Below are positions 1 through 64,000 of a stretch of 64,000 nucleotides of DNA, piece after piece (within the stretch, counting starts at the first letter, position 1; every line of letters begins with the position of its first letter). The position numbers were made by a program, and so were the translations under genes. This DNA is from Hymenobacter sp. YIM 151858-1 (GTDB lineage: Bacteria; Bacteroidota; Bacteroidia; Cytophagales; Hymenobacteraceae). Location of the stretch: positions 3,348,001 to 3,412,000 of the forward strand of contig NZ_CP110136.1 in assembly GCF_025979705.1 (NCBI RefSeq). Reading direction: 5' to 3'. The notes beneath the pieces are model-generated. The model did not search any database. It worked only from the letters and a program-made list of their open reading frames with translations, and was not told the origin of the DNA.

Positions 1-591
1 AACCTTATTCTGCACGACTTTGCCCGCTTCGAGGCCCTGGTGCGCAGCTCGGAGCGCCCGGTGCAGGTAATCTGGGCTGGCAAGCCTTATCCCAAGGATT
101 ACGCCGCCATCGGCTTGTTCAACGACCTGATTAAGCGCACCCGCCACCTGAAGCAGTGCGCCGTACTTACGGGCTACGAGCTGCAGCTTTCGGCCTTGCT
201 GAAGAAGGGCTGCGACATTTGGCTGAACACGCCGCGCTTCCCGCGCGAAGCCTCGGGCACCTCGGGCATGACGGCCGCCATGAACGGCGCGCTCAACCTG
301 AGCATCCCCGACGGCTGGATTCCTGAGTTCGTGCGCCACGGCGAAAACGGCTTCCTGATTCCGCTGGCCGAGCTGCACGAGTCGGACGACACGAAGGACG
401 CCATCGAATCGAGCGGCACGCTCGATGTGTTGGAGCAGGAGATTCTGCCGCTGTACTACGGCAACCCCGAGGCCTACTGGCAGGCCGTGCAAACCGCCAT
501 GCGCGAGGTGGAGCCGCAGTTCGAGTCGGGCCGCATGGCCACCGAGTACTACGAGCTGATGTACAACGCCAACGTATTGGCGGCTAAGTAA
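1..591 (+). CDS. Alpha-glucan phosphorylase-like protein (GT35), C-terminal part
   Basis: The reading frame is open from the first base, so only the last 196 residues are visible. They match the C-terminal half of the bacterial alpha-glucan phosphorylase group (short GlgP/MalP type): WAGKPYPKD, CDIWLNTPRFP, EASGTSGM and AAMNGALNLS follow in the expected order, ending in a helical tail. Family members release glucose 1-phosphate from glycogen or maltodextrin in the cytoplasm, using PLP. The residue that holds PLP in phosphorylases, the Lys in GTSGMK or GTGNMK, reads Thr here (codon 271-273), so phosphorylase activity is uncertain. The fold assignment is secure; the reaction is not. The gene ends in a gap with inverted repeats and a strong hairpin. 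Confidence 0.85.
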   Translation, partial: NLILHDFARFEALVRSSERPVQVIWAGKPYPKDYAAIGLFNDLIKRTRHLKQCAVLTGYELQLSALLKKGCDIWLNTPRFPREASGTSGMTAAMNGALNLSIPDGWIPEFVRHGENGFLIPLAELHESDDTKDAIESSGTLDVLEQEILPLYYGNPEAYWQAVQTAMREVEPQFESGRMATEYYELMYNANVLAAK

Positions 592-740
592 GCTGTCAGC
601 GTTTAGCTGTTAGCTATCAGCTGTTGGCTTTTAGCGGCCGGGAGTGGTTGCACCCCGACAACCGAAAACCCGCGACCACCTCCGGCCGCAAGCAACTGGC
701 AGGCGAAAACTAACAGCTAATAGCTGATAGCTAACAGCTG
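592..740. repeat. Inverted low-complexity intergenic repeat (family A, TAGCTGTTAGC)
   Basis: A left arm built from TTAGCTGTTAGCTATCAGCT-like words (about 594-636) is mirrored by a right arm AACAGCTAATAGCTGATAGC (about 709-738), around roughly 70 unrelated GC-rich bases. The arms are imperfect but clearly complementary. The same word family recurs at 36293-36382. No gene lies inside. It can form a long stem in RNA from either strand. Confidence 0.8.
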
Positions 741-803
741 CCCCGGCGAACGAAAAAGAGGCGGGCACCCCCTAGGTGCCCGCCTCTTTTTCGTTCGCCG
801 GGG
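741..803. terminator. Strong bidirectional hairpin terminator overlapping a gene end
   Basis: A near-perfect inverted repeat (CCCCGGCGAACGAAAAAGAG paired with CTCTTTTTCGTTCGCCGGGG, continued by GCGGGCACC/GGTGCCCGC) surrounds a small CCCTA loop. It lies between the convergent phosphorylase-like and GDSL genes. One arm encodes the last residues and stop codon of the GDSL gene. Confidence 0.85.
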
Positions 804-1482
804 CCTGGCGTAGCACCGGCTCCAGTACCTGCCACACGTTTTCGGCCACAATGCGGTAGCCGGCGGCGTTGGGGTGGGCACGGTCGGGCAGGTTCAGCTC
901 GGGCCGACCTAGCACGCCCTGCAGCAAAAAGGGCACAAAGGGCAGGCGGTTTTTATCGGCCACCTGCCGGAACAAAGCCTTGAACTCCTGGGCGTAGCGC
1001 GCAAACTGGTGGTTGCCCAGCGGCCCTAGGTCGAAGGGAAACTCCATGCCCACCAGCACCACCTGGGCATCGGGGTACTTGCGGTGCACCTCCTCGATGA
1101 TGCGCTGCAGGTTCTGGGTGGTTTCGCGCACGGGTATGCCGCGCAGGCCATCGTTGGCGCCCAGCTCCAGCACAAACACATCGGGCCGGCGCTTGCTCAG
1201 CACCGCGGGCAGGCGGTGCAGGCCGCCGGCCGTGGTTTCGCCGCTTACGCCGGCGTTGATGCATTGCCAGGCCAGCCCCGACGAATCAATTTTTTGCTGA
1301 ATAAGCGCCGGAAACGCCTGGTGGGGCGGCAGGCCGTAACCCGCCGTGAGCGAGTTGCCGAAGAAAACAATGTTGCGCATACGTACCACGGGCGGCACCG
1401 CTTCCGTGCGGGCCCGTTCGTCGGGCGAGCAGGCCAGCAGAAGCGCCAACAAAGGCACCAGCCAAAGGAAGAAGCGTTGCAT
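772..1482 (-). CDS. GDSL/SGNH-family esterase (TesA-like arylesterase), lipoprotein
   Basis: The 236-residue product has all landmarks of SGNH hydrolases: GNSLTAGYG with the nucleophilic Ser, GANDGLRG (block III), and DRAHPNAAG with the Asp and His of the catalytic triad near the C-terminus. Relatives are TesA/arylesterase enzymes acting on acyl esters or lysophospholipids. I chose the ATG at 1482 because it opens a lipoprotein signal (FLWLVPLLALLLAC, lipobox LLAC); an upstream in-frame GTG at 1524 would spoil that signal. The protein is therefore likely envelope-anchored. The C-terminal EKEAGT and the stop codon are encoded by one arm of the terminator hairpin, and the stop lies in a CCTAGG site. 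The natural substrate is unknown. Confidence 0.88.
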   Translation of the reverse strand: MQRFFLWLVPLLALLLACSPDERARTEAVPPVVRMRNIVFFGNSLTAGYGLPPHQAFPALIQQKIDSSGLAWQCINAGVSGETTAGGLHRLPAVLSKRRPDVFVLELGANDGLRGIPVRETTQNLQRIIEEVHRKYPDAQVVLVGMEFPFDLGPLGNHQFARYAQEFKALFRQVADKNRLPFVPFLLQGVLGRPELNLPDRAHPNAAGYRIVAENVWQVLEPVLRQAPANEKEAGT

Positions 1483-1706
1483 GTGGTTGCTGTACGGCGA
1501 AGCTCCCCTGCAGGATAACCGCACCGGCCGCGTAGCCCTGCCGCCCGCCCGCCCAAGCCGCCCGACGCGGGCCTTGCGCAGCCTCCGGCAAAGGGCGTTT
1601 TGCCGGCCTCAAGCCACCCGGTTTAAACCATTGGGGCGCGGGCGCGTTGGGGAAAAGGCAGTGGCCTGTGCCTTGCGGGCTAAACTATTTTCTGCCCGAA
1701 ACGCTT

Positions 1707-1714
1707 TAGGTTTG
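1707..1714 (+). promoter_or_regulatory. Bacteroidota -7 promoter box for the thioredoxin gene
   Basis: TAGGTTTG fits the TAnnTTTG consensus, 62 bases before the thioredoxin ATG. A 13-base palindrome AAGAATGATTCTT follows at 1724-1736 in the predicted leader and could be an operator. The rest of the 1483-1776 gap is GC-rich with nothing recognised. Confidence 0.5.
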
Positions 1715-1776
1715 CAGCCAGATAAGAATGATTCTTAGCTGCTCTTACTTCCTCCCTTTACACACACATACGATTC

Positions 1777-2094
1777 ATGGCCGTAATCAAAGCCACCGAT
1801 GCTGATTTTCAGCAGCTTCTGCAGGAAAACGAGAAAGTAGTTGTGAAGTACTACGCCGATTGGTGCGGCAACTGCCGCTTGTTTTCGCCCAAGTTCAAGC
1901 GCCTCTCCGACCAGGCCGGCAACGAGCAGGTGGTGTTTCTGGATGTAAACGCCGAGAACAGCCCCGAAGCGCGCAAAGCGGCCAACGTTACCAACCTGCC
2001 CTTCTTTGCCGTATTCCGGAACGGCGAGCTGGTTGACACCGTAGCAGCCAGCAAGGAAGACGCCGTGGCTTCGCTTATCGATAAACTCCGTTAG
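1777..2094 (+). CDS. Thioredoxin-family protein
   Basis: A 105-residue single thioredoxin domain with active site WCGNC at about residues 28-32 in the usual context (VVVKYYADWCGNC), followed by the cis-Pro in TNLPFF. There is no signal peptide, so it is probably a cytoplasmic thiol-disulfide oxidoreductase. The active site is CGNC rather than the CGPC of housekeeping TrxA, so a specialised role is plausible. It is followed after 9 bases by a small conserved partner gene, and a TAnnTTTG box precedes it. Family is certain; the client protein is unknown. Confidence 0.92.
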   Translation: MAVIKATDADFQQLLQENEKVVVKYYADWCGNCRLFSPKFKRLSDQAGNEQVVFLDVNAENSPEARKAANVTNLPFFAVFRNGELVDTVAASKEDAVASLIDKLR

Positions 2095-2103
2095 TACCCC
2101 GCT

Positions 2104-2346
2104 ATGAAAATTCCGGCCATTAAGCGCTTGGTTGAAAGCCAAACCCTGCAAACCCTGGTGGAGGCCGAAGAAGCCCTGCTCGATGAGCGCCAGCCTTCGT
2201 TTGAGGTAGAAGGCGAGGACGAAGGCGAGCAGCTCACGCACGTGTTTGCCGCTATCTGGATTCTCAACCACATGAAAGACCACGGCGTGGAGTTTACGGC
2301 CGCGCTGCGCGAGTACACCAAAAAAGTGCGCGTGTCGATTAGTTAA
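2104..2346 (+). CDS. Small conserved protein paired with thioredoxin
   Basis: An 80-residue, acidic, helical protein starting MKIPAIKRLVESQTLQTL with a cluster EGEDEGEQLTHVFAAIWI. It has no signal peptide, membrane segment or cysteine pair. It starts 9 bases after the thioredoxin stop, so the two are almost surely co-transcribed. It resembles small uncharacterised proteins found next to thioredoxins in Bacteroidota (possibly the DUF6952 family, from memory). It might be an adaptor or substrate of that thioredoxin, but the sequence gives no mechanism. The operon ends at the hairpin 2405-2446. Confidence 0.8.
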   Translation: MKIPAIKRLVESQTLQTLVEAEEALLDERQPSFEVEGEDEGEQLTHVFAAIWILNHMKDHGVEFTAALREYTKKVRVSIS

Positions 2347-2354
2347 TTTTTTAG

Positions 2355-2555
2355 GTGATGAGGTGACAGGTAACAGGTGACACGTGTGCTGCCTGCCCGG
2401 CACCAACAGCAAGGGCCGCCCCCCAACGGGAGCGGCCCTTGCTGTTTCATTCAGGTTTTGCTGCAGCAGGTGCCTGCCACTTGCCGGGCCCACGCCACCT
2501 AGGCACGCACCCGGCTCGCGTGTTACCTGTCACTTGTCACGTGTAACCTGTCACC
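2355..2555. repeat. Inverted repeat arms (family B, GTGACAGGTAACAGGTGACA)
   Basis: The left arm (about 2357-2383) and right arm (about 2519-2553, ending TAACCTGTCACC) are complementary and enclose a terminator hairpin. The family returns at 19081-19092 and 19286-19318. It fills the gap between the convergent thioredoxin operon and tetR. Confidence 0.8.
2405..2446. terminator. Bidirectional terminator hairpin
   Basis: The 15-base arms AACAGCAAGGGCCGC and GCGGCCCTTGCTGTT are perfectly complementary around a 12-base loop, between two convergent genes. Confidence 0.85.
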
Positions 2556-2558
2556 CAA

Positions 2559-3170
2559 CTACATGCGGGCGAAGTAGGCCCCGGCGGCCCGAATGCCCTC
2601 GTCGGTGCACAGGCCGCGGAAGTAGTACAGGTACACGCTGCGGAATACCTCGGCCACGTTGTAGCGGGTAGGCGGAAATATCTGCTCGTTCAGCACCATG
2701 TTGAGCTGCTCGAGAATGATTTTAGTAACGAGGCCAATGTTGATGTCGCCGCGCAGCAGCTTTTGCAGCACGCCATCGTTGAGGATGCCCGAAATCTGCG
2801 GAAACGAGTACGTGGCCAGGTGTTGCTGGGCTGCCTCCCACACCTGCGGGTAGTGCTGAATGAGGTCGGCGAAGTACGTGGGCGAAATGTCGCGCAGGTC
2901 GCGGATGCCCAGCTCAAGCAAGCTCAGCAGCCGCCCCACGGGGTTTTGCACCAGCGCAAACAGCTCGGCGTGCTCGCGCTTTTGCCGGTCGATGTCGTAT
3001 TGCAGCGTTTGCATCACCAGGTCGGCCTTGTCGGCAAACATCTCCCGAAAGGTGACCGGCGACACGTCGAGCGCGGCTATGATTTGCTCCTGCGACTGGC
3101 TTTCGATGCCTTCGCGCCTGAACAGCTGGTTGGCTTCTTCGAGTAGGGTGTCGCGTAAAGTTCGGCTCAT
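2559..3170 (-). CDS. TetR/AcrR-family transcriptional regulator
   Basis: A 203-residue protein with an N-terminal TetR-type helix-turn-helix: RDTLLEEANQLFRREG, then QEQIIAALDVSPVTFREMF with a recognition helix near residues 30-50, followed by an all-helical ligand/dimer domain. The ATG at 3170 (MSRTLRDTLLEE) is chosen because the upstream extension is not TetR-like. It is the last gene of a leftward run after crtD-like and cruF-like genes (43 bases downstream of cruF), so it may regulate carotenoid synthesis or respond to membrane state. The link to carotenoids is by position only. Confidence 0.88.
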   Translation of the reverse strand: MSRTLRDTLLEEANQLFRREGIESQSQEQIIAALDVSPVTFREMFADKADLVMQTLQYDIDRQKREHAELFALVQNPVGRLLSLLELGIRDLRDISPTYFADLIQHYPQVWEAAQQHLATYSFPQISGILNDGVLQKLLRGDINIGLVTKIILEQLNMVLNEQIFPPTRYNVAEVFRSVYLYYFRGLCTDEGIRAAGAYFARM

Positions 3171-3213
3171 GAGCGGGGGGTAAGCGGGTACGAAAACGCG
3201 GCAGCCAGGCAAA

Positions 3214-3906
3214 TTAGGTGATCAGCAGCCCTAATGCAAAAAAGAACAGCAATTGCAGCATGTACACGAACGGCACCAGCGGGTTGCGCCCCGCCGCTAC
3301 GCGGCTGCGGTTGAAGTACACTTGCAGGATCAGCGAGACGGCAAACCAGGCCTTGAAGTTCTGCATCGGGATGAGATCGGCAAACCACTTCCACCACCCA
3401 AAATGCACCGCCACCGGCTCGATGCACACATCGAGCCCCACCATGAGCACGGCGGCCAGCAAGGCGCGCACAAAGCCCGGCAGCGGCAGGCGCTGCGCCA
3501 ACCCACCGGCCACATACGTCAGAATCAGCCAGTTGAGGCCGATAATCACGGGCGTACCCAGGAACTTAGGCCCCAGCGTAGTGCCGTACTCGTAACGCCC
3601 GAAAATAACCCCGGTTTGCACGCCGGCCACCTCCACGCCATAGCCCACCAGCATGGTGGTAAGGGCAAACCAGCCGAACATGGGCGCCGGGCTGTGCTTA
3701 TCGAAGCCCAGGAGCAGCGCCGCCGTGAGCAGCAGCGTCAGGGGCATAAACTGCAGGTAAAAGGTGGGGTCCTGCGAGTAGCCCAGGCCTATAAAACCCG
3801 TTGCGTAGAACAGCAGCATCACAAACTGCGCGAAGCGCAACCGGCGCGACGAGCCCGGTGCCGGCGGTGCCGCCACCGGCGGGGTCAGTTGATCGGGTTG
3901 TGGCAT
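3214..3906 (-). CDS. cruF: Carotenoid biosynthesis membrane protein, CruF-like
   Basis: A 230-residue polytopic membrane protein of the DUF422 carotenoid family, with about six to seven hydrophobic helices and polar motifs such as GRYEYGTTLGPKFLGTPV and CIEPVAVHFGWWKW between them. Family members (CruF) hydrate the psi end of lycopene-type chains at C-1',2' to give tertiary hydroxyl ends. The ATG at 3906 is preferred over an upstream TTG. The gene follows the CrtD/CrtI-like desaturase after 26 bases, and together they fit the acyclic half of flexixanthin-type pigments known from Hymenobacter. Family assignment is firm; the exact reaction is inferred. Confidence 0.85.
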   Translation of the reverse strand: MPQPDQLTPPVAAPPAPGSSRRLRFAQFVMLLFYATGFIGLGYSQDPTFYLQFMPLTLLLTAALLLGFDKHSPAPMFGWFALTTMLVGYGVEVAGVQTGVIFGRYEYGTTLGPKFLGTPVIIGLNWLILTYVAGGLAQRLPLPGFVRALLAAVLMVGLDVCIEPVAVHFGWWKWFADLIPMQNFKAWFAVSLILQVYFNRSRVAAGRNPLVPFVYMLQLLFFFALGLLIT

Positions 3907-3932
3907 CAACGAAAAGAATTATTAATTAATAA

Positions 3933-5453
3933 TTAGGCATTATTAATTAAATCAGCAGTGATTTTGGCCGACAGCAGGCACAGCGGTATGCCGCCGCCGG
4001 GGTGCACCGAGCCGCCGCAAAAGTACAGCCCCTCCAGCTTGCGCGAGAAATTGGGGTGGCGCAGAAACGCCGCCATCATGGTGTTGGAGGAGCTGCCGTA
4101 CAACGCCCCGCCCTGCGACGAAGTATCGGCGGCAATGCCTGGGGGCGTCCACACGCGTTCGGCCCGGATCAGTGTCTCAACGTCTAGGCCGAGGGCTTGG
4201 TTTAGGCGGCGCAGCACGGCGGCGCGGGTATGCTGCGTAAGGGCCCCCCAATCCTGGCCTTCGTCGTGGGGCACGTTCACCATCACAAACCAGTTTTCGT
4301 GGCCGGCGGGGGCGTCGGCGGGCGTTTTTTTGGAGGTGATGTTGACGTACACGGTTACGTCGTCAGCCACGGTTTTCTGCCGGAAGATAGCCTCGAACTC
4401 GCGGCGGTAATCCGCGGAGAAGAAGATGTTGTGCACGCCCAGCTCCGGAAACGCCTGCCCGATGCCCCAGTAGAAAATCAGCGCCGACGACGACCTAGGC
4501 TGCCCCAGGGTGCGCTCGGGGGCGGGCTGCTGGGGCAGCAGGCGGCGGTAGGTAGGCACCACATCCATGTTGCTGACTACCTGCGTAAAATCGTACACAT
4601 CCTGCGCCGTGCGCACGCCCGTAATGCGGCTGCCAGCGGTCAGGATTTCCTCCACGGGCTCCTGGTACCGGAACTCTACGCCCAGCTCCTCGGCCAGCTG
4701 CACCAGGCTGCTGGCAATGCTGTAGATGCCGCCCTCGGGGTAAAACGCGCCGATGCCGTGCTCGAGGTGCGGAATCATGCTCAGCGTGGCGGGGGCTTGG
4801 TACGGGTCGGAGCCGTTGTAGGTGGCAAACCGGTCGAAGAGCTGCACCAGGCGCGCATCCTTCGGGAAAGCCCGCTGGTGCCGCCGGTGCATGGAGCTCA
4901 GCAAACCCAGGCGCGGCATTTCGGCCACGGCGCGCAGCGTATCGCGGCTGAGGTAGCTTTGCGGCCGGTGCAGCGACTTGTGCAGAAAGGTAGAGGCCGT
5001 GGCCTCGTAGGCGCGGCGGGCACCCTGCAGAAAGTGGCGCACCTCGGCCGCGGGCACCCGCAGCTTTTGCTCTACCTCGTGGGCAAACTTGTCTTCGTCG
5101 GCCCAGGCCGTGAGGCGCGTGCCATCGGCAAAGAAGTACTGCGTAATCGGGTCGAGGCGCTCGTAGCGGAAGTAGTCTTTAGGGTCGCGCTCGGCCAGCC
5201 GGAATAGGTCGTCGACGAGCTGCGGCAGCGTGAAGAGCGAGGGGCCGGCGTCGAAGCGGTAGCCGCCGGGCAGGTCGAACTGGTGCATTTTGCCGCCGAA
5301 CGACTCGCGGCCTTCAAATACCGTGACATTATGCCCCGTGGCGGCCAGCCGCACAGCCGCCGCAATACCGCCAATGCCCGCCCCGATTACGGCCACGGGC
5401 TGCTTAAGGGAAGACGCTTGGCGGAACTTGCGGGCGGCGGGCAGAACGGACAT
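3933..5453 (-). CDS. crtD: Carotenoid desaturase, CrtI/CrtD family
   Basis: A 506-residue FAD-dependent phytoene-desaturase family enzyme. The dinucleotide-binding motif GAGIGGIAAAVRLA sits at about residues 23-36 with the acidic end of the fold in FEGRESFGGKM, and the C-terminal signature FCGGSVHPGGGIPLCLLSAK is complete. Members remove hydrogens from C40 carotenoids at the membrane. Because it is directly followed by a CruF-like hydratase gene, I favour CrtD (1-hydroxycarotenoid 3,4-desaturase) over a general phytoene desaturase CrtI. crtB and the ring enzymes are not in this window. The 5454-5662 gap upstream contains an inverted repeat but no recognised promoter. Confidence 0.85.
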   Translation of the reverse strand: MSVLPAARKFRQASSLKQPVAVIGAGIGGIAAAVRLAATGHNVTVFEGRESFGGKMHQFDLPGGYRFDAGPSLFTLPQLVDDLFRLAERDPKDYFRYERLDPITQYFFADGTRLTAWADEDKFAHEVEQKLRVPAAEVRHFLQGARRAYEATASTFLHKSLHRPQSYLSRDTLRAVAEMPRLGLLSSMHRRHQRAFPKDARLVQLFDRFATYNGSDPYQAPATLSMIPHLEHGIGAFYPEGGIYSIASSLVQLAEELGVEFRYQEPVEEILTAGSRITGVRTAQDVYDFTQVVSNMDVVPTYRRLLPQQPAPERTLGQPRSSSALIFYWGIGQAFPELGVHNIFFSADYRREFEAIFRQKTVADDVTVYVNITSKKTPADAPAGHENWFVMVNVPHDEGQDWGALTQHTRAAVLRRLNQALGLDVETLIRAERVWTPPGIAADTSSQGGALYGSSSNTMMAAFLRHPNFSRKLEGLYFCGGSVHPGGGIPLCLLSAKITADLINNA

Positions 5454-5557
5454 GAAATGCGCTGGCAGTATCGGCGGGTTTGAGCAAAGACGTGCTGCTA
5501 AGAAATGCGTTTCGGCAGGTAATGTTTACGCTATTCTGCTGCTGCTACGTTTTTCCA

Positions 5558-5652
5558 TTGTCATCCTGACGAAGGAAGGACCTTACCAGGCCAGAACCCG
5601 ACGTTGTTACGCCAGCCATTCAGCCTTGATAAGGTCCTTCGTCAGGATTGCA
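5558..5652. repeat. Inverted repeat (family I, TCATCCTGACGAAGGAAGGA)
   Basis: The left arm (5558-5586) contains TCATCCTGACGAAGGAAGGA and the right arm (5628-5652) contains AAGGTCCTTCGTCAGGAT, nearly complementary around about 40 bases. It lies between the RlmI-like gene and the carotenoid operon, both leftward. Confidence 0.8.
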
Positions 5653-5662
5653 GGGAAGCGGA

Positions 5663-6850
5663 CTAATCCACGGCCAGCACCAGGCCCTTCAGGTACTCGC
5701 CCTCGGGGTGGAACAGGCTAACGGGGTGGTCGGCGGGCTGGGTGAGGCGGTGCAGGATGCGCGCCGGGCGGCCGGCCTCGATGGCGGCGGCCATTACGGC
5801 GCCCTCGAACAGCTCCATGCTCACTACCTGCGAGCAGCTGAAGGTGAACAGCAGCCCACCGGGCGCGATTTGCCTGATGCCGGCCACGTTCAGGCGCTTG
5901 TAGCCCATAATGGCGTTGTGGCGGGCCGAAAGGTGCTTGGCAAACGCCGGCGGATCGAGCACGATGAGGTCGTATTGGTTGTGACGGTCTTTCAGGAACG
6001 AGAACACGTCCTGCGCATATGCCTCGTGCTTATCCCCTAGGCCCGATAGCTCGGCGTTGCGGTTCGTCAGCTCGATGGCCTTCTTGCTCGAATCGACGGA
6101 GTGCACCAGCTCGGCGCCGGCTTGCAGGGCGTATACCGAGAATCCGCCGGTGTAGCAAAACGTGTTGAGCACGCGGCGGCCGGGGGCGTAGCGGGCCAGC
6201 AGGGCCCGGTTGTCGCGCTGGTCGATGAAGAAGCCGGTTTTCTGGCCGGTTTCCCAGTCCACAGCAAAGCGGTGGCCGTTTTCGTTTACCACGTGCTCGG
6301 CCCCGGTGCTCTCGCCGAAGAGGTAGACGTTTTGGGCGCCGGGCGCGGCTTTGGCGGGTACGGTTTCGCTGCTCTTGTCGTAGATGGCGCGCAGGCCGGG
6401 CACGGCTTGCTGCAGGGCGGCGGCAATGTCGGGGCGGGCCTGGTACATGCCGGCGCTGTGGGCCTGCACCACGGCTACGTCGCCGTACACGTCGATGATG
6501 AGGCCGGGCAGGCCGTCGCCTTCGGCGTGCACCAGGCGGTACACGTTGGTGTTGCCCTGCCCCGTGAGGCCCAGGCTGTGGCGCAGCTTGTAGGCGTTGC
6601 GCAGCTTTTCAACCCAGAAAGCAGCGTCGATAGGCGCGGTTTCGCCGAAGGCCAGCATGCGCACGGCAATGGAGCCCGGCGCGTAGTGGCCCTGGCCCAG
6701 CAGCTCGCCGTTGTGGGCATGCACGCTCACTACCTTGCCCTCTACCACTTCGCCCTGCATGCGGGCAATGGCGCCCGAAAACACCCACGGGTGCAGGCGG
6801 CGCAAGGATTGGTCTTTACCGGGCTTCAGAAAAATGGTAGCGGCTGACAT
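5663..6850 (-). CDS. rlmI: Class I rRNA methyltransferase, RlmI/RlmK family
   Basis: A 395-residue protein starting at the ATG at 6850. An N-terminal PUA-like domain (KPGKDQSLRRLHPWVFSGAI, then GQGHYAPGSIAVRML) precedes an EEHEE-type region and a Rossmann methyltransferase domain with FCYTGGFSVYALQAGA (SAM site) and DLIVLDPPAFAK (catalytic motif). E. coli RlmI makes m5C1962 in 23S rRNA; this is the closest functional model. The TACCTTTG box on the minus strand at 6879-6886 supports transcription just upstream. The longer in-frame extension to 7090 overlaps the next gene and is rejected. Confidence 0.87.
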   Translation of the reverse strand: MSAATIFLKPGKDQSLRRLHPWVFSGAIARMQGEVVEGKVVSVHAHNGELLGQGHYAPGSIAVRMLAFGETAPIDAAFWVEKLRNAYKLRHSLGLTGQGNTNVYRLVHAEGDGLPGLIIDVYGDVAVVQAHSAGMYQARPDIAAALQQAVPGLRAIYDKSSETVPAKAAPGAQNVYLFGESTGAEHVVNENGHRFAVDWETGQKTGFFIDQRDNRALLARYAPGRRVLNTFCYTGGFSVYALQAGAELVHSVDSSKKAIELTNRNAELSGLGDKHEAYAQDVFSFLKDRHNQYDLIVLDPPAFAKHLSARHNAIMGYKRLNVAGIRQIAPGGLLFTFSCSQVVSMELFEGAVMAAAIEAGRPARILHRLTQPADHPVSLFHPEGEYLKGLVLAVD

Positions 6851-6878
6851 GGGTATTCGGCAAAACAGGTACGAAAGG

Positions 6879-6886
6879 CAAAGGTA
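6879..6886 (-). promoter_or_regulatory. Bacteroidota -7 promoter box for rlmI
   Basis: TACCTTTG on the minus strand, 28 bases before the ATG at 6850, fits the TAnnTTTG consensus. Confidence 0.6.
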
Positions 6887-7032
6887 CGCACCTCGGCGCA
6901 GGCGGCCGAGGTAAGTACCAGGCATACGGACAACCGCCGCGCCGCCTAGGTTCAACCCGCCCGGGGTTTGCTCGGGGCCCTCGGCGCACCTCCGCGCATA
7001 CCTCCGCGAGCCTCCGCGAGAAATCGTACTGC

Positions 7033-7482
7033 CTACTGCGCCCCGAAATACCGCCGGTAAATGGGGCGGCGCCAGGCAAACTGCGCCCACACCAGCGGGT
7101 ACAGCAAAGCATCGAGCACCGACGAAAAGGTGCGGTACTCCAGGTCTTCCACGATTACGGTGCCGCCGCCCGGGGCGGCCTCCAGCAGGTGGCGGTGCTG
7201 CCAGTAGCGCAAGGGCCCGGGCAGCTGCTGCCCTAGGTCCACGAAGTAGCGGCCACCGCCGGGCAGCTCGCCGTGCTCGGTGATGAGGGCCGTCCAGCGG
7301 GCGAGGCGCAGCGGCCCTAGGTGCATTTCAATTTCGACCACGTCGCCGCGGTGGCAGCCATCGAAGCGCAACAGGCGCAGCTGCGGCACGGGCGGGGCCA
7401 GGTCGAGGAAAAGCTGACGGGTAAAGCCGGCCCAAACCTGAGCAGGCGGTTGGGCCACGGGGGTGCGGAGCTGCAGGCGCAT
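7033..7482 (-). CDS. SRPBCC-family (START/Bet v1-like) protein
   Basis: A 149-residue protein without signal peptide. The opening strand LQLRTPVAQPPAQVWAGF, a middle with alternating strands, and the closing long helix (SSVLDALLYPLVWAQFAWRR) are typical of SRPBCC ligand-binding domains, especially a bacterial subgroup ending in W.Q...RRPIYRRYF. These proteins bind hydrophobic ligands, but no ligand can be read from the sequence. It is monocistronic or a leader of the rlmI gene, which starts about 180 bases downstream. Confidence 0.75.
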   Translation of the reverse strand: MRLQLRTPVAQPPAQVWAGFTRQLFLDLAPPVPQLRLLRFDGCHRGDVVEIEMHLGPLRLARWTALITEHGELPGGGRYFVDLGQQLPGPLRYWQHRHLLEAAPGGGTVIVEDLEYRTFSSVLDALLYPLVWAQFAWRRPIYRRYFGAQ

Positions 7483-7525
7483 AGGCTATGCAAACCGCGC
7501 GGGGCGGCCAGTGTTCGGCTTGCCG

Positions 7526-8203
7526 TTACAAACGGTAGGTGAGCGTGGGCGTGAGCGTCAGCATCTCGAACGTGCTCACCGACGCCAGGTAGTAGCAGCG
7601 CACTTTCAGGCCCAGGCGCAGGCGCGTATCGACGGGGCGCGAGTACTCCAGGCCCGCCACCACGCCGCCCTCCTCAGCAAAGCTGTTGCTGCGGTTTGTT
7701 TCCGACACCAGCACCAACGGCATGCCGCTGCCCAACGAGCCGTTGACGGTGGCCGACTGCTTGGCCGTGGTGAGGTACAGCAAGCCGGCGTGGGCCTTGA
7801 AATCGGCCGAAAAAGCCCGCTCGTACACGGCCTGAAAGGCGTTGTTGATGTAGCGCAGGCGGAAATCGAGCGAAGAAGGCATGGCGTAGCCCGTGCTGTA
7901 GCTGATGTGCTTTTGCTGCATGTTCACGGTGCGGGTGTAGCCCAGGGCCACGGCCCCGGCCTTGCCCACGCGGTACGATAGTTCAGCCCCGCCGGCCGAG
8001 CCGACCAGATCGACACTGTTCAGCTCCTCGGGGGTGTCGCGCTGCCCGGCCGCCTGAAAGTTGGCCCCGGCGCCGTAGTGCACCTGCAAACCCAGCTTCC
8101 GGTTGGGCGCGGCTGCCTCCTGGGCGGTGGCAGCCGTTGCGGCACCTAGGAAGGCGGCTAAGACAAGCGCAAGCCGGAGCTGTGCGGGATAGGTATGCGC
8201 CAT
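7526..8203 (-). CDS. Outer-membrane beta-barrel-like protein
   Basis: A 225-residue protein with a signal peptide (LALVLAAFLGAATAATAQ, cleavage after TAQ) and alternating polar/hydrophobic strands ending in TPTLTYRL, with a terminal aromatic-plus-Leu pattern as in outer-membrane barrels. About eight strands seem possible. No enzymatic motif is visible, and function is unknown. It stands alone on the minus strand; the 8204-8309 gap shows no promoter consensus that I trust. Confidence 0.7.
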   Translation of the reverse strand: MAHTYPAQLRLALVLAAFLGAATAATAQEAAAPNRKLGLQVHYGAGANFQAAGQRDTPEELNSVDLVGSAGGAELSYRVGKAGAVALGYTRTVNMQQKHISYSTGYAMPSSLDFRLRYINNAFQAVYERAFSADFKAHAGLLYLTTAKQSATVNGSLGSGMPLVLVSETNRSNSFAEEGGVVAGLEYSRPVDTRLRLGLKVRCYYLASVSTFEMLTLTPTLTYRL

Positions 8204-8309
8204 AGATTTTGTGACGGTTACTAGCAGTTTGCGGGTAAGTTAGCAGGGGCAGGCTTGTGCCGCGACAAATCATGCAGCAACCTATGAAATAGATGGCGCG
8301 CTTGATGTG

Positions 8310-8993
8310 CTAGTTAATCGTGGCCTCACGCGTCAGTACCGTTGGGTTTAGATATAATCGATCAGCAAACAGCTGACGCAGTAATTCAGGTACTTCGAGG
8401 TGGTTTACAGTATTGCTTTGCCGACGCATCTGCGCGTAGTGCTCTTGCATCAGCTTAGTAACCAGCTGTCCTACTGTCTTTACTTGCAACTCCCGACCTA
8501 GTCTAAATGCAAGAGTCCATCCAGCTAACGAGGCAGCAAATGCTAATACTCCTGTGCTTGCATCAATGAATAGGTAAATAAGTGAACCAGCAGACACCAC
8601 CGCCAATACTGATACAATCCACCACTTAGGCGTAAGCAACCAGTTCAGTGACAATCCTAACTCATGCTGAAGCTGCGCTACGTACTTGCGGCGCTTGAGG
8701 CGCGGAAGTAAGAAGGAAAGGCTGGTTTGCGGGGCAAGCTGCTCCTCAAATTGTATGCCGACGGCTTTTATGGCCCCGCGTAGCTTGTAAAAAGCCTGTT
8801 GTGAAGTACAACTGTTGTCGAAAGGTCGCTGCTTGAGCTTATCCACAACAACATCGCACAGCTCGCCAAAGGTGACTACATGCTGAAAGTCCGTCTGCCC
8901 GAAACGAATACTAAAGGACTTTTCAATCAGCTTTAACACATCATTGATGTCCTCAGGGTCGGTATTGCGCAGATCATCCATGGGAACAAGCAT
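8310..8993 (-). CDS. Membrane protein with acyl-carrier-like N-terminal segment
   Basis: A 227-residue protein (start ATG 8993; ATG 8981 is an alternative). The first 45 residues (DINDVLKLIEKSFSIRF, then FQHVVTFGELCDVVVDKL) resemble helices II-IV of acyl carrier proteins, but the Ser that carries phosphopantetheine is not present at the expected place (ED instead of DS). A Cys-containing helical part (SCTSQQAFYKLRGAIKAVG) follows, then two membrane helices (WWIVSVLAVVSAGSLIYLFI and VLAFAASLAGWTLAF) and a helical C-terminus. Its DNA is clearly richer in A and T than its neighbours, which suggests a different origin. Function is unknown; it is probably an inner-membrane protein. Confidence 0.7.
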   Translation of the reverse strand: MLVPMDDLRNTDPEDINDVLKLIEKSFSIRFGQTDFQHVVTFGELCDVVVDKLKQRPFDNSCTSQQAFYKLRGAIKAVGIQFEEQLAPQTSLSFLLPRLKRRKYVAQLQHELGLSLNWLLTPKWWIVSVLAVVSAGSLIYLFIDASTGVLAFAASLAGWTLAFRLGRELQVKTVGQLVTKLMQEHYAQMRRQSNTVNHLEVPELLRQLFADRLYLNPTVLTREATIN

Positions 8994-9070
8994 ATTGCTT
9001 ACACCGCAGCAATGTACAGAATGCCCTAGAACAGCATATGTTAGTCGCTCAATAATGTCATTGCTTGCCC

Positions 9071-10144
9071 ATGCTGCACGCCGACTACCTGCCGGGCCGC
9101 ACCTTATGCGCCGATGGCCGCGAGTACTTGTTCTGCAGCGGCACCAGCTACCTAGGCATTCCGCGCAATCCGGTTTTTGCCGAGCTGCTTGCCGAAGGAT
9201 TAGCCCGTTACGGCACCAACTATAGCAGCTCCCGCAACAGCTCGCTGCAGCTTCGCATTTACGACGAAGCCGAGGCATACCTAGGGCACTACACCGGGGC
9301 CGAAGCGGCCCTCACGGTGTCGTCGGGGTACTTGGCGGGGCAAATGGCCGTGAAGGCCCTGGCCAACGCGGGCCGCTTCGAGTACGCGCCGGGCACGCAC
9401 CCCGCCGCCTGGCTTACCGAGCACCCCGCTTTGGTGGCCGCCACGCGCACCTTCGATGAATGGGCGCAGCACTTGCTTCGCCGCCTGCGCCACGAAACGC
9501 CGCACCCGGTTGTTATCGTCAGCAATTCGCTCGATGCCCTGCGGGTGCAGCGCTACGACTTCGCCTGGACCACCGAGCTACCCACCGACCGCCCCATCAC
9601 GCTGCTCCTCGACGACTCGCACGGCTTCGGGCTGATTGGCCGCGACGGGGCCGGCATCTTCACCGAAATCAGCGTGCCCGATACGGTGCGCCTGGTGGTG
9701 GTCAGCTCCCTAGGTAAGGCGTGCGGCATACCCGGCGGGGTGGTACTGGCCGATGCCGCTTTTGTGGGCAGCCTGCGCCGGAGTGCGTTTTTCGCAGCCA
9801 GCTCGCCGGTGGTGCCTGCATATTTATATGCCTTTCTGCACGCCCAAGCGCTGTATCGGCAAGCCCGGCAGCAAGTGGCTGCCCACGCTGCCCTCTTTGC
9901 CACGGCCACCGCGCACCTAGGGCTGTTCCATTCGGCCGAAGGATTGCCGGTGTTCTATACCCCCACCAACGAGTTGGCCGGTTACCTGCAGCAACAGCAG
10001 GTGCTTATCTCGAGCTTTCCTTACCCCTCGCCTACCGACCCGTGCATTACCCGCGTGGTGCTTTCGGCCCTGCATACCCCAGCCGATGTAGCGCGGGTAA
10101 TCGAGTTGTGCCGGCAGTTCGCCGCTGCGCGCACAGCCACCTAG
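9071..10144 (+). CDS. PLP-dependent alpha-oxoamine synthase-like enzyme (AONS/KBL family)
   Basis: A 357-residue fold-type I PLP enzyme. TNYSSSRNSSLQ (substrate and phosphate contacts), LLLDDSHGFGLIG (the Asp and His that hold the ring) and SSLGKACGIPGG (Schiff-base Lys) are in family order. Relatives condense an acyl-CoA or acyl-ACP with an amino acid (BioF, KBL, SPT). No biotin or sphingolipid genes are adjacent, so the substrate cannot be assigned. The ATG at 9071 is preferred to a TTG two codons upstream. Four Leu-Gly pairs are encoded by CCTAGG sites. It is divergent from the ACP-like membrane gene with a 77-base spacer and ends at a hairpin. Confidence 0.85.
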   Translation: MLHADYLPGRTLCADGREYLFCSGTSYLGIPRNPVFAELLAEGLARYGTNYSSSRNSSLQLRIYDEAEAYLGHYTGAEAALTVSSGYLAGQMAVKALANAGRFEYAPGTHPAAWLTEHPALVAATRTFDEWAQHLLRRLRHETPHPVVIVSNSLDALRVQRYDFAWTTELPTDRPITLLLDDSHGFGLIGRDGAGIFTEISVPDTVRLVVVSSLGKACGIPGGVVLADAAFVGSLRRSAFFAASSPVVPAYLYAFLHAQALYRQARQQVAAHAALFATATAHLGLFHSAEGLPVFYTPTNELAGYLQQQQVLISSFPYPSPTDPCITRVVLSALHTPADVARVIELCRQFAAARTAT

Positions 10145-10150
10145 CCGCCC

Positions 10151-10190
10151 AAAAAAAGCAGCTTCCGGCCCAGGCCAAAAGCTGCTTTAA
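10151..10190. terminator. Bidirectional terminator hairpin
   Basis: AAAGCAGCTT and AAGCTGCTTT pair around a GGCC-rich loop, with A and T tracts on both sides, between the convergent PLP-enzyme and SNF2 genes. Confidence 0.75.
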
Positions 10191-10214
10191 AGTAGAGCAT
10201 GGCGGTTGCGGTTC

Positions 10215-13200
10215 TTACCCCAGCAACTCCTCAATATCCTCCTTGGTGAGGCTCTTGATGATGGCCTCGTCGGTGGTTATCAGGTCCGATACCAGCTGAA
10301 TTTTCCGGTTTTGCAGGGCCAGGATCTTCTCCTCCACCGTGCCCTTGGTGATGAACTTGTAGGTGAACACCGTGCGCTCCTGCCCGATGCGGTGGGCGCG
10401 GTCGACGGCTTGGGCTTCCACGGCGGGGTTCCACCACGGGTCGAGAATGAACACGTAGTCGGCGGCCGTCAGGTTCAGGCCCACGCCGCCGGCTTTCAGC
10501 GAGATGAGGAACACGCGCAGGTCCTCGTCTTTCTGAAAGCGGGCTACTTCCTTGTGCCGGTCGCGGGTGTTGCCGTCGAGGTAGGCATACTCAATCTGCT
10601 TTTCGTCGAGCACGTGGCGCACCAGCTCCAGGTGCTTCACGAACTGACTAAACACCAGCACCTTGTGCCCCTCGGCCACCACGCTCCGGATCATGCGCAC
10701 CACCTCGCGCAGCTTGCCCGATTCGGCCTCGTAGGTTTCGTCGGCCATGCGGGGGTGGTTGGCAATTTGGCGCAGCTTGGTAAGGCCCTGCAGCAGCATA
10801 AACTGGGTGCTGGCCGTGCCGTGCTCCTCAATGCTCTGCAGAATCTTGTTGCGGTAGTAGCTCTTGGTTTCCTCGTAGCACTGCTGCTGCTCGTCGGTCA
10901 TGCGGCAATAGCTCAGGTGCTCAATCTTCTCGGGCAGCTCGGTTGCCACCTGCGCTTTGTGCCTGCGCAGGATAAACGGCTTGATGAGCGTATGCAGGCG
11001 CCGCGTCTTCAGCTCGTCCTTCTCCTTCTCAATCGGCTTCAGGAACTCCTTGCGGAAGAACGCCTGCGAACCTAGGAGGCCCGGGTTGATAAACGACATC
11101 TGCGACCACAAATCCATGGTGCTGTTCTCCACGGGCGTGCCCGTGAGGATGAGCCGGTGGCGCGAGTGCAGGTGCCGCACCGCCTGCGAGGTGGTGGAGC
11201 TGGGGTTCTTGATGGCCTGCGACTCGTCGAGGATGACGTAGTCGAACTTGTAGGTTTTGAGCAGCTCGGCATCGAGGCGCACAATGCCGTACGACGTCAG
11301 AATGAGGTCGTAATCGGCAAACTGCTCCACGTTTTTGTCGCGGTAGGTGCCGGTGTAGGTCAGCACGCGCAAGCCGGGCGTAAACTTCTGGGCCTCGTTT
11401 AGCCAGTTGTAAACCAGCGAGGTAGGCATTACCAGCAACGAGGCCGCGCCGCCCGCCGCACCGCTTTCCTTGCGCTGCAATAGCATGGCCAGCGTCTGGA
11501 TGGTGTTGTGCGTCACCACGAAGTTGTCGGTAACGTACAGGCGGTCGGGCGCATCCACGGCAATGCACTGCGCAGGCATGCTGCCCACGCGCTCGACGGA
11601 TTTGATACCGCGGTAGGGCAGGTATTTGGTCTTGGGGCGGTACAGCGCCAGCTTGCGCGCCAGCCGGAAGGGCATCACATCGGGCGGCAACGACAGCGTG
11701 AGGGTGTACGCTACCATTCCGGTCCGCAGCTCGCCGGCATAGCGGTAGGTCGGGGTTTTGCTGGTACGCTTTGCCGTGCCGCCCAGTGACTGCACCAAGC
11801 TGGTAAGGCCCTCAGCCAGCTGGGCCGAGGTGGTCGTGAACTGGCATACGTCGCCGCTGGCCGATACGTAGCCGTCGGTATCCATAAGGCCCTGCAGCAA
11901 GGCCACACGCGTGGGCACGTCGTTGAACAGGTAGTCCTCCGGGATAAACTTATCCTTCGAGCCTTTTCCTTTCAGCCCTAGGTGTTTTACCTGCTGCATC
12001 AGCTGGTTGGTCCAGCCGGTGTCCTTTACAAATGCATAGTCATACGAACCCGGATTACGACGCACCCGCAAGCCTTTGGGCAAGGCTTCGGTAGCATACG
12101 CCACAATTTCGGTGTCGCCCGAAGACAGTGCAATGCTGTTCTGCCGGAAGCAACCATCGCCTAGCAACAGGCCCAGGAAATACGGATCGATGGTAACAGG
12201 CCGGGGCGCAAAGGCAACCGGCTGCACCACGGGTACAAACCATTTGGTGTTGCCGTGCTTGTCGTGCAGATCATGGCGCAGCTCGCGGAGCTCTTTCACC
12301 CGAAAACCTTGGCCGCGGTGCTTCTGCACCGGGCTTTGCACCGCCCATAGGTGTTCGGCGCAGCATTCGGCCGTGGCCCCGTCGGTAAACGTAACGCGGA
12401 AAATTTCTTTCTCGCCCTGCGGAAACACGCCCGTAATGCGCGAGCGGCCACCCTGCGCGTTAATCACTTCGTCGCCGATTTGCACTTCCCCCATAGTGGT
12501 CCAGCCCGTAGGGGTCAGTATGCGCGCATGCAGCGGCTGGGCTTTGCCCAAGCCCATATCGTCGGCCAAGCAGCCGCCAAAGTGGTACTCCTGCACAAAG
12601 TGCAGCCAGTTGTAGCCGGCTTGCTGGTAGGGGCGCAGGGCGCCATTAAAGCCGGCAGGCAGGGGCCGGTCTTCCACGGCCTCGAAGCCGCGCAGGCGCT
12701 CCAGCTTGCGGCTCATGGTTACGGTGGCGAGGTTACCGTTCTCCAGGTCCGAAACCAGCGCTACGTGGTGCTTTTTGAGCGTGAGCGAGTGGTGGTGCTC
12801 CTCCGAGAAGGCAAACAGCTCGAGGTACTGCGTAAACCACTCCTCCGGAATAATGGCAATCTGGCCGTTGGGCAGCTTAAACTCGTGGCGCTTCTGCAGG
12901 ATGTAGGGCCGCAGCTTCACGAAGGGTATTTCGAACTCGCCGAAGCGCACCGTGCCGTGGATGTCGAACCAGTCGTTGTTCTCGGTGATGCCCACGTTCA
13001 CCGTTACCGTGCCGATAAAGTAGTCCTTACCCGAGGTGCTGCCTTGCTGCACCGTAAAACCTAGGCGGGCCAGTTCCTCGGCGTGCGAGTGCAGCCACTT
13101 AAAGGCGGTGGCTTTCTCGAGCACGGCGCGGCCGTTGCGCACCTCCAGGGCGCGGTCTTGCAGCTCCCGGATAAAGTTCTGCTCGTTTTCCAAGTCCCGG

Positions 13201-14159
13201 ATCAGGCGGTGGAACACGTACGAGTCCGACGTCTTCTCCAGCTTCACGCTCACGCGCTTATCGTGGTTGCGCACGATATGGTCGCCGTACTGGAAAGCAA
13301 TGTCGAAATGAATCTGCTCGGCGTTGGGGTCCGTGTCGTACATCGTGCCGCCGTGCCCCGGCACATCCGAAAAGATGAGGTGCGGCTTGGCCTGGTAGCG
13401 CTCCGAGCGAATATCGAACCCGCGGGCATGCACGTCGAACGACTCTACCAGGGGCGCCACAAAGCGCTGGTAGTAGCTGTCCTCCACCTGCCTAGGTATC
13501 ACGATGAATTTCTTGTTGAGGAAGGGCTGCAGCTTCTTGCCGTCAACCTCGTTGCGGAAGTTGTGGAGCACTCCATCGAGCAGCATCCAGGCGGGCTGGC
13601 AGCACACCATCACGGCGTCGCGCTGCTGAAAGTCGAGCCGCTGGCCGCGGTACTGGATGGTGGGGAAATAGTGCGTGTTTTCGGGGTTGCGGCGAAAGTG
13701 GAACAGCACCGAAGCCGGCTCGGGCGCTACCGAAATTTCCTTCCAGGTAGGCTCGCCGTCTTTGCCCATGATAAACACGTGCTTGCCGTGCAGCCCGTCG
13801 AGCAGCTGGCCCATGCGTTGCTGCACGTACTGGCAAATGCGCTCCTGCAGACCTTTGTCGCCCTTCTCGGGGTCGTAAATCTTCAGGAAGAAATCGGCCG
13901 GGGTCGTTTTTTTCGGCCAGAATTCTTTGATGACGGCGTCCTGCTGAATTTGGTCGGTCAGGGCTATCAGCTCGAAGTCGTTAGCGTCGAGGCCGTCGGC
14001 GAATTCGGCCGCGTTCATGGCCGAAATGTTCTGGTGCTGCAGGGTCAGCTGCCCCTTAGCATTGCGCTGAACCACGTAGGATTCAAACAGATATCCCAGG
14101 TACTCGTGCTCAAAGAGCGAGTACACTATTTGGAAAGGCTGTGAAGTAGAAACCTTCAT
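10215..14159 (-). CDS. SNF2-family DEAD/DEAH helicase interrupted by an intein
   Basis: The 1314-residue precursor is a SNF2/Swi2 ATPase of 968 residues carrying a 346-residue intein (residues 540-885). The N-terminal ~500 residues are an accessory region. Helicase motif I, DDMGLGK...T, is split by the intein after Lys539. Motif II is DESQ (978-981), motif III LTGTP (1005-1009), motif V LKAGGVGLNLT, and motif VI DRAHRIGQ (1253-1260). SNF2 proteins use ATP to translocate on DNA and remodel protein-DNA complexes; the bacterial roles are poorly defined. Until the intein is removed the Walker A motif is broken, so the precursor should be inactive. The upstream 14195-14231 region carries two palindromes in AT-rich DNA. 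There is no frameshift, and reading continues cleanly across both junctions. Confidence 0.93.
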   Translation of the reverse strand: MKVSTSQPFQIVYSLFEHEYLGYLFESYVVQRNAKGQLTLQHQNISAMNAAEFADGLDANDFELIALTDQIQQDAVIKEFWPKKTTPADFFLKIYDPEKGDKGLQERICQYVQQRMGQLLDGLHGKHVFIMGKDGEPTWKEISVAPEPASVLFHFRRNPENTHYFPTIQYRGQRLDFQQRDAVMVCCQPAWMLLDGVLHNFRNEVDGKKLQPFLNKKFIVIPRQVEDSYYQRFVAPLVESFDVHARGFDIRSERYQAKPHLIFSDVPGHGGTMYDTDPNAEQIHFDIAFQYGDHIVRNHDKRVSVKLEKTSDSYVFHRLIRDLENEQNFIRELQDRALEVRNGRAVLEKATAFKWLHSHAEELARLGFTVQQGSTSGKDYFIGTVTVNVGITENNDWFDIHGTVRFGEFEIPFVKLRPYILQKRHEFKLPNGQIAIIPEEWFTQYLELFAFSEEHHHSLTLKKHHVALVSDLENGNLATVTMSRKLERLRGFEAVEDRPLPAGFNGALRPYQQAGYNWLHFVQEYHFGGCLADDMGLGKAQPLHARILTPTGWTTMGEVQIGDEVINAQGGRSRITGVFPQGEKEIFRVTFTDGATAECCAEHLWAVQSPVQKHRGQGFRVKELRELRHDLHDKHGNTKWFVPVVQPVAFAPRPVTIDPYFLGLLLGDGCFRQNSIALSSGDTEIVAYATEALPKGLRVRRNPGSYDYAFVKDTGWTNQLMQQVKHLGLKGKGSKDKFIPEDYLFNDVPTRVALLQGLMDTDGYVSASGDVCQFTTTSAQLAEGLTSLVQSLGGTAKRTSKTPTYRYAGELRTGMVAYTLTLSLPPDVMPFRLARKLALYRPKTKYLPYRGIKSVERVGSMPAQCIAVDAPDRLYVTDNFVVTHNTIQTLAMLLQRKESGAAGGAASLLVMPTSLVYNWLNEAQKFTPGLRVLTYTGTYRDKNVEQFADYDLILTSYGIVRLDAELLKTYKFDYVILDESQAIKNPSSTTSQAVRHLHSRHRLILTGTPVENSTMDLWSQMSFINPGLLGSQAFFRKEFLKPIEKEKDELKTRRLHTLIKPFILRRHKAQVATELPEKIEHLSYCRMTDEQQQCYEETKSYYRNKILQSIEEHGTASTQFMLLQGLTKLRQIANHPRMADETYEAESGKLREVVRMIRSVVAEGHKVLVFSQFVKHLELVRHVLDEKQIEYAYLDGNTRDRHKEVARFQKDEDLRVFLISLKAGGVGLNLTAADYVFILDPWWNPAVEAQAVDRAHRIGQERTVFTYKFITKGTVEEKILALQNRKIQLVSDLITTDEAIIKSLTKEDIEELLG
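11505..12542 (-). mobile_element. Class 3 intein with LAGLIDADG homing endonuclease in SNF2
   Basis: This in-frame insertion encodes residues 540-885 of the SNF2 precursor. It starts with Ala instead of Cys/Ser and ends THN followed by Thr of the extein. Block A is LHARILTPTGWTTMGEVQIG. Block B contains CCAEHLW, with His603 and Trp605. Two endonuclease motifs, LGLLLGDG (662-669) and LQGLMDTDG (755-763), both retain an acidic residue. Block F is PAQCIAVDAP with Cys865 where most inteins have Asp, and block G is FVVTHN with Thr883. Trp, Cys and Thr at these places form the WCT signature of class 3 inteins, in which the block F Cys makes the first attack. Class 3 was described partly from the Deinococcus radiodurans Snf2 intein. 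Confidence 0.93.
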
Positions 14160-14194
14160 GGCGACAACGAAAGCAGCGTTGAAAGTAGGAACAA

Positions 14195-14231
14195 ATGCTA
14201 AATAGCATATAATTTCAACAATATTGAAATT
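14195..14231. promoter_or_regulatory. AT-rich SNF2 promoter region with two palindromes
   Basis: ATGCTAAATAGCAT (14195-14208) and AATTTCAACAATATTGAAATT (14211-14231, 8-base arms) lie 36-72 bases before the SNF2 ATG in an unusually AT-rich patch. They look like operator sites for a dimeric regulator. No clear TAnnTTTG box is present nearby. The rest of the 14160-14364 gap holds nothing else recognised. Confidence 0.45.
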
Positions 14232-14364
14232 GATTCTATAAATAGTTATACGTCATAGACCAACAATACCGTGCCGGTCGGCAAACAGCCGGTACAGCTC
14301 GATTAACAACCCGCAGGCTGCCGCAAATGTTGACCGCAGGCGACCGAAAACAGTCGAGCTTATG

Positions 14365-15594
14365 CTAGAGGTTCTCGCGCAAGTCGATTTGGGGGGCGTT
14401 GAGCGCCGGCCTGATCGATACCGTGATGGTGATGAGCACAATGGCAATGCCCACCCACACCACGTCGGATAGCTGCATTTTTACGGGGTAGGCATTCACC
14501 ACGCTGGTGGCCATGCCCATCGACACGAGCTCGAAGCGCTGCTGCAGCCAGCAGATGCTAACCCCCAGCACGAGCCCGGTAATGGCCCCCACCTGGGCCA
14601 CAATGGCCCCCTCCATCAGGAAAATGCGCCGCACGGTGTTGGGCGTAGCGCCCATGGCCATCAGGATTGCCACATCCTTGCGCTTGTCGATAACCAGCAT
14701 CGAGAGCGAGAAGAAGATGTTGAGCGAGGCAATCAGCAGAATAAAGGCGAAGGTGATGAACACGAACATCTTCTCCACCTTGATGGCTTTGAGCAGCGAT
14801 ACGTGCTGCTCATCGGAGTTGAGCACCTGAAACTGCCCACCCAGGAGCTGCTTGAGCTCGGTTTGCACCTCGTCGATGGGGCGGCCGGCCACGTTTACCT
14901 CCAGGGAGGTGCGGCGGTTGCCGTACTTGAGCAGGCGCTGGGCAAACTCCAAGGGCACGAAAATGTAGCTGTCGTCGACGTGCTGCTCGATGGCAAACAC
15001 GCCGCCGGCCAAGATGGGCTCCTGGTTGAAGGCGTTTTCGGGGTTGATGCTGAGCGTGCGCTTGCCCGGCGTGTTGCGCGGGTACAGCAGCTGCAGGGGC
15101 GAAAACCGGTTTTCGAGCGCGATGCTGAGCTCGTGCTGCACGCCGGCGCCAATCAGGGCAAAGTCTTCGCCGTTGCGGCGCAGGCGGTGGTCGCCGTCGA
15201 CAATGGCCGAATCGATGTCGCTCTGGCCGTAGTAGTTCTCCGACACGCCCTTCATCTTCACCACCATTTGCCGCTCGTGGTAGCGCAGCAGGGCGTTGTC
15301 TTCGATAACCTCCGTCACGAGGCCCACGCCGGGCACCGTACCTAGGCGCTGCAGCAAAAAGCTATCGACGGCAAAGCTCTTGCCCTGCACGGCGGTGATT
15401 TTCAGATCGGGGTCGGATTTGCCGTAGAGCGAGCGTACCAGGTCTTCGAGGCCGTTGAACACCGATAGCACAATGATCAGCGCCATCGTTCCCACGGCCA
15501 CCCCAATCATGGAGATGTTGGAAATGATGCTGATGATGTTGCGCTTTTTCTTCGAGCGGAAGTAGCGCCAGGCTATCAGGAAGGGAACGTTCAC
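14365..15594 (-). CDS. FtsX-like ABC transporter permease, LolC/LolE type
   Basis: A 409-residue inner-membrane protein with the LolC/E layout: N-terminal IAWRYFRSKKKRNIISIISN, first membrane helix (MIGVAVGTMALIIVLSVFNG), a large periplasmic domain (about residues 50-270), then three C-terminal helices including the FtsX core (KDVAILMAMGATPNTVRRIFL). LolCDE-type complexes release lipoproteins from the inner membrane. The partner ATPase LolD is not in this window. The start is 8 bases downstream of an S23-like gene; the order rbfA - methyltransferase - S23 - lolE is one leftward run. The exact substrate class is inferred from the family. Confidence 0.87.
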   Translation of the reverse strand: MNVPFLIAWRYFRSKKKRNIISIISNISMIGVAVGTMALIIVLSVFNGLEDLVRSLYGKSDPDLKITAVQGKSFAVDSFLLQRLGTVPGVGLVTEVIEDNALLRYHERQMVVKMKGVSENYYGQSDIDSAIVDGDHRLRRNGEDFALIGAGVQHELSIALENRFSPLQLLYPRNTPGKRTLSINPENAFNQEPILAGGVFAIEQHVDDSYIFVPLEFAQRLLKYGNRRTSLEVNVAGRPIDEVQTELKQLLGGQFQVLNSDEQHVSLLKAIKVEKMFVFITFAFILLIASLNIFFSLSMLVIDKRKDVAILMAMGATPNTVRRIFLMEGAIVAQVGAITGLVLGVSICWLQQRFELVSMGMATSVVNAYPVKMQLSDVVWVGIAIVLITITVSIRPALNAPQIDLRENL

Positions 15595-15596
15595 GC

Positions 15597-16085
15597 CTTA
15601 GTTTAGGAGTTAGCGAGTTTGGGAGTTAAAGCGTTTTCGGTGGGCGTGGCACCCCCTTTACGCTCGGCAGTAGCATGGGCGCTTTTACGAATTTTGGCAA
15701 GAACGGACACAATTTCGTGGGCTTCCTGCTGCAATTCTTTCAAGCGCTCGGCGGGCAGCAATTCTGCTTCGGCAAGTAGTTCGAGCCAAAACAACGACTC
15801 GTCGGCCTCCTCCAAAGCTACGCCTACTTTGGCCACAAACTCCTTGGCCGAGCGCGCCCGGCAAGCGGCCCGGTAATTGGCCGCCGTGGAGGTAGCTGCC
15901 CGCAGCAGCTGCTTGCCCACCACCTGCTCCACGGCCGAGGTAGGCAACACCTTGTACAGCCGGATTACGCGCAGGGCAAACGCTTTGGTGCGGGCTTTGA
16001 ACTGCTCGGCAAACTCAAAGTTGTTCATAACGGCCGAAGCATAAATAACTCGTTAACTCACAACCTTTTAACTCACTAACTAAAT
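15597..16085. repeat. Inverted family D arms flanking an S23-like gene
   Basis: A left arm (15599-15628, TTTAGGAGTTAGCGAGTTTG and following bases) and a right arm (16046-16084, TTAACTCACAACCTTTTAAC and following bases) are imperfectly complementary and enclose the gene 15603-16028. The left arm encodes the last residues of that protein (LTPKLANS). Related arms without a gene occur at 20757-20890. The arrangement resembles a gene between the stem arms of an rRNA intervening sequence. Confidence 0.65.
15603..16028 (-). CDS. Four-helix-bundle protein, S23/IVS family
   Basis: A 141-residue helical protein of the family first seen in 23S rRNA intervening sequences (TIGR02436-type). Hallmarks are LYKVLPTSAVEQVVGKQLLR, AATSTAANYRAACRARS and FVAKVGVALEEADESLFWLE. 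The fold is shared with Avd of diversity-generating retroelements; biochemical function is unknown. It is not in an rRNA gene here but between a methyltransferase and lolE, flanked on both sides by inverted low-complexity arms. The C-terminus reads into the left arm. A second family member is at 38675-39034. Confidence 0.88.
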   Translation of the reverse strand: MNNFEFAEQFKARTKAFALRVIRLYKVLPTSAVEQVVGKQLLRAATSTAANYRAACRARSAKEFVAKVGVALEEADESLFWLELLAEAELLPAERLKELQQEAHEIVSVLAKIRKSAHATAERKGGATPTENALTPKLANS

Positions 16086-16895
16086 TTATTTCCAGGCTTT
16101 CACAATCAGGCCCGTGCCCGAATCGTGGCGGGAGGTGGTATCCAGCCAGTTCAGCAGCAGGCAGAGCGGAAAGGTAACGAGATAGTAAAAAGGCAGCAGC
16201 ACGAAAAACAGCTTGGAGGCACCCAGCAGCAGAATGGGGTACTTCATCGACAAGCGCCACGAAATCTGGCCCGGAATGCCGTAGCTGTATTTGGCCTCGA
16301 TGCGGTCGAAGCCGGCTTTGCGCAGCTTCTGCTGAATTTCGTCGATGTTGTAGCCGTCGCGCACGTGCTCCTCGATAAAGCTGGCGTCGTCGGCGCCGTG
16401 CACGTCGGAGCCGCCTTGGTCGGAGGGCGTGCTGATGATGAGCATGCCGCCGTCCTTGAGCGACGTGTGCAGGTTGGTCATCACCTCCACGTCTTCCAGG
16501 ATGTGCTCCATCACATCAATGGCCAGGGCCAGATCGAAGGTGTTGGGTTCCCGGTACAGCACCAGGTCTTGCACGGCAAACTGCACGTTGGGGCGCCCGA
16601 TCTGCCGAAAGAAGTTGTTGGAGTCGTTTACCTGCTCGTCCTTGACATCGACGGCCAGAATCTGCCACTTCGGGCTCATGCCCGACAACCAGTAGGTGTA
16701 CTGGCCATAGCCGGCCCCGGCATCGATGATGTTGATGGCCTGGTCGCGGCGGTTTTGGGCCCACTGGCGCAGCTCGCGGTGCACGTGCCAGGTACGCAGC
16801 AGCAGCAAATCGAGCAGGTTGTAAAACAGCCGGCGGAGCCAAGGCGTGCGGTTGAACACGTTGCCAAGCGTCCGCTTAATCGGGTCGTAATGCAA
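16086..16895 (-). CDS. Class I SAM-dependent methyltransferase with membrane tail
   Basis: A 269-residue protein with SAM motif I IIDAGAGYGQYTYWLS at about residues 55-70, an acidic motif II (LAVDVKDEQ) and motif IV-like DLALAIDVMEHILEDVEV, as in UbiE/Methyltransf_11 enzymes. The C-terminus has a hydrophobic stretch (LLLGASKLFFVLLPFYYLVTF) that probably sits in the membrane, suggesting a lipid or lipid-linked substrate. The start is a TTG at 16895; no earlier ATG fits. The substrate is unknown. It follows rbfA after a repeat-filled gap of about 105 bases. Confidence 0.8.
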   Translation of the reverse strand: MHYDPIKRTLGNVFNRTPWLRRLFYNLLDLLLLRTWHVHRELRQWAQNRRDQAINIIDAGAGYGQYTYWLSGMSPKWQILAVDVKDEQVNDSNNFFRQIGRPNVQFAVQDLVLYREPNTFDLALAIDVMEHILEDVEVMTNLHTSLKDGGMLIISTPSDQGGSDVHGADDASFIEEHVRDGYNIDEIQQKLRKAGFDRIEAKYSYGIPGQISWRLSMKYPILLLGASKLFFVLLPFYYLVTFPLCLLLNWLDTTSRHDSGTGLIVKAWK

Positions 16896-16899
16896 GGGA

Positions 16900-17011
16900 G
16901 GATGAGTGGATGAGCGGATGGGTAAATGAGCAGACGATCAGATGGGAATGAATACACGAGCGGCGGCCACTGCCATCCGCTCATCTACTCATCCGGGCAT
17001 CTATTCATCGG
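16900..17011. repeat. Inverted repeat (family C, GGATGAGTGGATGAGCGGAT)
   Basis: The left arm GGATGAGTGGATGAGCGGAT (about 16901-16920, extending further) is mirrored by CCATCCGCTCATCTACTCATC (about 16973-16993). It fills the gap between rbfA and the methyltransferase. The same words occur at 50145-50225. Confidence 0.8.
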
Positions 17012-17414
17012 CAAAGAGGCGCGGGCGCTGGGGTTTGTCGTCTTCGTCTTCCTTGGGCGTGGGCGGAATGTTCAGATCGGACAGGACCTTATCCATGTGC
17101 GTAGCGTACGCGGCCGAGTCGTCGAGGAAAAACTGGAGGTCGGGGATGACGCGCAATTGGTTGCGCACGCGCTTGGCCAACGCGTGGCGCACCTCCTTGG
17201 TGTGCTCCTGCACGGCGGCCACCTGGCTCTGCGGATCGGAGGCCAGCAGCACGCTGAGGTAAATGCGCGCCACGCCTAGGTCGGGGCTTACGCGCACAGC
17301 CGTGATGCTGGGCGGCAGGGTGCCGGCGAACAAGTGCGGCAAATCGCGCCGGAACACTTCGGCCAGCTCTTTCGTGAGTAGGCTGGCGAATTTCTGCTGT
17401 CGTTTGCTTTCCAT
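17001..17414 (-). CDS. rbfA: Ribosome-binding factor A
   Basis: A 137-residue protein with the KH-type RbfA core: MESKRQQKFASLLTKELAEVF at the start, ITAVRVSPDLGVARIYLSVL in the middle and LRVIPDLQFFLDDSAAYATHMDKVL near the end. RbfA helps mature the 16S 5' end and the small subunit. A highly charged tail (PKEDEDDKPQRPRLFADE) follows. The end of the gene reads into the family C repeat arm. A TACCTTTG box on the minus strand ends only 8 bases before the ATG, so the mRNA is probably leaderless or nearly so. Confidence 0.9.
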   Translation of the reverse strand: MESKRQQKFASLLTKELAEVFRRDLPHLFAGTLPPSITAVRVSPDLGVARIYLSVLLASDPQSQVAAVQEHTKEVRHALAKRVRNQLRVIPDLQFFLDDSAAYATHMDKVLSDLNIPPTPKEDEDDKPQRPRLFADE

Positions 17415-17422
17415 AGAATGTG

Positions 17423-17430
17423 CAAAGGTA
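17423..17430 (-). promoter_or_regulatory. -7 promoter box immediately before rbfA
   Basis: TACCTTTG on the minus strand with only 8 bases between the box and the ATG at 17414. A family D-like low-complexity stretch (GGAGTTTAAGAGTTAAGGAG) lies upstream at about 17433-17480. Confidence 0.6.
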
Positions 17431-17595
17431 AAAGGAGTTTAAGAGTTAAGGAGGTTGGGAGGCTAAGAGTTAAGAGCCTGCCCGGCCAGGGCGCGAAGCC
17501 GGGCACCTAGGCCCGCCGGTTTCTGACTTCCTGCCTACGGGGCTACGGCGCAGGCGGCGGCCGCCGGCAGCACCAAACTTTGCAGGGCCGCCCGC

Positions 17596-17603
17596 TACCT
17601 TTG
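17596..17603 (+). promoter_or_regulatory. -7 promoter box for the membrane protein gene
   Basis: TACCTTTG on the plus strand, 62 bases before the TTG start at 17666; it fits the TAnnTTTG consensus. Confidence 0.55.
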
Positions 17604-17665
17604 AACGGGCGGGGCCAGCCGTTGGCCAAGCCCCCACGACTCCTGGCTTCCAAGACCCCGATAAC

Positions 17666-19084
17666 TTGCTTCAGTTTTTCCGAAGTACGCTCCCCTCGCG
17701 CCTCGTGCTGCTGGTGCTGCTGGCCCTAGGTCTGCGGTTGCCCCTGCTGTGGCTGGGCGAAGTACCCCTCTCGATGGCCGAGCTGCGCGGCTGGCTGCTG
17801 GGCGAGCGGCTGCACGCCGGCGCCGTACTCTACCGCGACTTGTACGACCACACGGCCCCGCTGGCCGCCGTTTTTTACGGCCTGCTCGATGTGGCCTTGC
17901 CCCGCTCCTGGGTGCTCTACCGCGTTGCGGCCCTAGGGCTGGTGGTGGTGCAGGCCATTCGGCTGAGTGTGGTGTTCAACCGCTACAACGTGCACCCCGA
18001 GCGTGGCTACCTGGCGGCCCTCACCTATGCCCTGCTCGCCAGCGTTACCACCGACCTCGACGTGCTTTCGCCTTTGCTGATGGGCCAAACTTTTGTGGTA
18101 TTCTCGCTAAGCGCCCTGCTGCCCACTTCGCGCGAGGGGTACGACAGCAGCCGCCTTTTCAGGGCGGGCTTTCTGCTGGGGCTGGCGGCGCTGTGCTACC
18201 TGCCGCTGGCGTGGTTGCTGGTGGTGGGGCTGTTTGCGGTTATCAGCTTCGCGGCCAACTCGTTCCGCAGCTTTTTGCTGCTGCTCTGCGGCTTTGCTTT
18301 TCCCTACGCCGTTACGGCTACCTTCTTCCTCTATACCAACTCGCTGGCGAGCTTTCAGCAGTTTCATTTTGTGCCCATGTTTACGGGTGCTGCCATGGCC
18401 GACGCCCTGCCCCGCGGCCTGCAACTGGGGCTGGCCATTTTGCCCGGCATCGTGCTGCTGGCAGCGCTGGCCCGCACTTTCACTTCCTCCCTAGGTCTGG
18501 TATTTCAGGTGAAGTTTCAGCAGCTGATGCTGGTGTGGCTGGCCGTGGCCCTGGTGCTGGGGGCGGTGCTGCGCGTAAAGGCGCCGGGCATACTGGCCGT
18601 GGCCTTGCCGCCGGTTGCGTACTTCGGATTGTTTTTGTGGCAACGCACGCAGCGCCTGTGGGTGGCCGAAACCATGTTTCTGGTGCTGGTGGGCGCCGTG
18701 GCGGTGGTGCGCTACCGCACGGTGCTGGGCCTGGAGCAAGTGCTGCACCTACCCAGCGAAGCCCAGTACGCCGCCCGCCCCGATAAGCGCTACGCCGCTG
18801 TGCGGGGCCAGAGCGTGCTGGTACTGGGCCCGAGCCGGGGAGTGTACGTCGAAAACTCGGCGGGCAGCCCCTACATCGACTGGCGCCTGGCGCAGCGTGA
18901 TTTCGGCTATCTGAATCAGTACAGCGCCATTTTCAGGCTGGCCAACAACCTGGCCTCTCCCCCGCCCTACCTCATCGATGAAGTAGGCCTGCTGCCCGAG
19001 CTACGTTACAAGCTGCCCACCATTTTTGGCCGCTACCAGCCTACCGGTACACCTAGGGTTTATCGGTTAGCGGGTGGCAGGTGA
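17666..19084 (+). CDS. Polytopic membrane protein, glycosyltransferase-like N-terminus
   Basis: A 472-residue protein with about ten to twelve hydrophobic helices. The N-terminal part (ELRGWLLGERLHAGAVLYRD and DHTAPLAAVFYGLL) resembles the first loop of GT39/ArnT-like lipid-linked sugar transferases, where such Asp residues are catalytic, but the rest is too divergent to be sure. Uncharacterised proteins of this kind (possibly DUF6427) are common in Bacteroidota. Translation begins at TTG 17666 (LQFFRSTLPSRLVLLVLLAL). The gene is divergent from rbfA and is followed by a tandem heptamer repeat. Role unknown; probably cell envelope. Confidence 0.7.
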   Translation: MLQFFRSTLPSRLVLLVLLALGLRLPLLWLGEVPLSMAELRGWLLGERLHAGAVLYRDLYDHTAPLAAVFYGLLDVALPRSWVLYRVAALGLVVVQAIRLSVVFNRYNVHPERGYLAALTYALLASVTTDLDVLSPLLMGQTFVVFSLSALLPTSREGYDSSRLFRAGFLLGLAALCYLPLAWLLVVGLFAVISFAANSFRSFLLLLCGFAFPYAVTATFFLYTNSLASFQQFHFVPMFTGAAMADALPRGLQLGLAILPGIVLLAALARTFTSSLGLVFQVKFQQLMLVWLAVALVLGAVLRVKAPGILAVALPPVAYFGLFLWQRTQRLWVAETMFLVLVGAVAVVRYRTVLGLEQVLHLPSEAQYAARPDKRYAAVRGQSVLVLGPSRGVYVENSAGSPYIDWRLAQRDFGYLNQYSAIFRLANNLASPPPYLIDEVGLLPELRYKLPTIFGRYQPTGTPRVYRLAGGR

Positions 19085-19094
19085 CAGGTTAGAG

Positions 19095-19157
19095 GTTAGG
19101 AGTTAGGAGTTAGGAGTTAGGAGTTAGGAGTTAGGAGTTAGGAGTTAGGAGTTAGGA
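19095..19157. repeat. Tandem heptamer repeat, nine copies of GTTAGGA
   Basis: Nine perfect consecutive copies of GTTAGGA (63 bases), preceded by a diverged copy (GTTAGAG). It lies just after the stop of the polytopic membrane protein gene, inside a larger repeat-filled gap. Perfect short tandem repeats of this length are prone to copy-number change. Confidence 0.95.
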
Positions 19158-19349
19158 GCGTACTGGGTTGTGATTTTGGGGTTTCGAAAGTCTGGCGGAA
19201 GCTTCTGCCAAACGAAAAAGCGAGAAACCCGGGCCCGGCCCTAGGTGGCGCCGAACCCCAGATTCCTCGCTGCTGCTCGGAATGACAGATGACGTGTCAC
19301 GTGTTACCTGTCACCTCATTAACTCACAAACTCGTCAACTCATAAACTC
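19158..19349. repeat. Intergenic repeat arms (families B and D)
   Basis: ACGTGTCACGTGTTACCTGT (about 19289-19308) is the inverted partner of GTGACAGG at 19081, and AACTCACAAACTCGTCAACT (about 19320-19339) pairs with the GAGTTAGGAGTTAGG-type tandem. The whole 19085-19349 gap is thus an inverted-repeat cassette. A CCTAGG site is at 19240. No gene is seen. Confidence 0.7.
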
Positions 19350-19784
19350 TTAACACTCAATCTTCCCCACGCGGTTTTGGTGACGGCCGCCCTCAAAAGC
19401 GGTGTTCAGAAACTCGGCGGCAATTGCGCGGGCCTGCTCTTCGCTTACGAAACGGGCGGGCAGGCACAGCACGTTGGCGTTGTTGTGCTGGCGCGCCAGC
19501 GAGGCCAGCTCGGGCAGCCAGGCAATGGCCGCGCGCACGCCCTGGTGCTTGTTGGCCGTGATGCACACCCCGTTGGCCGAGCCGCAGATCAGGATGCCCT
19601 GGGGCAGCTCGCCGGCGGCTACGGCAGCCGCCAGCGGGTGCGCAAAGTCGGGGTAATCGGCCGAGTCGGTGGAGTGCGCGCCGAAGTCGCGCACCTCGTA
19701 GCCTTGCTGCTCCAGCCAGGGCTTCAGCATTTCTTTGTAGGCAAAGCCGGCGTGGTCGGAGCCGATAGCTAGTTGCTTGTTCAT
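19350..19784 (-). CDS. rpiB: Ribose-5-phosphate isomerase B
   Basis: A 144-residue RpiB/LacAB-family isomerase: MNKQLAIGSDHAGFAYKEML (phosphate and active-site His/Asp), DSADYPDFAHPLA, then GILICGSANGVCITANKHQG, with the catalytic Cys in the ICG(S/T)G-type motif (here ICGSANG, Cys kept), and NNANVLCLPARFV. It interconverts ribose 5-phosphate and ribulose 5-phosphate in the pentose phosphate pathway. It is downstream of tatC with a terminator between (19846-19871), so it is probably transcribed separately. The final residues read RHQNRVGKIEC, typical for the family. Confidence 0.93.
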   Translation of the reverse strand: MNKQLAIGSDHAGFAYKEMLKPWLEQQGYEVRDFGAHSTDSADYPDFAHPLAAAVAAGELPQGILICGSANGVCITANKHQGVRAAIAWLPELASLARQHNNANVLCLPARFVSEEQARAIAAEFLNTAFEGGRHQNRVGKIEC

Positions 19785-19845
19785 GCAGGTATCAGGGTTT
19801 GATGCCGCTGGGCGGCACCTAGGTTAGTTAGTTGGTAGTAAAGCA

Positions 19846-19871
19846 AAAGAGCGGGTTGCGGCCCGCTCTTT
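19846..19871. terminator. Terminator hairpin after tatC
   Basis: AAAGAGCGGG pairs with CCCGCTCTTT around a TTGCGG loop, followed on the minus strand by a T-rich run. It lies between tatC and rpiB. Confidence 0.75.
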
Positions 19872-19878
19872 CTGGTAG

Positions 19879-20697
19879 TTACACCTGGCCGTGGTTTTCG
19901 GCCAGCTGGGCATTCAGGCGGTCCACATCTTTGCGGCGCACCACGCGGGCAATGTTGATGCTGAGCTCGTAAAGCAGCAGAATGGGCAGCGTCACGATAA
20001 TCTGCGACGACACATCGGGCGGGGTGATTATGGCCGCTATTACCAGAATTACCACAATAGCGTGCTTGCGGTAGAGGCGCATGATTTCGGGCGTAATCAG
20101 TCCGGCTTTGGCCAGGAAGAACACCACCATCGGCAGCTCGAACACGAAGGCGCACGACAGCGTCATGGTGGTGAGCGTGGAGAGGTAGCTCTGCAGGTCG
20201 AACTGGTTTTCCACCGTCGGATCGAGCACGTAGCCGGCCAGGAAGTTGATGCTCATGGGCGCGGCAATAAAGTAGCCGAACAACAACCCGAAGATGAACA
20301 GGATGGAAACGAAGAACACCGCCCCGCGCGAGTTGGCCCGCTCGTGGGGGTACAGGCCGGGGCTGATAAAGCGCCACAGCTCCCAGAACAGGTACGGAAA
20401 GCCCAGCACCAACCCGACGATAAACGAGGTGCTGATGTGCATGGTCAACTGGCCGCTCATCTGGCGGTTCTGAATCACGAAACCCACCTTGTCCATACAC
20501 AAGGCTGGGGCATTAAGCATTTGCCCCAGCTTGCAGAACATGCGGTACGTCCAGAAATCGGAGCGCGACGGGCCCAGGATCAGATCGTGAAAAAGAAAAT
20601 CCTTGGCCAGAAAGGCCGCAAGCGCAAACACCAGTACCGCAATAGCCGCACGAATAATGTGCCAGCGGAGCGCCTCCAGGTGGTCGATGAAGGACAT
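19879..20697 (-). CDS. tatC: Twin-arginine translocase subunit TatC
   Basis: A 272-residue six-helix membrane protein beginning MSFIDHLEALRWHIIRAAIA, with the conserved cytoplasmic N-terminus (HLEALRWH) that recognises the twin-arginine signal, FWELWRFISPGLYPHERA (loop with conserved Glu and Pro) and the late helix AIVVILVIAAIITPPD. TatC is the receptor core of the Tat export pathway for folded proteins. The first ATG is at 20697; the frame is open further to a GTG at 20814, but that extension (from about 20760) is encoded by an intergenic repeat arm. A TTG at 20754 is another possible start, since KFQQNRAAAEGGEMSF looks like real coding sequence. tatA/B are not nearby. Confidence 0.9.
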   Translation of the reverse strand: MSFIDHLEALRWHIIRAAIAVLVFALAAFLAKDFLFHDLILGPSRSDFWTYRMFCKLGQMLNAPALCMDKVGFVIQNRQMSGQLTMHISTSFIVGLVLGFPYLFWELWRFISPGLYPHERANSRGAVFFVSILFIFGLLFGYFIAAPMSINFLAGYVLDPTVENQFDLQSYLSTLTTMTLSCAFVFELPMVVFFLAKAGLITPEIMRLYRKHAIVVILVIAAIITPPDVSSQIIVTLPILLLYELSINIARVVRRKDVDRLNAQLAENHGQV

Positions 20698-20756
20698 CTC
20701 GCCCCCTTCGGCGGCCGCACGGTTTTGCTGAAATTTTTGGGTCGGAGACTGCAAAG

Positions 20757-20890
20757 AGTTGGTGAGTTTTTGAGGTAATGAGTTTAGGAGTTTGACCAAA
20801 CCGAAATGGGCCACACGGTAACTACGCGTTCAGTTGCTGAGCCGGATTCGCACCCAACTCTTAAACTCCCAAACTCCTATACTCTTAAAC
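20757..20890. repeat. Inverted repeat (family D, TTGAGGTAATGAGTTTAGGAG)
   Basis: The left arm GAGTTTTTGAGGTAATGAGT (about 20764-20783) and following GAGTTTAGGAG pair with the right arm CAACTCTTAAACTCCCAAAC (about 20854-20873). It lies between glyA and tatC. The left arm runs into the open frame upstream of tatC. Confidence 0.75.
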
Positions 20891-22180
20891 TGAAAAGAGC
20901 GGCAGGTCGCGCATCATGGCGTTTACCTGCTGGCGCACCTGGCCGATGCGGGTGTCGTTGTCGTGGTTCATCAGCACCTGATCGATAAAGTCGACGATGC
21001 GGGCCATGTCGGCTTCGCGCAGGCCGCGGGTAGTTACGGCAGCCGAGCCGATGCGCATGCCCGAGGTAACGAACGGCGACTTGTCGTCGAAGGGCACCAT
21101 GTTTTTGTTGATGGTGATGTCGGCCTTGATGAGCGTGTTCTCGGCCAGCTTGCCCGTCAGGCCTTTGCTGCGCAGGTCAATCAGCATCAGGTGGTTATCG
21201 GTACCGCCCGAAATAATCTGGTAGCCGCGCTCGGTAAAAGCGTTGGCCAGGGCCTGCGCGTTGCGGATTACCTGCTGCGCGTACTCGCCGTAGGCGTCGC
21301 TGAGGGCTTCGCCGAAGGCAACGGCTTTGGCACCGATTACGTGCTCCAAGGGGCCGCCCTGCGTGCCGGGGAACACCGCCCCGTCGAGCACCGACGACAT
21401 CGAGCGGATTTCGCCCTTCGGGGTTTTCAGACCTAGGGGGTTCTCGAAGTCGCGGCCCAGCATGATGAGGCCGCCGCGCGGGCCGCGCAGGGTTTTGTGC
21501 GTGGTGGTGGTTACGATGTGGCAATGCTCGAAGGGCGAGTTCAGCAAACCCTTGGCAATGAGACCCGAGGGGTGCGAAATATCAGCCAGCAGCAAGGCGC
21601 CTACCTCGTCGGCGGCTTCGCGCAGGGCTTGGTAATTCCAGTCGCGCGAGTAGGCCGAGGCCCCGCAGATGATGAGCTTGGGCTGCTCGCGGCGGGCGGT
21701 TTCCTTTACTTTTTCCCAGTCGATGAGGCCGGTTTCGGGCTCCACGCCGTAGAACGAAGGCTGGTAGAGCTTGCCCGAGAAGTTTACCGGCGAGCCGTGC
21801 GTGAGGTGGCCGCCGTGCGAGAGGTCGAAACCCAGAATTTTGTCGCCGGGCTTCAGAATGCCCAGCATAACGGCGGCGTTGGCCTGCGCGCCCGAGTGGG
21901 GCTGCACGTTGGCCCACTCCACGCCAAACAGCTCTTTTACGCGGTCGATGGCCAGTTGCTCGATCTGATCGACGATTTCGCAGCCGCCGTAGTAGCGCTT
22001 GCCGGGCAGGCCCTCGGCGTATTTGTTCGTCAGGATGGAGCCCTGGGCTTGCATTACCTGCTCCGAAACGAAGTTTTCGGAGGCGATAAGCTCCAGCCCG
22101 TGCATCTGCCGCTCTTGTTCGCGGCGAATCAGGTCGAATACAACGGTATCGGGAGCGAGAGTGCGGGTCGTGGTTTCCAT
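20885..22180 (-). CDS. glyA: Serine hydroxymethyltransferase
   Basis: A 431-residue PLP enzyme with the full GlyA pattern: [66 protein letters not shown], and the PLP-Lys segment [15 protein letters not shown]. It converts serine and tetrahydrofolate to glycine and methylene-THF in the cytoplasm. The last residue region overlaps the family D right arm slightly. A TACCTTTG box on the minus strand at 22185-22192 ends only 4 bases before the ATG, which implies a leaderless transcript. Confidence 0.97.
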
Positions 22181-22184
22181 TCTT

Positions 22185-22192
22185 CAAAGGTA
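22185..22192 (-). promoter_or_regulatory. -7 promoter box immediately before glyA
   Basis: TACCTTTG on the minus strand, with 4 bases between the box and the ATG at 22180. Transcription should begin at or next to the start codon. Confidence 0.65.
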
Positions 22193-22410
22193 AGGCGCGG
22201 CTTCTTACCGACGAACAACCGTGGCCCCGGCTTGCGCCCAACTACTTGGCCTAGGTGCCGGGGCGGGTTTTCGGGCCCGGGGGCCAACCAAAGCCAAGCC
22301 CGGCCGTTAGGGCAGGTAGCCTAGGTTATGCGGAGTTTTCCCGGAACCGGCAGCAACAGGCCTTACTTGCCGTTCGTTGTTGTTACTTGCTGCTTGAAGC
22401 CTTTTGCCCC

Positions 22411-23694
22411 GTGAGTTACTTTCTGTCGGAACAGCTTGCCCGGTTGCGTACCGGTACCCTCACGCCGCTCACCGATTTTTACGAGCAGCAGCGCGATATT
22501 TTTAGCCGCTGGGCCCGGCGCCAGTTTGGCACCACGGCCGAGCCGGCGCACGCGGTGCTGCGCGAGGTGCTGCTTGAGTTCTACGACCAGGCCAACGACG
22601 GACGCCTCAGCCGCTGGCCCACCGATTTGCGCGCCCACCTTTACGGCGTAGCGCGGCAAATCCTGACAGCGACCGTAACGAACACGGCGCTGTCGGCCGA
22701 ATTGCCCCTGCCCGCTTCCGAAGCCGACCGCCGCGTGCTGGTGCTGCGCACCATGCGCCAGCTACCCTACGACAGCCAGCTGGTGCTGCAGCAGTTTTAT
22801 TTCCACGGCTCCAACTTCGAAACGCTGGCCGTAAAGCTTGGCTACCCCAACGCCAACGTGGCCCGCCGCCAGAAATCCGACGCGCTGCGCAAACTCTACG
22901 AAGCCCTGCAGCGGCAGGGCGCTGTGGGCACCGCCGAGTTGCTGCCCCACCTCACGGAGGTAGAGCGCTCGGCCGATGGCCTGATGACGGCCGCCGAACA
23001 AGACGAGTTCGATGCCCAGATGATGCTCGACGGGGAATTGCGCCAGGCGTGCCTGGCCTACGAGCAGTACGCCGCCGATTTGCGCTGGGCCGCCGGCCGC
23101 GAAACCCTGCGCCTCCGCCTCGAGTCGCTGGACCGGCGGGTGGCGCAACGCATGGCCGCGCAGCAGCGCATTAGCCGGCGGCAGCGCCGCCAACGGGTGC
23201 GCCTGGGGGTAGTGGCGGCGGCGCTGGCAGTGCTTATCGGCTGCCTGGTGGTGTTTTGGCCCAAGCGCAGCTCGCCAAGCAAGGCCTGGGCTGATTTTGA
23301 TGTGCAGGAGCCCGGCCTGCCCGCTGCCGTTACGGAAGGCCGCCCGCTGCTCGAGCAAAGCATGAACCTCTACCGCAGCGGGCGTTACCCGGCTGCGCTG
23401 CACTCGCTGCGCCGCTTGCCGGCGGGCTCCCTAGGTCAGGATACCTTCTTGTTTTACAACGGCTTGCTGCTGCTGCGCCAAGAGCAGCCCCAGCAAGCCG
23501 AAAGCTACTTTCAGCGGGTTAGCCAGATGCCCAACTCCCCCATGGCCGGCCGGGCCACGTTTTACCTAGGGCTGGCGCACTGGCAGCAGCAGGAGCTGCC
23601 GCAGGCCCAAAAAGCCCTGCAGCGCGCCGCCGAAACCGGCCCCCAGCCGCACCGCAACATGGCCCAGCGCGCCTTGCGCGAGGCCGGCCTGTAA
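22411..23694 (+). CDS. Sigma-70-like / anti-sigma-like / membrane / TPR fusion protein
   Basis: A 427-residue protein from a GTG at 22411 (a longer frame to 22255 has a non-protein-like leader). Residues ~20-90 look like sigma-70 region 2 of Bacteroidota ECF factors (DFYEQQRDIFSRWARRQFG, VLREVLLEFYDQANDGRLSR, LRAHLYGVARQIL). Residues ~108-168 look like region 4 with its helix-turn-helix (LPYDSQLVLQQFYFHGSNFE, TLAVKLGYPNANVARRQKS). Residues ~183-225 resemble the linker of anti-sigma factors (GLMTAAEQDEFDAQMMLDGE). A single membrane helix (LGVVAAALAVLIGCLVVFW, ~265-283) follows, then TPR-like helices (SMNLYRSGRYPAALHSLRRL and AESYFQRVSQMPNSPMAGRA). The arrangement suggests a membrane-tethered transcription factor. 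Each piece alone is recognisable; the joint function is inference. Confidence 0.75.
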   Translation: MSYFLSEQLARLRTGTLTPLTDFYEQQRDIFSRWARRQFGTTAEPAHAVLREVLLEFYDQANDGRLSRWPTDLRAHLYGVARQILTATVTNTALSAELPLPASEADRRVLVLRTMRQLPYDSQLVLQQFYFHGSNFETLAVKLGYPNANVARRQKSDALRKLYEALQRQGAVGTAELLPHLTEVERSADGLMTAAEQDEFDAQMMLDGELRQACLAYEQYAADLRWAAGRETLRLRLESLDRRVAQRMAAQQRISRRQRRQRVRLGVVAAALAVLIGCLVVFWPKRSSPSKAWADFDVQEPGLPAAVTEGRPLLEQSMNLYRSGRYPAALHSLRRLPAGSLGQDTFLFYNGLLLLRQEQPQQAESYFQRVSQMPNSPMAGRATFYLGLAHWQQQELPQAQKALQRAAETGPQPHRNMAQRALREAGL

Positions 23695-23739
23695 CACGCG
23701 GCCTGGCAGAGTCTTGCGTTATCAGCAAGGCAATAAGTT

Positions 23740-24441
23740 TTACCGCAACCCGATAGGGTAAGGCACTTCCAGGTTCTCCTGGCTGAGCAGCTCCCAGGTA
23801 TCGAGGTTCAGGGCCGAAAGGTGCCGCAGCTCGGGGTTGTGGCGGTACACGCAGCCGGTATCGAGCCCGATGGCGCCGGCCCGCTGCTTTACGCGGCGCC
23901 GCAGCTCGCGCCGGGGCGTGGGGGTGTGGCCGTGGAGCAGGCGCTTGCCCTGCAGCCGCGAGGCGTCGAAGGTGAAGTTCTTGATGTTGAGCATGCTGTG
24001 TCTATCGGTGCGCATGCGTTCGGGCGGCAGCCGAAAGTCGAAGCCGGCGTGCACCAGCACAAAATCGGGCAGCTCCAAGGTAAGCGGCAGCGCCTCAAGC
24101 CACTGCAAGTAAGGCTCCTGAATGTGCTGGGGCTGCGTTACGCCAAAACTACCTAGGGTTAGTTGGTCGGGCTTGGGGCCCGCGGCCCACGGCGCCAGGG
24201 GCCGCGCTTCGCGGGCAGCCTTTAGCAGTTCCTCGTCGTGGTTGCCGAGCAGGCACTGCACCTGGTAGCCCGTGCGCTGCAGCTCCATCAGGTAATCGAG
24301 CACGCCGCGGCTGTCGGGGCCTTTGTTTACGTAGTCGCCCAGCAGGTACAGCTCGTCGGAGGTACTGAGGCCGATGCGCTCCTCAACCAAGTGGCGCAAG
24401 GTGCGCAGGCAGCCGTGAACATCGGTGGTAGCGTAACGCAT
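23740..24441 (-). CDS. Metallophosphoesterase (PrpA/ApaH-like phosphatase)
   Basis: A 233-residue calcineurin-like phosphoesterase. Metal-binding motifs are in order: TDVHG, GDYVNKGPDSRG, LLGNHDEELL, and late VLVHAGF and LLHGHTPTPR. This is the bacterial serine/threonine phosphatase or ApaH type. The substrate (phosphoprotein or dinucleoside polyphosphate) cannot be decided. The ATG at 24441 is chosen because MRYATTDVHG is the family's usual start; the longer frame reads through repeat DNA. It is transcribed alone, toward the sigma-fusion gene. Confidence 0.88.
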   Translation of the reverse strand: MRYATTDVHGCLRTLRHLVEERIGLSTSDELYLLGDYVNKGPDSRGVLDYLMELQRTGYQVQCLLGNHDEELLKAAREARPLAPWAAGPKPDQLTLGSFGVTQPQHIQEPYLQWLEALPLTLELPDFVLVHAGFDFRLPPERMRTDRHSMLNIKNFTFDASRLQGKRLLHGHTPTPRRELRRRVKQRAGAIGLDTGCVYRHNPELRHLSALNLDTWELLSQENLEVPYPIGLR

Positions 24442-24445
24442 TTGG

Positions 24446-24625
24446 GTAAGGAAGAAGGTAGAATGAGGAAGGATGAGGTGGCGGTAGGCACACGAAAAAT
24501 GGATAATAAACCAAGCGCCTAGGTGCCCAAGCGCCCCGGCAGCCACGGCAGGTGCACGCAGGGCAGTACGTATGCCGGCTCACTTGTTTTTACATCTTCC
24601 TTCATCATCCCTCCTTCTTCCTTCT
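24446..24625. repeat. Inverted purine-rich arms (family L)
   Basis: GGAAGAAGGTAGAATGAGGA (about 24449-24468) and the following AGGATGAGG are mirrored by CTTCCTTCATCATCCCTCCT (about 24597-24616) and CTTCTTCC. They occupy the gap upstream of the phosphoesterase gene. Confidence 0.7.
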
Positions 24626-24626
24626 C

Positions 24627-24692
24627 GCCGGCCGAACGCACGGAGCCCCGGCCTTTTCTCGAAAAGGCCGGGGCTCCGTGCGTTCGGCCGGC
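24627..24692. terminator. Perfect 31-bp hairpin
   Basis: The arms 24627-24657 and 24662-24692 are perfectly complementary (core GCCGGCCGAACGCACGGAGC with GCTCCGTGCGTTCGGCCGGC) around a four-base CTCG loop. It lies right at the end of the leftward 74-residue gene and probably terminates it, though it is longer than usual terminators and has T-rich tracts mainly within the stem. Confidence 0.75.
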
Positions 24693-24694
24693 GG

Positions 24695-24919
24695 CTAGTG
24701 GCCGCCGCCGTAGCTGGGCTTATCCAGGTCGGGTTTGTTGAGGTTGCGGTTGGGGTGCGCTTGCGGCGCATCTTTGGCCAGCTGCTCCAAACGCTCCTCG
24801 GTTTCGTCGTCGCGGTTGGTAACGGGCAATTGGCCTACGGCGCGGGGCTGGCCTTCGCCTGCGGGGTCGCCGTGGTTTTCTTTCGATTGCTTGTTGGTGT
24901 TATTGCTCTTGTAAGGCAT
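24695..24919 (-). CDS. Small hydrophilic protein, unknown function
   Basis: A 74-residue protein rich in Asn, Pro, Asp, Glu and Lys with no hydrophobic core (MPYKSNNTNKQSKENHGDPA ... PDLDKPSYGGGH). It is probably disordered. No family is recognised. Its stop lies 2 bases from a perfect hairpin that likely ends its transcript, and its start is followed upstream by another disordered acidic protein gene on the same strand, 60 bases away, which supports both being real. Stress-related hydrophilins look like this, but that is only an analogy. Confidence 0.6.
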   Translation of the reverse strand: MPYKSNNTNKQSKENHGDPAGEGQPRAVGQLPVTNRDDETEERLEQLAKDAPQAHPNRNLNKPDLDKPSYGGGH

Positions 24920-24979
24920 GACTTCTGAGGTTTAAACGTGATACTCCTAGGTTCTCAGTAGCCCGGCACTGCCAGGGAG

Positions 24980-25564
24980 TTAGAACCCTTTGGCAATGCC
25001 CGACTCCTGCGCGTCGGGGTCGGTGAGGTCGGCGTTGGTATCGGGGCGGGCGTCTTCGGCCTTCATGTTGTAATCGATGGCCGCGCCGCGGCGGGCGTTG
25101 TTGCCCGAGGCATCGTTGTCGGAGCCGGATTCGTCTTCGCCGGCATCGTTGCGGCGGTCTACGCTGTCAAAATCGTCTTCGTCGGTCAGGTCTTCGTCGG
25201 CGTTGCGGGCCCGCAGGGTGTCGCCTTCGGTTTCGCTGAGCGGGTCGGGCAGGCGGCGCGGGTCGAGCATGTCGGGCGTGGGCATGTCCTCGTTGGGGAT
25301 AACGGGGCGGCCTTCGTCGTCGGAGCGCATGTTGTCGGCGGGGTGGCCGGGCTTGTCGGCGTCTTCGTTGACGGAAACCGAGGTCATGCCATCCGACGAA
25401 TCAGTGCCGAAGCCCTGCTTGCCGTCGCGGTTGCCGAAGCCGCCGCGGGCGTTTTCGTTTTTGGGCGGATCGGCACCCGGAATGATGTGTCCCGCGTTCA
25501 GTTCTTCTTCGGTCGTATCGTTCGGTATTTCCCGGATCGGCCGGTTTTTCGGATCTATAGCCAT
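24980..25564 (-). CDS. Acidic, low-complexity protein, unknown function
   Basis: A 194-residue, strongly acidic, Asp/Asn/Gly/Pro-rich protein starting [20 protein letters not shown] at the ATG at 25564. Motif-like runs include [20 protein letters not shown] and [19 protein letters not shown]. There are no hydrophobic segments, so disorder is likely. Lower-confidence points: no homologous family is recognised, and composition alone could mislead. It precedes the small hydrophilic gene on the same strand and is divergent from the pterin dehydratase gene. Confidence 0.65.
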
Positions 25565-25708
25565 GGGAGTAGGTGCGGTGTTTTGGAAGAGAAGGTTCTT
25601 GCGGAGGTTTACTGCGGCGGGCCGGTTTGGGTTGCCGTTCGGCCGAAGCTGTGTATGTTGGCAAGGCCCACGGGCTTGCACACCCTTTTACCGACCGCCT
25701 CAACCGTT

Positions 25709-25969
25709 ATGTGGACCGAAGTAGACAACTCGCTGCGCTGCACCTTCCGCTTCAAAGATTTTCAAACGGCGTTTAGCTTCATGACCGACGTGGCCGAAGA
25801 AGCCGAACACCAGGACCACCACCCGTGGTGGGCCAACGAGTGGAATACCGTGGAGTTTCGGCTGCGCACCCACGACGCGGGCAACACCGTATCGAAGCGC
25901 GACCACCGTTTGGCCGAGGCCATCGACAAGATTGCGGCCGAGTACGGCGGCGAGGTAGTTGGCAGCTGA
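25709..25969 (+). CDS. 4a-hydroxytetrahydrobiopterin dehydratase (PCD/DCoH)
   Basis: An 86-residue single-domain protein with the dehydratase signature [20 protein letters not shown] (His-His-Pro active site), [20 protein letters not shown] with the conserved TH...T..D..LA pattern. It recycles the pterin cofactor of aromatic amino acid hydroxylases. The ATG at 25709 is chosen because [15 protein letters not shown] matches the usual start; a longer frame overlaps the divergent gene. No hydroxylase gene is nearby in this window. Confidence 0.92.
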
Positions 25970-26114
25970 TTTCGGGCAGGCGAAGGTTCCTGCAGAGGTC
26001 CGCAGAAGAAACGCTGAGGTTCGCGGAGGCCGTGCCGACGCTCCGTACCGGGCCGCTAGCCGGCAAATCGGCGCAAAATCCGCGCAATCCGAAAAATCCG
26101 TTTAATCCGTGGTT

Positions 26115-26122
26115 TAGCTTTG
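26115..26122 (+). promoter_or_regulatory. -7 promoter box immediately before rsmI
   Basis: TAGCTTTG with 7 bases to the rsmI ATG at 26130, matching TAnnTTTG. The mRNA is expected to be leaderless or almost so. Confidence 0.6.
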
Positions 26123-26129
26123 CCGGCCC

Positions 26130-26828
26130 ATGCAAGACAACACGCCCGAACCCGCCGCGCTTACCATCGTGCCCACGCCCATTGGCAACCTCGAGGATAT
26201 CACCCTCCGGGCCATTCGGGTGCTGGGCGAGGTGGACGTGGTGCTGGCCGAAGACACCCGCACCAGCGGCCGCCTGCTGCAGCACCTAGGGCTGAAAAAG
26301 CCCATGCAGAGCTACCACCTGCACAACGAGCACAAAGTAGTAGCGGGCCTGCTCGAGCGCCTCGAAAAAGGCGAGCGAATGGCCTTGGTATCGGATGCCG
26401 GCACGCCGGGCATCTCCGACCCTGGCTTTTTGCTGGTGCGCGAGTGCCTGGCCAAGGGCCTGAAAGTGGAGTGCTTGCCCGGGGCCACGGCGTTTGTGCC
26501 CGCGCTGCTGAAATCGGGTTTCGGGGCCGAGCGGTTTACGTTCGAAGGATTTTTGCCCGTAAAAAAAGGGCGCCAAACCCGCTTGCGCGAACTTGCCGAG
26601 GAGCGTCGAACGTTGATCTTCTACGAGTCGCCGCACCGCGTGGTGAAAACGCTCGAGCAGCTGGCCGAGGTATTCGGCCCCGAGCGGCCCGCCTCGGTAA
26701 GCCGCGAACTAACCAAGTTGTACGAAGAGACCGTGACCGACACGCTGGCCAACCTGGCCCGGGTGTTTGGCGCGCGTCCGGCTATTAAAGGAGAAATTGT
26801 CATTGTCGTTCAAGGACTTCGCGAATAA
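26130..26828 (+). CDS. rsmI: 16S rRNA (cytidine1402-2'-O)-methyltransferase
   Basis: A 232-residue tetrapyrrole-methylase-fold enzyme with the RsmI signatures LTIVPTPIGNLEDITLRAIR, VVLAEDTRTSGRLLQHLGL, ALVSDAGTPGISDPGFLLVR and FEGFLPVKKGRQTRL. It methylates the 2'-O of C1402 in 16S rRNA using SAM. A -7 promoter box is only 7 bases upstream of the ATG. The end overlaps the beginning of lnt, so the two genes are translationally coupled. Confidence 0.96.
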   Translation: MQDNTPEPAALTIVPTPIGNLEDITLRAIRVLGEVDVVLAEDTRTSGRLLQHLGLKKPMQSYHLHNEHKVVAGLLERLEKGERMALVSDAGTPGISDPGFLLVRECLAKGLKVECLPGATAFVPALLKSGFGAERFTFEGFLPVKKGRQTRLRELAEERRTLIFYESPHRVVKTLEQLAEVFGPERPASVSRELTKLYEETVTDTLANLARVFGARPAIKGEIVIVVQGLRE

Positions 26829-28437
26829 ACCCTGGCTGCTGGTTCTGCTAGGGCCTTTGTTGCTGTGGGCGGGCTGGCCCGTGCATCCGGCACCCGCCCC
26901 GCTGCTGTTGCTCGTTGGCTTGGTGCCGCTGCTGCGCCTCGAGCAGGTGCTCCGCACGCAAGGCGCCCGCACCGGCCGCTTTTGGTGGCTTAGCTATGTG
27001 TTTCTGCTGCTCTGGAATGTGCTCACCACCTACTGGGTGGCCTACAGCACCCTGGGCGGCGGCATTGCGGCCAACATCCTGAACGCGGCGCTGCAAAGCC
27101 TGCCGCTGCTGGCCTTCTGGCACACGCGGCGCCGGCTGGGCCCGGCGCTGGGCTACCTGGGGTTTGTGGTGTACTGGCTGGCCTTCGAGCAGCTGCACCT
27201 TACCTGGGACCTCTCGTGGCCCTGGCTGACGCTCGGCAACGGCTTTGCTATGGTGCCCGGCTGGGTGCAGTGGTACGAGTACACCGGCCAGCTGGGCGGC
27301 TCCTTGTGGGTGCTGCTGGCCAACCTGGCGGTGTTCTGGGTGCTGTTTGGGCGCCAGGAGCTTGCGGCACCTAGGGTACTGGGTTTGCGGTGGAAGCCCT
27401 GGCTCGCAGCTTTTGCCGCGTTGGTGGTGCCGCTGCTGGTGTCGTTTGCCATTGATGCCCGCTGGCAGGAGAAAGGCCCCGCAGCCGAGGTGGTGGTGGT
27501 GCAGCCCAACATCGATCCGTTTCAGGAGAAGTTTGCTGGCGGCGCCAACTACATTCCGGCCGATCAGCAGCTGCAGCGCCTGGTGTCGCTCACCGAATCG
27601 GCCCTGACGCCGCAAACCAAGCTGGTACTCTGGCCCGAAACCGCGCTGGAAGAAACCCACTGGGAAAACCAGCTGGCCCAGCAGGCCGATGTGCAACGGG
27701 TGCAACGCCTCGTGGCGGCGCACCCGGGCTTACGCTTGATTACCGGCATCACCTCCGTCAGCTCATATGCCTCCAAGGAAGTAGCTAGCCCCACGGCCCG
27801 CTTCCGCGACGACCTAGGCTACTACGACGTGTTCAATGCGGCCCTGCACGTGAGCAGCCCCACCGGGCCACTGCAGGTGTACCACAAATCGAAGCTAGTG
27901 CCCGGCGTGGAGAAGGTGCCCGGCTGGCTCAACTCAGCCCTAGGTACTATCGACCTGGGCGGCGTAGTGGGCTCGTACGGCTCGCAGGAGTACCGCACGG
28001 TGTTCCGCTCGTTCAGCCCCGCTACAGATAGCTCGCTGCGCGTAGCGCCGGTAATCTGCTACGAATCGGTGTACTCCGATTACGTGAGCGAGTACGTGCG
28101 CCGCGGGGCCACACTCATCGGCATCATCACCAACGACGGCTGGTGGAGCGACTCGCCCGGCTACAAGCAGCACCTTACCTACGGCCGCCTGCGCGCCATC
28201 GAAACCCGCCGCGACATTGCCCGCTCGGCCAACACCGGCATTTCGGGCTTCATCAACCAGCGCGGCGACATTGTGCAGCAAACCGGCTGGTGGGTGCCCG
28301 CCGTGAGCCGCTACACCGTGCACCTCAACGACGAGCTTACCTTTTACACCCGCCACGGCGAGCTGTTGGGCCATGCCGTGCAGGCCGTGGCCGTGCTGCT
28401 GCTGGCCTTTGTGGTGGTTCGGCGCTTTGTGAAGTAA
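26803..28437 (+). CDS. lnt: Apolipoprotein N-acyltransferase
   Basis: A 544-residue enzyme with an N-terminal multi-helix membrane part and a C-terminal nitrilase domain. The catalytic triad is visible: Glu in LWPETALEE, Lys in VYHKSKLVPGVE and Cys in VICYESVYSDYV. It adds the third acyl chain to lipoproteins in the inner membrane, which fits the many lipoproteins in this window. The TTG at 26803 is preferred as start: AAAGGAG lies at 26787-26793, nine bases before it, within rsmI. A TTG at 26767 is possible but would add a non-hydrophobic leader. Confidence 0.93.
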   Translation: MSFKDFANKPWLLVLLGPLLLWAGWPVHPAPAPLLLLVGLVPLLRLEQVLRTQGARTGRFWWLSYVFLLLWNVLTTYWVAYSTLGGGIAANILNAALQSLPLLAFWHTRRRLGPALGYLGFVVYWLAFEQLHLTWDLSWPWLTLGNGFAMVPGWVQWYEYTGQLGGSLWVLLANLAVFWVLFGRQELAAPRVLGLRWKPWLAAFAALVVPLLVSFAIDARWQEKGPAAEVVVVQPNIDPFQEKFAGGANYIPADQQLQRLVSLTESALTPQTKLVLWPETALEETHWENQLAQQADVQRVQRLVAAHPGLRLITGITSVSSYASKEVASPTARFRDDLGYYDVFNAALHVSSPTGPLQVYHKSKLVPGVEKVPGWLNSALGTIDLGGVVGSYGSQEYRTVFRSFSPATDSSLRVAPVICYESVYSDYVSEYVRRGATLIGIITNDGWWSDSPGYKQHLTYGRLRAIETRRDIARSANTGISGFINQRGDIVQQTGWWVPAVSRYTVHLNDELTFYTRHGELLGHAVQAVAVLLLAFVVVRRFVK

Positions 28438-28446
28438 GCACGACAA

Positions 28447-28710
28447 GCTCCCCTCCTTGGATGAGGAGGGAATGCGGCAGCTACAGGCTGACGCTGGGGT
28501 GGTTGACCCCGCGTCGGATAGTAAAACCACTAACATGAACGTCATGCTGAGCGCAGTCGAAGCATCTCTACCGCTTCGCCAGACACCAACCTCAACGAAG
28601 CGGGAGAGATGCTTCGGCTGCGCTCAGCATGACGCCCTAGGTGGTATCGTTCGCACAACCATCAACCACCCCGCCCTTCGGGCACCCCTCCTCATCTGAG
28701 GAGGGGAGTT
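28447..28710. repeat. Nested inverted repeats (family H outside, family J inside)
   Basis: Outer arms TCCCCTCCTTGGATGAGGAG (from 28449) and CCTCCTCATCTGAGGAGGGG (to 28706) plus GGGGTGGTTGA/TCAACCACCCC enclose a second, better conserved pair: 28541-28578 (GTCATGCTGAGCGCAGTCGA...) and 28595-28632 (...GGCTGCGCTCAGCATGAC). The inner element seems inserted into the outer one. It fills the lnt - IMPase gap. Confidence 0.85.
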
Positions 28711-28733
28711 TCGTTCAACTTGTTCCATATTCC

Positions 28734-29534
28734 ATGACTCCCGATTTCAACCAACTCAGCCTGCAAGTAGCCGATGTAGCCCGCCGTGCGGGTCAGTTCA
28801 TCCGCCAGGAAGCGGCCAACTTCGACCGTGGCCGCGTGGAGAACAAGGGCGTGCACAACCTGGTATCGTACGTGGATGAGGAATCGGAACGGATGGTAGT
28901 GGCTGGGTTGCGCGAGCTGCTGCCCGAAGCCGGCTTTATCACCGAAGAAGGCACCGCCGGCGAAGCCACCCGCCAGGAGTTCACCTGGATTATCGATCCG
29001 CTCGATGGCACCACCAATTTCATCCACGGCTTGCCGTGCTACTCCGTAAGCATCGCGCTGCTGCACGGCCAGGAGCTGGCCGTTGGCGTGGTATACGAAG
29101 TAAACCTCGACGAATGCTTCCGGGCGGTGCGGGGCGGCGGCGCCTTCTGCAACGATACGCCCATTCGGGTGTCATCGGCGCCCGATCTGAACCATTCGTT
29201 GGTGGCCACGGGCTTCCCGTACAGCAACTTCAACCGCATCGATACCTACTTGCCCATCCTCAAGGAGTTTATGCGCCGCACCAACGGCGTACGCCGCGTG
29301 GGCTCGGCGGCCGTCGATTTGGCGTGGGTGGCGGCTGGACGCTTCGAGGGCTATTTTGAGTTCAACATCAACTCCTACGATGTAGCCGCCGGCATTTTGC
29401 TCGTGCGCGAAGCCGGCGGGCAGGTAACGCAATTTCTGATTGATGGAGACCCAATTTTTAACCGCGAGATTCTGGCTACCAACGGCCACGTACACCGCGA
29501 AATGCAGGAGGTAATAGCCGAGCACTGGCAGTAG
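28734..29534 (+). CDS. Inositol monophosphatase family protein
   Basis: A 266-residue Mg-dependent phosphatase of the SuhB/IMPase fold. TEEGTAGEATRQEFTWIIDP, LDGTTNFIHGLP (metal-binding DPLDGT) and late GSAAVDLAWVAAGRFEGYFE plus WDV-type INSYDVAAGILLVREAGG are in order. It hydrolyses inositol 1-phosphate or a similar sugar phosphate; SuhB members can also act on ribosome assembly. The ATG at 28734 is the first start outside the repeat upstream. The gene is flanked on both sides by family H repeat elements (28447-28710 and 29550-29725), so it may be a separate transcription unit. Confidence 0.92.
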   Translation: MTPDFNQLSLQVADVARRAGQFIRQEAANFDRGRVENKGVHNLVSYVDEESERMVVAGLRELLPEAGFITEEGTAGEATRQEFTWIIDPLDGTTNFIHGLPCYSVSIALLHGQELAVGVVYEVNLDECFRAVRGGGAFCNDTPIRVSSAPDLNHSLVATGFPYSNFNRIDTYLPILKEFMRRTNGVRRVGSAAVDLAWVAAGRFEGYFEFNINSYDVAAGILLVREAGGQVTQFLIDGDPIFNREILATNGHVHREMQEVIAEHWQ

Positions 29535-29549
29535 CCTAGAAGAATAACA

Positions 29550-29725
29550 GACTCCTCTCCTCAGCTGAGGAGGGGACGCGACGAGTTTACTCGCCGCTGG
29601 GGTGGTTGATAATCGTTGCTGACGTGAAGGCAGTAACTCCCTAGGGAAACAACATCAGCAACGACGCAACCACTCCCGTCGCTGCTAAAGCAGCAACATT
29701 CCCTCCGCAGCCGAGGAGGGAATGT
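29550..29725. repeat. Inverted repeat (family H)
   Basis: CTCCTCTCCTCAGCTGAGGAGG at the left is mirrored by CCTCCGCAGCCGAGGAGGGA at the right, with GCAACGA/TCGTTGC inner arms. It shares an exact 15-base word CGCTGGGGTGGTTGA (29595-29609) with the copy at 28492-28506. Confidence 0.8.
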
Positions 29726-29752
29726 TAACGCGCAACTTTTTACCCATCTCGC

Positions 29753-29760
29753 TAGTTTTG
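29753..29760 (+). promoter_or_regulatory. -7 promoter box just before the small membrane gene
   Basis: TAGTTTTG with 8 bases to the ATG at 29769, matching TAnnTTTG; this implies a leaderless mRNA. Confidence 0.55.
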
Positions 29761-29768
29761 CAGGCGTT

Positions 29769-29969
29769 ATGCTGATTCAGGAACTCATCATTCTGGCGCT
29801 TTTTCTAGGTGCTGCCTTTTACGTGGGGCGCCGCCTGTGGCAGAGCTTGTTTGCCAAAGCGGAGGGCGCCTGCCCCAAAGGCTGCGGCGGCGCGTGCGGC
29901 ACCATCAACGTCGATGCCCTGCAGCGCACCATCGAAAAAGCTCAGCAGCAAAAGCAACAACCCGCCTAG
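29769..29969 (+). CDS. Small Cys-containing membrane protein (FeoB-associated type)
   Basis: A 66-residue protein with one N-terminal membrane helix (QELIILALFLGAAFYVGRRL) followed by a cysteine cluster GACPKGCGGACG and a short polar helix rich in Gln and Lys. This layout matches the FeoB-associated Cys-rich membrane protein family found in ferrous iron transport loci. No feoA/feoB is present in this window, so an iron role is only suggested by family resemblance. A promoter box sits directly before the ATG. Confidence 0.75.
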   Translation: MLIQELIILALFLGAAFYVGRRLWQSLFAKAEGACPKGCGGACGTINVDALQRTIEKAQQQKQQPA

Positions 29970-30097
29970 TCAAGCATTTCGCTTCTGGCATATAACCCGC
30001 CCCGCCCATGGCTGCGTATAGCCCGGGCGGGGCGGCGTGTTTCCGGCCGCTTCGTGTTCCTTCTCTCAATCCATCCACACCAAGCACCCCCTGCGCT

Positions 30098-30439
30098 ATG
30101 CAAGACAAAGAAGAAGAACGCGCCCTTGTCAACGTCGAACGCAAGCTGACCGAAGACGGCTTTACCTCCGATTTCAACGTGCAAGACGGTCGTTTGTGCG
30201 TTATCGGCTCCGACAACAACAAGTCGTATGGTCCCGATGAAGTGACCATCGTCGATTTTTACCGTTTCGAGGGCGAAAGCAACCCCGATGATATGTCGAT
30301 TCTGTATGCTATTGAAACCAACGACGGCGTACGCGGCACCATCTCGAACGCCTTCGGCACCTACGCCGACGTTGACGTTGACGACTTCCTGCGCAAAGTT
30401 GAAGACCTAGGAAAAAACCTCGACAAGGCACACAAGTAA
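30098..30439 (+). CDS. Small conserved cytoplasmic protein
   Basis: A 113-residue acidic protein (MQDKEEERALVNVERKLTED, then YGPDEVTIVDFYRFEGESNP and FGTYADVDVDDFLRKVEDLG). It resembles a small Bacteroidota family often labelled phosphoribosylpyrophosphate synthetase in databases, a name that looks unsupported because none of the PRPP synthetase motifs are present. An alpha+beta single domain is likely. The ATG at 30098 is the first that gives the conserved start. A strong hairpin terminator follows at 30464-30515. Confidence 0.78.
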   Translation: MQDKEEERALVNVERKLTEDGFTSDFNVQDGRLCVIGSDNNKSYGPDEVTIVDFYRFEGESNPDDMSILYAIETNDGVRGTISNAFGTYADVDVDDFLRKVEDLGKNLDKAHK

Positions 30440-30463
30440 GCCCTAGCCCGTATACCTATTGCC

Positions 30464-30515
30464 GCGCCGCCACCAGCTGCCTCCCTACAACCCAGGGAGC
30501 AGTTGGTGGCGGCGC
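30464..30515. terminator. Terminator hairpin
   Basis: GCGCCGCCACCAGCTGCCTC pairs with its near-complement GGTGGCGGCGC and GGGAGCAGTT, followed by CTCCGTTTTTC. It follows the small conserved protein gene. Confidence 0.8.
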
Positions 30516-30546
30516 TCCGTTTTTCATCCTTCCCCCTAAGCTGGCC

Positions 30547-31833
30547 ATGAAAACAAGCATTCCGCATCATCCGCTGCGCTCCGCCGCCGACCTCGACCCA
30601 CTTATTGAGGCCATTGGCGATGCGCGCGTGGTGCTGCTGGGCGAGGCCTCGCACGGCACCCACGAGTACTACACCTGGCGCGCAGCCCTGAGCAAGCGCC
30701 TGATTCAGGAGAAAGGCTTCAATTTCATCGCCGTGGAGGGCGACTGGCCCGACTGCTTCGAGGTGAACCTGGCCGTGAAGCAACAACCCGATGGCCAACC
30801 CAGCGCCAAGCTGCTGCAAACTTTTAACCGCTGGCCCACCTGGATGTGGGGCAACTGGGAAATTGCGCACTTGGTGGATTGGCTGCGCCAGCACAATGCG
30901 CAGCGGCCCACGGGCAAAAAGGCGGGCTTTTACGGGCTCGATGTGTACTCGTTGTGGGAATCGTTGGAGCAGATTATGCAGTACGCCGGCCGCAAGGGCG
31001 AGGCCGCAGCCCAAGCCGCCCAACGCGCTTACAAGTGCTTTGAGCCGTACAGCGCCGACCCGCAGGAGTACGCCGAAGCCGTGGCCTTTGTGAGCGAAGA
31101 CTGCGAAGACGAAGTGCTGACGATGCTGCGCGCCCTGCAACGCCGCACGCCCACCACCGGCACCGACGGCCTGGAAAAGGAAATGGACTTTGCCACCGAG
31201 CAGAACGCCTTGGTAGCCGTAAATGCCGAACGCTACTACAAAGCCATGCTGCGCGGCGGGGGCTCGTCGTGGAACGTGCGCGACCACCATATGATGGAAA
31301 CCCTGCAGCGCCTGCTCGATTTGCACGGCCCCGATAGCAAAGCCATTGTGTGGGAACACAACACCCACGTAGGTGACGCCCGCTACACCGATATGGTGGC
31401 CGATGGCATGGTGAACGTAGGCCAGTTGGCCCGCCAGGAGCTCGGCCGCGAAAACGTGTTCATCGTGGGATTTGGCTCGTACCAGGGCTCGGTAATTGCC
31501 GGCAAAAGTTGGGGTGCTCCCTTCGAGAAGATGCCTGTGCCCGAAGCGCGCAACAACTCCTGGGAAGCCTTGCTGCACACCGACATCGGCCAAAATGCTC
31601 TGCTGTTCTCCAACGAGCTGCGCCACCACGATGCCCTGATGGACCACCTGAACCACCGCGCCATTGGCGTGGTGTACCGGCCCGAGCGCGAACGGTTCGG
31701 CAACTACGTGCCCACGGTAGTGCCCGAGCGCTACGATGCCTTCCTGTACATCGACGAAACCAGGGCGCTGCACCCGCTGCCCACCTCCGCCGACGAGCAC
31801 GTGCCGCCCGATTTGTACCCCTGGGTGTACTAA
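30547..31833 (+). CDS. Erythromycin esterase family protein
   Basis: A 428-residue protein of the Ere/succinoglycan-biosynthesis family: VVLLGEASHGTHEYYTWRAA with the catalytic His and Glu residues, then FIAVEGDWPDCFEVN, KAIVWEHNTHVGDARYTDMV and GFGSYQGSVIAG. Ere enzymes open the macrolide lactone, but most genomic relatives have unknown substrates, so resistance should not be assumed. It has no signal peptide. It is followed after 19 bases by the convergent mscS-like gene. Confidence 0.87.
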   Translation: MKTSIPHHPLRSAADLDPLIEAIGDARVVLLGEASHGTHEYYTWRAALSKRLIQEKGFNFIAVEGDWPDCFEVNLAVKQQPDGQPSAKLLQTFNRWPTWMWGNWEIAHLVDWLRQHNAQRPTGKKAGFYGLDVYSLWESLEQIMQYAGRKGEAAAQAAQRAYKCFEPYSADPQEYAEAVAFVSEDCEDEVLTMLRALQRRTPTTGTDGLEKEMDFATEQNALVAVNAERYYKAMLRGGGSSWNVRDHHMMETLQRLLDLHGPDSKAIVWEHNTHVGDARYTDMVADGMVNVGQLARQELGRENVFIVGFGSYQGSVIAGKSWGAPFEKMPVPEARNNSWEALLHTDIGQNALLFSNELRHHDALMDHLNHRAIGVVYRPERERFGNYVPTVVPERYDAFLYIDETRALHPLPTSADEHVPPDLYPWVY

Positions 31834-31852
31834 CCCGAGGGCGGTGCTTACC

Positions 31853-32785
31853 TCAGGCCAGCCCATTGCCCCGCGCAGCCGTGGCGGTACCTAGGCCGCC
31901 CGGTTGCGCGGGGCTGTTGTCGTCGGCGGGTTGCATGTACACCATTTGGCGCGGCAAGGGTATTTCGATGCGGTGGGCGTTGAAGGCTTCGTTGATGCGC
32001 AGAATGGCCTCGCTGCGCGCCCCGATGTAGTCGACCTGCCGGCGGTAGGGCACCCAAAAGCGCACCTCAAACGTGATGCCGCGGTCGGCGAAGCTGCTGA
32101 ACATCACCTCGATGGGTCGGCCTTCAATCACGTGCGGCACGGTAGCCACGGCTTCGCGCACCACGGTTTGCACCTGCCGCAGATTGGAGCCGTAGGCCAC
32201 AATGCAGTCGAGGTCGATGCGGCGCATGGTGTTTTCGGTGAAGTTGATGAGCGGGTTCTCGAACACCTTGCGGTTGGGCACGCGCACCAGCTCGCCGGTG
32301 GTTTGGCGGATATCGGTGGTGCGCAGGCTGATGCGCTCCACATACCCGAAAAACGTGTTCGACTCCACCACGTCGCCCACATTAAAAGGCCGCTGCAAGG
32401 CGATGATGATGCCGCTGATGAAATTGGCCGCTATGTCCTGAAACGCGAAACCCAGGGCCAAACCCAGAATACCCACGCCGGCCAGCAGCGAGGTTACGGT
32501 TTTCTGCAGGTTGAGCACCTCCAGCACGAAAAACACGCCTACCAGCAGCGTGGCCATGTAGGCCAGCGTGCCTGTGAGGCTGTTGAGCGTAGCGCTGGCC
32601 GAAAACCTGGGCAACAGCCGTTGGGTGGCGCGCTGCACAAGGCGGGCAACCAGAAAGGTAAGCGCCAGCAGCAGCGCGGCTATCAGCAGGTTGGGCAGCA
32701 TTACAACCAGCTGCCGAAACCAAACCAGCAGCTTGTTATACAGCAAATCCAGTGCGCGTTCGAACTCCGTCACGACACCAAGCAT
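31853..32785 (-). CDS. Small-conductance mechanosensitive channel, MscS family
   Basis: A 310-residue membrane protein with three to four N-terminal helices, the pore-lining helix with SLLAGVGILGLALGFAFQDI, and the MscS beta domain starting SGIIIALQRPFNVGDVVESN and GYVERISLRTTDIRQTTGEL. The C-terminal alpha/beta part ends in a short disordered tail. It releases solutes on hypo-osmotic shock. The ATG at 32785 is favoured (MLGVVTEFERALDLL). It is convergent with the esterase gene. Confidence 0.92.
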   Translation of the reverse strand: MLGVVTEFERALDLLYNKLLVWFRQLVVMLPNLLIAALLLALTFLVARLVQRATQRLLPRFSASATLNSLTGTLAYMATLLVGVFFVLEVLNLQKTVTSLLAGVGILGLALGFAFQDIAANFISGIIIALQRPFNVGDVVESNTFFGYVERISLRTTDIRQTTGELVRVPNRKVFENPLINFTENTMRRIDLDCIVAYGSNLRQVQTVVREAVATVPHVIEGRPIEVMFSSFADRGITFEVRFWVPYRRQVDYIGARSEAILRINEAFNAHRIEIPLPRQMVYMQPADDNSPAQPGGLGTATAARGNGLA

Positions 32786-32891
32786 AAAATACGGCAAGAG
32801 GTGGATGTGCAGTAAGTACGCAACCCACCCCAAACCGGCTAGGCCGCTTGCCCGCTGACTAGGTGCCGATCAGCGCCGTTGCACCTAAGGC

Positions 32892-34187
32892 CTAGCCTTG
32901 CCGCTGCGCAATAATGACTTCGGCCACCTCGCGGCCGGTTGCCATAGCGCCGTTCAGCGAGGGGTACGAGGCCCAGTCGCCGCAACGGTACAGGCCCTCG
33001 GCCAGCTGCAGCGGCTGGCGCGCCGGCTGCCCGGCTTCGTACGCGGGCAGGGCCTGCTCGAGGTGGTAGGTACCTAGGCGCCGCCACTTGCCGGCAGCCG
33101 GGCCAAACCACGCCATCAGCTCCTCGCGCAGGCGGTGGGCCAGGTCGTCGTCGGCGAGGCCGTGGTGGCCGTGCGTACTCACCGACACCAATGTTTGCCC
33201 TACCGGGGCGTACTCCTGCGCCACATCGCTCAGGAATGCCACGTTTTGCGCCAACGGGTTGGGGGCAGCGTTCAGGCGCAGCAGGCCGTCGGCGCGGCCA
33301 GGCGAGCGGCCTTCGGCGGCAAAGTACGTACAGGTGGTGCGGCGCGCTTTGGTGGGCTCGTGGGCACCTAGGGCAGGTACCAGCTTGCGCAGGGCGGGGC
33401 CATTGGTGGCCAACACCACGGCGCTGCCTTCGTAGCTGCGGCCGTCGGTGAGCTGCACCCTAGGTCCGCCGTCGAGGGCGGCTACGCGGGCGTGCAGCAC
33501 CACGCTTTCGGCCGGGAGCCGGGCGGCCAGTTGCCTGGGTATTTCCTGGATGCCGCGGGCGGGCAGGGCGGCGTCGCCCTCCACAAACTGCTTGAACACG
33601 AACTCGAAGAAGTTGCTGGCCGTGGTCAGTTCCCGATCAAGGTACACGCCCCCGAAAAACGGCCGGAAGAAGGATTCGATGATTTGCTCGCTCCAGCCGT
33701 AGCGCCGCAAAAACGTGAGCGTATCGGTGGAGGGGCGCGCCAGCAGCTCCTCGTTGCTGCGCCGGCTTACGTGCTGCGCCAGGCTTACCAGGCGCAGTTT
33801 ATCAGCCAGGGTACCAATGGGAGCCGCAATGGAAGCCAGCCCGCGCACCGGCTGCCGCAGCGGGTTGCGCAGGGTAATTTCCTGCCCGTAAGGCAGCCGG
33901 ATAACGGCCCCGGAGGTAAAGGTTTTCAGCTGCAGCGCGCCGTAGTCTAGCAGGCGCTGCACCTCGGGGTATTTGGTGAGCAGGATCTGGAAGCCGTGGT
34001 CGAGCCGGAAGCCATCGGGCGTGACGTCGGTGCGCACGCGGCCACCCACGGCATCGGAGGCTTCGAGCAGCAGCACCGGCAGGCCGGCGCGGTGCAGGTA
34101 GCAGGCGCACGTAAGGCCGGCCATGCCGCCGCCAACAATGATTACGGGCTTCGGAGCAGCCGGAGAGGAGGGAGCTTCAGCATTCAT
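32892..34187 (-). CDS. FAD-dependent oxidoreductase (protoporphyrinogen oxidase-like)
   Basis: A 431-residue flavoprotein with an N-terminal FAD motif (VIIVGGGMAGLTCACYLHRA, then LLLEASDAVGGRVRTDV) and the C-terminal FAD contact YRCGDWASYPSLNGAMATG. It belongs to the amine oxidase/desaturase/HemY superfamily, in the subgroup seen in cyanobacteria and Bacteroidota near carotenoid or photosynthesis-related genes. The substrate is unknown. The ATG at 34187 opens a disordered leader (NAEAPSSPAAPKP) before the FAD domain. A repeat-filled gap of about 290 bases lies upstream. Confidence 0.85.
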   Translation of the reverse strand: MNAEAPSSPAAPKPVIIVGGGMAGLTCACYLHRAGLPVLLLEASDAVGGRVRTDVTPDGFRLDHGFQILLTKYPEVQRLLDYGALQLKTFTSGAVIRLPYGQEITLRNPLRQPVRGLASIAAPIGTLADKLRLVSLAQHVSRRSNEELLARPSTDTLTFLRRYGWSEQIIESFFRPFFGGVYLDRELTTASNFFEFVFKQFVEGDAALPARGIQEIPRQLAARLPAESVVLHARVAALDGGPRVQLTDGRSYEGSAVVLATNGPALRKLVPALGAHEPTKARRTTCTYFAAEGRSPGRADGLLRLNAAPNPLAQNVAFLSDVAQEYAPVGQTLVSVSTHGHHGLADDDLAHRLREELMAWFGPAAGKWRRLGTYHLEQALPAYEAGQPARQPLQLAEGLYRCGDWASYPSLNGAMATGREVAEVIIAQRQG

Positions 34188-34267
34188 ACCCTGCCCAAAC
34201 TGCGAAACTGGCCGGAAGGTTGGGCCCGCAGTAGTCCGCATTCCCCGTTAGTAACTCCTGACCTAGG

Positions 34268-34475
34268 GATGTAGCGCGGGCTTCAGCCCGCGTTTGATGG
34301 AACAACTACGGTTGAATGGCAAGCGCCCAAACGATTTCGTTCACGCCAACGCGGGCTGAAGCCCGCGCTACATCGCGCCAGACCGCGCAACACGCAACGA
34401 TTGAAGTTACTATCTGTGGACGCGGACTACAACCGTAGGTCGGCGTAGCCAAAGCACGCGCTACAGTGCGCTACG
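34268..34475. repeat. REP-like inverted repeats (family K)
   Basis: GATGTAGCGCGGGCTTCAGC (34268-34287) continues to CCGCGTTT and is mirrored by AACGCGGGCTGAAGCCCGCG (34349-34368) plus CTACATC. Each arm contains its own short palindrome (GCGGGCTTCAGCCCGC), as in REP/BIME elements. A diverged partner (CGTAGGTCGGCGTAGC ... GCGCTACGG) follows up to 34475. No gene is seen in the 34188-34477 gap. Confidence 0.85.
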
Positions 34476-34477
34476 GC

Positions 34478-35119
34478 TTACCACAAGCGGCGGCGCTTCG
34501 GGATTTTGCGGGTTTTCTGGGTGTAGAACTCGGCCACGCCCTTGCGCGTCATCGGGATGCTCCAGCGGCCGATCAGTTGCCCGGCCACGTAGCCCGTGAG
34601 CTGCTTGCCGGGGTAGGTATCGGCCAAAAGCTGAGCATCGGCGGTGGCTACATCGGTGCCTACTTGCCCGTGGCAGCGCAGGCACATATCGTTGGGCATC
34701 AGCACCAAGGGGCTTTCCACCAGAAACTTATCCTGGCCGGGGCGCTGGGCGCGCAGCGAGTCGGCCTCGGAAATGGGCCGGGGCGGCAGCAGCTCGCGGT
34801 GGGGCTGCGCCTCCAGCTCGCGGGCCAGCGCCAACACGGCCGGTAAGCGCTCGGGCTGGCAAAAGGGATGCGCGGCGGCCACGCCACCGGCGTTGAGGCG
34901 CTCGGTAAGTTGGGCACGCCAGCCACGGTCGGCGGTGCGGGTAAGCGAGTCGGAGGCCCAGCGCGCCGCCTGCAGCAATTGCTCGGGCTTGATGCGCTTG
35001 GGCTGAAAGTTCTCGACCTCGCGGGCAATTTCCTTGGTGTTCTCTAGGTGCTCAACCTGGTCGGGGCGGCAGGCAGCCAGCAGGGGCAACAGGGCCAGTA
35101 GGGATAGGCTTCGGCGCAT
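34478..35119 (-). CDS. Single-heme lipoprotein, Tll0287/DUF3365-like
   Basis: A 213-residue lipoprotein: signal LSLLALLPLLAAC with lipobox LAAC, then a helical N-terminal domain and one c-type heme site CLRCH at about residues 148-152 (MPNDMCLRCHGQVG), followed by TYPGKQLTGYVAGQLIGRWS and a basic tail. This matches the DUF3365 sensor-like cytochrome family. Such proteins bind heme in the periplasm and often act as redox or gas sensors; here it is free-standing. The ATG at 35119 is divergent from prfA, with a 94-base promoter spacer. Confidence 0.85.
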   Translation of the reverse strand: MRRSLSLLALLPLLAACRPDQVEHLENTKEIAREVENFQPKRIKPEQLLQAARWASDSLTRTADRGWRAQLTERLNAGGVAAAHPFCQPERLPAVLALARELEAQPHRELLPPRPISEADSLRAQRPGQDKFLVESPLVLMPNDMCLRCHGQVGTDVATADAQLLADTYPGKQLTGYVAGQLIGRWSIPMTRKGVAEFYTQKTRKIPKRRRLW

Positions 35120-35170
35120 ATAGCAAAACGACAACACTGCCGGAACCACTCCCGGGCCCGACGGGTTTTG

Positions 35171-35178
35171 TACCTTTG
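35171..35178 (+). promoter_or_regulatory. -7 promoter box for prfA
   Basis: TACCTTTG, 35 bases before the prfA ATG, matches TAnnTTTG. Confidence 0.6.
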
Positions 35179-35213
35179 CAAAAGTACCGCCCAAATTCGG
35201 ACCCCAACGACCG

Positions 35214-36287
35214 ATGCTCGACAAATTAGAGGCTATCAACCAGCGCTTCAACGACGTGAGCCAGCAACTGCTGGACCCCGAGGTCATGAGCGACATGAAG
35301 CGCTATAAGGCCCTCAACAAAGAATACAAAGACCTCAACAAGATTGTAACGGAGTACAAAGCTTACCAGAGCGTACTCTCGAACATCGAAGGCGCCCGCG
35401 AAGTAATTGCCACGGAGAAGGACCAGGACTTCCGCCAGATGGCAAAAGAGGAGCTGGATATGCTGCTGCCCGAGCAGGAACGCCTCGAAGCCGTCATCAA
35501 AGACCTGCTGATTCCGAAGGATCCGAACGATTCCAAGGACGTCATCATGGAAATCCGGGCCGGGGCCGGCGGCGACGAAGCCGCGCTGTTTGCCGGCGAC
35601 TTGCAGCGCATGTACATGCGCTTTGCCGAAAAGCAGGGCTGGAAGATGGAGCTCATCGACGCGATGGAAGGCACCGCGGGCGGCTACAAAGAAATTATTG
35701 TGGCGGTGCGCGGCGAAGACGTGTACGGCAAGCTGAAGTTCGAATCGGGCGTGCACCGCGTGCAGCGCGTGCCGGCCACCGAAACCCAGGGCCGCATCCA
35801 TACCTCGGTAGCGTCTATTGTGGTGCTGCCCGAGGCTGAGGAGTTCGACATCGAGCTGAACATGAACGACATCCGCAAGGACTTGTTCTGCGCCTCGGGC
35901 CCCGGTGGTCAGTCGGTAAACACCACGTACTCGGCCGTGCGCCTCACGCACTTGCCCACCGGCCTGGTGGCCCAGTGCCAGGACCAGAAGTCGCAGATGA
36001 AGAACTTCGACAAGGCCCTGCAGGTACTTCGCTCGCGCGTGTACGAAATGGAGCTGGCCAAGAAGAACGAAGCCGAAGGCGCCCAGCGCAAGAGCATGAT
36101 CGGCGGCGGCGACCGTTCGGATAAAATCCGCACCTACAATTACCCGCAAGGCCGCGTTACCGACCACCGCATCGGCTACACGGTGTACAACCTGGTATCG
36201 GTGATGGATGGCAACATCGACGACTTCGTGGAGCAGCTGCGCATTGCCGAAAGCGCCGAGCGCCTGCAAGAAGGCACGGTAGCTTAA
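35214..36287 (+). CDS. prfA: Peptide chain release factor 1
   Basis: A 357-residue class I release factor. The stop-codon reading motif is PAT (VQRVPATETQG), typical of RF1, which reads UAA and UAG, and the catalytic GGQ is in ASGPGGQSVNTTYSAVRLTH. Further RF1 hallmarks are MEIRAGAGGDEAALFAGDLQ and DKIRTYNYPQGRVTDHRIG. It releases peptides at stop codons. Several genes in this window end in TAG inside CCTAGG sites, which RF1 would read. A TACCTTTG box lies upstream; a family A inverted repeat and a terminator follow. Confidence 0.97.
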   Translation: MLDKLEAINQRFNDVSQQLLDPEVMSDMKRYKALNKEYKDLNKIVTEYKAYQSVLSNIEGAREVIATEKDQDFRQMAKEELDMLLPEQERLEAVIKDLLIPKDPNDSKDVIMEIRAGAGGDEAALFAGDLQRMYMRFAEKQGWKMELIDAMEGTAGGYKEIIVAVRGEDVYGKLKFESGVHRVQRVPATETQGRIHTSVASIVVLPEAEEFDIELNMNDIRKDLFCASGPGGQSVNTTYSAVRLTHLPTGLVAQCQDQKSQMKNFDKALQVLRSRVYEMELAKKNEAEGAQRKSMIGGGDRSDKIRTYNYPQGRVTDHRIGYTVYNLVSVMDGNIDDFVEQLRIAESAERLQEGTVA

Positions 36288-36292
36288 TGGAG

Positions 36293-36382
36293 CTGTTAGC
36301 TTTTGGCTGTTAGCTGTTAGCTTACAGGCATCAGCCCTAAGCCAAAAAGCCTGATAGCTAACAGCTGTCAGCTAATAGCTAC
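36293..36382. repeat. Inverted repeat (family A, GCTGTTAGC)
   Basis: GAGCTGTTAGCTTTTGGCTG (36296-36315) and TTAGCTGTTAGCTT pair with AGCCTGATAGCTAACAGCTG and TCAGCTAATAGCT up to 36380. It is the second copy of the family seen at 592-740, directly after prfA. Confidence 0.8.
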
Positions 36383-36386
36383 CCCC

Positions 36387-36417
36387 AAACGGACCTTGCT
36401 GCGGTGAGGTCCGTTTT
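36387..36417. terminator. Terminator hairpin after prfA
   Basis: AAACGGACCT pairs with AGGTCCGTTT around TGCTGCGGTG, followed by TTTTCTTG. Confidence 0.85.
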
Positions 36418-36503
36418 TTCTTGCCCAAGCTCGTTTCTTTGTATTCTCACCTAGCGTTGCTGCAGGCCGCCGGCAACTCGCATCCTCCTGATTGCTCCTG
36501 CCC

Positions 36504-37100
36504 ATGGATTGTTCGCGTTGCATCACGCTCGAGAATAGCCGCGTACGGCTGCGGCCGCTCGAAGCCTCGGACTTCGATGCGCTAAAGCAGATTGCCTTCG
36601 ACGCCGATATCTGGCGCTACCAAACCATATCGGCGCCGCGCGACAACATGGCCCTGGCCGCCTACCTGGCGCAAACGCTGAAGGACCGGCAACAAGGCAA
36701 GCGCTACCCCTTCGCCATCATCGACCTGGAAACCGGGCGCCTGGCGGGCAGCACCAGCTACGGCAGCTTTGCCATGCCCGATGGCCGCCTCGAAATCGGG
36801 TGGACGTGGCTGGGTAAGGAGTTTCAGCGCACGGGCGTAAACCGGGCGGCCAAGCACTTGCTGCTGAAGTACGCCTTTGGCGAGCTGGGCTGCGAACGGG
36901 TAGAGCTGAAAACCGACCTACGCAACCACCAGTCGCAGGAAGCCATGCGGCGCATGGGAGCCGTACAGGAGGGCATATTGCGCAGCCACATGGCCCTGCC
37001 CGATGGCTCGCGCCGCGACTCGGTGTATTTCAGCATCTTGCGCTCGGAGTGGGATAAGCTGCGCCAGTCGGTATTTCGCGAGTACGACGGCCGTGGCTAA
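36504..37100 (+). CDS. GNAT-family N-acetyltransferase (RimJ/RimL type)
   Basis: A 198-residue GNAT enzyme of the Acetyltransf_3 subgroup: TLENSRVRLRPLEASDFDAL, FAIIDLETGRLAGSTSYGSF, IGWTWLGKEFQRTGVNRAAK and RVELKTDLRNHQSQEAMRRM are in the usual order for binding acetyl-CoA. It probably acetylates a protein N-terminus or a small amine. The ATG at 36504 is chosen. The gene's last 8 bases overlap the GTG start of dgkA, which implies coupled translation. Confidence 0.9.
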   Translation: MDCSRCITLENSRVRLRPLEASDFDALKQIAFDADIWRYQTISAPRDNMALAAYLAQTLKDRQQGKRYPFAIIDLETGRLAGSTSYGSFAMPDGRLEIGWTWLGKEFQRTGVNRAAKHLLLKYAFGELGCERVELKTDLRNHQSQEAMRRMGAVQEGILRSHMALPDGSRRDSVYFSILRSEWDKLRQSVFREYDGRG

Positions 37101-37494
37101 GCCCCCAAGCCGGCCCCGCCGCCGTTGGCGCCACGAGGTAGCCTCGTTTGGCTACGCCTTGCAGGGCATTGGCGAAGCGCTGAAATCGGAACCGCACCTT
37201 CGCTTTCATGCCCTGGCCACGGTGGCAGCCGTTGCCCTAGGTGCGTGGCTGCAAGTGCCTAGGTACGACTGGGCCTTGCTGGCGCTGGCCATTGGCGCCG
37301 TCTGGACGGCCGAGCTGTTGAACACCGCCGTGGAAAGCATCGTCGATTTGGTGTCGCCCGAGTTTCATGTGCTGGCCGGCCGCGCCAAAGACGTTGCCGC
37401 GGGCGCCGTGCTGTTGGCCTCGGTGGCCGCGGTGGTGGTGGGTTTGCTGGTGTTTGGCCCGCCGCTATGGGCCAAGCTGCTGCCGCTGCTGTAG
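37093..37494 (+). CDS. dgkA: Diacylglycerol kinase / undecaprenol kinase family
   Basis: A 133-residue membrane enzyme with the DgkA signature: an N-terminal RHEVASFGYALQGIGEALKS, three hydrophobic helices, and the active-site segment AELLNTAVESIVDLVSPEFH (Glu-Asn-Thr-Ala-Val/Ile-Glu pattern; Glu and Asp conserved) followed by RAKDVAAGAVLLASVAA. It phosphorylates diacylglycerol or undecaprenol in the inner membrane. Translation begins at a GTG (37093) that overlaps the GNAT gene stop. Its stop TAG directly abuts the TAG of convergent kptA (TAGCTA at 37492-37497). Confidence 0.9.
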   Translation: MAKPPSRPRRRWRHEVASFGYALQGIGEALKSEPHLRFHALATVAAVALGAWLQVPRYDWALLALAIGAVWTAELLNTAVESIVDLVSPEFHVLAGRAKDVAAGAVLLASVAAVVVGLLVFGPPLWAKLLPLL

Positions 37495-38049
37495 CTACTC
37501 GGCGGCACCTAGGATAAACTGCGGCGGTACGCTATCCGTCAGCCACACGCCGTTTCCGGATTGATAGAACGGGTGCCCTAGGTCGTGCATCTGCCTGGCG
37601 GCAATGGCCAGTACCACGGGCCGGCCGTAGCGCTGGCCCACGCTGCGGGCGGTAGCCACATCAGCCGAAAGATGCACGTGGTGGCGCTTTTGCCGGAGCA
37701 GGCCGTGCTCCCGAATGCTGGCCAGGTTGCGCTCGGCCGTGCCGTGGTACAGCAGCGCGGGTGGCATTTGCGGCTGATAACCTAGCTCGATGGCAACGGA
37801 ATGGCCTTGGTTGGCCCGAATGCGCTGCCCATCGGGGCTGAAGGCAAAACGCTGCTTGTCGTTGTGGTCCACCACGGCTTGTAGGGTAGCCCGACTGACG
37901 CCACGACCGTGCTGCTGCAAGCGCTCCAGCAGTTCTGCTACATCGGCCCAGCCGGCGTCATCGAGCCGGAGGCCGATAAGCTGCGGCTGGTGGCGCAGCA
38001 CCAACGACAGAAACTTGCTCAGGCGGCGGTCGGAATCGGGAGTAGCCAT
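37495..38049 (-). CDS. kptA: RNA 2'-phosphotransferase (KptA/Tpt1)
   Basis: A 184-residue KptA/Tpt1 protein. LSKFLSLVLRHQPQLIGLRL carries the conserved Arg-His pair, LLYHGTAERNLASIREHGLL and RHHVHLSADVATARSVGQRY give the NAD+-binding half with a second Arg/His set, and the C-terminus matches the family (GVWLTDSVPPQF). It removes an internal 2'-phosphate from RNA using NAD+. In yeast this follows tRNA ligation; in bacteria the natural substrate is unclear. No RNA ligase gene is nearby. Confidence 0.94.
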   Translation of the reverse strand: MATPDSDRRLSKFLSLVLRHQPQLIGLRLDDAGWADVAELLERLQQHGRGVSRATLQAVVDHNDKQRFAFSPDGQRIRANQGHSVAIELGYQPQMPPALLYHGTAERNLASIREHGLLRQKRHHVHLSADVATARSVGQRYGRPVVLAIAARQMHDLGHPFYQSGNGVWLTDSVPPQFILGAAE

Positions 38050-38111
38050 GGCGGCGCTGATTGCGTAAGGGAAAAGTACGTAAGCCCGTCTGGCAACGCC
38101 GGGGCAAGTTG

Positions 38112-38119
38112 TAGATTTG
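38112..38119 (+). promoter_or_regulatory. -7 promoter box for the DUF6970-like lipoprotein
   Basis: TAGATTTG, 22 bases before the ATG at 38142, fits TAnnTTTG. Confidence 0.5.
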
Positions 38120-38141
38120 CCGCCTTCCCTCGAAAAAGCCT

Positions 38142-38609
38142 ATGCGCTGTATTGCTGCTTTTGCCCTAGGTGCCGTGCTGCTGAGCGGCTCGTGCGCCCG
38201 CCGCGTCGACCTGACCACGCCCACCGATACCTCGGAGCCCAGGGCCACGGGCAACGCCTCGACGCCCGCACCTACTACCACGCCAACCACCATTCCCGTG
38301 CCCGACGGCGGTCAGATTCCCTTCGACAAGCGCAACCGCCCCACGTGGCTGGACAACAAAATCAGCAAGTACCTGGCAGCCAAGCCCGAGAACCCGCCCA
38401 TCCGCATCCTGAGCTACCAGTACAACGGCCAGACGGTGTACTACGAATCGGCACCCTGCTGCGACCAGTTTACCACGCTCTACGATGCCAAAGGCAACGT
38501 TTTGTGCAGCCCCGATGGCGGCATTACCGGCCGCGGCGACGGCCGCTGCCCCGATTTTGAGAAGACCCGCACCAACGAACAATTGGTGTGGCAGGACCCG
38601 AGGAAGTAG
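38142..38609 (+). CDS. Lipoprotein with C-terminal DUF6970-like domain
   Basis: A 155-residue lipoprotein: signal MRCIAAFALGAVLLSGSC with lipobox SGSC, a Thr/Pro-rich linker (STPAPTTTPTTIPVPDG), and a C-terminal domain with RNRPTWLDNKISKYLAAKPE, GQTVYYESAPCCDQFTTLYD and CSPDGGITGRGDGRCPDF. The Cys-Cys and following Cys residues are conserved in a family (DUF6970, from memory) of small Bacteroidota periplasmic proteins. No function is known. It is divergent from kptA. A repeat arm (family G) begins right after the stop. Confidence 0.82.
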   Translation: MRCIAAFALGAVLLSGSCARRVDLTTPTDTSEPRATGNASTPAPTTTPTTIPVPDGGQIPFDKRNRPTWLDNKISKYLAAKPENPPIRILSYQYNGQTVYYESAPCCDQFTTLYDAKGNVLCSPDGGITGRGDGRCPDFEKTRTNEQLVWQDPRK

Positions 38610-39075
38610 TTGGTAGTTAGTACAGGGTATTTGGTGCCGAGTACTCAGTACTAACTACCCAGTACCAGACCCCCATGCACGACTTCCGGAAGCTGCGCGT
38701 GTGGCAGGAGGCTATTGAACTGGTAGTGCAGGTATACGCGGCCACACGGCAATTTCCGCCGGAAGAGAGGTTCAACCTCAGCAGTCAGCTAACCCGCGCC
38801 GCCGTTTCTATTCCGTCGAACATAGCCGAAGGTGCTGGCCGGATACCAAACGGGGAATTCGTGCATTTCCTGGGCATTGCCAGCGGCTCCTGCTCCGAAG
38901 TGCCTACGCAACTCATCATTGCTCAACGCTTAAACTACCTCACCTCCCAACAATACAACGTAATGGAGCAACGCCTGAATGCCATTCAGCGCATGACGGC
39001 TACGCTAATCAAGAACCTGCGTAATCAGCAGTGAAGCGCCGTCTTACTACTGAATACCTAGTACCACCTACTGAC
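38605..39075. repeat. Family G arms flanking a second S23-like gene
   Basis: Left of the gene, AGTTGGTAGTTAGTACAGGG (about 38609-38628) pairs within itself with GAGTACTCAGTACTAACTAC and CCAGTACC (to about 38667). Right of the gene, CTACTGAATACCTAGTACCA (about 39045-39064) is an inverted, diverged copy of the GGTGCCGAGTACTCAGTA part. The gene 38675-39034 lies between the two. Confidence 0.6.
38675..39034 (+). CDS. Four-helix-bundle protein, S23/IVS family
   Basis: A 119-residue, almost full-length family member (MHDFRKLRVWQEAIELVVQV, FPPEERFNLSSQLTRAAVSI, PSNIAEGAGRIPNGEFVHFL, GIASGSCSEVPTQLIIAQRL) with the hallmark start HDFRKLRVWQEA and N-I-A-E-G turn. Function is unknown; relatives occur in 23S rRNA intervening sequences and as Avd in diversity-generating retroelements. 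Like the copy at 15603-16028, it lies between low-complexity inverted arms and has no obvious functional link to its neighbours. There is no reverse transcriptase or variable repeat near it. Confidence 0.92.
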   Translation: MHDFRKLRVWQEAIELVVQVYAATRQFPPEERFNLSSQLTRAAVSIPSNIAEGAGRIPNGEFVHFLGIASGSCSEVPTQLIIAQRLNYLTSQQYNVMEQRLNAIQRMTATLIKNLRNQQ

Positions 39076-39076
39076 A

Positions 39077-39556
39077 ATGATTAACACGATCGAAAAGCTC
39101 GGCGCCTACAACGTGTGGGCCAATGGCAAACTGCTCAGCCACCTCGATGGCATTGTAGCCAACGGCCAACCGCTACCCGAGCGCGCCCTTCGCCTGTTTA
39201 GCCACGTACTGAACGCCCAGGCCATTTGGCTGGCCCGCCTTACCGGCACCCAAAGCCCCGTGAAGGTGTGGCAGGAGCACGATTTGCAAGGCCTGCACAA
39301 GCTGCACCAGCAAACCTCGCCCTCGCTGCACCAATACATGCAGGATGCCGACGATGCCGAGATGACGCGCATGATCAGCTACGCCAACTCGCTGGGCAAC
39401 GCCTACGACAGCCAGGTGTCGGATATCCTGACGCACGTGTGTGTGCACGCCAACTACCACCGCGCGCAAGTAGCTACCGATTTGCGCCAGAACGGGTTAG
39501 AGCCCATCAACACCGATTTTATTACCTATTGCCGCGAGCTGGCCGGCCAGGCCTAA
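39077..39556 (+). CDS. DinB-family protein
   Basis: A 159-residue DinB/YfiT four-helix protein: LGAYNVWANGKLLSHLDGIV, LRLFSHVLNAQAIWLARLTG with the first metal His, and DILTHVCVHANYHRAQVATD with HxxxH-type metal ligands, then LRQNGLEPINTDFITYCREL. DinB-like proteins are putative metal-dependent thiol transferases induced by damage or stress. There is no signal peptide. It ends at a good terminator (39591-39618). Confidence 0.93.
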   Translation: MINTIEKLGAYNVWANGKLLSHLDGIVANGQPLPERALRLFSHVLNAQAIWLARLTGTQSPVKVWQEHDLQGLHKLHQQTSPSLHQYMQDADDAEMTRMISYANSLGNAYDSQVSDILTHVCVHANYHRAQVATDLRQNGLEPINTDFITYCRELAGQA

Positions 39557-39590
39557 GCCGCGTAACCTAGGGGGCCGCTCCCTGCGTTTC

Positions 39591-39618
39591 AAAACCCTTC
39601 CGCCCAGGAAGGGTTTTT
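39591..39618. terminator. Terminator hairpin after dinB-like gene
   Basis: AAAACCCTTCC pairs with GGAAGGGTTTT around GCCCA, followed by TTATTG. Confidence 0.88.
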
Positions 39619-39649
39619 TATTGCTCCTTCACCCTATCAGCCCAAAACC

Positions 39650-40276
39650 ATGTCGGAAAATAGCACTGCCTCGGCGCCGGTGCTGGCGCCCGAGCGCCTC
39701 GCCAACGCCTATACCTACGAATCGTACCGCCAACTCATCGACGATTTGCTGGCCCAAGGCCGCACCACGGGCCCCAACCAATCGGGGGACTTGCTGAAGT
39801 ATGCCCGCCTGAACGAGCAGCGCATGTCGCGCATCGACAAAACGGTGGTGGTGCAGCCCGAGCTGCAGGCCGAGCTCGACCGGCTGCAGGGCCGCTACGT
39901 GTGGCTGGTGCTAACCGAAGGCTGGTGCGGCGACGCCGCCCAGATTGTGCCCGTGTTCGAGGCCGTGGTGCGCGCCAGCCACCAGAAGCTGAAATCGGCC
40001 TACTTGCTACGCGACGAAAACCTGGACCTGATGGACCGCTACCTCACCAACGGCGGGCGTTCCATCCCGAAGCTCATTGTGCTGCAAGGCGATACGCTTA
40101 CCGAAGTGGCCACCTGGGGCCCGCGCCCGGCCCCGGCGCAGGAAATGTTTCAGCGCCTGAAAGAGCAGCAGCTGCCCTTCGAGGAATTTGCCACGCAGTT
40201 GCACGGCTGGTACGCCAAAGACCGCACCCAAAGCACCCAGCAGGAGTTGCGGGCCCTGCTGCAGCAGCTGGCTTAG
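39650..40276 (+). CDS. Thioredoxin-family protein with single-Cys site
   Basis: A 208-residue protein. A helical N-terminal region (RLANAYTYESYRQLIDDLLA) precedes a thioredoxin fold with LTEGWCGDAAQIVPVFEAVV and a cis-Pro in GRSIPKLIVLQ. The active site is WCGDA, so the second Cys is missing; it cannot do normal dithiol exchange. Such proteins are common in Bacteroidota and sometimes follow DinB-like genes as here. A redox-sensing or bacilliredoxin-like role is possible but unproven. It has no signal peptide. The nitroreductase gene follows 76 bases later. Confidence 0.88.
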   Translation: MSENSTASAPVLAPERLANAYTYESYRQLIDDLLAQGRTTGPNQSGDLLKYARLNEQRMSRIDKTVVVQPELQAELDRLQGRYVWLVLTEGWCGDAAQIVPVFEAVVRASHQKLKSAYLLRDENLDLMDRYLTNGGRSIPKLIVLQGDTLTEVATWGPRPAPAQEMFQRLKEQQLPFEEFATQLHGWYAKDRTQSTQQELRALLQQLA

Positions 40277-40352
40277 CTGCCTCACTAAGCCCGTGCCCAT
40301 GCCACCTAGGCGGGGCCGTGGCTGTACTCTCCTTCCGATTCACGCCGAGCTT

Positions 40353-40943
40353 ATGTCCGTAAAACACGCCCAAACCAAGTACCCGGTAGCCGATTTCATT
40401 AAGCACCGCTGGAGCGCCCGTTCGTTTTCCAACCAACCCATCGACGACGAAACCCTGCGCACCTTGTTTGAGGCCGCGGCGTGGGCGCCCAGCGCCATGA
40501 ACGAGCAGCCCTGGCGCTTTGTGTACGCGCACCGCGAGCAAACCGAGGCGTTTCAGAAACTGTGGAGCTGCTTGCTGCCCGGCAACCAGCCGTGGGCCAA
40601 AAACGCGGCCGTGCTGGTGCTGGTGCTGGCGCACAAAGCCTTTGCCCAGAACGGCCAGCTCAACCGCCACTACCTGCACGATACGGGCATGGCCACCGCC
40701 AACTTGCTGCTGCAAGCCGGCGAGCTGGGCATCCATGGGCACCCCATGGGCGGGTTCGATGTGGCCCAAACGCGCGAGGCGTATCAGCTGCCCGACGAGC
40801 TGGAGCCCGTAACCGTGCTGGCCCTAGGGTATGCCGGGCCGGCCGAGCAATTGGAGGAGCCGTTCCGCTCGCGCGAGCTGGCCGCCCGCAGCCGCAAACC
40901 CTTGGAGGAGTTTGTGTTCGAAAACAATCTGCCCAGGTCCTGA
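40353..40943 (+). CDS. Nitroreductase-family FMN oxidoreductase
   Basis: A 196-residue nitroreductase: RWSARSFSNQPIDDETLRTL (FMN phosphate Arg-Ser), AAAWAPSAMNEQPWRFVYAH, DTGMATANLLLQAGELGIHG and GFDVAQTREAYQLPDE, then LALGYAGPAEQ, are the family order. These homodimeric enzymes reduce nitro compounds, quinones or other electrophiles with NAD(P)H. The substrate is unknown. The ATG at 40353 is chosen; an upstream open frame overlaps the thioredoxin-like gene. The pirin gene follows 40 bases after, and may share its transcript. Confidence 0.93.
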   Translation: MSVKHAQTKYPVADFIKHRWSARSFSNQPIDDETLRTLFEAAAWAPSAMNEQPWRFVYAHREQTEAFQKLWSCLLPGNQPWAKNAAVLVLVLAHKAFAQNGQLNRHYLHDTGMATANLLLQAGELGIHGHPMGGFDVAQTREAYQLPDELEPVTVLALGYAGPAEQLEEPFRSRELAARSRKPLEEFVFENNLPRS

Positions 40944-40983
40944 TTTCTGCTGATACTTTCCACCCCTCATCTGTTCTGCCCCG

Positions 40984-41694
40984 ATGAAAACCCAACGCTT
41001 TGCCGCCGCCGAGCGCGGCCTGAAAGACATAGGTTGGCTGCAAAGCAACTTCACCTTCAGCTTTAGCTCCTACGCCAACCCCGTGCGGGCCGGCTTCGGG
41101 CTGTTGCGCGTGTTCAACGACGACTTCGTGAAGCCCGGCAACGGCTTCGGCATTCACCCGCACCAGAACATGGAAATCATTTCGGTGATGCTGGCCGGCC
41201 GCATGAACCACCTCGACAACCTAGGGTACAAAGAAGTGGTGGAGCAGGATTGGGTGCAGATTATGAGCGCCGGCGCGGGCCTGCGCCACGAGGAGCACAA
41301 CGTGGGCGACGACGAGGTGAACTTCCTGCAAATCTGGATCGAGCCCAAGCTGCAGAACATCAGCCCGCGCTACCAGCGGCGGCAGTTTCCGCGCGAGCAG
41401 CGCCGCAACCGGCTGACCACCATCGTCTCGAACGAAGAGGGCCAGGCGCATTGCTGGATCAACCAGAACGCCAAGCTGAGCCTGGGTTACTTTGACGCCG
41501 GCCAAGCCCTCACGTACTCGCTCAACCCGCTGAATAAGTGCTTGTTCTTGTTCGTGATTGAGGGAGAACTGCGCGTAGCCGGCGAGCCGCTGCCCAAACG
41601 CGAGGCCCTAGGTATTTGGGAGACGGACAGCCTCGCCATCGAGTGCACCACCGAAAGCCAGTTCTTGCTCATCGAGGTACCCGTAAACCACTGA
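40984..41694 (+). CDS. Pirin-family protein
   Basis: A 236-residue bicupin with pirin signatures: FGIHPHQNMEIISVMLAGRM carries the metal-binding His residues, VQIMSAGAGLRHEEHNVGDD continues the N-terminal cupin, and FLQIWIEPKLQNISPRYQRR follows. YhhW-type pirins can have quercetinase activity or act as regulators, but the role in most bacteria is unknown. It follows the nitroreductase gene closely on the same strand and is terminated by a shared bidirectional hairpin. Confidence 0.93.
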   Translation: MKTQRFAAAERGLKDIGWLQSNFTFSFSSYANPVRAGFGLLRVFNDDFVKPGNGFGIHPHQNMEIISVMLAGRMNHLDNLGYKEVVEQDWVQIMSAGAGLRHEEHNVGDDEVNFLQIWIEPKLQNISPRYQRRQFPREQRRNRLTTIVSNEEGQAHCWINQNAKLSLGYFDAGQALTYSLNPLNKCLFLFVIEGELRVAGEPLPKREALGIWETDSLAIECTTESQFLLIEVPVNH

Positions 41695-41712
41695 GCTCCG
41701 CTTCAGAAACAA

Positions 41713-41750
41713 CAAAAGCCCGTCCGGCAATGGTACCGGACGGGCTTTTG
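41713..41750. terminator. Bidirectional terminator hairpin
   Basis: CAAAAGCCCGTCCGG and CCGGACGGGCTTTTG are perfect 15-base arms around CAATGGTA, between the convergent pirin and DUF4382 genes. Confidence 0.9.
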
Positions 41751-41770
41751 GCATTGGCAAGCAGCCGCCA

Positions 41771-42586
41771 CTACTGCACCGCGATGGTGCCCAGGTCGGT
41801 GGTAGCGTTATTGGTTACGGTTACGCCAGTGCGCGTTACTTCTTTGTAAGCGGCCTGGCCGCTGGGGGCCGTGGTGGTCGGGAACAGCTTCACGGTGTAG
41901 GTGCCGGCCGGCAAGCTCATTAGCTGGAAGCTACCCGTGGCATCGGCTTGGGTGCTGAACGTATCGGGCACCGTGATGCTCTGGCGAATGGCCAGTACCT
42001 GCGGCAGGGCCGCCGAAGGCGAAGCCGTGCCGCGCAGCATGCCGTTCAGGTTTTGGGCTACTACCCGAATCACGGGCTTCAGCAGGTAGCGGTCGGAGCC
42101 GGTGCCGCGCTCCACAATGGATTTGGCCACGTCGAAATCGAGGAGCAGCTGGTAGGTTTCGCGCTCCTTCAGGTTCACGTTCTGCAGCTTCAGCTTCACG
42201 CCCGAGGTTTGGCCGCTCGGGGTTTTCAGGGCGAAGGTGCCGGTGCGGGTGGTTACGGTGTTGTTCGGGCCGAGAACCAGGCGAATTTCCTTGATGTCGC
42301 CGGGCTCGAAGTCGGTATCCACGAGCAGCGCCGATTTGCCGTTCACGTAGTCGAGGATGTTGATGCTTTGCGCCGTGAAGGGCAGGTTCTGCCAGCCGTC
42401 GGGGTTGCCTTCGTCTTTGAGGTGCACCTCAATCTGGCGCAAATCGAGGTTCACGGCCCGGAAGTCGCCGGGGGCGTCGGTCATGCGAATCTGCAATTTG
42501 GCCGACTTCGAATCGTTGTCTTTGCCGCAGCCACCTAGGGCCAGGGCGCCCATCAGGGCCAGCGGAGCGAGGAATGATTTTTTCAT
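41771..42586 (-). CDS. DUF4382 domain lipoprotein with carboxypeptidase-regulatory-like domain
   Basis: A 271-residue lipoprotein: signal SFLAPLALMGALALGGC with lipobox LGGC, DUF4382 (KLQIRMTDAPGDFRAVNLDL, LPFTAQSINILDYVNGKSAL, FEPGDIKEIRLVLGPNNTVT, LLLDFDVAKSIVERGTGSDR) and a C-terminal carboxypeptidase-regulatory-like beta domain (TFSTQADATGSFQLMSLPAG, TYTVKLFPT). These occur on Bacteroidota cell surfaces and probably bind another molecule; no enzyme activity is apparent. The ATG at 42586 gives the best signal peptide. It is convergent with the pirin gene. Confidence 0.9.
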   Translation of the reverse strand: MKKSFLAPLALMGALALGGCGKDNDSKSAKLQIRMTDAPGDFRAVNLDLRQIEVHLKDEGNPDGWQNLPFTAQSINILDYVNGKSALLVDTDFEPGDIKEIRLVLGPNNTVTTRTGTFALKTPSGQTSGVKLKLQNVNLKERETYQLLLDFDVAKSIVERGTGSDRYLLKPVIRVVAQNLNGMLRGTASPSAALPQVLAIRQSITVPDTFSTQADATGSFQLMSLPAGTYTVKLFPTTTAPSGQAAYKEVTRTGVTVTNNATTDLGTIAVQ

Positions 42587-42757
42587 TGGTGGAGAAAAAG
42601 GAGGCAGAGAAAAGTGCAAGCGGGCCTAATACGAGCGAAGTTTAGAAAGGGTACACAGCTTGAAATATACTATTTCGGCTATAAACAACCCTGTCGTCAC
42701 CGATGCTGGTTACAAGTTACCCGCAAAAAGTTCACAGCCATAATCGGACCAAAACAA

Positions 42758-42789
42758 ACCGGCCCGCCGATGCTGATCGGCGGGCCGGT
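42758..42789. terminator. Terminator hairpin after asmA-like gene
   Basis: ACCGGCCCGCCGAT pairs with ATCGGCGGGCCGGT around GCTG, just beyond the stop of the leftward AsmA-like gene. Confidence 0.85.
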
Positions 42790-42807
42790 ACCTAGGAACA
42801 TTGCAAC

Positions 42808-45800
42808 TTAGTTGCGCCCCGCGGTGGTGGTATCGGTTTTGGTGGGAGCAGGTTGCGGCGCTTCGGTGGGCGGCGCCGCCTCAGTGGGCGCGGTAGGCGC
42901 CGGCTGGGTGGGCTGTGCCGGCTTCTTGCGGCGGTTCAGCAGGTTGTCGAGGCCTTGGGTGGCTTTGGCTTTCAGCTTGGCTTCGGCTTCGAGGCGTTTC
43001 TTCTCCACCTCTTGCTGTGCTTTGGCCTGCAGCTCCAGCTGCTTGCGCTCCAGCTCGCGGCGGGCGCTGTCCTGGGCTACCTGGGCCTTGGCGGCCAGCT
43101 TCAGCTTGGCATCGTCTACCTTGCTCTGCACCACGCTTTGCACCAGGTTCTTGGCCAGGTCTTTGGCCTGAGCTTTGGCGCCGGCAGTGGTCAGGCGCAC
43201 CTCGGGGTTAGCCATGGTGCCGCCAATGCGCAGGCCCATGGTTACGCGCTCGGTGCCTTTGATGTCCTGCACGCCCGTGAGCTGCGTAAGCTTGGCGTTC
43301 AGTTGGTTGCCGATTTTGCCGGTGGGCACATCCAGCGCCATTACGTACTCGAGGTTGCCCGCCACGTTCGAGGATCCGCCCACGGTAGTCTTGATCTGGC
43401 CAACCGTGAAATCAAACGGCTTCACGATGAAGTTGCCGTTGAGCATTTCAGCGGCCACGTCTTTGTTTTCCACCACAAAGCGCTTCAGCTCCTGCAGCTG
43501 CGTGAGGTTGCTGACTTTGGCCAGCGCCGGCGAGCTGCCCACGGCGGCGCGCACCACCTCAAACAAGCCTTTGCCGGTGAGCGTGCTGTACACGGGCATC
43601 ATATCCTGGCCCATTTCGCCGCTCACGTTGAAGTTGGTGGAGAAGACGCCCTCTACCTGCGAGGCCAGCGGCAGCAGCACCTTCACGGAGTTGAAGGCCC
43701 GGAAGGCGTTCTGAAAATCGAGGTTCTTGATGTTCAGGCCCAGCGAAAAGCGCGGGTGCTGCAGGTTTTTGCTGCTGTAGCTGCCGGTGGTGGCAAACGC
43801 CCCACCCAGGGTGTTGAAGGTTAGCCCGTTCAGGTTTACCGTTTCGTCGTTCACGGCCACGGTGCCCTTCACGTTGTCGAGCTTCAGGTTGTCGTATACC
43901 ACCTGGCCCACGTTGGCATTCAGCTTCAGATCGAAGAACTTCGGAATTTCGAGCACGCCCTGGGCCGCAGCCGGCGCCGCCTGGCCTTTGGCGGCCGCCG
44001 TAGCCGGGGCGGTAGGCTTGCCGCTTACCTCATCCACCATCCACTCGTTCACGTTGAAGCGGCGCGAGTTCACGGTGAGGTTGCCGCGCAGCGGCTGACC
44101 GGGCGTGAACAGGTAGCCCATGTAGTTGCTGATGGTACCCGAGGCCACAATGTCCGACGAGCCGACGAAGCCCGTCATGTTCTGCAGCACAATGTTGGCG
44201 TTGTTGAACGTGGCCGTGGCTTGACTAATGCGCAGGCCCTGCGGCAAATCGGTGCTCTTGTAGGTTACGTTTTGGGCCTGCACCGTGCCCGAGGCCACAA
44301 TGTTCTGGTAGCGTTCGGCCTCGATATCGGCCATACTGCCTTTGGCGGCCACGTTGCCGTTGAGGCGGCCCGTAACCGTCATGCCCTCGAGCGGAAAGAT
44401 TTTGGTGAGCTTCGTCAGGTCGACCACGCCGCGTACGTTGGCGTCGAACACGGGCTTATCGATGTTCTGGGCGGCTAGGCGGCCCTCCAGCGGTTCGCCA
44501 TCGAGCAGCATCCGGAACTGCGGAATGTCGATGCGGGTGTCGTTTACCTGGCCGGTAGTGTTCACCACGGTGCCGTTCAGCGTCAGGTTCTGGATGGGGG
44601 CCGGAAATTGCTTGGCCTTCACGTAGCCATTGCTGAGGCGCAGGGCGGCCTGCGTTACCGGCATCTGGGTTTTGGAGTAGGTACCCTTGGCCGTAGCATC
44701 CACAAACAGCAACCCGCGCAGCACCATATCGGGCACGGGGTACACCTTGGTGGCTTCGGCCAGATCGATGTTGGCTTTCACGCGGCCATCCACCTTCATG
44801 GGCTCCAGGCCGTCAATGGTCACGTTGCCGTCGACGGGGTTCTTACCTAGGTCGAGGTGGAAGCGTTTCACGTTCACCTTCAGGTTGTTGGTGAAGCCCG
44901 AGGGGTTATCCAGCTGCATATCGACGTTGATGTTGCGGGCAGCTTCGGGCAACTCGGGGTAGTGGAACATGCCGTTTGTTACCTGCAGGTTCACGCCGTA
45001 ACCAGGCATGCGTACATCGTTCTGCACGCCTTTGAAGTAGCCATCAAAGGCCACCTTACCGGTGGTTTCGATCTTGTCAAAATCCTTCGTGAAGGTGCCC
45101 GGCACCAGGCTCAGGATGTTCTTAAAGTCGGTTTCGAGCGCCTTAAAGGTGAGGTCGTAGGTGATGTCGGTTTCGTTGGGCAAGCCAATAGCACCCTGAA
45201 AGCTGAACGGGAAGTCGTTGAGCCGCACCTGGTTGTCCTTGAAGGTGAACAGCATGCGGCCTAGGTCCATGCCCATGGTTACGTCGGCCGTGAGCTGCTT
45301 TTGCTCCAGGTACGTGGTGCCGTCGTAGCTCATCGTCAGGGCCTCGGCCGTGGTTTGCGACTTCATATCGAACACGTTCTCGGCAAAATCGCCCGAGCCC
45401 GAGTGGTCGATGCCGCGCAGCTGCATGGCAAACGGCAGGCTCTCGTCGAGGTAGCGCAGGCGGCCGTCGGCAATTTTCCAGCCCTTAATCGTGAGCTTAA
45501 CGGCGGCCGTATCCTTGCCCTGCTCGGCCAAGGCCGAGTCCGGAATAACGATATCCCAGTTGGCGCGGCCGCTTTTCAGCACGTGCACGTTGATGTCGGG
45601 CTGCTCTACGTTCACCTGGTTGATCTTGATCTGGTCGCCGCCGATTACGCTCATCAGATCGAGCCCAATGTCGAGGCGCGGCAGGTAAGCCAAGGTGTCG
45701 CGCGCAAACGAGTCCTGCCCGATGATGCGCAGCTGCTCCACGCTCAGTGCCATGTCGGGGAAAGTGCGCAACAGGCTCACGCTCACGTTTTCGGGCTGGT

Positions 45801-45942
45801 ACTCTACCCGCGCCGCAAGCTTTTGGGCGAGTTGTTTGTCGAGGGCGGCTTTTAGCTTATCCTTGAACAGCACCGGCGCCAGCGCAAGGGCGGCTACCAG
45901 CACCACCAAGAAAATCAGCAAGCCCAGAAAAAATTTACGCAT
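42808..45942 (-). CDS. AsmA-family giant envelope protein
   Basis: A 1044-residue protein with one N-terminal membrane helix (FFLGLLIFLVVLVAALALAP, residues 4-23) and a very long series of beta strands outside the cytoplasm. The first 150 residues match AsmA (VSLLRTFPDMALSVEQLRII, RANWDIVIPDSALAEQG). The late part (FEVVRAAVGSSPALAKVSNL, LNAKLTQLTGVQDIKGTERV) matches AsmA_2, and a Lys/Ala/Gln helix and a Pro/Thr tail end the protein. AsmA-like/TamB-like proteins form hydrophobic grooves that bridge the periplasm and carry phospholipids to the outer membrane. The ATG at 45942 is chosen because upstream sequence is GC-rich leader. Confidence 0.92.
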   Translation of the reverse strand: MRKFFLGLLIFLVVLVAALALAPVLFKDKLKAALDKQLAQKLAARVEYQPENVSVSLLRTFPDMALSVEQLRIIGQDSFARDTLAYLPRLDIGLDLMSVIGGDQIKINQVNVEQPDINVHVLKSGRANWDIVIPDSALAEQGKDTAAVKLTIKGWKIADGRLRYLDESLPFAMQLRGIDHSGSGDFAENVFDMKSQTTAEALTMSYDGTTYLEQKQLTADVTMGMDLGRMLFTFKDNQVRLNDFPFSFQGAIGLPNETDITYDLTFKALETDFKNILSLVPGTFTKDFDKIETTGKVAFDGYFKGVQNDVRMPGYGVNLQVTNGMFHYPELPEAARNINVDMQLDNPSGFTNNLKVNVKRFHLDLGKNPVDGNVTIDGLEPMKVDGRVKANIDLAEATKVYPVPDMVLRGLLFVDATAKGTYSKTQMPVTQAALRLSNGYVKAKQFPAPIQNLTLNGTVVNTTGQVNDTRIDIPQFRMLLDGEPLEGRLAAQNIDKPVFDANVRGVVDLTKLTKIFPLEGMTVTGRLNGNVAAKGSMADIEAERYQNIVASGTVQAQNVTYKSTDLPQGLRISQATATFNNANIVLQNMTGFVGSSDIVASGTISNYMGYLFTPGQPLRGNLTVNSRRFNVNEWMVDEVSGKPTAPATAAAKGQAAPAAAQGVLEIPKFFDLKLNANVGQVVYDNLKLDNVKGTVAVNDETVNLNGLTFNTLGGAFATTGSYSSKNLQHPRFSLGLNIKNLDFQNAFRAFNSVKVLLPLASQVEGVFSTNFNVSGEMGQDMMPVYSTLTGKGLFEVVRAAVGSSPALAKVSNLTQLQELKRFVVENKDVAAEMLNGNFIVKPFDFTVGQIKTTVGGSSNVAGNLEYVMALDVPTGKIGNQLNAKLTQLTGVQDIKGTERVTMGLRIGGTMANPEVRLTTAGAKAQAKDLAKNLVQSVVQSKVDDAKLKLAAKAQVAQDSARRELERKQLELQAKAQQEVEKKRLEAEAKLKAKATQGLDNLLNRRKKPAQPTQPAPTAPTEAAPPTEAPQPAPTKTDTTTAGRN

Positions 45943-46094
45943 GGGTATAGTATTGATGGCGAAGCCGAAACACCTAGGGCAAATGTCCGGCCAGCTTGGG
46001 TGGCAATAGAAAGATGGGCGAATTTGCAATTTTAGTTCCGGGGCCCCGCACCCGTGCACCAAACGCAGCCGTTCCGCCGTTAGTACCGCCACTT

Positions 46095-47165
46095 ATGCGC
46101 GCCACCCACGCCTTGCTACGCTTGCTTTGCCGCCCTAGGTCTGCCAGGGGCGAGGGGCTCGTTGTGGCATTGGCAGTGGCAGGCGCCCTAGGTGCCGCGC
46201 ACGTGGCGCAAGCCCAGGACGTGTACTACTCGCAACCCTACGCCACGCGGCTGCACCTGAACCCGGCGTTTACGGGTTTGCTCGATGATTTCAGCGCCAC
46301 GCTGGCCTACCGCAACCAGTACCCCACGCTCATCGGCACGCTGCAAAGCAGCCAGCTCGCCGCCGATTACCGCTTCCGCGACCAGCGCAGCGCCTTGGGT
46401 TTGCTGGTGAACGCCGACAGGGGAGGGGGGCTGAACTTAACGCGGCTGGAGGCGGGCTTTACCTACGCCTACCGTACGCGCCTGGCCCAGGACGTGTACG
46501 CCAGCGCCGGGGCCCATGCCGCCTACGGTTCGCAGCGCATCGACTACGGCAACCTGATTTTCGGCGACCAGCTCGATGCCGACGGCAACGCCACCGGCCC
46601 CACAGCCGAGCCCGTGGAGCTGTACGACCCCAAACGGTACCTGACCCTAGGTGTGGGCGGCCTGCTTTACACCAGCCAGGCATGGCTGGGCGTGGCGGCC
46701 CACCACCTCAACCAGCCGCTTATCGGCTATGCCTCAGATGCTAAGCTACACATGCGCTTAGCAGCCCACGGCGGATACAAATACTATTTCGTGCGCCGCA
46801 ACGTTAAGCAGAAGTACCGCGAGGTCAGCCTTTCGCCTACGGCCGCCTACACCTACCAGGGCGGTTCGCAGCGCGCCGAAGTTGGCCTGTACGGTACCAC
46901 CACGCCGCTTACCCTGGGGGTGCTGTGGCGGGGTGCGGTGCCCGGCCCCGGCAAGGCACAGCAGAGCTTGGTAACACTTGTTGGCTTGGCATGGAACGGC
47001 TTTCGGTTCGGTTACAGTTACGACGTGAGCCTCAGCCGTTTCAGCCGCGAAGTAGGCGGCGCGCACGAGCTCACATTGTGTTTAGAAAAGATTGACTTGA
47101 TTGAAGCCGCGAAGCGTCGGCTCAGGCGCAAAAATTACGCCTCTCCCCCTTGTCCGAGCTTCTGA
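46095..47165 (+). CDS. PorP/SprF-family type IX secretion membrane protein
   Basis: A 356-residue outer-membrane protein with signal peptide (VALAVAGALGAAHVAQAQ) and the PorP/SprF pattern: QDVYYSQPYATRLHLNPAFT, LAYRNQYPTLIGTLQSSQLA, DQRSALGLLVNADRGGGLNL and repeated beta strands. In Flavobacterium, SprF-like proteins accompany secreted adhesins and help their export or attachment by the type IX system. The partner here is the next gene, a GldJ-like lipoprotein. No adhesin of the SprB type is in the window. The ATG at 46095 is the one that opens a signal peptide; the divergent asmA promoter overlaps the leader. Confidence 0.9.
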   Translation: MRATHALLRLLCRPRSARGEGLVVALAVAGALGAAHVAQAQDVYYSQPYATRLHLNPAFTGLLDDFSATLAYRNQYPTLIGTLQSSQLAADYRFRDQRSALGLLVNADRGGGLNLTRLEAGFTYAYRTRLAQDVYASAGAHAAYGSQRIDYGNLIFGDQLDADGNATGPTAEPVELYDPKRYLTLGVGGLLYTSQAWLGVAAHHLNQPLIGYASDAKLHMRLAAHGGYKYYFVRRNVKQKYREVSLSPTAAYTYQGGSQRAEVGLYGTTTPLTLGVLWRGAVPGPGKAQQSLVTLVGLAWNGFRFGYSYDVSLSRFSREVGGAHELTLCLEKIDLIEAAKRRLRRKNYASPPCPSF

Positions 47166-47236
47166 AAACTCGTAGTATTGCGTTCAGTTTGCCTATCTCA
47201 AGCCTTTTTCGCTCAAGGAGTTCCACGTAAACAAGT

Positions 47237-48511
47237 ATGAATTTTTCCAAGTACCTGCGTTTAGCTGTCGTTGGCGCGTGCGCCCTGTCGGCTTGCAAAA
47301 GCGGTCCGCCTTCGGCTCAGAAGCCCGGTAAGTACTCGTCCACCACGGGCATTGAGTACAACACCGAGGAGGGCATGAAGGTAGCTGACTATCAAGGCAT
47401 CCCCGAGGGCCCCGGCCTGGTGTTCATCGAAGGCGGCCGTACGGTTCTGGGTTCGGGCGAGGAAGACGTGGCCATGACCCACGACAACCTCGAGCGCACC
47501 GTAACCGTGGCCTCGTTCTACATGGACGAAGCCGAAGTAGCCAACATCCACTGGCTCGAATACCTGCACTACGTTCGCAAAGACTCGTCGGAGGAGGTTT
47601 ACCAGAAGGCGCTGCCCGACACCACCGTGTGGGCCCGCGACCTGTCGTTTAACGACCCCTACGTTGACTACTACCTGCGTTACCCCGGCTTCCGCTACTT
47701 CCCGGTAGTGGGCGTAAGCTGGCTGCAGGCCAACGACTACTGCACCTGGCGTACGGCTAAGGTGAACGAAAACCTGGCCGGCATTTCCGACGAGGGCAGC
47801 GAAGAAGCTCCCAAGAAAAAGAAAGGCGGCCTGTTCGGTAAGAAGAACAAAGGCGGCGATGCTGCTGCCGACGGCGCCGAAGGCACCACCGACGAGGATG
47901 GCAAGGTGAAAATCTCGATCGAGAACGGTAACACGCTCCCGAACTACCGCCTGCCCACCGAAGCCGAATGGGAATACGCTGCTCAGGCTATGATCGGCAC
48001 CCAGGAAACCGGCAATGAAAACCAGGAGAACAAGCGCGTTTACCCCTGGGATGGTCGCCAGATGCGTAACCCCTACGGCAAGAAGATGGGCCAGTTCCTG
48101 GCTAACTTCAAGCGTGGCCGCGGTGACTATGCTGGTATTGCCGGTTCGCTCAACGACGGCGCTATGATCACGGAGTACATCTACAACTACCCGCCCAACG
48201 ACTACGGCCTGTACAACATGGCTGGCAACGTGAACGAGTGGGTACAGGACGTGTACCGCCCGCTGTCGTTCGAAGACATGGAAGACCTGAACCCCTTCCG
48301 TCGTAATGGCGTGCTCGACGAATCGGAGAAGTACGACAAGAAAGGCTACCAGTCGCTGATCGACGACCACGTGCGCGTGTACAAAGGCGGCTCGTGGAAG
48401 GACGTAGCTTACTGGCTCTCGCCCGGTACGCGTCGCTTCATGGCCGAAGACTCGGCTACGGCCAGCATCGGCTTCCGCTGCGCCATGATCAACCCTGGCT
48501 CGAACAAGTAA
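47237..48511 (+). CDS. gldJ: GldJ-like gliding/type IX secretion lipoprotein
   Basis: A 424-residue lipoprotein: signal LAVVGACALSAC with lipobox LSAC, then a sulfatase-modifying-factor (FGE/SUMF1) fold: PGLVFIEGGRTVLGSGEEDV, RTVTVASFYMDEAEVANIHW, YRKALPD-like VYQKALPDTTVWARDLSF, PYVDYYLRYPGFRYFPVVGV, NYRLPTEAEWEYAAQAM and SIGFRCAMIN at the end. The VYQKALPDT...NDPYVDYYLR block is characteristic of GldJ rather than GldK. GldJ stabilises other motility proteins and is required for gliding and type IX secretion. A Lys/Gly-rich insert (KKKKGGLFGKKNKGGDAAAD) lies at about residues 195-214. The gene has no CCTAGG and different codon use, suggesting high expression. Confidence 0.9.
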   Translation: MNFSKYLRLAVVGACALSACKSGPPSAQKPGKYSSTTGIEYNTEEGMKVADYQGIPEGPGLVFIEGGRTVLGSGEEDVAMTHDNLERTVTVASFYMDEAEVANIHWLEYLHYVRKDSSEEVYQKALPDTTVWARDLSFNDPYVDYYLRYPGFRYFPVVGVSWLQANDYCTWRTAKVNENLAGISDEGSEEAPKKKKGGLFGKKNKGGDAAADGAEGTTDEDGKVKISIENGNTLPNYRLPTEAEWEYAAQAMIGTQETGNENQENKRVYPWDGRQMRNPYGKKMGQFLANFKRGRGDYAGIAGSLNDGAMITEYIYNYPPNDYGLYNMAGNVNEWVQDVYRPLSFEDMEDLNPFRRNGVLDESEKYDKKGYQSLIDDHVRVYKGGSWKDVAYWLSPGTRRFMAEDSATASIGFRCAMINPGSNK

Positions 48512-48537
48512 GCCACCTAGGGTTGCCCTACTTACAA

Positions 48538-48566
48538 ACGGCCCGGACTCTTGCAGTCCGGGCCGT
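48538..48566. terminator. Bidirectional terminator hairpin
   Basis: ACGGCCCGGACT pairs with AGTCCGGGCCGT around CTTGC, followed by TTTGCGTTTT. It lies between convergent gldJ and comF-like genes. Confidence 0.88.
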
Positions 48567-48582
48567 TTTGCGTTTTACCTAC

Positions 48583-49278
48583 CTAGGCGCAGGCAATGGT
48601 GACAATGCTCACGCGAGCCGCGCCGGCTTGCAGCAGCTTCTGCGCGCAAGCCTCTAGGGTGGCACCGGTGGTCAGCACGTCATCAACTACCAGCACGTGC
48701 TTGCCCGCAACCGCGGCGGGCTCGGCCACCTCAAACACGTTGGCCACGTTCTCCCAACGCTCGGCGCGGGTTTTCTTGGTTTGGGTAGCCGTGTAACTAT
48801 TGCGCCGCAGCACCTGCGCCGACCACGGCACCTGCAGAGTGGCGGCCAAGCCCTCGGCAAACGCATCGGCCTGGTTGTAGCCGCGCTTGGCCAGCTTGCG
48901 CCGGTGCAGCGGCACGGGCACGATCAGGTCTATTACGCCTAGGCTGCTGCCAGAGGCTAGCTCTTGCCCGTACATCTTGCCCAGCGCCACGCCTACTTCA
49001 GCTTGCCCACGGTACTTTAGTTGATGCAGCAAGTGCTGCACGCGGCCCCGGCGCAGAAAACGCAAGTAGCTAAGCACGTGCTCGACGGGCACGCGGCCCC
49101 AGAAGCGCGGCGCCAGCGGGTTATCGGCAGGGGCGAGGAGGTGATAATCGGTGTAGGGCAGCGCGGTGCGGCACGGGGTGCAGATGTGCTGCTCGCCCCG
49201 GCTCAGGGCTTGCTCGCAGGCCAGGCAAGTGCGCGGGAAGATCAGCGAAACGAAGTCGGATAGGGCAGTGCGCAGCAT
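48583..49278 (-). CDS. comF: ComF-family phosphoribosyltransferase-like protein
   Basis: A 231-residue protein: an N-terminal zinc-binding region with CLACEQALSR and CTPCRTALPY, then a PRTase domain with IVPVPLHRRKLAKRGYNQAD and the PRPP motif HVLVVDDVLTTGATLEACAQ. ComF proteins take part in DNA uptake during natural transformation in some bacteria, or have unknown PRTase roles. The start ATG is at 49278. It is convergent with gldJ and ends at the shared terminator. Confidence 0.92.
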   Translation of the reverse strand: MLRTALSDFVSLIFPRTCLACEQALSRGEQHICTPCRTALPYTDYHLLAPADNPLAPRFWGRVPVEHVLSYLRFLRRGRVQHLLHQLKYRGQAEVGVALGKMYGQELASGSSLGVIDLIVPVPLHRRKLAKRGYNQADAFAEGLAATLQVPWSAQVLRRNSYTATQTKKTRAERWENVANVFEVAEPAAVAGKHVLVVDDVLTTGATLEACAQKLLQAGAARVSIVTIACA

Positions 49279-49404
49279 AGGCAACGGCAATAGCTAACGG
49301 CTACTTGCATACGTGCCCGGGTGCCGGCCGTTGAAACCTAGGGCGCAAGCAGGCGGTTGTGGTTACTTTCGTGCTTTCACTTAGCCTTACACTTACCGAA
49401 GCCC

Positions 49405-49785
49405 ATGAGCCTCGTTACCGAATTCAACGACTACCGCCAGCGCATGAACGAAAAGATCATGGCGGCGGATAACAAAGTCATTAAGCGCTTCTTCAACCTC
49501 GATACCAATACCTACCAAGCCGGCGCCCTCGATGTGCGCACGAAGGAAATGCTGGGCCTGGCCTGCTCCATGGTGCTGCGCTGCGACGACTGCATCAAGT
49601 ACCACCTGGGCAAGTGCTACGAGGAAGGCATCAACGACTCGGAGATTTACGAGGTGTTTGCCATTGCCAACCTCATCGGGGGCAGCATCGTGATTCCGCA
49701 CTTCCGCCGCGCCGTGGAGTACTGGGAAGCCCTGAAGGAAGAAACCGCTACGCCGGCCGCGCCCCACGCCGAGCACAGCGCCTAG
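49405..49785 (+). CDS. Carboxymuconolactone decarboxylase / AhpD-like protein
   Basis: A 126-residue helical protein of the CMD/AhpD family with the redox motif CDDCIKYHLGKCYEEG (CxxC...H) near residue 61 and NLIGGSIVIPHFRRAVEYWE. The CxxC and His suggest an alkylhydroperoxidase-like or thiol oxidoreductase activity rather than the decarboxylase that named the family. The stop TAG lies in a CCTAGG site, with the next gene's ATG two bases later, so they are coupled. Confidence 0.9.
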   Translation: MSLVTEFNDYRQRMNEKIMAADNKVIKRFFNLDTNTYQAGALDVRTKEMLGLACSMVLRCDDCIKYHLGKCYEEGINDSEIYEVFAIANLIGGSIVIPHFRRAVEYWEALKEETATPAAPHAEHSA

Positions 49786-49787
49786 GT

Positions 49788-50147
49788 ATGCTGAACCCCC
49801 AGGAAACCGAGGCCCAGTTTGAGCAGCGCTGGTGGGAGCTGATGACCGAGCTGCGCCAGCGCTTCGGCAAGAAGCCCGACCTGAATGCCCTGCTGCTGCT
49901 TATTGGCGTGCAGGAGCTAGGGCAGGGGGCAGGCCCGTTCTCGAAAGAGCAGAAGCAGGACCTGATGCACATTGCCACCTGCAAGCTGTTCAGCCTATCG
50001 GGCTACTACGAGCTGGAGCGCGTGGACGAAGACGGCTGGCCGCACTACCGCCTGGCCAAACCCGTCCCCTTCGCCAACCTGAAAGAGCAGGAGCGCATGC
50101 TCAAGTGGCACATTCTGGAGTACTTCGCGCAGCAAGACAATGAGTAG
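49788..50147 (+). CDS. Conserved small protein downstream of AhpD-like gene
   Basis: A 119-residue, helical cytoplasmic protein: MLNPQETEAQFEQRWWELMT, LRQRFGKKPDLNALLLLIGV, QELGQGAGPFSKEQKQDLMH and LKEQERMLKWHILEYFAQQD. It is typical of uncharacterised Bacteroidota proteins; I know no function. It begins 2 bases after the AhpD-like stop, so it is made from the same mRNA and may work with that protein. It contains no Cys pair. A family C repeat fills the gap to xth. Confidence 0.85.
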   Translation: MLNPQETEAQFEQRWWELMTELRQRFGKKPDLNALLLLIGVQELGQGAGPFSKEQKQDLMHIATCKLFSLSGYYELERVDEDGWPHYRLAKPVPFANLKEQERMLKWHILEYFAQQDNE

Positions 50148-50225
50148 GTGAGCGGATGAGTAAGTGAGTGGATGTACGTACTGACCATCTACTCATCCGC
50201 TCATCCACTCACCTACTCATCTACC
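50145..50225. repeat. Inverted repeat (family C, GGTGAGCGGATGAGTAAGTG)
   Basis: GTGAGCGGATGAGTAAGTGA (50148-50167) is complementary to CATCTACTCATCCGCTCATC (about 50187-50206) and CACTCACC. It is the second copy of the family seen at 16900-17011. Confidence 0.85.
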
Positions 50226-50235
50226 CATTTATCCC

Positions 50236-51000
50236 TTGAAAATCATCTCCTACAACGTCAACGGCCTGCGCTCGGCCCTCAGCAAAGGCCTGCTCGACTG
50301 GGTGCAGGAAGCCAACCCCGATGTGCTTTGCCTGCAGGAAATCAAGGCCGGGCGCGAGGCGTTGGATGTGGCCGGTTTCGAGGCTATGGGTTACCACGCT
50401 TACCTGTGCCCCGCCCAAAAACCGGGCTACAGCGGCGTGGCCACGTTCAGCAAGCAGGTGCCTAGGTCGGTAACGATGGGCTGCGGCCGCGAGCTGTACG
50501 ACCACGAGGGCCGCGTGTTGCGCCTCGATTTCGACGACGTATCGGTGCTGAACGTGTACATGCCCTCGGGCACCAGCGGCCCCGAGCGCCAGCAGTTTAA
50601 GCTCGATTGGCTGGCGTGGTTTGCCACCTACGTGAAGGCGCTGCGCCACACGGTGCCGCCACTGGTTATTGCCGGCGACTTCAACTGCTGCCCCACGCCC
50701 ATCGACCTGCACAACCCCAAGGCCAACCAAAACAGCCCCGGCTACACGCCCGAAGAGCGCGCGTGGTTTGCTGCGTTTCTGGCCGATGGCTACACCGATT
50801 CGTTCCGGCATCACCACCCCGAAACCCCGCACCAGTACTCGTGGTGGAGCTACCGGGCGGGCAGCCGCTCGCGCAACGTGGGCTGGCGCCTCGATTACCT
50901 GCTGGCCGACAACGCTCTGCAACCCCGGCTGGCCGCGGCGGGTCTGTTACCCGATGCCGTGCACTCCGACCACTGCCCGGCTTACGTGGAACTGACGTAG
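50236..51000 (+). CDS. xth: Exodeoxyribonuclease III
   Basis: A 254-residue XthA/ExoA enzyme of the AP-endonuclease fold: ISYNVNGLRSALSKGLLDWV, DVLCLQEIKAGREALDVAGF (catalytic Glu), YNVYMPSG-like VLNVYMPSGTSG, VIAGDFNCCPTPIDLHNPKA (Asp and Asn) and VHSDHCPAYVELT (Asp-His pair). It removes abasic sites and trims 3' ends. Translation probably begins at a TTG at 50236, since no ATG is close and KIISYNVNG is the family's usual start. It has no promoter box that I can see. Confidence 0.95.
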   Translation: MKIISYNVNGLRSALSKGLLDWVQEANPDVLCLQEIKAGREALDVAGFEAMGYHAYLCPAQKPGYSGVATFSKQVPRSVTMGCGRELYDHEGRVLRLDFDDVSVLNVYMPSGTSGPERQQFKLDWLAWFATYVKALRHTVPPLVIAGDFNCCPTPIDLHNPKANQNSPGYTPEERAWFAAFLADGYTDSFRHHHPETPHQYSWWSYRAGSRSRNVGWRLDYLLADNALQPRLAAAGLLPDAVHSDHCPAYVELT

Positions 51001-51228
51001 GGGCGCGTCGCACGCGCCCAGATTCGGGAACGGTTTGCCCGTGCGCCGCTGCCCTAGGTGTCCGGTGCCGCAGCCGACCTAGGGGCCAACTATCAGGAAG
51101 CGGGCACCTGCCACTTTTTCAGACGGGCGGTGGTTAGTAGCTCAACGGCGCGGTATTGCTCGGCCTGCTGAGCGGTTTCGTCGTATCTTCCTGTACTCTG
51201 CCGTTCACCTGTGTCGAAAGGTTCTGCC

Positions 51229-54200
51229 ATGCCGGCAACGCAATACGTTTCCTCTTCATCCGCGCCTGCCGGTTGGCAAGCCGTACGTCAGCACCTAGAG
51301 GGTTTCAAACGCAAGTTTTACCTCAGTTTGCTGGTGCGCGGGGTGCTGGTAGCCGGCGGGCTGCTGCTCACGCTGTTTGTTGTCTTCAACCTGCTCGAGT
51401 ACTTCCTGTACCTGCCCACGTGGGTGCGGGGCGGGCTGCTGTTCGGGTTTTTGGGGCTAACGGTTTGGGCGTTTGTGCACTGGATTTGGCAGCCGCTGGC
51501 CGCCCTTACCAACCTGCGCCGCCTGCTCTCCGACGAGCAAGCCGCCCAGCGCGTGGGCCAGTTGTTTCCGGAGGTGCAAGACCGCCTGCTGAACGCTCTG
51601 CAGCTGCAAGGCCAGGCCCGCGACAACGCCCTGATTGCCGCCAGCCTCGAGCAACGCGCCGGCCAGCTGCAAGGCATCGACTTTGCCGGCCGCATCCGCA
51701 TCAAGGAAGAAACCCGCCCGCTGTGGAAGTACGCCGCCGTGCCGGCCCTGGTAGCCGCCGGTTTGCTACTGGTGTGGCCCAGCCTGTTTGTGCAGGGCAC
51801 CGAGCGCATTTTCCACTACAACCGGGCGTACTCGCGCCCCATGCCGTTCAGGTTTGTGCTCGGCAACAAGCCGCTGCAAACCTTCAAAAACGAGGACTTC
51901 AAGCTGGAGGTAACCGTAGAGGGCGACGTGATGCCCAACGAAGTAAGCGTGCTGTACGACGGCCGCGAACGACGCCTCACCAAAGTAGGCCCCGGCCGGT
52001 TTGCCTTCACCTTTCAGCAGCCGCAGCGCAGCACCGAGTTTCAGCTGGCTGCCGCAGGCTTCACTTCCGACGATTACCAGCTGCGGGTGCTGGAGCGCCC
52101 TACACTGCGCGAATTTGCCGTGCGCGCCGAGTACCCCGGGTACCTGCGCCGCGCCGCCGAAACCCTGCCCAACGACGGCAACCTAACCGTACCCGAAGGC
52201 ACCCGCCTCACTTGGCAGTTCAATACCGCTGCTACCGAGCAGGTAAAGCTGGAATTCCTGGAGCCCTCGGAAATTGTAACGGCCCAGGCGGCCGCCGATG
52301 ACCGCTTCACCGTTACGCGCCAGGCCCTGCGCAGCCAGCCCTACCGCGTGCAGCTGCGCAACGCCATCAGCCCGCAGCGCGACCCCATTGAGTACCAGCT
52401 TACCGTAGTGCCCGACCAAGCACCTAGCATCACGGTAGAGGCCTTTGCTGACACTGCCACGCGCCGCTACCTGGCCCTGGCCGGCACCCTGCGCGACGAC
52501 TACGGCCTGACGCGCCTAGCGCTGCATTACCGCGTGGGCACGGCCCAACGCCCCGGCCAGTGGCGCACGGCACCTATTGCCTTGGCCAACAACGGCCCGG
52601 CCCAAACCTACACCCACCAATGGGACCTAGCCCCGCTACGCCTGAAGGCCGGCGACCAGCTGGAGTACGCCGTGGAGGTATGGGACAACGACGGCCTGCG
52701 CGGCCCCAAGAGCGCCCGCACACGGCCAATTACCTACCGCCTGCCTTCGCGGGCCGAGCTGCGCGAGCAGCTGAATGCCGCGTCTTCTTCGATGCAAAAC
52801 AAGATGACCAGCGCGCAGGAGCAGAGCAAAAAGCTGCAACGCGAGCTGGCCAAAGCCGAGCAAAAGCTGAAAACCAAGCGCGAGCTGAGTTACTCCGACC
52901 GCAAGGAGATGCAACAGCTCCTGCAGCAAAAGCAGCAGATGGATCAGCAGCTCTCGGAGATGAAGCAGATGTTTGAGCAGCTGCAGCAAAAGCAGGAGCA
53001 GATGGACCCGCGCAGCCAGCAGCTCGCCGAAAAAGCCCAGGAGCTGCAAAAGCTGATGGACTCGATGATGGACGAGCAGACCAAAAAGCTGTACGAGGAG
53101 CTGCAGAAGCTGCTGCAACAGCAGAAAGCACCCGAAGGCGAAATCCAGAAGCTGCTCGAAAAGCTCGAGAACAAGGAAGAAACGCTGCAGAAAGAGCTGG
53201 AGCGCGCCATGGACCTGTTCAAGCAATTGCAGCTCGAGCAGAAGATGGAAAGCACCACCGAGCAGCTCGAGAAGCTGGCCGAGCAGGAGCAGAAGCTAGC
53301 CGAGCAAACCCAAAAAGCTGCCGACAAGCCCAACGACCAGCGCAAGCAGGAAAACGAGCAGCTAAAGCAACAGCAGCAAGAGGCTCAAAAGGCGTTCGAG
53401 GAGGTGAAGAAAGAGCTGCAGGAACTCCAGAAAATGGATCAGCAGCTCGACAACCAGAACAACCTCGACCCGATGCAGCAGCAGCAACAGGAAACCGAGC
53501 AGCAAATGCAGGATAGCCAGGAGCAGCTGCAGCGCAACCAGAATCAGAAAGCCAGCCAAAGCCAGCAACAAGCCGCCCAAAACATGAAGGAAATGGCGCA
53601 GAAGATGCGCCAGCAGATGGAAGAGGAAGAGTCGGATCAGCAGCAGGAAAACATCGACCACCTGCGCGACATCCTCGAAAACCTACTCAAGCTTTCCTTC
53701 GACCAGGAAAACCTGATGAAGCAGTTCCGGCAGGTCGATCAGTCGGACCCTAGGTTTGTGCAGCTCAGCCAGCAGCAGCGCAAGCTCCGCGACGATGCCG
53801 TGGTGGTGCAGGACTCACTCGATGCCCTGGCCAAGCGCGTGTTCCAGATTCAGAGCTTCGTAACGCGCGAGGTGGCGGAGATGAACGGCCAGATGGACCA
53901 GGCCATGGAGCAGCTGCGCCAGCGCAACCTAGGCCGCGCCACCAGCGCGCAACAGCTGGCCATGACCTCGATGAACAACCTGGCCCTGATGCTGAACGAT
54001 GCCCTGAAGCAAATGCAGGAGCAGCAGCGCCAGGCCCAGCAAAACCAATCGGGCAGCGGCAGCCGCGGCAAAAAGAAAAAAAGCGGCCAGCAAAACCCCG
54101 GTGCCGGCCAAATGGGCAAGCTGCAGCAGCAGCTCAACCAGCAGATTCAGCAGCTGCAGCAAAGCGGCAAAAGCGGCCGGCAATTGTCGGAAGAGCTGGC

Positions 54201-54633
54201 CAAAATGGCGGCCCAGCAGCAGATGCTACGCGAGGCACTGCAGCAGCTCGAAAAAATGCAGCAGCAAGTCAAAGACGGCAAAAACGGCCAGCAGAAAGGC
54301 AACGACGGGCAGGGCGGCCTAGGGGATTTGAAAAAGATGATGGAACAAACCGAGGAAGACCTCGTAAACAAACGGTTGACGGAGCAAACCGTTATGCGCC
54401 AGCGTCAGATCCTGAGCCGTTTGCTGGAGGCCGAGAAATCGGCCCGCGAGCGGGACCTCGACAACAAGCGCGAAGCCGAGACGGCACGGACGGTGCCGCC
54501 CGGTTTTCCGCCCGCTTTCGAGAAATATCGTCGGGAACGTAACCGTCAGACGGAGTTGCTACGTACGGTACCGCCGGCCCTCACTCCATATTATCAGCGG
54601 GAGGTGAGCGAGTATTTTCAGAAAATGAAATAG
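51229..54633 (+). CDS. DUF4175-family giant membrane protein with Gln-rich coiled coil
   Basis: A 1134-residue protein. Three membrane helices lie at about residues 33-60, 66-88 and 169-187. A mainly beta-strand domain (~200-490) follows, then a very long Gln/Lys/Glu-rich helical region (~520-1060) with repeated LQQKQEQMDPRSQQLAEKAQ-type heptads, and a C-terminal helical part ending YREVSEYFQKMK-like (YYQREVSEYFQKMK). It matches the uncharacterised DUF4175 family of Bacteroidota; the coiled coil would extend from the membrane for tens of nanometres. It starts a rightward run with an RsbW-like kinase and ybeY. ATG 51229 is chosen; a GTG at 51211 is possible. Confidence 0.9.
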   Translation: MPATQYVSSSSAPAGWQAVRQHLEGFKRKFYLSLLVRGVLVAGGLLLTLFVVFNLLEYFLYLPTWVRGGLLFGFLGLTVWAFVHWIWQPLAALTNLRRLLSDEQAAQRVGQLFPEVQDRLLNALQLQGQARDNALIAASLEQRAGQLQGIDFAGRIRIKEETRPLWKYAAVPALVAAGLLLVWPSLFVQGTERIFHYNRAYSRPMPFRFVLGNKPLQTFKNEDFKLEVTVEGDVMPNEVSVLYDGRERRLTKVGPGRFAFTFQQPQRSTEFQLAAAGFTSDDYQLRVLERPTLREFAVRAEYPGYLRRAAETLPNDGNLTVPEGTRLTWQFNTAATEQVKLEFLEPSEIVTAQAAADDRFTVTRQALRSQPYRVQLRNAISPQRDPIEYQLTVVPDQAPSITVEAFADTATRRYLALAGTLRDDYGLTRLALHYRVGTAQRPGQWRTAPIALANNGPAQTYTHQWDLAPLRLKAGDQLEYAVEVWDNDGLRGPKSARTRPITYRLPSRAELREQLNAASSSMQNKMTSAQEQSKKLQRELAKAEQKLKTKRELSYSDRKEMQQLLQQKQQMDQQLSEMKQMFEQLQQKQEQMDPRSQQLAEKAQELQKLMDSMMDEQTKKLYEELQKLLQQQKAPEGEIQKLLEKLENKEETLQKELERAMDLFKQLQLEQKMESTTEQLEKLAEQEQKLAEQTQKAADKPNDQRKQENEQLKQQQQEAQKAFEEVKKELQELQKMDQQLDNQNNLDPMQQQQQETEQQMQDSQEQLQRNQNQKASQSQQQAAQNMKEMAQKMRQQMEEEESDQQQENIDHLRDILENLLKLSFDQENLMKQFRQVDQSDPRFVQLSQQQRKLRDDAVVVQDSLDALAKRVFQIQSFVTREVAEMNGQMDQAMEQLRQRNLGRATSAQQLAMTSMNNLALMLNDALKQMQEQQRQAQQNQSGSGSRGKKKKSGQQNPGAGQMGKLQQQLNQQIQQLQQSGKSGRQLSEELAKMAAQQQMLREALQQLEKMQQQVKDGKNGQQKGNDGQGGLGDLKKMMEQTEEDLVNKRLTEQTVMRQRQILSRLLEAEKSARERDLDNKREAETARTVPPGFPPAFEKYRRERNRQTELLRTVPPALTPYYQREVSEYFQKMK

Positions 54634-54673
54634 CGCTGCCTATTTTTACGCCCGTTGCCCCTTTCTCCACACC

Positions 54674-55102
54674 ATGAAGCAGGTTAAAATCCAGATTCCT
54701 TCCCTCGTCGAGAACATCCGCGTGGTGGAAAGTTTCATCGACAACTCGAAGGAAACGTTTCACATTGAGGACGACATTTACGGCAACATCATGGTGGCCG
54801 TAACGGAGGCCGTGAACAACGCCATTCGCCACGGCAATAAGTTCGATAAGGACAAAAACGTGTTGCTGTGCCTTTCGGTCGACGAAGGCCAGGTGAAGTT
54901 CGAAATCGAAGACCAGGGCACCGGCTTCGACTACGACAACCTGCTCGACCCGACGGCCCCCGAGAACTTAGAAAATCCCGGTGGGCGCGGTATCTTCCTG
55001 ATTCGCCACTTGGCCGATGAAGTGGAGTTTACCAAGGACGGCCGCAAAGTGGAACTCACGTTCTTCCTGCCGACTTCGGGCAACGGCCACGCCACCGCCT
55101 AA
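54674..55102 (+). CDS. RsbW-like ATP-binding protein (HATPase_c_2)
   Basis: A 142-residue single GHKL ATPase domain: the N box AVTEAVNNAIRHGNKFDKDK, the G1 box EIEDQGTGFDYDNL and the G2 box NPGGRGIFLIRHLADEVEF are complete. This is the anti-sigma regulatory/serine kinase type (RsbW/SpoIIAB fold), but no sigma factor or anti-anti-sigma gene is adjacent. It lies between the DUF4175 gene (40 bases before) and ybeY (3 bases after), an arrangement seen in Bacteroidota, so it is probably co-expressed with them. Which partner it phosphorylates is unknown. Confidence 0.93.
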   Translation: MKQVKIQIPSLVENIRVVESFIDNSKETFHIEDDIYGNIMVAVTEAVNNAIRHGNKFDKDKNVLLCLSVDEGQVKFEIEDQGTGFDYDNLLDPTAPENLENPGGRGIFLIRHLADEVEFTKDGRKVELTFFLPTSGNGHATA

Positions 55103-55105
55103 ACC

Positions 55106-55633
55106 GTGTCATCTTACCTCACCGCCGACACCCGCATGCAAGACGATGCCCAGCTCCCGCCGGCCCACGACGAGGCCCACGACGAGGCCTACGACCCGTT
55201 GCACGACGCGCCGGGTATCGAGTTTGTGGTGGAGGACGTGGACTTTGAGCTGACCGATGCCACCGAGCTGACCGAGTGGATTGAGCGCGTAGCGGCCGTG
55301 CACGAGCACAAAATCGTGCAGCTCACCTACATTTTCTGCTCCGACGAGTACCTGCACCGCGTGAACGTGGAGTACCTCGACCACGACACGTACACCGACG
55401 TTATCACCTTCGATAACGCCGACGATGCCGACATCATCGAGGGCGACGTGTTTATTTCGGTGGAGCGGGTACGCGATAACGCCCAATCGCACAACGTGAG
55501 CTTCCGCGACGAGCTGCACCGCGTGATGATACACGGCGTGCTGCACCTGCTGGGCTACAAAGACAAAGACCTGCTGAGCCAGACAGCCATGCGCAAGAAA
55601 GAAGACGACTGCTTGTCGCTGCGCACCTTCTAG
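55106..55633 (+). CDS. ybeY: Endoribonuclease YbeY
   Basis: A 175-residue YbeY-family protein beginning at a GTG 3 bases after the RsbW-like gene. It has YLDHDTYTDVITFDNADDAD, GDVFISVERVRDNA and the metal site HRVMIHGVLHLLGYKDK. Two of the three usual His ligands are present; the position of the third reads Asp (KDK), as I believe is common in Bacteroidota YbeY. It matures 16S rRNA 3' ends and degrades defective ribosomes. The first ~35 residues are an extra acidic stretch with HDEAHDEAYD-type repeats that would not be in E. coli YbeY. Confidence 0.92.
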   Translation: MSSYLTADTRMQDDAQLPPAHDEAHDEAYDPLHDAPGIEFVVEDVDFELTDATELTEWIERVAAVHEHKIVQLTYIFCSDEYLHRVNVEYLDHDTYTDVITFDNADDADIIEGDVFISVERVRDNAQSHNVSFRDELHRVMIHGVLHLLGYKDKDLLSQTAMRKKEDDCLSLRTF

Positions 55634-55659
55634 CCCTTATCAGCTGCTGATCTTATTTG

Positions 55660-55688
55660 AAAACGCCCGCCCAGCTGCGGGCGTTTTT
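55660..55688. terminator. Terminator hairpin after ybeY
   Basis: AAAACGCCCGC pairs with GCGGGCGTTTT around CCAGCT, followed by TCGTG. It separates ybeY from the next gene. Confidence 0.88.
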
Positions 55689-55814
55689 CGTGTGTGCCCT
55701 AGGTCATTCGCCGTTAGGCAAGCTCAGCCACCTAGGGTTAGGAACTATCCGCGCTTGCGCTTACTCTTGTAGTTGTTCGGCACCTGGGCAGGCCTGGGTG
55801 CGGCGCTTTTCGCT

Positions 55815-56543
55815 ATGTCCGTCTCTCCATCTTCGTTGCCCGTTATTCAGGGCGAGGTGCTCGATTTTTACTTAAGCCAGGGCTACTACCGGATGCACCA
55901 GGACCTGTTTACCTGCCGGTTCCTGCCCATCGACGAAGGCCTGTACACGGTGCACTGGCTGCGCCTCGACCTAGGGCGCGTATCGTTCGGCACGGAGCAG
56001 CGCCGCCTGCTGCGCCAGAACAAGCGGTTTACGGCCGTGGTGCGCCCGTTTCGGCTTACCACCGAGTACGAAGAGCTGTACGCCCGCTACCGCAGCACCG
56101 TCACCTTCGAGGCACCCGAAACGGTAGAGGCTTTCTTGCTGGCCGGCGCCCGGCACAACGTATTCACCACCCACGTGATCGAGCTACGCGACGGGGAGCG
56201 GCTGATTGCCGCCGGCATTTTCGACAGCGGCGAGCAGAGCCTGGCGGGCATCATGAACTTTTACGACCCCACGTACCGCAAGCACAGCCTGGGCAAGTAC
56301 CTGATGCTGCTCAAGATTATCTATGCCTTGCAGGAGGAAAAGGCCTATTACTACCCCGGCTACGTGGTGCACAACTACCCCAAGTTCGACTACAAGCTGT
56401 ACCCCTGCCCGGCCGCTACCGAGGTGTACGACGCAGCCGCGCGCCACTGGCTGCCATTCTCCTGGGATATTGTAGCGGCCCAATCGGCTGAATTGCTGAA
56501 GGATTGGCCGCCCAAGTTTGGCGAAGAAGGCGAGGCGGAGTAA
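55815..56543 (+). CDS. Arginine/leucyl-tRNA-protein transferase-like (Ate/Bpt) protein
   Basis: A 242-residue protein with the features of the aminoacyl-tRNA-protein transferase family: VLDFYLSQGYYRMHQDLFTC, RRLLRQNKRFTAVVRPFRLT, the central HNVFTTHVIELRDGERLIAA, NFYDPTYRKHSLGKYLMLLK and YYYPGYVVHNYPKFDYKLY. These enzymes put Arg or Leu on N-terminal residues of proteins in the N-degron pathway. The usual N-terminal Cys motif of eukaryotic ATE1 is not obvious. The ATG at 55815 is used; sequence upstream to 55773 is non-conserved. It is a stand-alone gene. Confidence 0.85.
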   Translation: MSVSPSSLPVIQGEVLDFYLSQGYYRMHQDLFTCRFLPIDEGLYTVHWLRLDLGRVSFGTEQRRLLRQNKRFTAVVRPFRLTTEYEELYARYRSTVTFEAPETVEAFLLAGARHNVFTTHVIELRDGERLIAAGIFDSGEQSLAGIMNFYDPTYRKHSLGKYLMLLKIIYALQEEKAYYYPGYVVHNYPKFDYKLYPCPAATEVYDAAARHWLPFSWDIVAAQSAELLKDWPPKFGEEGEAE

Positions 56544-56641
56544 GGAGCTTATGTGCCCTAGGTCGGCAGAGCCCGATTGGCCGATGGCAGCCCTTAGTCA
56601 GCTCGTAATCAGCTTATCACCCGAAAAAGCGGCGGAGTGCG

Positions 56642-56649
56642 TATCTTTG
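56642..56649 (+). promoter_or_regulatory. -7 promoter box upstream of mnmG
   Basis: TATCTTTG, followed by GCGCAC, fits TAnnTTTG, 137 bases before the mnmG ATG; the leader of about 130 bases contains ACCGTTTCTGCC/GGAAGCGGTTTT complementary words that could form a hairpin. Confidence 0.5.
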
Positions 56650-56785
56650 CGCACGTTCTGAGCGGGTTAGACCACAAGTCAGTTGCCATCCGAAAACCGT
56701 TTCTGCCAGGCGTGGAAGCGGTTTTGTGTTTTGGCACAAAACGCGGGCTAACGCTGTTCATACCCTCCGAAACAACCCTCCAGCT

Positions 56786-58651
56786 ATGCTGACTCAGGAA
56801 TACGATGTGATTGTGGTAGGCGCCGGCCACGCCGGTTGCGAAGCAGCGGCGGCCGCGGCCAACCTAGGCTCGAAGGTGCTGCTCATCACGATGAACATGA
56901 ACACCATCGCGCAGATGTCGTGCAACCCGGCCATGGGCGGGGTGGCCAAAGGCCAGATCGTGCGCGAGGTGGACGCCCTAGGTGGCCAGAGCGGCATTAT
57001 CACCGACAAAACCATGATTCAGTTCCGGATGCTGAACCGCTCGAAGGGCCCCGCCATGTGGAGCCCGCGCGCGCAAAGCGACCGGATGCGTTTTGCCGAG
57101 GAGTGGCGCCTGACGCTGGAAGGCATTTCAAACGTTGATTTCTGGCAGGAAGCCGTAACTGGCCTGCTGGTAGAAGGCGACGTGTGCGTAGGCGTGCGCA
57201 CGCAGCTCGGCATCGAGTTCCGCTCGAAAACGGTGGTGCTCACGAACGGCACTTTCCTGAACGGCCTCATCCACATCGGCGAGAAACAGTTTGGGGGCGG
57301 CCGCGCCGCCGAAAGCAAGAGCACCGGCATTACGGAGCAGCTGCGCGACCTAGGGTTTGAAACCGGCCGCATGAAAACGGGCACGCCGCCCCGCGTGGAT
57401 GGCCGCTCGCTCGACTACGCGCGCATGGAAGAGCAGCCCGGCGACGAGGAGCCGAGCAAGTTCTCGTACCTCGATACGCCGCGCCTTGCCAAGCAGCGCC
57501 CCTGCTACATCACCTACACCAACGAGAAGGTGCACGAGATTCTGCGCACCGGCTTCGAGAAGTCGCCCATGTTCCAGGGCCGCATCAAGGGCCTGGGGCC
57601 GCGCTACTGCCCCTCGGTGGAGGACAAGATCAACCGCTTTGCCGACAAGGACCGCCACCAGATTTTTGTGGAGCCCGAAGGCTGGAGCACGGTGGAGGTG
57701 TACGTGAACGGCTTTAGCTCGTCGTTGCCCGAAGATGTGCAGTACAACGCCCTGCGCCAGATTGCCGGCTTCGAAAATGCGAAGATGTTCCGGCCCGGCT
57801 ACGCCATCGAGTATGACTTCTTCCCGCCCACGCAGCTGCACCTCACGCTCGAAACCAAGCCGGTGCGCAACCTTTACTTCGCGGGCCAGATTAACGGTAC
57901 CACCGGCTACGAGGAAGCTGCTTGCCAGGGCCTGATGGCCGGCATCAACGCCCACTTGCGGGTGCGCGAGCAGGAGCCGTTTGTGCTGCGCCGCTCCGAG
58001 GCCTACATCGGCGTGCTCATCGACGACCTGGTGAACAAGGGTACCGACGAGCCTTACCGCATGTTTACCTCGCGCGCCGAGCACCGCATTTTGCTGCGCC
58101 AGGACAACGCCGACCTGCGCCTCACGCCGCTGGCCCACAAGCTGGGCCTGGCTTCGGATGAGCGTATGCAGCGCGTGGAGCAAAAGCGCCGGCAAACCGC
58201 CGACGTGCTGGAGTACCTCAACAAGAAAGCCGTGGAGCCGGGCGAAATCAACGGGCTGCTGGTGGAGCTGGGCTCGGCCCCGATCAGCGAGAAAACCCGC
58301 GCCGTAAACCTGCTGCGCCGCCCGCAAATCGAGCTGGCCGATTTGCAGCGCGCCCTGCCCGAGCTAAACCAGTACCTAGGCACCTACGGAGCCGAGGCGC
58401 TGGAGCAGGCGAGCATTCACGTGAAATACGAGACCTACATCGAGAAGGAAAACCAGCAGGCCAAGCGCATGGGCGAGCTGGAAGACGTGCGCATTGTGGG
58501 CCGCCTCGACTACAAGCAAATGCCCGCGCTGTCGCACGAAGCCCGTGAAAAGCTGCTGCGCATTCAGCCCGAAACCATTGGGCAGGCCTCGCGCATCAGC
58601 GGCATCTCGCCGGCCGATATTTCGGTGCTGATGGTGTACCTCGGGAAGTAA
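56786..58651 (+). CDS. mnmG: tRNA uridine-5-carboxymethylaminomethyl modification enzyme MnmG (GidA)
   Basis: A 621-residue FAD protein: VIVVGAGHAGCEAAAAAANL at the start, MSCNPAMGGVAKGQIVREVD, GLGPRYCPSVEDKINRFADK and TGYEEAACQGLMAGINAHLR. With MnmE it makes (carboxymethyl)aminomethyl-U34 in tRNA. The ATG at 56786 is the family's usual start. In many bacteria this gene lies beside the replication origin; a DnaA-box-rich gap is 3 kb downstream here. It is followed by a repeat (family E). Confidence 0.97.
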   Translation: MLTQEYDVIVVGAGHAGCEAAAAAANLGSKVLLITMNMNTIAQMSCNPAMGGVAKGQIVREVDALGGQSGIITDKTMIQFRMLNRSKGPAMWSPRAQSDRMRFAEEWRLTLEGISNVDFWQEAVTGLLVEGDVCVGVRTQLGIEFRSKTVVLTNGTFLNGLIHIGEKQFGGGRAAESKSTGITEQLRDLGFETGRMKTGTPPRVDGRSLDYARMEEQPGDEEPSKFSYLDTPRLAKQRPCYITYTNEKVHEILRTGFEKSPMFQGRIKGLGPRYCPSVEDKINRFADKDRHQIFVEPEGWSTVEVYVNGFSSSLPEDVQYNALRQIAGFENAKMFRPGYAIEYDFFPPTQLHLTLETKPVRNLYFAGQINGTTGYEEAACQGLMAGINAHLRVREQEPFVLRRSEAYIGVLIDDLVNKGTDEPYRMFTSRAEHRILLRQDNADLRLTPLAHKLGLASDERMQRVEQKRRQTADVLEYLNKKAVEPGEINGLLVELGSAPISEKTRAVNLLRRPQIELADLQRALPELNQYLGTYGAEALEQASIHVKYETYIEKENQQAKRMGELEDVRIVGRLDYKQMPALSHEAREKLLRIQPETIGQASRISGISPADISVLMVYLGK

Positions 58652-58762
58652 TTAGCAATGCTGAATTATGAATTCTGAATTGCAGCTTTGCGACCTGATT
58701 TGCTGACGGGCGCCTGGACAGCTGACTAAATTCATAATTCAGCATTCATAATTCAGAATTAA
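58652..58762. repeat. Inverted AT-rich repeat (family E, GAATTATGAATTCTGAATTG)
   Basis: AATGCTGAATTATGAATTCTG (58657-58677) is mirrored by TTCATAATTCAGCATTCATA (58730-58749) and ATTCAGAATT. It fills the mnmG to methyltransferase gap. Unlike its neighbours it is AT-rich. Confidence 0.85.
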
Positions 58763-58769
58763 CCAAAGG

Positions 58770-59681
58770 GTGTCTTTAGAACGCGTAGAACAGTGCCCGG
58801 TGTGCGGGCAGAACGACTTTCGGCCGAAAATGACGGTGGAGGATTACTCCGTCAGCCACGAGCAGTTTACCATTGTGCAATGCACCAGTTGCACGTTGCT
58901 GCTCACCAACCCGCGCCCCGACGCGGCCAGCATCGGCCGCTACTACGAAAGCAACGACTACGTTTCGCACTCCGACACGCGCCAAGGGCTCATCAACCAA
59001 GTTTACCAGGTGGCGCGCTCGTTTACGCTGCGCCGCAAGGTGGCCCTCATCAACCGGTTTGCCAGCCGGCCCGGCCGCGTACTCGATTACGGCTGCGGCA
59101 CCGGCTATTTTTTGGCGGCTTGCCAGAAAGCCGGCTGGCAGGTTGCCGGCGTCGAGCCGAACGCTACGGCCCGGCAGCTGGCCGAGCAGCACACCGGCCA
59201 ACCCATCGGCACCGGCGACCTAGGGCAGCTGGCATCGGCCTCGTTTGATGTGATTACGCTGTGGCACGTGCTCGAGCATGTGCACGAGCTCAACGCCACG
59301 CTGGCCGAGCTGACGCGCCTGCTCAAACCCGACGGCGTGCTGGTTGTGGCCGTGCCCAACGCCGCCAGCCCCGATGCCCAGTACTACCGCGAGCAGTGGG
59401 CCGCCTACGATGTGCCCCGCCACTTGTACCACTTCACCGACAAAACCATCGGTCTGCTCTTCGGCAAGCACCAGCTGCAGCTGCGCCAAACCCTGCCGCT
59501 GCCGCTCGATGCGTATTACGTGAGCATGCTGAGCGAAAAATACCGCGCCGAGCGCGACGGCGGCCTGCTGGCGGCCGTAAAATCGGGCTACCAATCGAAC
59601 CGGCAGGCCAAGCAAAAAGGCGGGCAATACTCCAGCCTGATTTTCGTGGCGGGCAAAAACCACCAGGCCGGGCAAGCCTAG
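58770..59681 (+). CDS. Class I SAM-dependent methyltransferase with zinc-ribbon-like N-terminus
   Basis: A 303-residue protein starting at a GTG. An N-terminal pair of Cys motifs (EQCPVCGQNDF and IVQCTSCTLLLTNPRP) likely binds zinc. SAM motifs follow: RVLDYGCGTGYFLAACQKAG, NPTARQ-like VEPNATARQLAEQHT, FDVITLWHVLEHVHELNATL and LKPDGVLVVAVPNAASPDAQ. A helical C-terminal part (YRAERDGGLLAAVKSGYQSN) ends the protein. Such methyltransferases (Methyltransf_23, RfbT-like) modify sugars or lipids; the target is unknown. The stop TAG lies in a CCTAGG. Confidence 0.9.
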   Translation: MSLERVEQCPVCGQNDFRPKMTVEDYSVSHEQFTIVQCTSCTLLLTNPRPDAASIGRYYESNDYVSHSDTRQGLINQVYQVARSFTLRRKVALINRFASRPGRVLDYGCGTGYFLAACQKAGWQVAGVEPNATARQLAEQHTGQPIGTGDLGQLASASFDVITLWHVLEHVHELNATLAELTRLLKPDGVLVVAVPNAASPDAQYYREQWAAYDVPRHLYHFTDKTIGLLFGKHQLQLRQTLPLPLDAYYVSMLSEKYRAERDGGLLAAVKSGYQSNRQAKQKGGQYSSLIFVAGKNHQAGQA

Positions 59682-59966
59682 GTAGCCACGGCAGGGGAGG
59701 GGCTAGGGGGGGCGCCCACCCGGGCCCCTGGGTACTCTGGGGGCGTTGCCGGCCTGCCACCACCTAGGGCATAGTAGCGGGCCGGCTTGGGTGCTGCTCA
59801 AGCGCCCCGCAATCCGTTTGTATTTTCGCCCATCCGGCGGCGCCTGTGCGTACAAGCGCTGCCGGGCGGCCGTACTTAGCCCAAGGGTTGTGCGTTAGCT
59901 TCGGCGCGGGCAGCACGCTGCGGCAGGGCGGCCTGCCCGTGCGCCTTTATACTTCCCCGATTCTGC

Positions 59967-61586
59967 ATGTTCGTACGCCCTCATTTGCTGTTGTTGCTGC
60001 CGGTTGGGCTTTCGGTAGCGGGTTGCGCGGCCATCAGCCAGCCCGAAGGGGGCGCCCGCGACACCGTGGCGCCCAAATTCGTGAGCAGTTCGCCCAAAAA
60101 CGGCGCCACCAACGTGTCGCAGCAAAGCATTCGGCTGGAGTTTTCGGAGCCGGTGCAGCTGAAAGACCTCAGCAAAAACCTGATTATTACGCCTAGCCTG
60201 GCCGAGGGCAACGAGTACAAAGTTCGGGAGGAGCGCAATGCCGTGGAGCTGCGCTTCGAGAAGCCCCTCGACGAGAATACCACGTACGTGTTCAACTTCG
60301 GGGAGGCCGTAACCGACATTACCGAGAACAACAAGGCGGCCAATGTGGTGCTGGCCTTTAGCACCGGGGCGGCCCTCGACTCGGGCTCGGTAAGCGGTAC
60401 AGTGGTGCAGCTGCTCACGGGCCAACCCGAACCCGACGCCGTTATTGCCCTGTACCCCGCCCGCGACACGGCCGACATTCGCCGCACGCGGCCCTACTAC
60501 CTAGGGCGCTCCGATAAAAGCGGGGCCTTTCGGCTCAGCAACCTGCGCACCGACAGTTACCGGCTCTATGCCCTGATCGACCGAAACCAGAACACCCGCT
60601 ACGAAGAGCCCGAGCGCATTGCCTACCTGCCCCAACCCGTGCAGGTGCAGCCCCGGGCCGACTCCTTGCGGTTGTTTACGGTACGGCCCGATTCGCGCCG
60701 GCCGCTTATTCAGTCGCAACAACCGGGCGCGGCGCAATTCCGCATCGGCTACAACGAGGGCCTGCGCCAGCTTACGTTGGCGGCCCTGGGTGGGCAGCCC
60801 ACGCCCGAGCTTAACCAACTGGTTGCCCTGGCCGAAAAAGGCCGTTCGGGCGTGGTGTACCGCGCCGCCGCCGTGCCGCCCGGGCGTTACCTCGTGTCGG
60901 CCACCGACAGCGCCGGCAACGTGGGCGCCGATACGGTAAACGTGCGTTTTGAGGGGCAGGCTGCGCCGGTGCGCAAGGGCCCGCAGTACCAACTGCCCAA
61001 CAACCAACGCGAAACGCCGGCCACGGGGCAGCTGCGCCTGCAGTTCGCGGAGCCCTTGCGCCTGGCCACCAACAAGCCCTTTGCTACGCTGGTAGAAGAC
61101 TCGACCACGCGCCGCCCGTTGCGCGCCCCCGCCGACGGCCAGCTCAGCCCTGACCGCACCCAGCTCATCATCAACCTGAACACACGGGCGCGCCGCGCCA
61201 TTACGCTGGTGCCCGATAGCACGGCCATTACCGGGGTTTCGGGCCTGTCGTTGGGGCTGCGGCCGGTGCGTTTGCGCATCACCGAGCAAGCCAGCACCGG
61301 GAGCCTCTCGGGCACGGTGCAAACCACCGCCAAGCGCTACGAGCTGCAGCTGCTCGACGACAAATTTCAGCTGGTGGCCGCGCTGCAAAACCCGCGCACC
61401 TTCCGCTTCGATAACCTGGCCCCCGGCGACTACCGCCTGCGCGTGCTCGTGGATGCCAACAACGACGGCCGCTGGCTTGGCGGCGACCCGGCCCTGCGCC
61501 GCCCGGCCGAGCCGGTGTGGCTTTACCAGCAGCCCCTGAAGGTGCGCGCCAACTGGGAGGTCGAAGACATTCGCCTCAGCTTTTAG
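59967..61586 (+). CDS. Ig-like-domain lipoprotein (SpoIIE/BIG-type), envelope protein
   Basis: A 539-residue lipoprotein: signal LLLLLPVGLSVAGC with lipobox VAGC, then an N-terminal Ig-like (big_5) domain (DTVAPKFVSSSPKNGATNVS, QSIRLEFSEPVQLKDLSKNL, TYVFNFGEAVTDITENNKAA), carboxypeptidase-regulatory-like repeats (SGSVSGTVVQLLTGQPEPDA, FRLSNLRTDSYRLYALIDRN) and similar repeats to the end (YRLRVLVDANNDGRWLGGDP). It is a typical surface lipoprotein of Bacteroidota with no enzyme motif. The 59682-59966 gap before it is GC-rich with a CCTAGG at 59763 and nothing recognised. It ends at a terminator. Confidence 0.85.
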   Translation: MFVRPHLLLLLPVGLSVAGCAAISQPEGGARDTVAPKFVSSSPKNGATNVSQQSIRLEFSEPVQLKDLSKNLIITPSLAEGNEYKVREERNAVELRFEKPLDENTTYVFNFGEAVTDITENNKAANVVLAFSTGAALDSGSVSGTVVQLLTGQPEPDAVIALYPARDTADIRRTRPYYLGRSDKSGAFRLSNLRTDSYRLYALIDRNQNTRYEEPERIAYLPQPVQVQPRADSLRLFTVRPDSRRPLIQSQQPGAAQFRIGYNEGLRQLTLAALGGQPTPELNQLVALAEKGRSGVVYRAAAVPPGRYLVSATDSAGNVGADTVNVRFEGQAAPVRKGPQYQLPNNQRETPATGQLRLQFAEPLRLATNKPFATLVEDSTTRRPLRAPADGQLSPDRTQLIINLNTRARRAITLVPDSTAITGVSGLSLGLRPVRLRITEQASTGSLSGTVQTTAKRYELQLLDDKFQLVAALQNPRTFRFDNLAPGDYRLRVLVDANNDGRWLGGDPALRRPAEPVWLYQQPLKVRANWEVEDIRLSF

Positions 61587-61605
61587 CCCGCATGCTATGC
61601 ATGCC

Positions 61606-61636
61606 GCCCCGGTGCCCTAGGTGCCGGGGCTTTTTT
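61606..61636. terminator. Terminator hairpin after lipoprotein gene
   Basis: GCCCCGG pairs with CCGGGGC with a GGTGCC/GGTGCC-type inner part containing CCTAGG, followed by TTTTTT. Confidence 0.8.
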
Positions 61637-62198
61637 GTGCTGGGGCAGGGGCTCCGGAGATCATCTATATTCGCAGAAGTAACTATACACTGATTTTCAG
61701 CAGCATTGTTCGGGGCTGATATTCAGTTATCCACGAATCCACAGGCCATTGTGGACTACTCGGGCCTGTTCGCGGCGGCCCAAGCCCCACCGGGGGATAA
61801 GCCGTGGAAAACGACTGTATAACCGGTGGACACCGGTGGAGAACTTTCGGAAAAGTTTTTTTGGCATTTCGCACCCCGTACCACTGCCAAACCGGTGTGA
61901 ATAGCGGTGGACAACTTCCCCACGGTTTGGGCGCTATCCACTATGCACACCGGTGTTAATTCACAGGGCTGTGCACAATCCTGTGGATTGTCGAAAACAC
62001 CGTTAAGTATCTGGCAACAAGGCGAGTACTTTTAACATACCCTGTGGAAAGGCAGTGTATAAGTGCGTTCTTGTGCACATGTTATCAAGCCGTGTGCATA
62101 AGCCCCATTTTTATCCACTTATGCACCGCCCTAACAACTGAAGACAAAAAAGATTTTTAAAATTTTATTTAGTGAAAAGTTATTAGGCAGGTGGATAA
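61637..62198. other. AT-rich gap with DnaA-box-like sites, candidate replication origin
   Basis: This stretch has no good ORF and is far richer in A and T than the surroundings. DnaA-type 9-mers (TTATNCACA): exact TTATGCACA on the minus strand at 62093-62101; one-mismatch sites TTATCCACG 61727-61735, CTATGCACA 61941-61949, TTATCCACT 62111-62119, TTATGCACC 62119-62127 and TTATCCACC on minus at 62190-62198. Four ACCGGTG repeats (61822, 61832, 61891, 61949) are spaced within it. An AT-rich run AAAAAAGATTTTTAAAATTT lies at about 62146-62165. It is 3 kb after mnmG. An exact TTATCCACA at 63639-63647 lies further right. Origin function is inference; dnaA is not in the window. Confidence 0.45.
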
Positions 62199-62485
62199 GT
62201 TGGGCCGGCCGGAAAATGCCGCCGGAAGAAGTCGGCCCGAAAAAAAAGAGCGCCGCGGCTCGCGCCGGAAAAAGCCCGACCCGAAACCGGGGCGCCAGCG
62301 AAGGAAAGCCCGCCGCAGGTTCGGCTTCGCAAAAGGAACCCTGCCGCAGCTCGTGCGAAAACCCCGGCTCACCTAGGCGGCCGCGCCCCCGGCCCACACC
62401 AGCTGCCCGGCCACCTAGGGCCGTGGGCAAATCATTTGGGCGGCGGTTTTGCGTATACAGCCACTCATTGCTGCCGCACCGCCCT
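62199..62485. other. GC-rich leader before DUF4385 gene
   Basis: About 290 bases of very GC-rich sequence with two CCTAGG sites (62371, 62414). Open frames here have non-protein-like Arg/Pro/Lys composition. No promoter box or RNA was recognised. Confidence 0.4.
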
Positions 62486-62977
62486 ATGCCGTTCGATTAC
62501 ACCCTCGACTTTCGCCACGTCGATTTCCGCGCCCACCCCGAGCTGTACCGCGTGGGCAAGGGTGAGCAGGGCGTTTTGCTCGTGGAGCCCTATAAGAGCG
62601 AGATCCTGCCCTTCTGGCGCTTTCGTACACCGGCGGTAGCCCGCGAGTCGTCGGAAGCGATTTACGAGCTGTTTCTGGCGTATTTGGGCAAAGCCGATTT
62701 CGTGGGGGCCGACATGGCCCGGAAGTTTCTGCAGATGGGCTTTACCCGAGCCCGCCGCTACGCCAACCACCGCGGCGGCAAAAAGTACGACGGCCCCGTG
62801 CCCGACGATAAAAAAGGCCAAAGCGGGGCCCACGGCCGGGCCGAGCTGCCCCGCACCCCCGAAGACCCTGTGAAAGCCGAGGCCGCGGCCATCTTCAAAG
62901 CCAAATGGGACGAGGCCAAGCACCACCCCGAATACCTGCGCCAGAAAGCCGAGTTCGAGCAGCGCTACGGAAAATGA
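62486..62977 (+). CDS. DUF4385 family protein
   Basis: A 163-residue protein: MPFDYTLDFRHVDFRAHPEL, YRVGKGEQGVLLVEPYKSEI, LPFWRFRTPAVARESSEAIY, FVGADMARKFLQMGFTRARR and YANHRGGKKYDGPVPDDKKG, the usual DUF4385 conservation. The family appears in bacteria and phages with no known function; it may bind nucleic acid, judging from the basic C-terminal half (an inference). The ATG at 62486 is the conserved start. A family F repeat follows. Confidence 0.88.
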   Translation: MPFDYTLDFRHVDFRAHPELYRVGKGEQGVLLVEPYKSEILPFWRFRTPAVARESSEAIYELFLAYLGKADFVGADMARKFLQMGFTRARRYANHRGGKKYDGPVPDDKKGQSGAHGRAELPRTPEDPVKAEAAAIFKAKWDEAKHHPEYLRQKAEFEQRYGK

Positions 62978-63100
62978 GTTGTTAGTTGTCAGGTTCGGGT
63001 TGTTAGGTTGTGTATGTTCCGCCTCTCCACGGATGCCGCCAATAATTCACAACCGGCAACTCACCACTATCAACCGACAACTCGCAACTGACAACTGAAC
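62978..63100. repeat. Inverted repeat (family F, GTTGTTAGTTGTCAGGTTCG)
   Basis: GTTGTTAGTTGTCAGGTTCG (62979-62998) and GTTGTTAGGTTG pair with CAACCGGCAACTCACC and CAACCGACAACTCGCAACTG/ACAACTG (about 63050-63098). It fills the gap between the DUF4385 gene and the next small gene. Confidence 0.8.
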
Positions 63101-63151
63101 CCAACACCTACCTTTACCCCACTACCAACCCTTCAAACCTCCCTCCGCGAT

Positions 63152-63631
63152 ATGAATACGCTCCAACCCCGCAGCACCGAGGAAAACGAAATCGTGTTGG
63201 GCCAAGGCATGGGCCCGCTGAAGTTTGGCGCCAGCATGGACGAAGTGCGCGCCCTGATGGGTGAGCCCGAAGAAATCGAAGAGTCGGAAGACGACGACGA
63301 GTTTGAACACCAGGCCTGGAACTACCTCGAAGAAGGATACTCGCTGTACTTCGACCGCGAAGACGACTACCGCCTCTCCTGCATCGAAACCGACCACCCC
63401 GGCATGCGCCTCTACGGCGAGCCCATCCACAGCAAGTCGCTCGAGCACGTGCAGGAGCTGATGCGCCGCCACGGCCACGGTGCCGGCGAAATGGAAAAGG
63501 TGGATACCGGCGAAGTGCGCCTCTCGTACGAGAAGGAAATGATTGACTTATACTTTGATGAAGACGAGCTGCAGTTCGTGAACTTCGGCGTGTTCATCAA
63601 CGACGACCTGGAGGTGCAGTGGCCCGCCTAG
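63152..63631 (+). CDS. Conserved acidic cytoplasmic protein
   Basis: A 159-residue, strongly acidic protein: MNTLQPRSTEENEIVLGQGM, LKFGASMDEVRALMGEPEEI, EESEDDDEFEHQAWNYLEEG, YSLYFDREDDYRLSCIETDH and VQELMRRHGHGAGEMEKVDT. The middle (GASMDEVRALMGEPEEIEES...WNYLEEGYSLYFDRE) resembles the SmpA/OmlA-type pattern of small BAM-like domains, but there is no signal peptide. It is likely an uncharacterised family of Bacteroidota. Its stop TAG is in a CCTAGG site. Confidence 0.75.
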   Translation: MNTLQPRSTEENEIVLGQGMGPLKFGASMDEVRALMGEPEEIEESEDDDEFEHQAWNYLEEGYSLYFDREDDYRLSCIETDHPGMRLYGEPIHSKSLEHVQELMRRHGHGAGEMEKVDTGEVRLSYEKEMIDLYFDEDELQFVNFGVFINDDLEVQWPA

Positions 63632-63773
63632 GTGCTACTTATCCACAAAAACCGCGTTTTTGGGTGTTGATAAGTTGATAAGTATTTGAAAACAAAAGAT
63701 CAACGCCCCGAAACCAACGTTTTTTTAGCGAAGCGCGTACAAGCCTGCTTGGGCGCCGAGTAGCTGCCAAACA
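63632..63773. other. Gap with DnaA-box cluster
   Basis: Contains an exact TTATCCACA at 63639-63647 and a TGTTGATAA (one-mismatch, minus) at about 63665, followed by GTTGATAAGTATTTGAAAAC, an AT-rich tail. It may belong to the same candidate origin as 61637-62198. Confidence 0.4.
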
Positions 63774-63805
63774 AAAAGCCGCCCCGTTGCTGGGGCGGCT
63801 TTTTT
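63774..63805. terminator. Bidirectional terminator hairpin
   Basis: AAAAAGCCGCCCC pairs with GGGGCGGCTTTTT around GTTGCT, between the convergent small acidic gene and the phosphate transporter gene. Confidence 0.88.
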
Positions 63806-63831
63806 GTGCCTTTCGAAGAATACGGTTGCGC

Positions 63832-64000
63832 TTACAGCAGCGCCCGGAACAGCAGGAACAGCACGCCCGACAGCGCCATGGTTACGGGCAGCGTAAGCAC
63901 CCAAGCCAGCGCAATGTTGCGCACCATGCCGGGGTTCAGGTTTTTGATACCGCGGTTGGCCACCATGGAGCCCGCAATGGCCGACGACAGCACGTGCGTG
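63832..64000 (-). CDS. pit: Inorganic phosphate transporter (PiT family), C-terminal part
   Basis: The last 55 residues of a membrane transporter are visible before the window ends: THVLSSAIAGSMVANRGIKN, GMVRNIALAWVLTLPVTMAL and SGVLFLLFRALL at the stop. The motif THVLSSAIAGSM followed by NPGMVRNI and a final helix is the C-terminal end of PiT-type low-affinity phosphate permeases. The gene continues beyond base 64000. Confidence 0.8.
   Translation of the reverse strand, partial: THVLSSAIAGSMVANRGIKNLNPGMVRNIALAWVLTLPVTMALSGVLFLLFRALL

Follow-up and report, generated by a model that had tools for sequence, protein, structure and literature searches.

A predicted class 3 intein with a LAGLIDADG endonuclease in the Walker A motif of a Hymenobacter SNF2 helicase

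How can an intervening protein segment be removed when it begins with Ala and lacks the usual N-terminal nucleophile, and how did it come to interrupt the Walker A motif of a helicase? Both questions are raised by a gene of Hymenobacter sp. YIM 151858-1, which we analyzed within a window of 64,000 nucleotides (contig NZ_CP110136.1, positions 3,348,001 to 3,412,000; all positions given here are those of this whole stretch). The reading frame of the gene stays open across 1314 codons and encodes an SNF2-family helicase with the Pfam domains SNF2_assoc (residues 188-450), SNF2-rel_dom (best stretch 886-1138) and Helicase_C (1152-1259). The insertion point in the Walker A motif (DMGLGK^TIQT) falls between Lys and Thr, and the two junctions read LADDMGLGK^AQPLHA...VVTHN^TIQTLA. 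On translation, the extent of the insert (residues 540-885) and the positions of Ala540, Trp605, Cys865 and Thr883, all proposed in an earlier sequence-only reading, proved exact to the base. The stretches HLW, AQCIAV and VVTHN, which contain Trp605, Cys865 and Thr883, respectively, occupy 12345-12353, 11556-11573 and 11505-11519. The features of the gene are collected in Table 1.

Table 1. Positions within the window of the helicase gene, the predicted intein and its key residues
Feature	Position	Strand	Basis or remark
SNF2-family helicase gene interrupted by intein, 1314 aa	10215-14159	-	ORF and Pfam
N-extein, residues 1-539, ending DMGLGK	12543-14159	-	Translation and empty-site relatives
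Predicted class 3 intein (346 aa, helicase residues 540-885) containing a LAGLIDADG endonuclease	11505-12542	-	
C-extein, residues 886-1314 and stop	10215-11504	-	Translation, Pfam
Ala1 (= Ala540), without N-terminal nucleophile	12540-12542	-	Invariant in 15/15 family inteins
Cys60-Cys61	12360-12365	-	Cys61 at position B:7, with the block B His three residues further on
His64, block B position 10	12351-12353	-	Corresponds by homology to triad residue His65 of MchDnaB1; 69/69
Trp66 (= Trp605), the WCT Trp at block B position 12	12345-12347	-	69/69
LAGLIDADG motif 1 (YFLGLLLGDG), Asp129	12153-12182	-	
LAGLIDADG motif 2 (LLQGLMDTDG), Asp223	11871-11900	-	Pfam LAGLIDADG_3 at 752-803
Cys326 (= Cys865) at block F position 4, expected to be the first nucleophile	11565-11567	-	69/69
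Thr344-His345-Asn346, block G; Thr344 = Thr883	11505-11513	-	69/69
Thr+1, first residue of the C-extein and predicted second nucleophile	11502-11504	-	

Two further annotations concern the surroundings. ARAGORN reports a tRNA-Arg at 11150-11228 (+), on the opposite strand within the helicase gene, which is probably a false positive. A gene for a 23S rRNA intervening-sequence protein (PF05635) lies at 15603-16028 (-), between the genes of an FtsX-like permease and a methyltransferase.

Class 3 inteins are defined, in excerpts of PMC3196547 and PMC5050341, by the lack of an N-terminal nucleophile together with Trp at block B position 12 (B:12), Cys at F:4 and Thr at G:5. The insert shows this combination, with Ala1 rather than Ser, Cys or Thr at its start and with Trp, Cys and Thr at the three block positions. 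It also has what is expected of an intein in general: it lies in frame, ends in His-Asn, is followed by Thr+1, adopts a Hint fold in the predicted model and is missing from empty alleles elsewhere. A profile of 13 sequences brought Trp66, Cys326 and Thr344-His-Asn into register with the class 3 inteins 6rix and 6bs8, whose Cys at the position of Cys326 is catalytic according to portions of PMC7664689 and PMC6195587. The same profile also aligned with 6riy, in which the Asn is mutated, and with 6riz, which is gp41-1 carrying the mutations C1A, F65W and D107C and engineered towards class 3. The class 3 assignment made by the sequence-only reading, which was to be given up if Cys865 failed to align with block F position 4, is borne out by the sequence, the profile alignment and the predicted fold; we checked the position of this residue and it aligns there.

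Among the 15 inteins found at this site in the bacterial family of the window (hereafter, the family inteins), A1, W66, C326, T344, H345 and N346 do not vary. Across a wider alignment of 69 sequences, H64, W66, C326, T344, H345 and N346 are identical in all 69, window included, and position 1 is occupied by Ala in 63, by a gap in five and by Ser in one. This alignment is composed of the window's intein, 42 of the best 80 of 553 genome-contig loci and 26 of 72 viral loci, with none of 22 further loci and after removal by hand of near copies and partial matches. Its marker invariance is partly by construction, because the patterns used to find the viral loci (CCA[ED]HLW and AQCI[SA]VDA) contain marker residues. 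The patterns used on genome contigs were free of W66, C326 and T344, and the best 80 of the 553 loci all have HxW, Cys and THN. Pooling these 80 with the 72 viral and the 22 further loci gave 175 reading frames from 174 loci, 162 of which span the intein nearly end to end. All 162 end in THN, with Thr (141) or Ser (21) at +1, and the remaining 13 are partial or distant, including one (L288) that starts with Cys.

The AlphaFold2 model of the intein, derived from the wider alignment, has a mean pLDDT of 96.2 and a pTM of 0.93. Its top Foldseek match is PI-SceI (1ef0; TMq 0.76, identity 18%), a class 1 intein with a LAGLIDADG endonuclease that shares the overall two-domain architecture of the window's intein but belongs to a different splicing class. 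Class 3 inteins were also matched, with TMt values reaching 0.82 for 6rix and 0.86 for 6bs8. Pfam recognized LAGLIDADG_3 and Hom_end within the insert; no Pfam Hint model matched at E-values up to 1, and the Hint fold is that of the predicted model. The endonuclease part has the predicted LAGLIDADG fold and two motifs with acidic residues, both intact in the window's intein. These residues, Asp129 (kept in 15/15 family inteins and 65/69 sequences of the wider alignment) and Asp223 (14/15 and 67/69), we take to be the catalytic Asp of LAGLIDADG enzymes. Sequence and model together identify the insert as a full-length class 3 intein, in which a predicted Hint domain hosts a LAGLIDADG homing endonuclease.

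Ala in first position occurs in class 2 inteins as well, as stated in a section of PMC4031507, and the insert might on this ground be taken for an intein of the KlbA type. In the same source, however, class 2 inteins belong to KlbA orthologues and have Ser at G:6 together with Cys+1, whereas the window's intein has His345 at G:6, Thr+1, the full WCT set and an SNF2 host; we consider a class 2 identity very unlikely. It is also conceivable that the intein has decayed and lost splicing, as shown for a class 3 pseudogene of Arthrobacter in part of PMC3196547. Such a fate appears highly improbable here: all checked catalytic positions are intact, the structure is modeled with confidence, and the frame stays open through a helicase whose C-extein is detected in 203 of the 204 family genomes at an E-value of 1e-150. 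In seven chosen pairs, dN/dS ranges from 0.05 to 0.16 in the splicing part and from 0.10 to 0.28 in the endonuclease part, and these low values indicate that both parts are under constraint. Taken as a whole, the locus is very probably best explained by a class 3 intein that would splice from its host protein and home into empty alleles.

How splicing would proceed can be proposed by homology to the M. chimaera intein, in which Cys124, His65 and Thr143 form a protease-like triad and Trp67 is part of the motif (excerpts of PMC7664689). Cys326 would attack the Lys-Ala1 bond, with His64 and Thr344 completing a protease-like triad and Trp66 supporting it. The N-extein would then be transferred to Thr+1, Asn346 would cyclise and the two exteins would be ligated, restoring GKT. 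Because the insert splits GKT, the unspliced helicase precursor should be unable to use ATP and is predicted to remain so until spliced. The endonuclease would cut intein-free alleles within the conserved DNA that encodes the Walker A motif, and repair of the cut allele would copy the intein in. A different state of the endonuclease can be seen in genome G076, whose intein (L011/L099) reads DAGG in the second LAGLIDADG motif, without Asp223, and retains intact splicing residues; it possibly represents an endonuclease-dead stage of the homing cycle.

Inteins of this kind are ordinary and already known, and the copy in the window is an additional member. By 2020, 1701 class 3 inteins had been counted in nr, 82.5% of them with LAGLIDADG motifs (excerpt of PMC7891396), and helicases are among the hosts named in portions of PMC4031507. 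The Deinococcus radiodurans Snf2 intein (Brace et al. 2010), reported as class 3 in sections of PMC3196547, PMC4031507 and PMC7664689, resembles the window's intein in class and in its Snf2-named host, going by its description; no Deinococcus title appears among the best 80 of the 553 genome-contig loci. The DnaB1 inteins of M. chimaera and M. smegmatis (6rix, 6riy and 6bs8) share the fold of the window's model in the Foldseek comparison and have their Trp, Cys, Thr, His and Asn in register with it, except for the mutated Asn of 6riy. Their crystallised chains, however, measure 139-146 residues, as compared to 346 here. According to part of PMC6195587, M. smegmatis DnaBi1 has no endonuclease domain, DxxH in block B and Ser+1, whereas the window's intein has CxxH and Thr+1. 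NCBIfam holds a related SNF2 helicase family named 'intein-prone' (NF058636), and the window's protein scores below its cut-off (61.9 of 550 bits). In the open-licence PMC literature, a few narrow queries ('Bacteroidetes', 'Hymenobacter') found no description of a class 3 intein in Bacteroidota.

The Cys of the CxxH motif deserves a closer look. Cys60 and Cys61 lie shortly before His64-Leu-Trp66 and are invariant in all 15 family inteins. In the block numbering taken from excerpts of PMC4031507 and PMC3196547, Cys61 is B:7, which is Thr in the class 1 scheme (portion of PMC4031507) and Asp in M. smegmatis DnaBi1 (portion of PMC6195587). In 79 distinct loci among the best 80 of the 553, found with patterns that did not ask for Cys at B:7, Asp occupies this position 37 times, Cys 32 times, Thr seven times and Ser three times. 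Of 65 distinct viral loci, 47 have Cys at B:7, 13 have Asp, four have Gly and one has Ser, a distribution biased by one search pattern that contained CC. In M. smegmatis DnaB, a disulfide between Cys48 and Cys118 holds the precursor unspliced under oxidation, as described in part of PMC6195587. By analogy, a disulfide between Cys61 (or Cys60) and Cys326 might turn the window's intein into a redox switch on the helicase, keeping the precursor unspliced, and hence blind to ATP, under oxidation; different from the M. smegmatis case, the partner Cys would here lie inside a splicing block. We regard such a switch as doubtful, and Cys61 may equally just aid catalysis. If the Cys at B:7 were a redox lock, it would provide a second route, within the splicing block, to redox-controlled class 3 splicing.

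We then asked how the intein is distributed. Of 204 family genomes, 15 carry an SNF2 intein: the window's own and 14 of the 120 in genus g4 (Hymenobacter). None was found in the seven other genomes of the window's genus (g1), nor in the 76 genomes of four other genera of the family. The 14 g4 inteins (for example, those of H. citatus, H. aerophilus and H. glacialis) share gene, site and marker residues with the window's intein and are 69-76% identical to it; eight of the g4 carriers are named among the best 80 of the 553 loci, and all eight are Hymenobacter. Parsing of 47 genes at the site, with the empty ones partly hand-picked, returned 29 uninterrupted alleles (ADDMGLGK followed by T or S), 15 filled alleles and three unmatched ones. 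In one of the three, G432, the intein occupies a different host gene; in the other two, G103 and G024, the site is empty and the frame is split. In these two (L134 and L135, respectively) the SNF2 gene comes as two frames that are split 5' of the empty Walker A site, owing either to a sequencing error or to a true break. No dead intein was seen in G103, G024 or G028, all of which have an empty site, the frame of G028 being short. An apparent second intein in G021 was discarded, as its 1689-residue frame is merely upstream read-through before the start.

Genomes of the same Hymenobacter type (g4) host a second intein family, in the DnaB helicase (L018-L032), where 15 out of 15 end in THN^TAFVVSAMRNAA. 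The DnaB inteins L018 and L139, examined over their full length, are inserted after GMGK, begin with Cys and match the window's intein over its later part at approximately 33% identity; from their sequence, these two look like class 1.

Outside the family, a sample of 395 genomes of the phylum returned nine matches at 1e-10. Besides the window's own, two of them cover residues 1-346: G432 (52% identity), where the intein sits with the junction GVGKGR^A in a different helicase-like protein, presumably strawberry-notch-like, and G204 (40%), where it lies in a frame of 4259 residues. G432 is a distant Bacteroidota genome, and its intein (L132) is nearly the same as L171 from an 'uncultured bacterium' contig, possibly owing to a phage, a mobile element or contamination. 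Among phage records, 787 of 50,697 match, 538 of them over at least 80% of the query, and the listed matches share 35-41% identity with the window's intein; among plasmid records, 43 of 72,556 match, with a best identity of 43%. Among the best 80 of the 553 genome-contig loci, the inteins from outside the family are 39-48% identical to it. Class 3-type inteins that occupy nucleotide-binding loops of phage and bacterial proteins, such as DnaB, terminases and SNF2-like helicases, bear the same chemistry markers; identity to the window's intein is 26-52%, and many of the hosts are not SNF2.

The scattered distribution could result from vertical descent from a family ancestor, with many losses and no horizontal homing. 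In a wide tree of 84 inteins built with a quick method, the 15 family inteins indeed form one clade (SH-aLRT 100), and distances among inteins correlate with those among exteins (Spearman coefficients of 0.48 for protein identity and 0.65 at four-fold sites). Against this explanation, however, mapping intein presence onto an extein tree built by FastTree from 102 rows (g1 and g4), which leaves out 26 g4 genomes devoid of SNF2 inteins, requires 15 changes for 15 carriers, and starred branches alone force at least 12. When labels are shuffled on this tree, the mean is 14.2-14.3 changes and 500 out of 500 shuffles are as low; intein presence therefore shows no clustering on the extein tree. On a smaller and more careful tree with 29 empty alleles, 11 changes are needed, and 87-93 of 500 shuffles are as low. 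Intein and extein trees are also in conflict: G085 and G022 have exteins 98% identical and inteins 78% identical, the inteins reject the two as sisters (AU P-value 8.6e-5), and the intein sister pair G022 and G076 is rejected by the exteins (AU P-value 1.7e-5); the pairs put to the test were picked with the trees already in view. Finally, the intein is exactly absent from all seven relatives of the window's genus, whose C-exteins are 94-99% identical to the window's. We consider purely vertical descent unlikely. Scattered presence and tree conflict support repeated homing, and they agree, within the family, with the horizontal spread of one homing lineage put forward by the sequence-only reading; in several lines, precise loss of the intein instead of gain is possible. 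Beyond the family this proposal holds more loosely, in that the window's intein is one member of a large family spread over nucleotide-binding loops of phage and bacterial proteins. In the wide tree, the neighbours of the family clade are helicase inteins of Chloroflexota, Acidobacteriota and Eremiobacterota and viral helicase inteins, deeper branches being weak. The SNF2-hosted inteins from outside the family (L158, L160, L169 and L172, with the host assigned by flank similarity in all four and by a Pfam SNF2 domain in L158 and L160) do not form one clade.

The sequence-only reading had offered convergent use of the same target as an alternative, and the same kind of site is in fact used in many different proteins, with GK directly preceding the insert in 130 of the 162 near full-length relatives. 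Homology nevertheless extends over the whole 346 residues to inteins of other families, phyla and phages, and the LAGLIDADG architecture is common to them. Since this homology takes in the splicing domain and the endonuclease along their full length, it is scarcely credible that class 3 chemistry arose independently at the same target here and elsewhere.

As for the window's own copy, the wide tree sets it apart from a group made up of the other 14 (support 94, not starred), and the family tree gives it no resolved position. Its extein is 98% identical to that of the intein-free genome G201, and the nearest known intein is only 76% identical; the donor was not found. This difference makes recent acquisition from an unsampled donor the most likely origin of the copy. 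We found no co-conversion footprint around the site, which, like the moderate correlation of intein and extein distances, weighs against homing: within 60 codons, synonymous divergence is 1.16-fold that of the rest of the gene between intein-bearing and empty alleles and 1.19-fold between empty alleles (15 and 30 matched pairs, respectively; the g6 control had one usable pair). Four-fold-site divergence within these 60 codons is raised approximately 1.2-fold between empty alleles too, in both g1 and g4. The raised raw divergence near the site in the window's gene was rejected as a sign of homing, as two empty relatives show the same between themselves.

The family thus offers a natural series in which one gene, at one site, is filled in 15 carriers and empty in many closely related alleles, all within one bacterial family, and in which turnover is fast enough that intein presence shows no phylogenetic signal. 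The cycle of intein homing, made of gain, spread and loss, therefore becomes directly measurable in this series.
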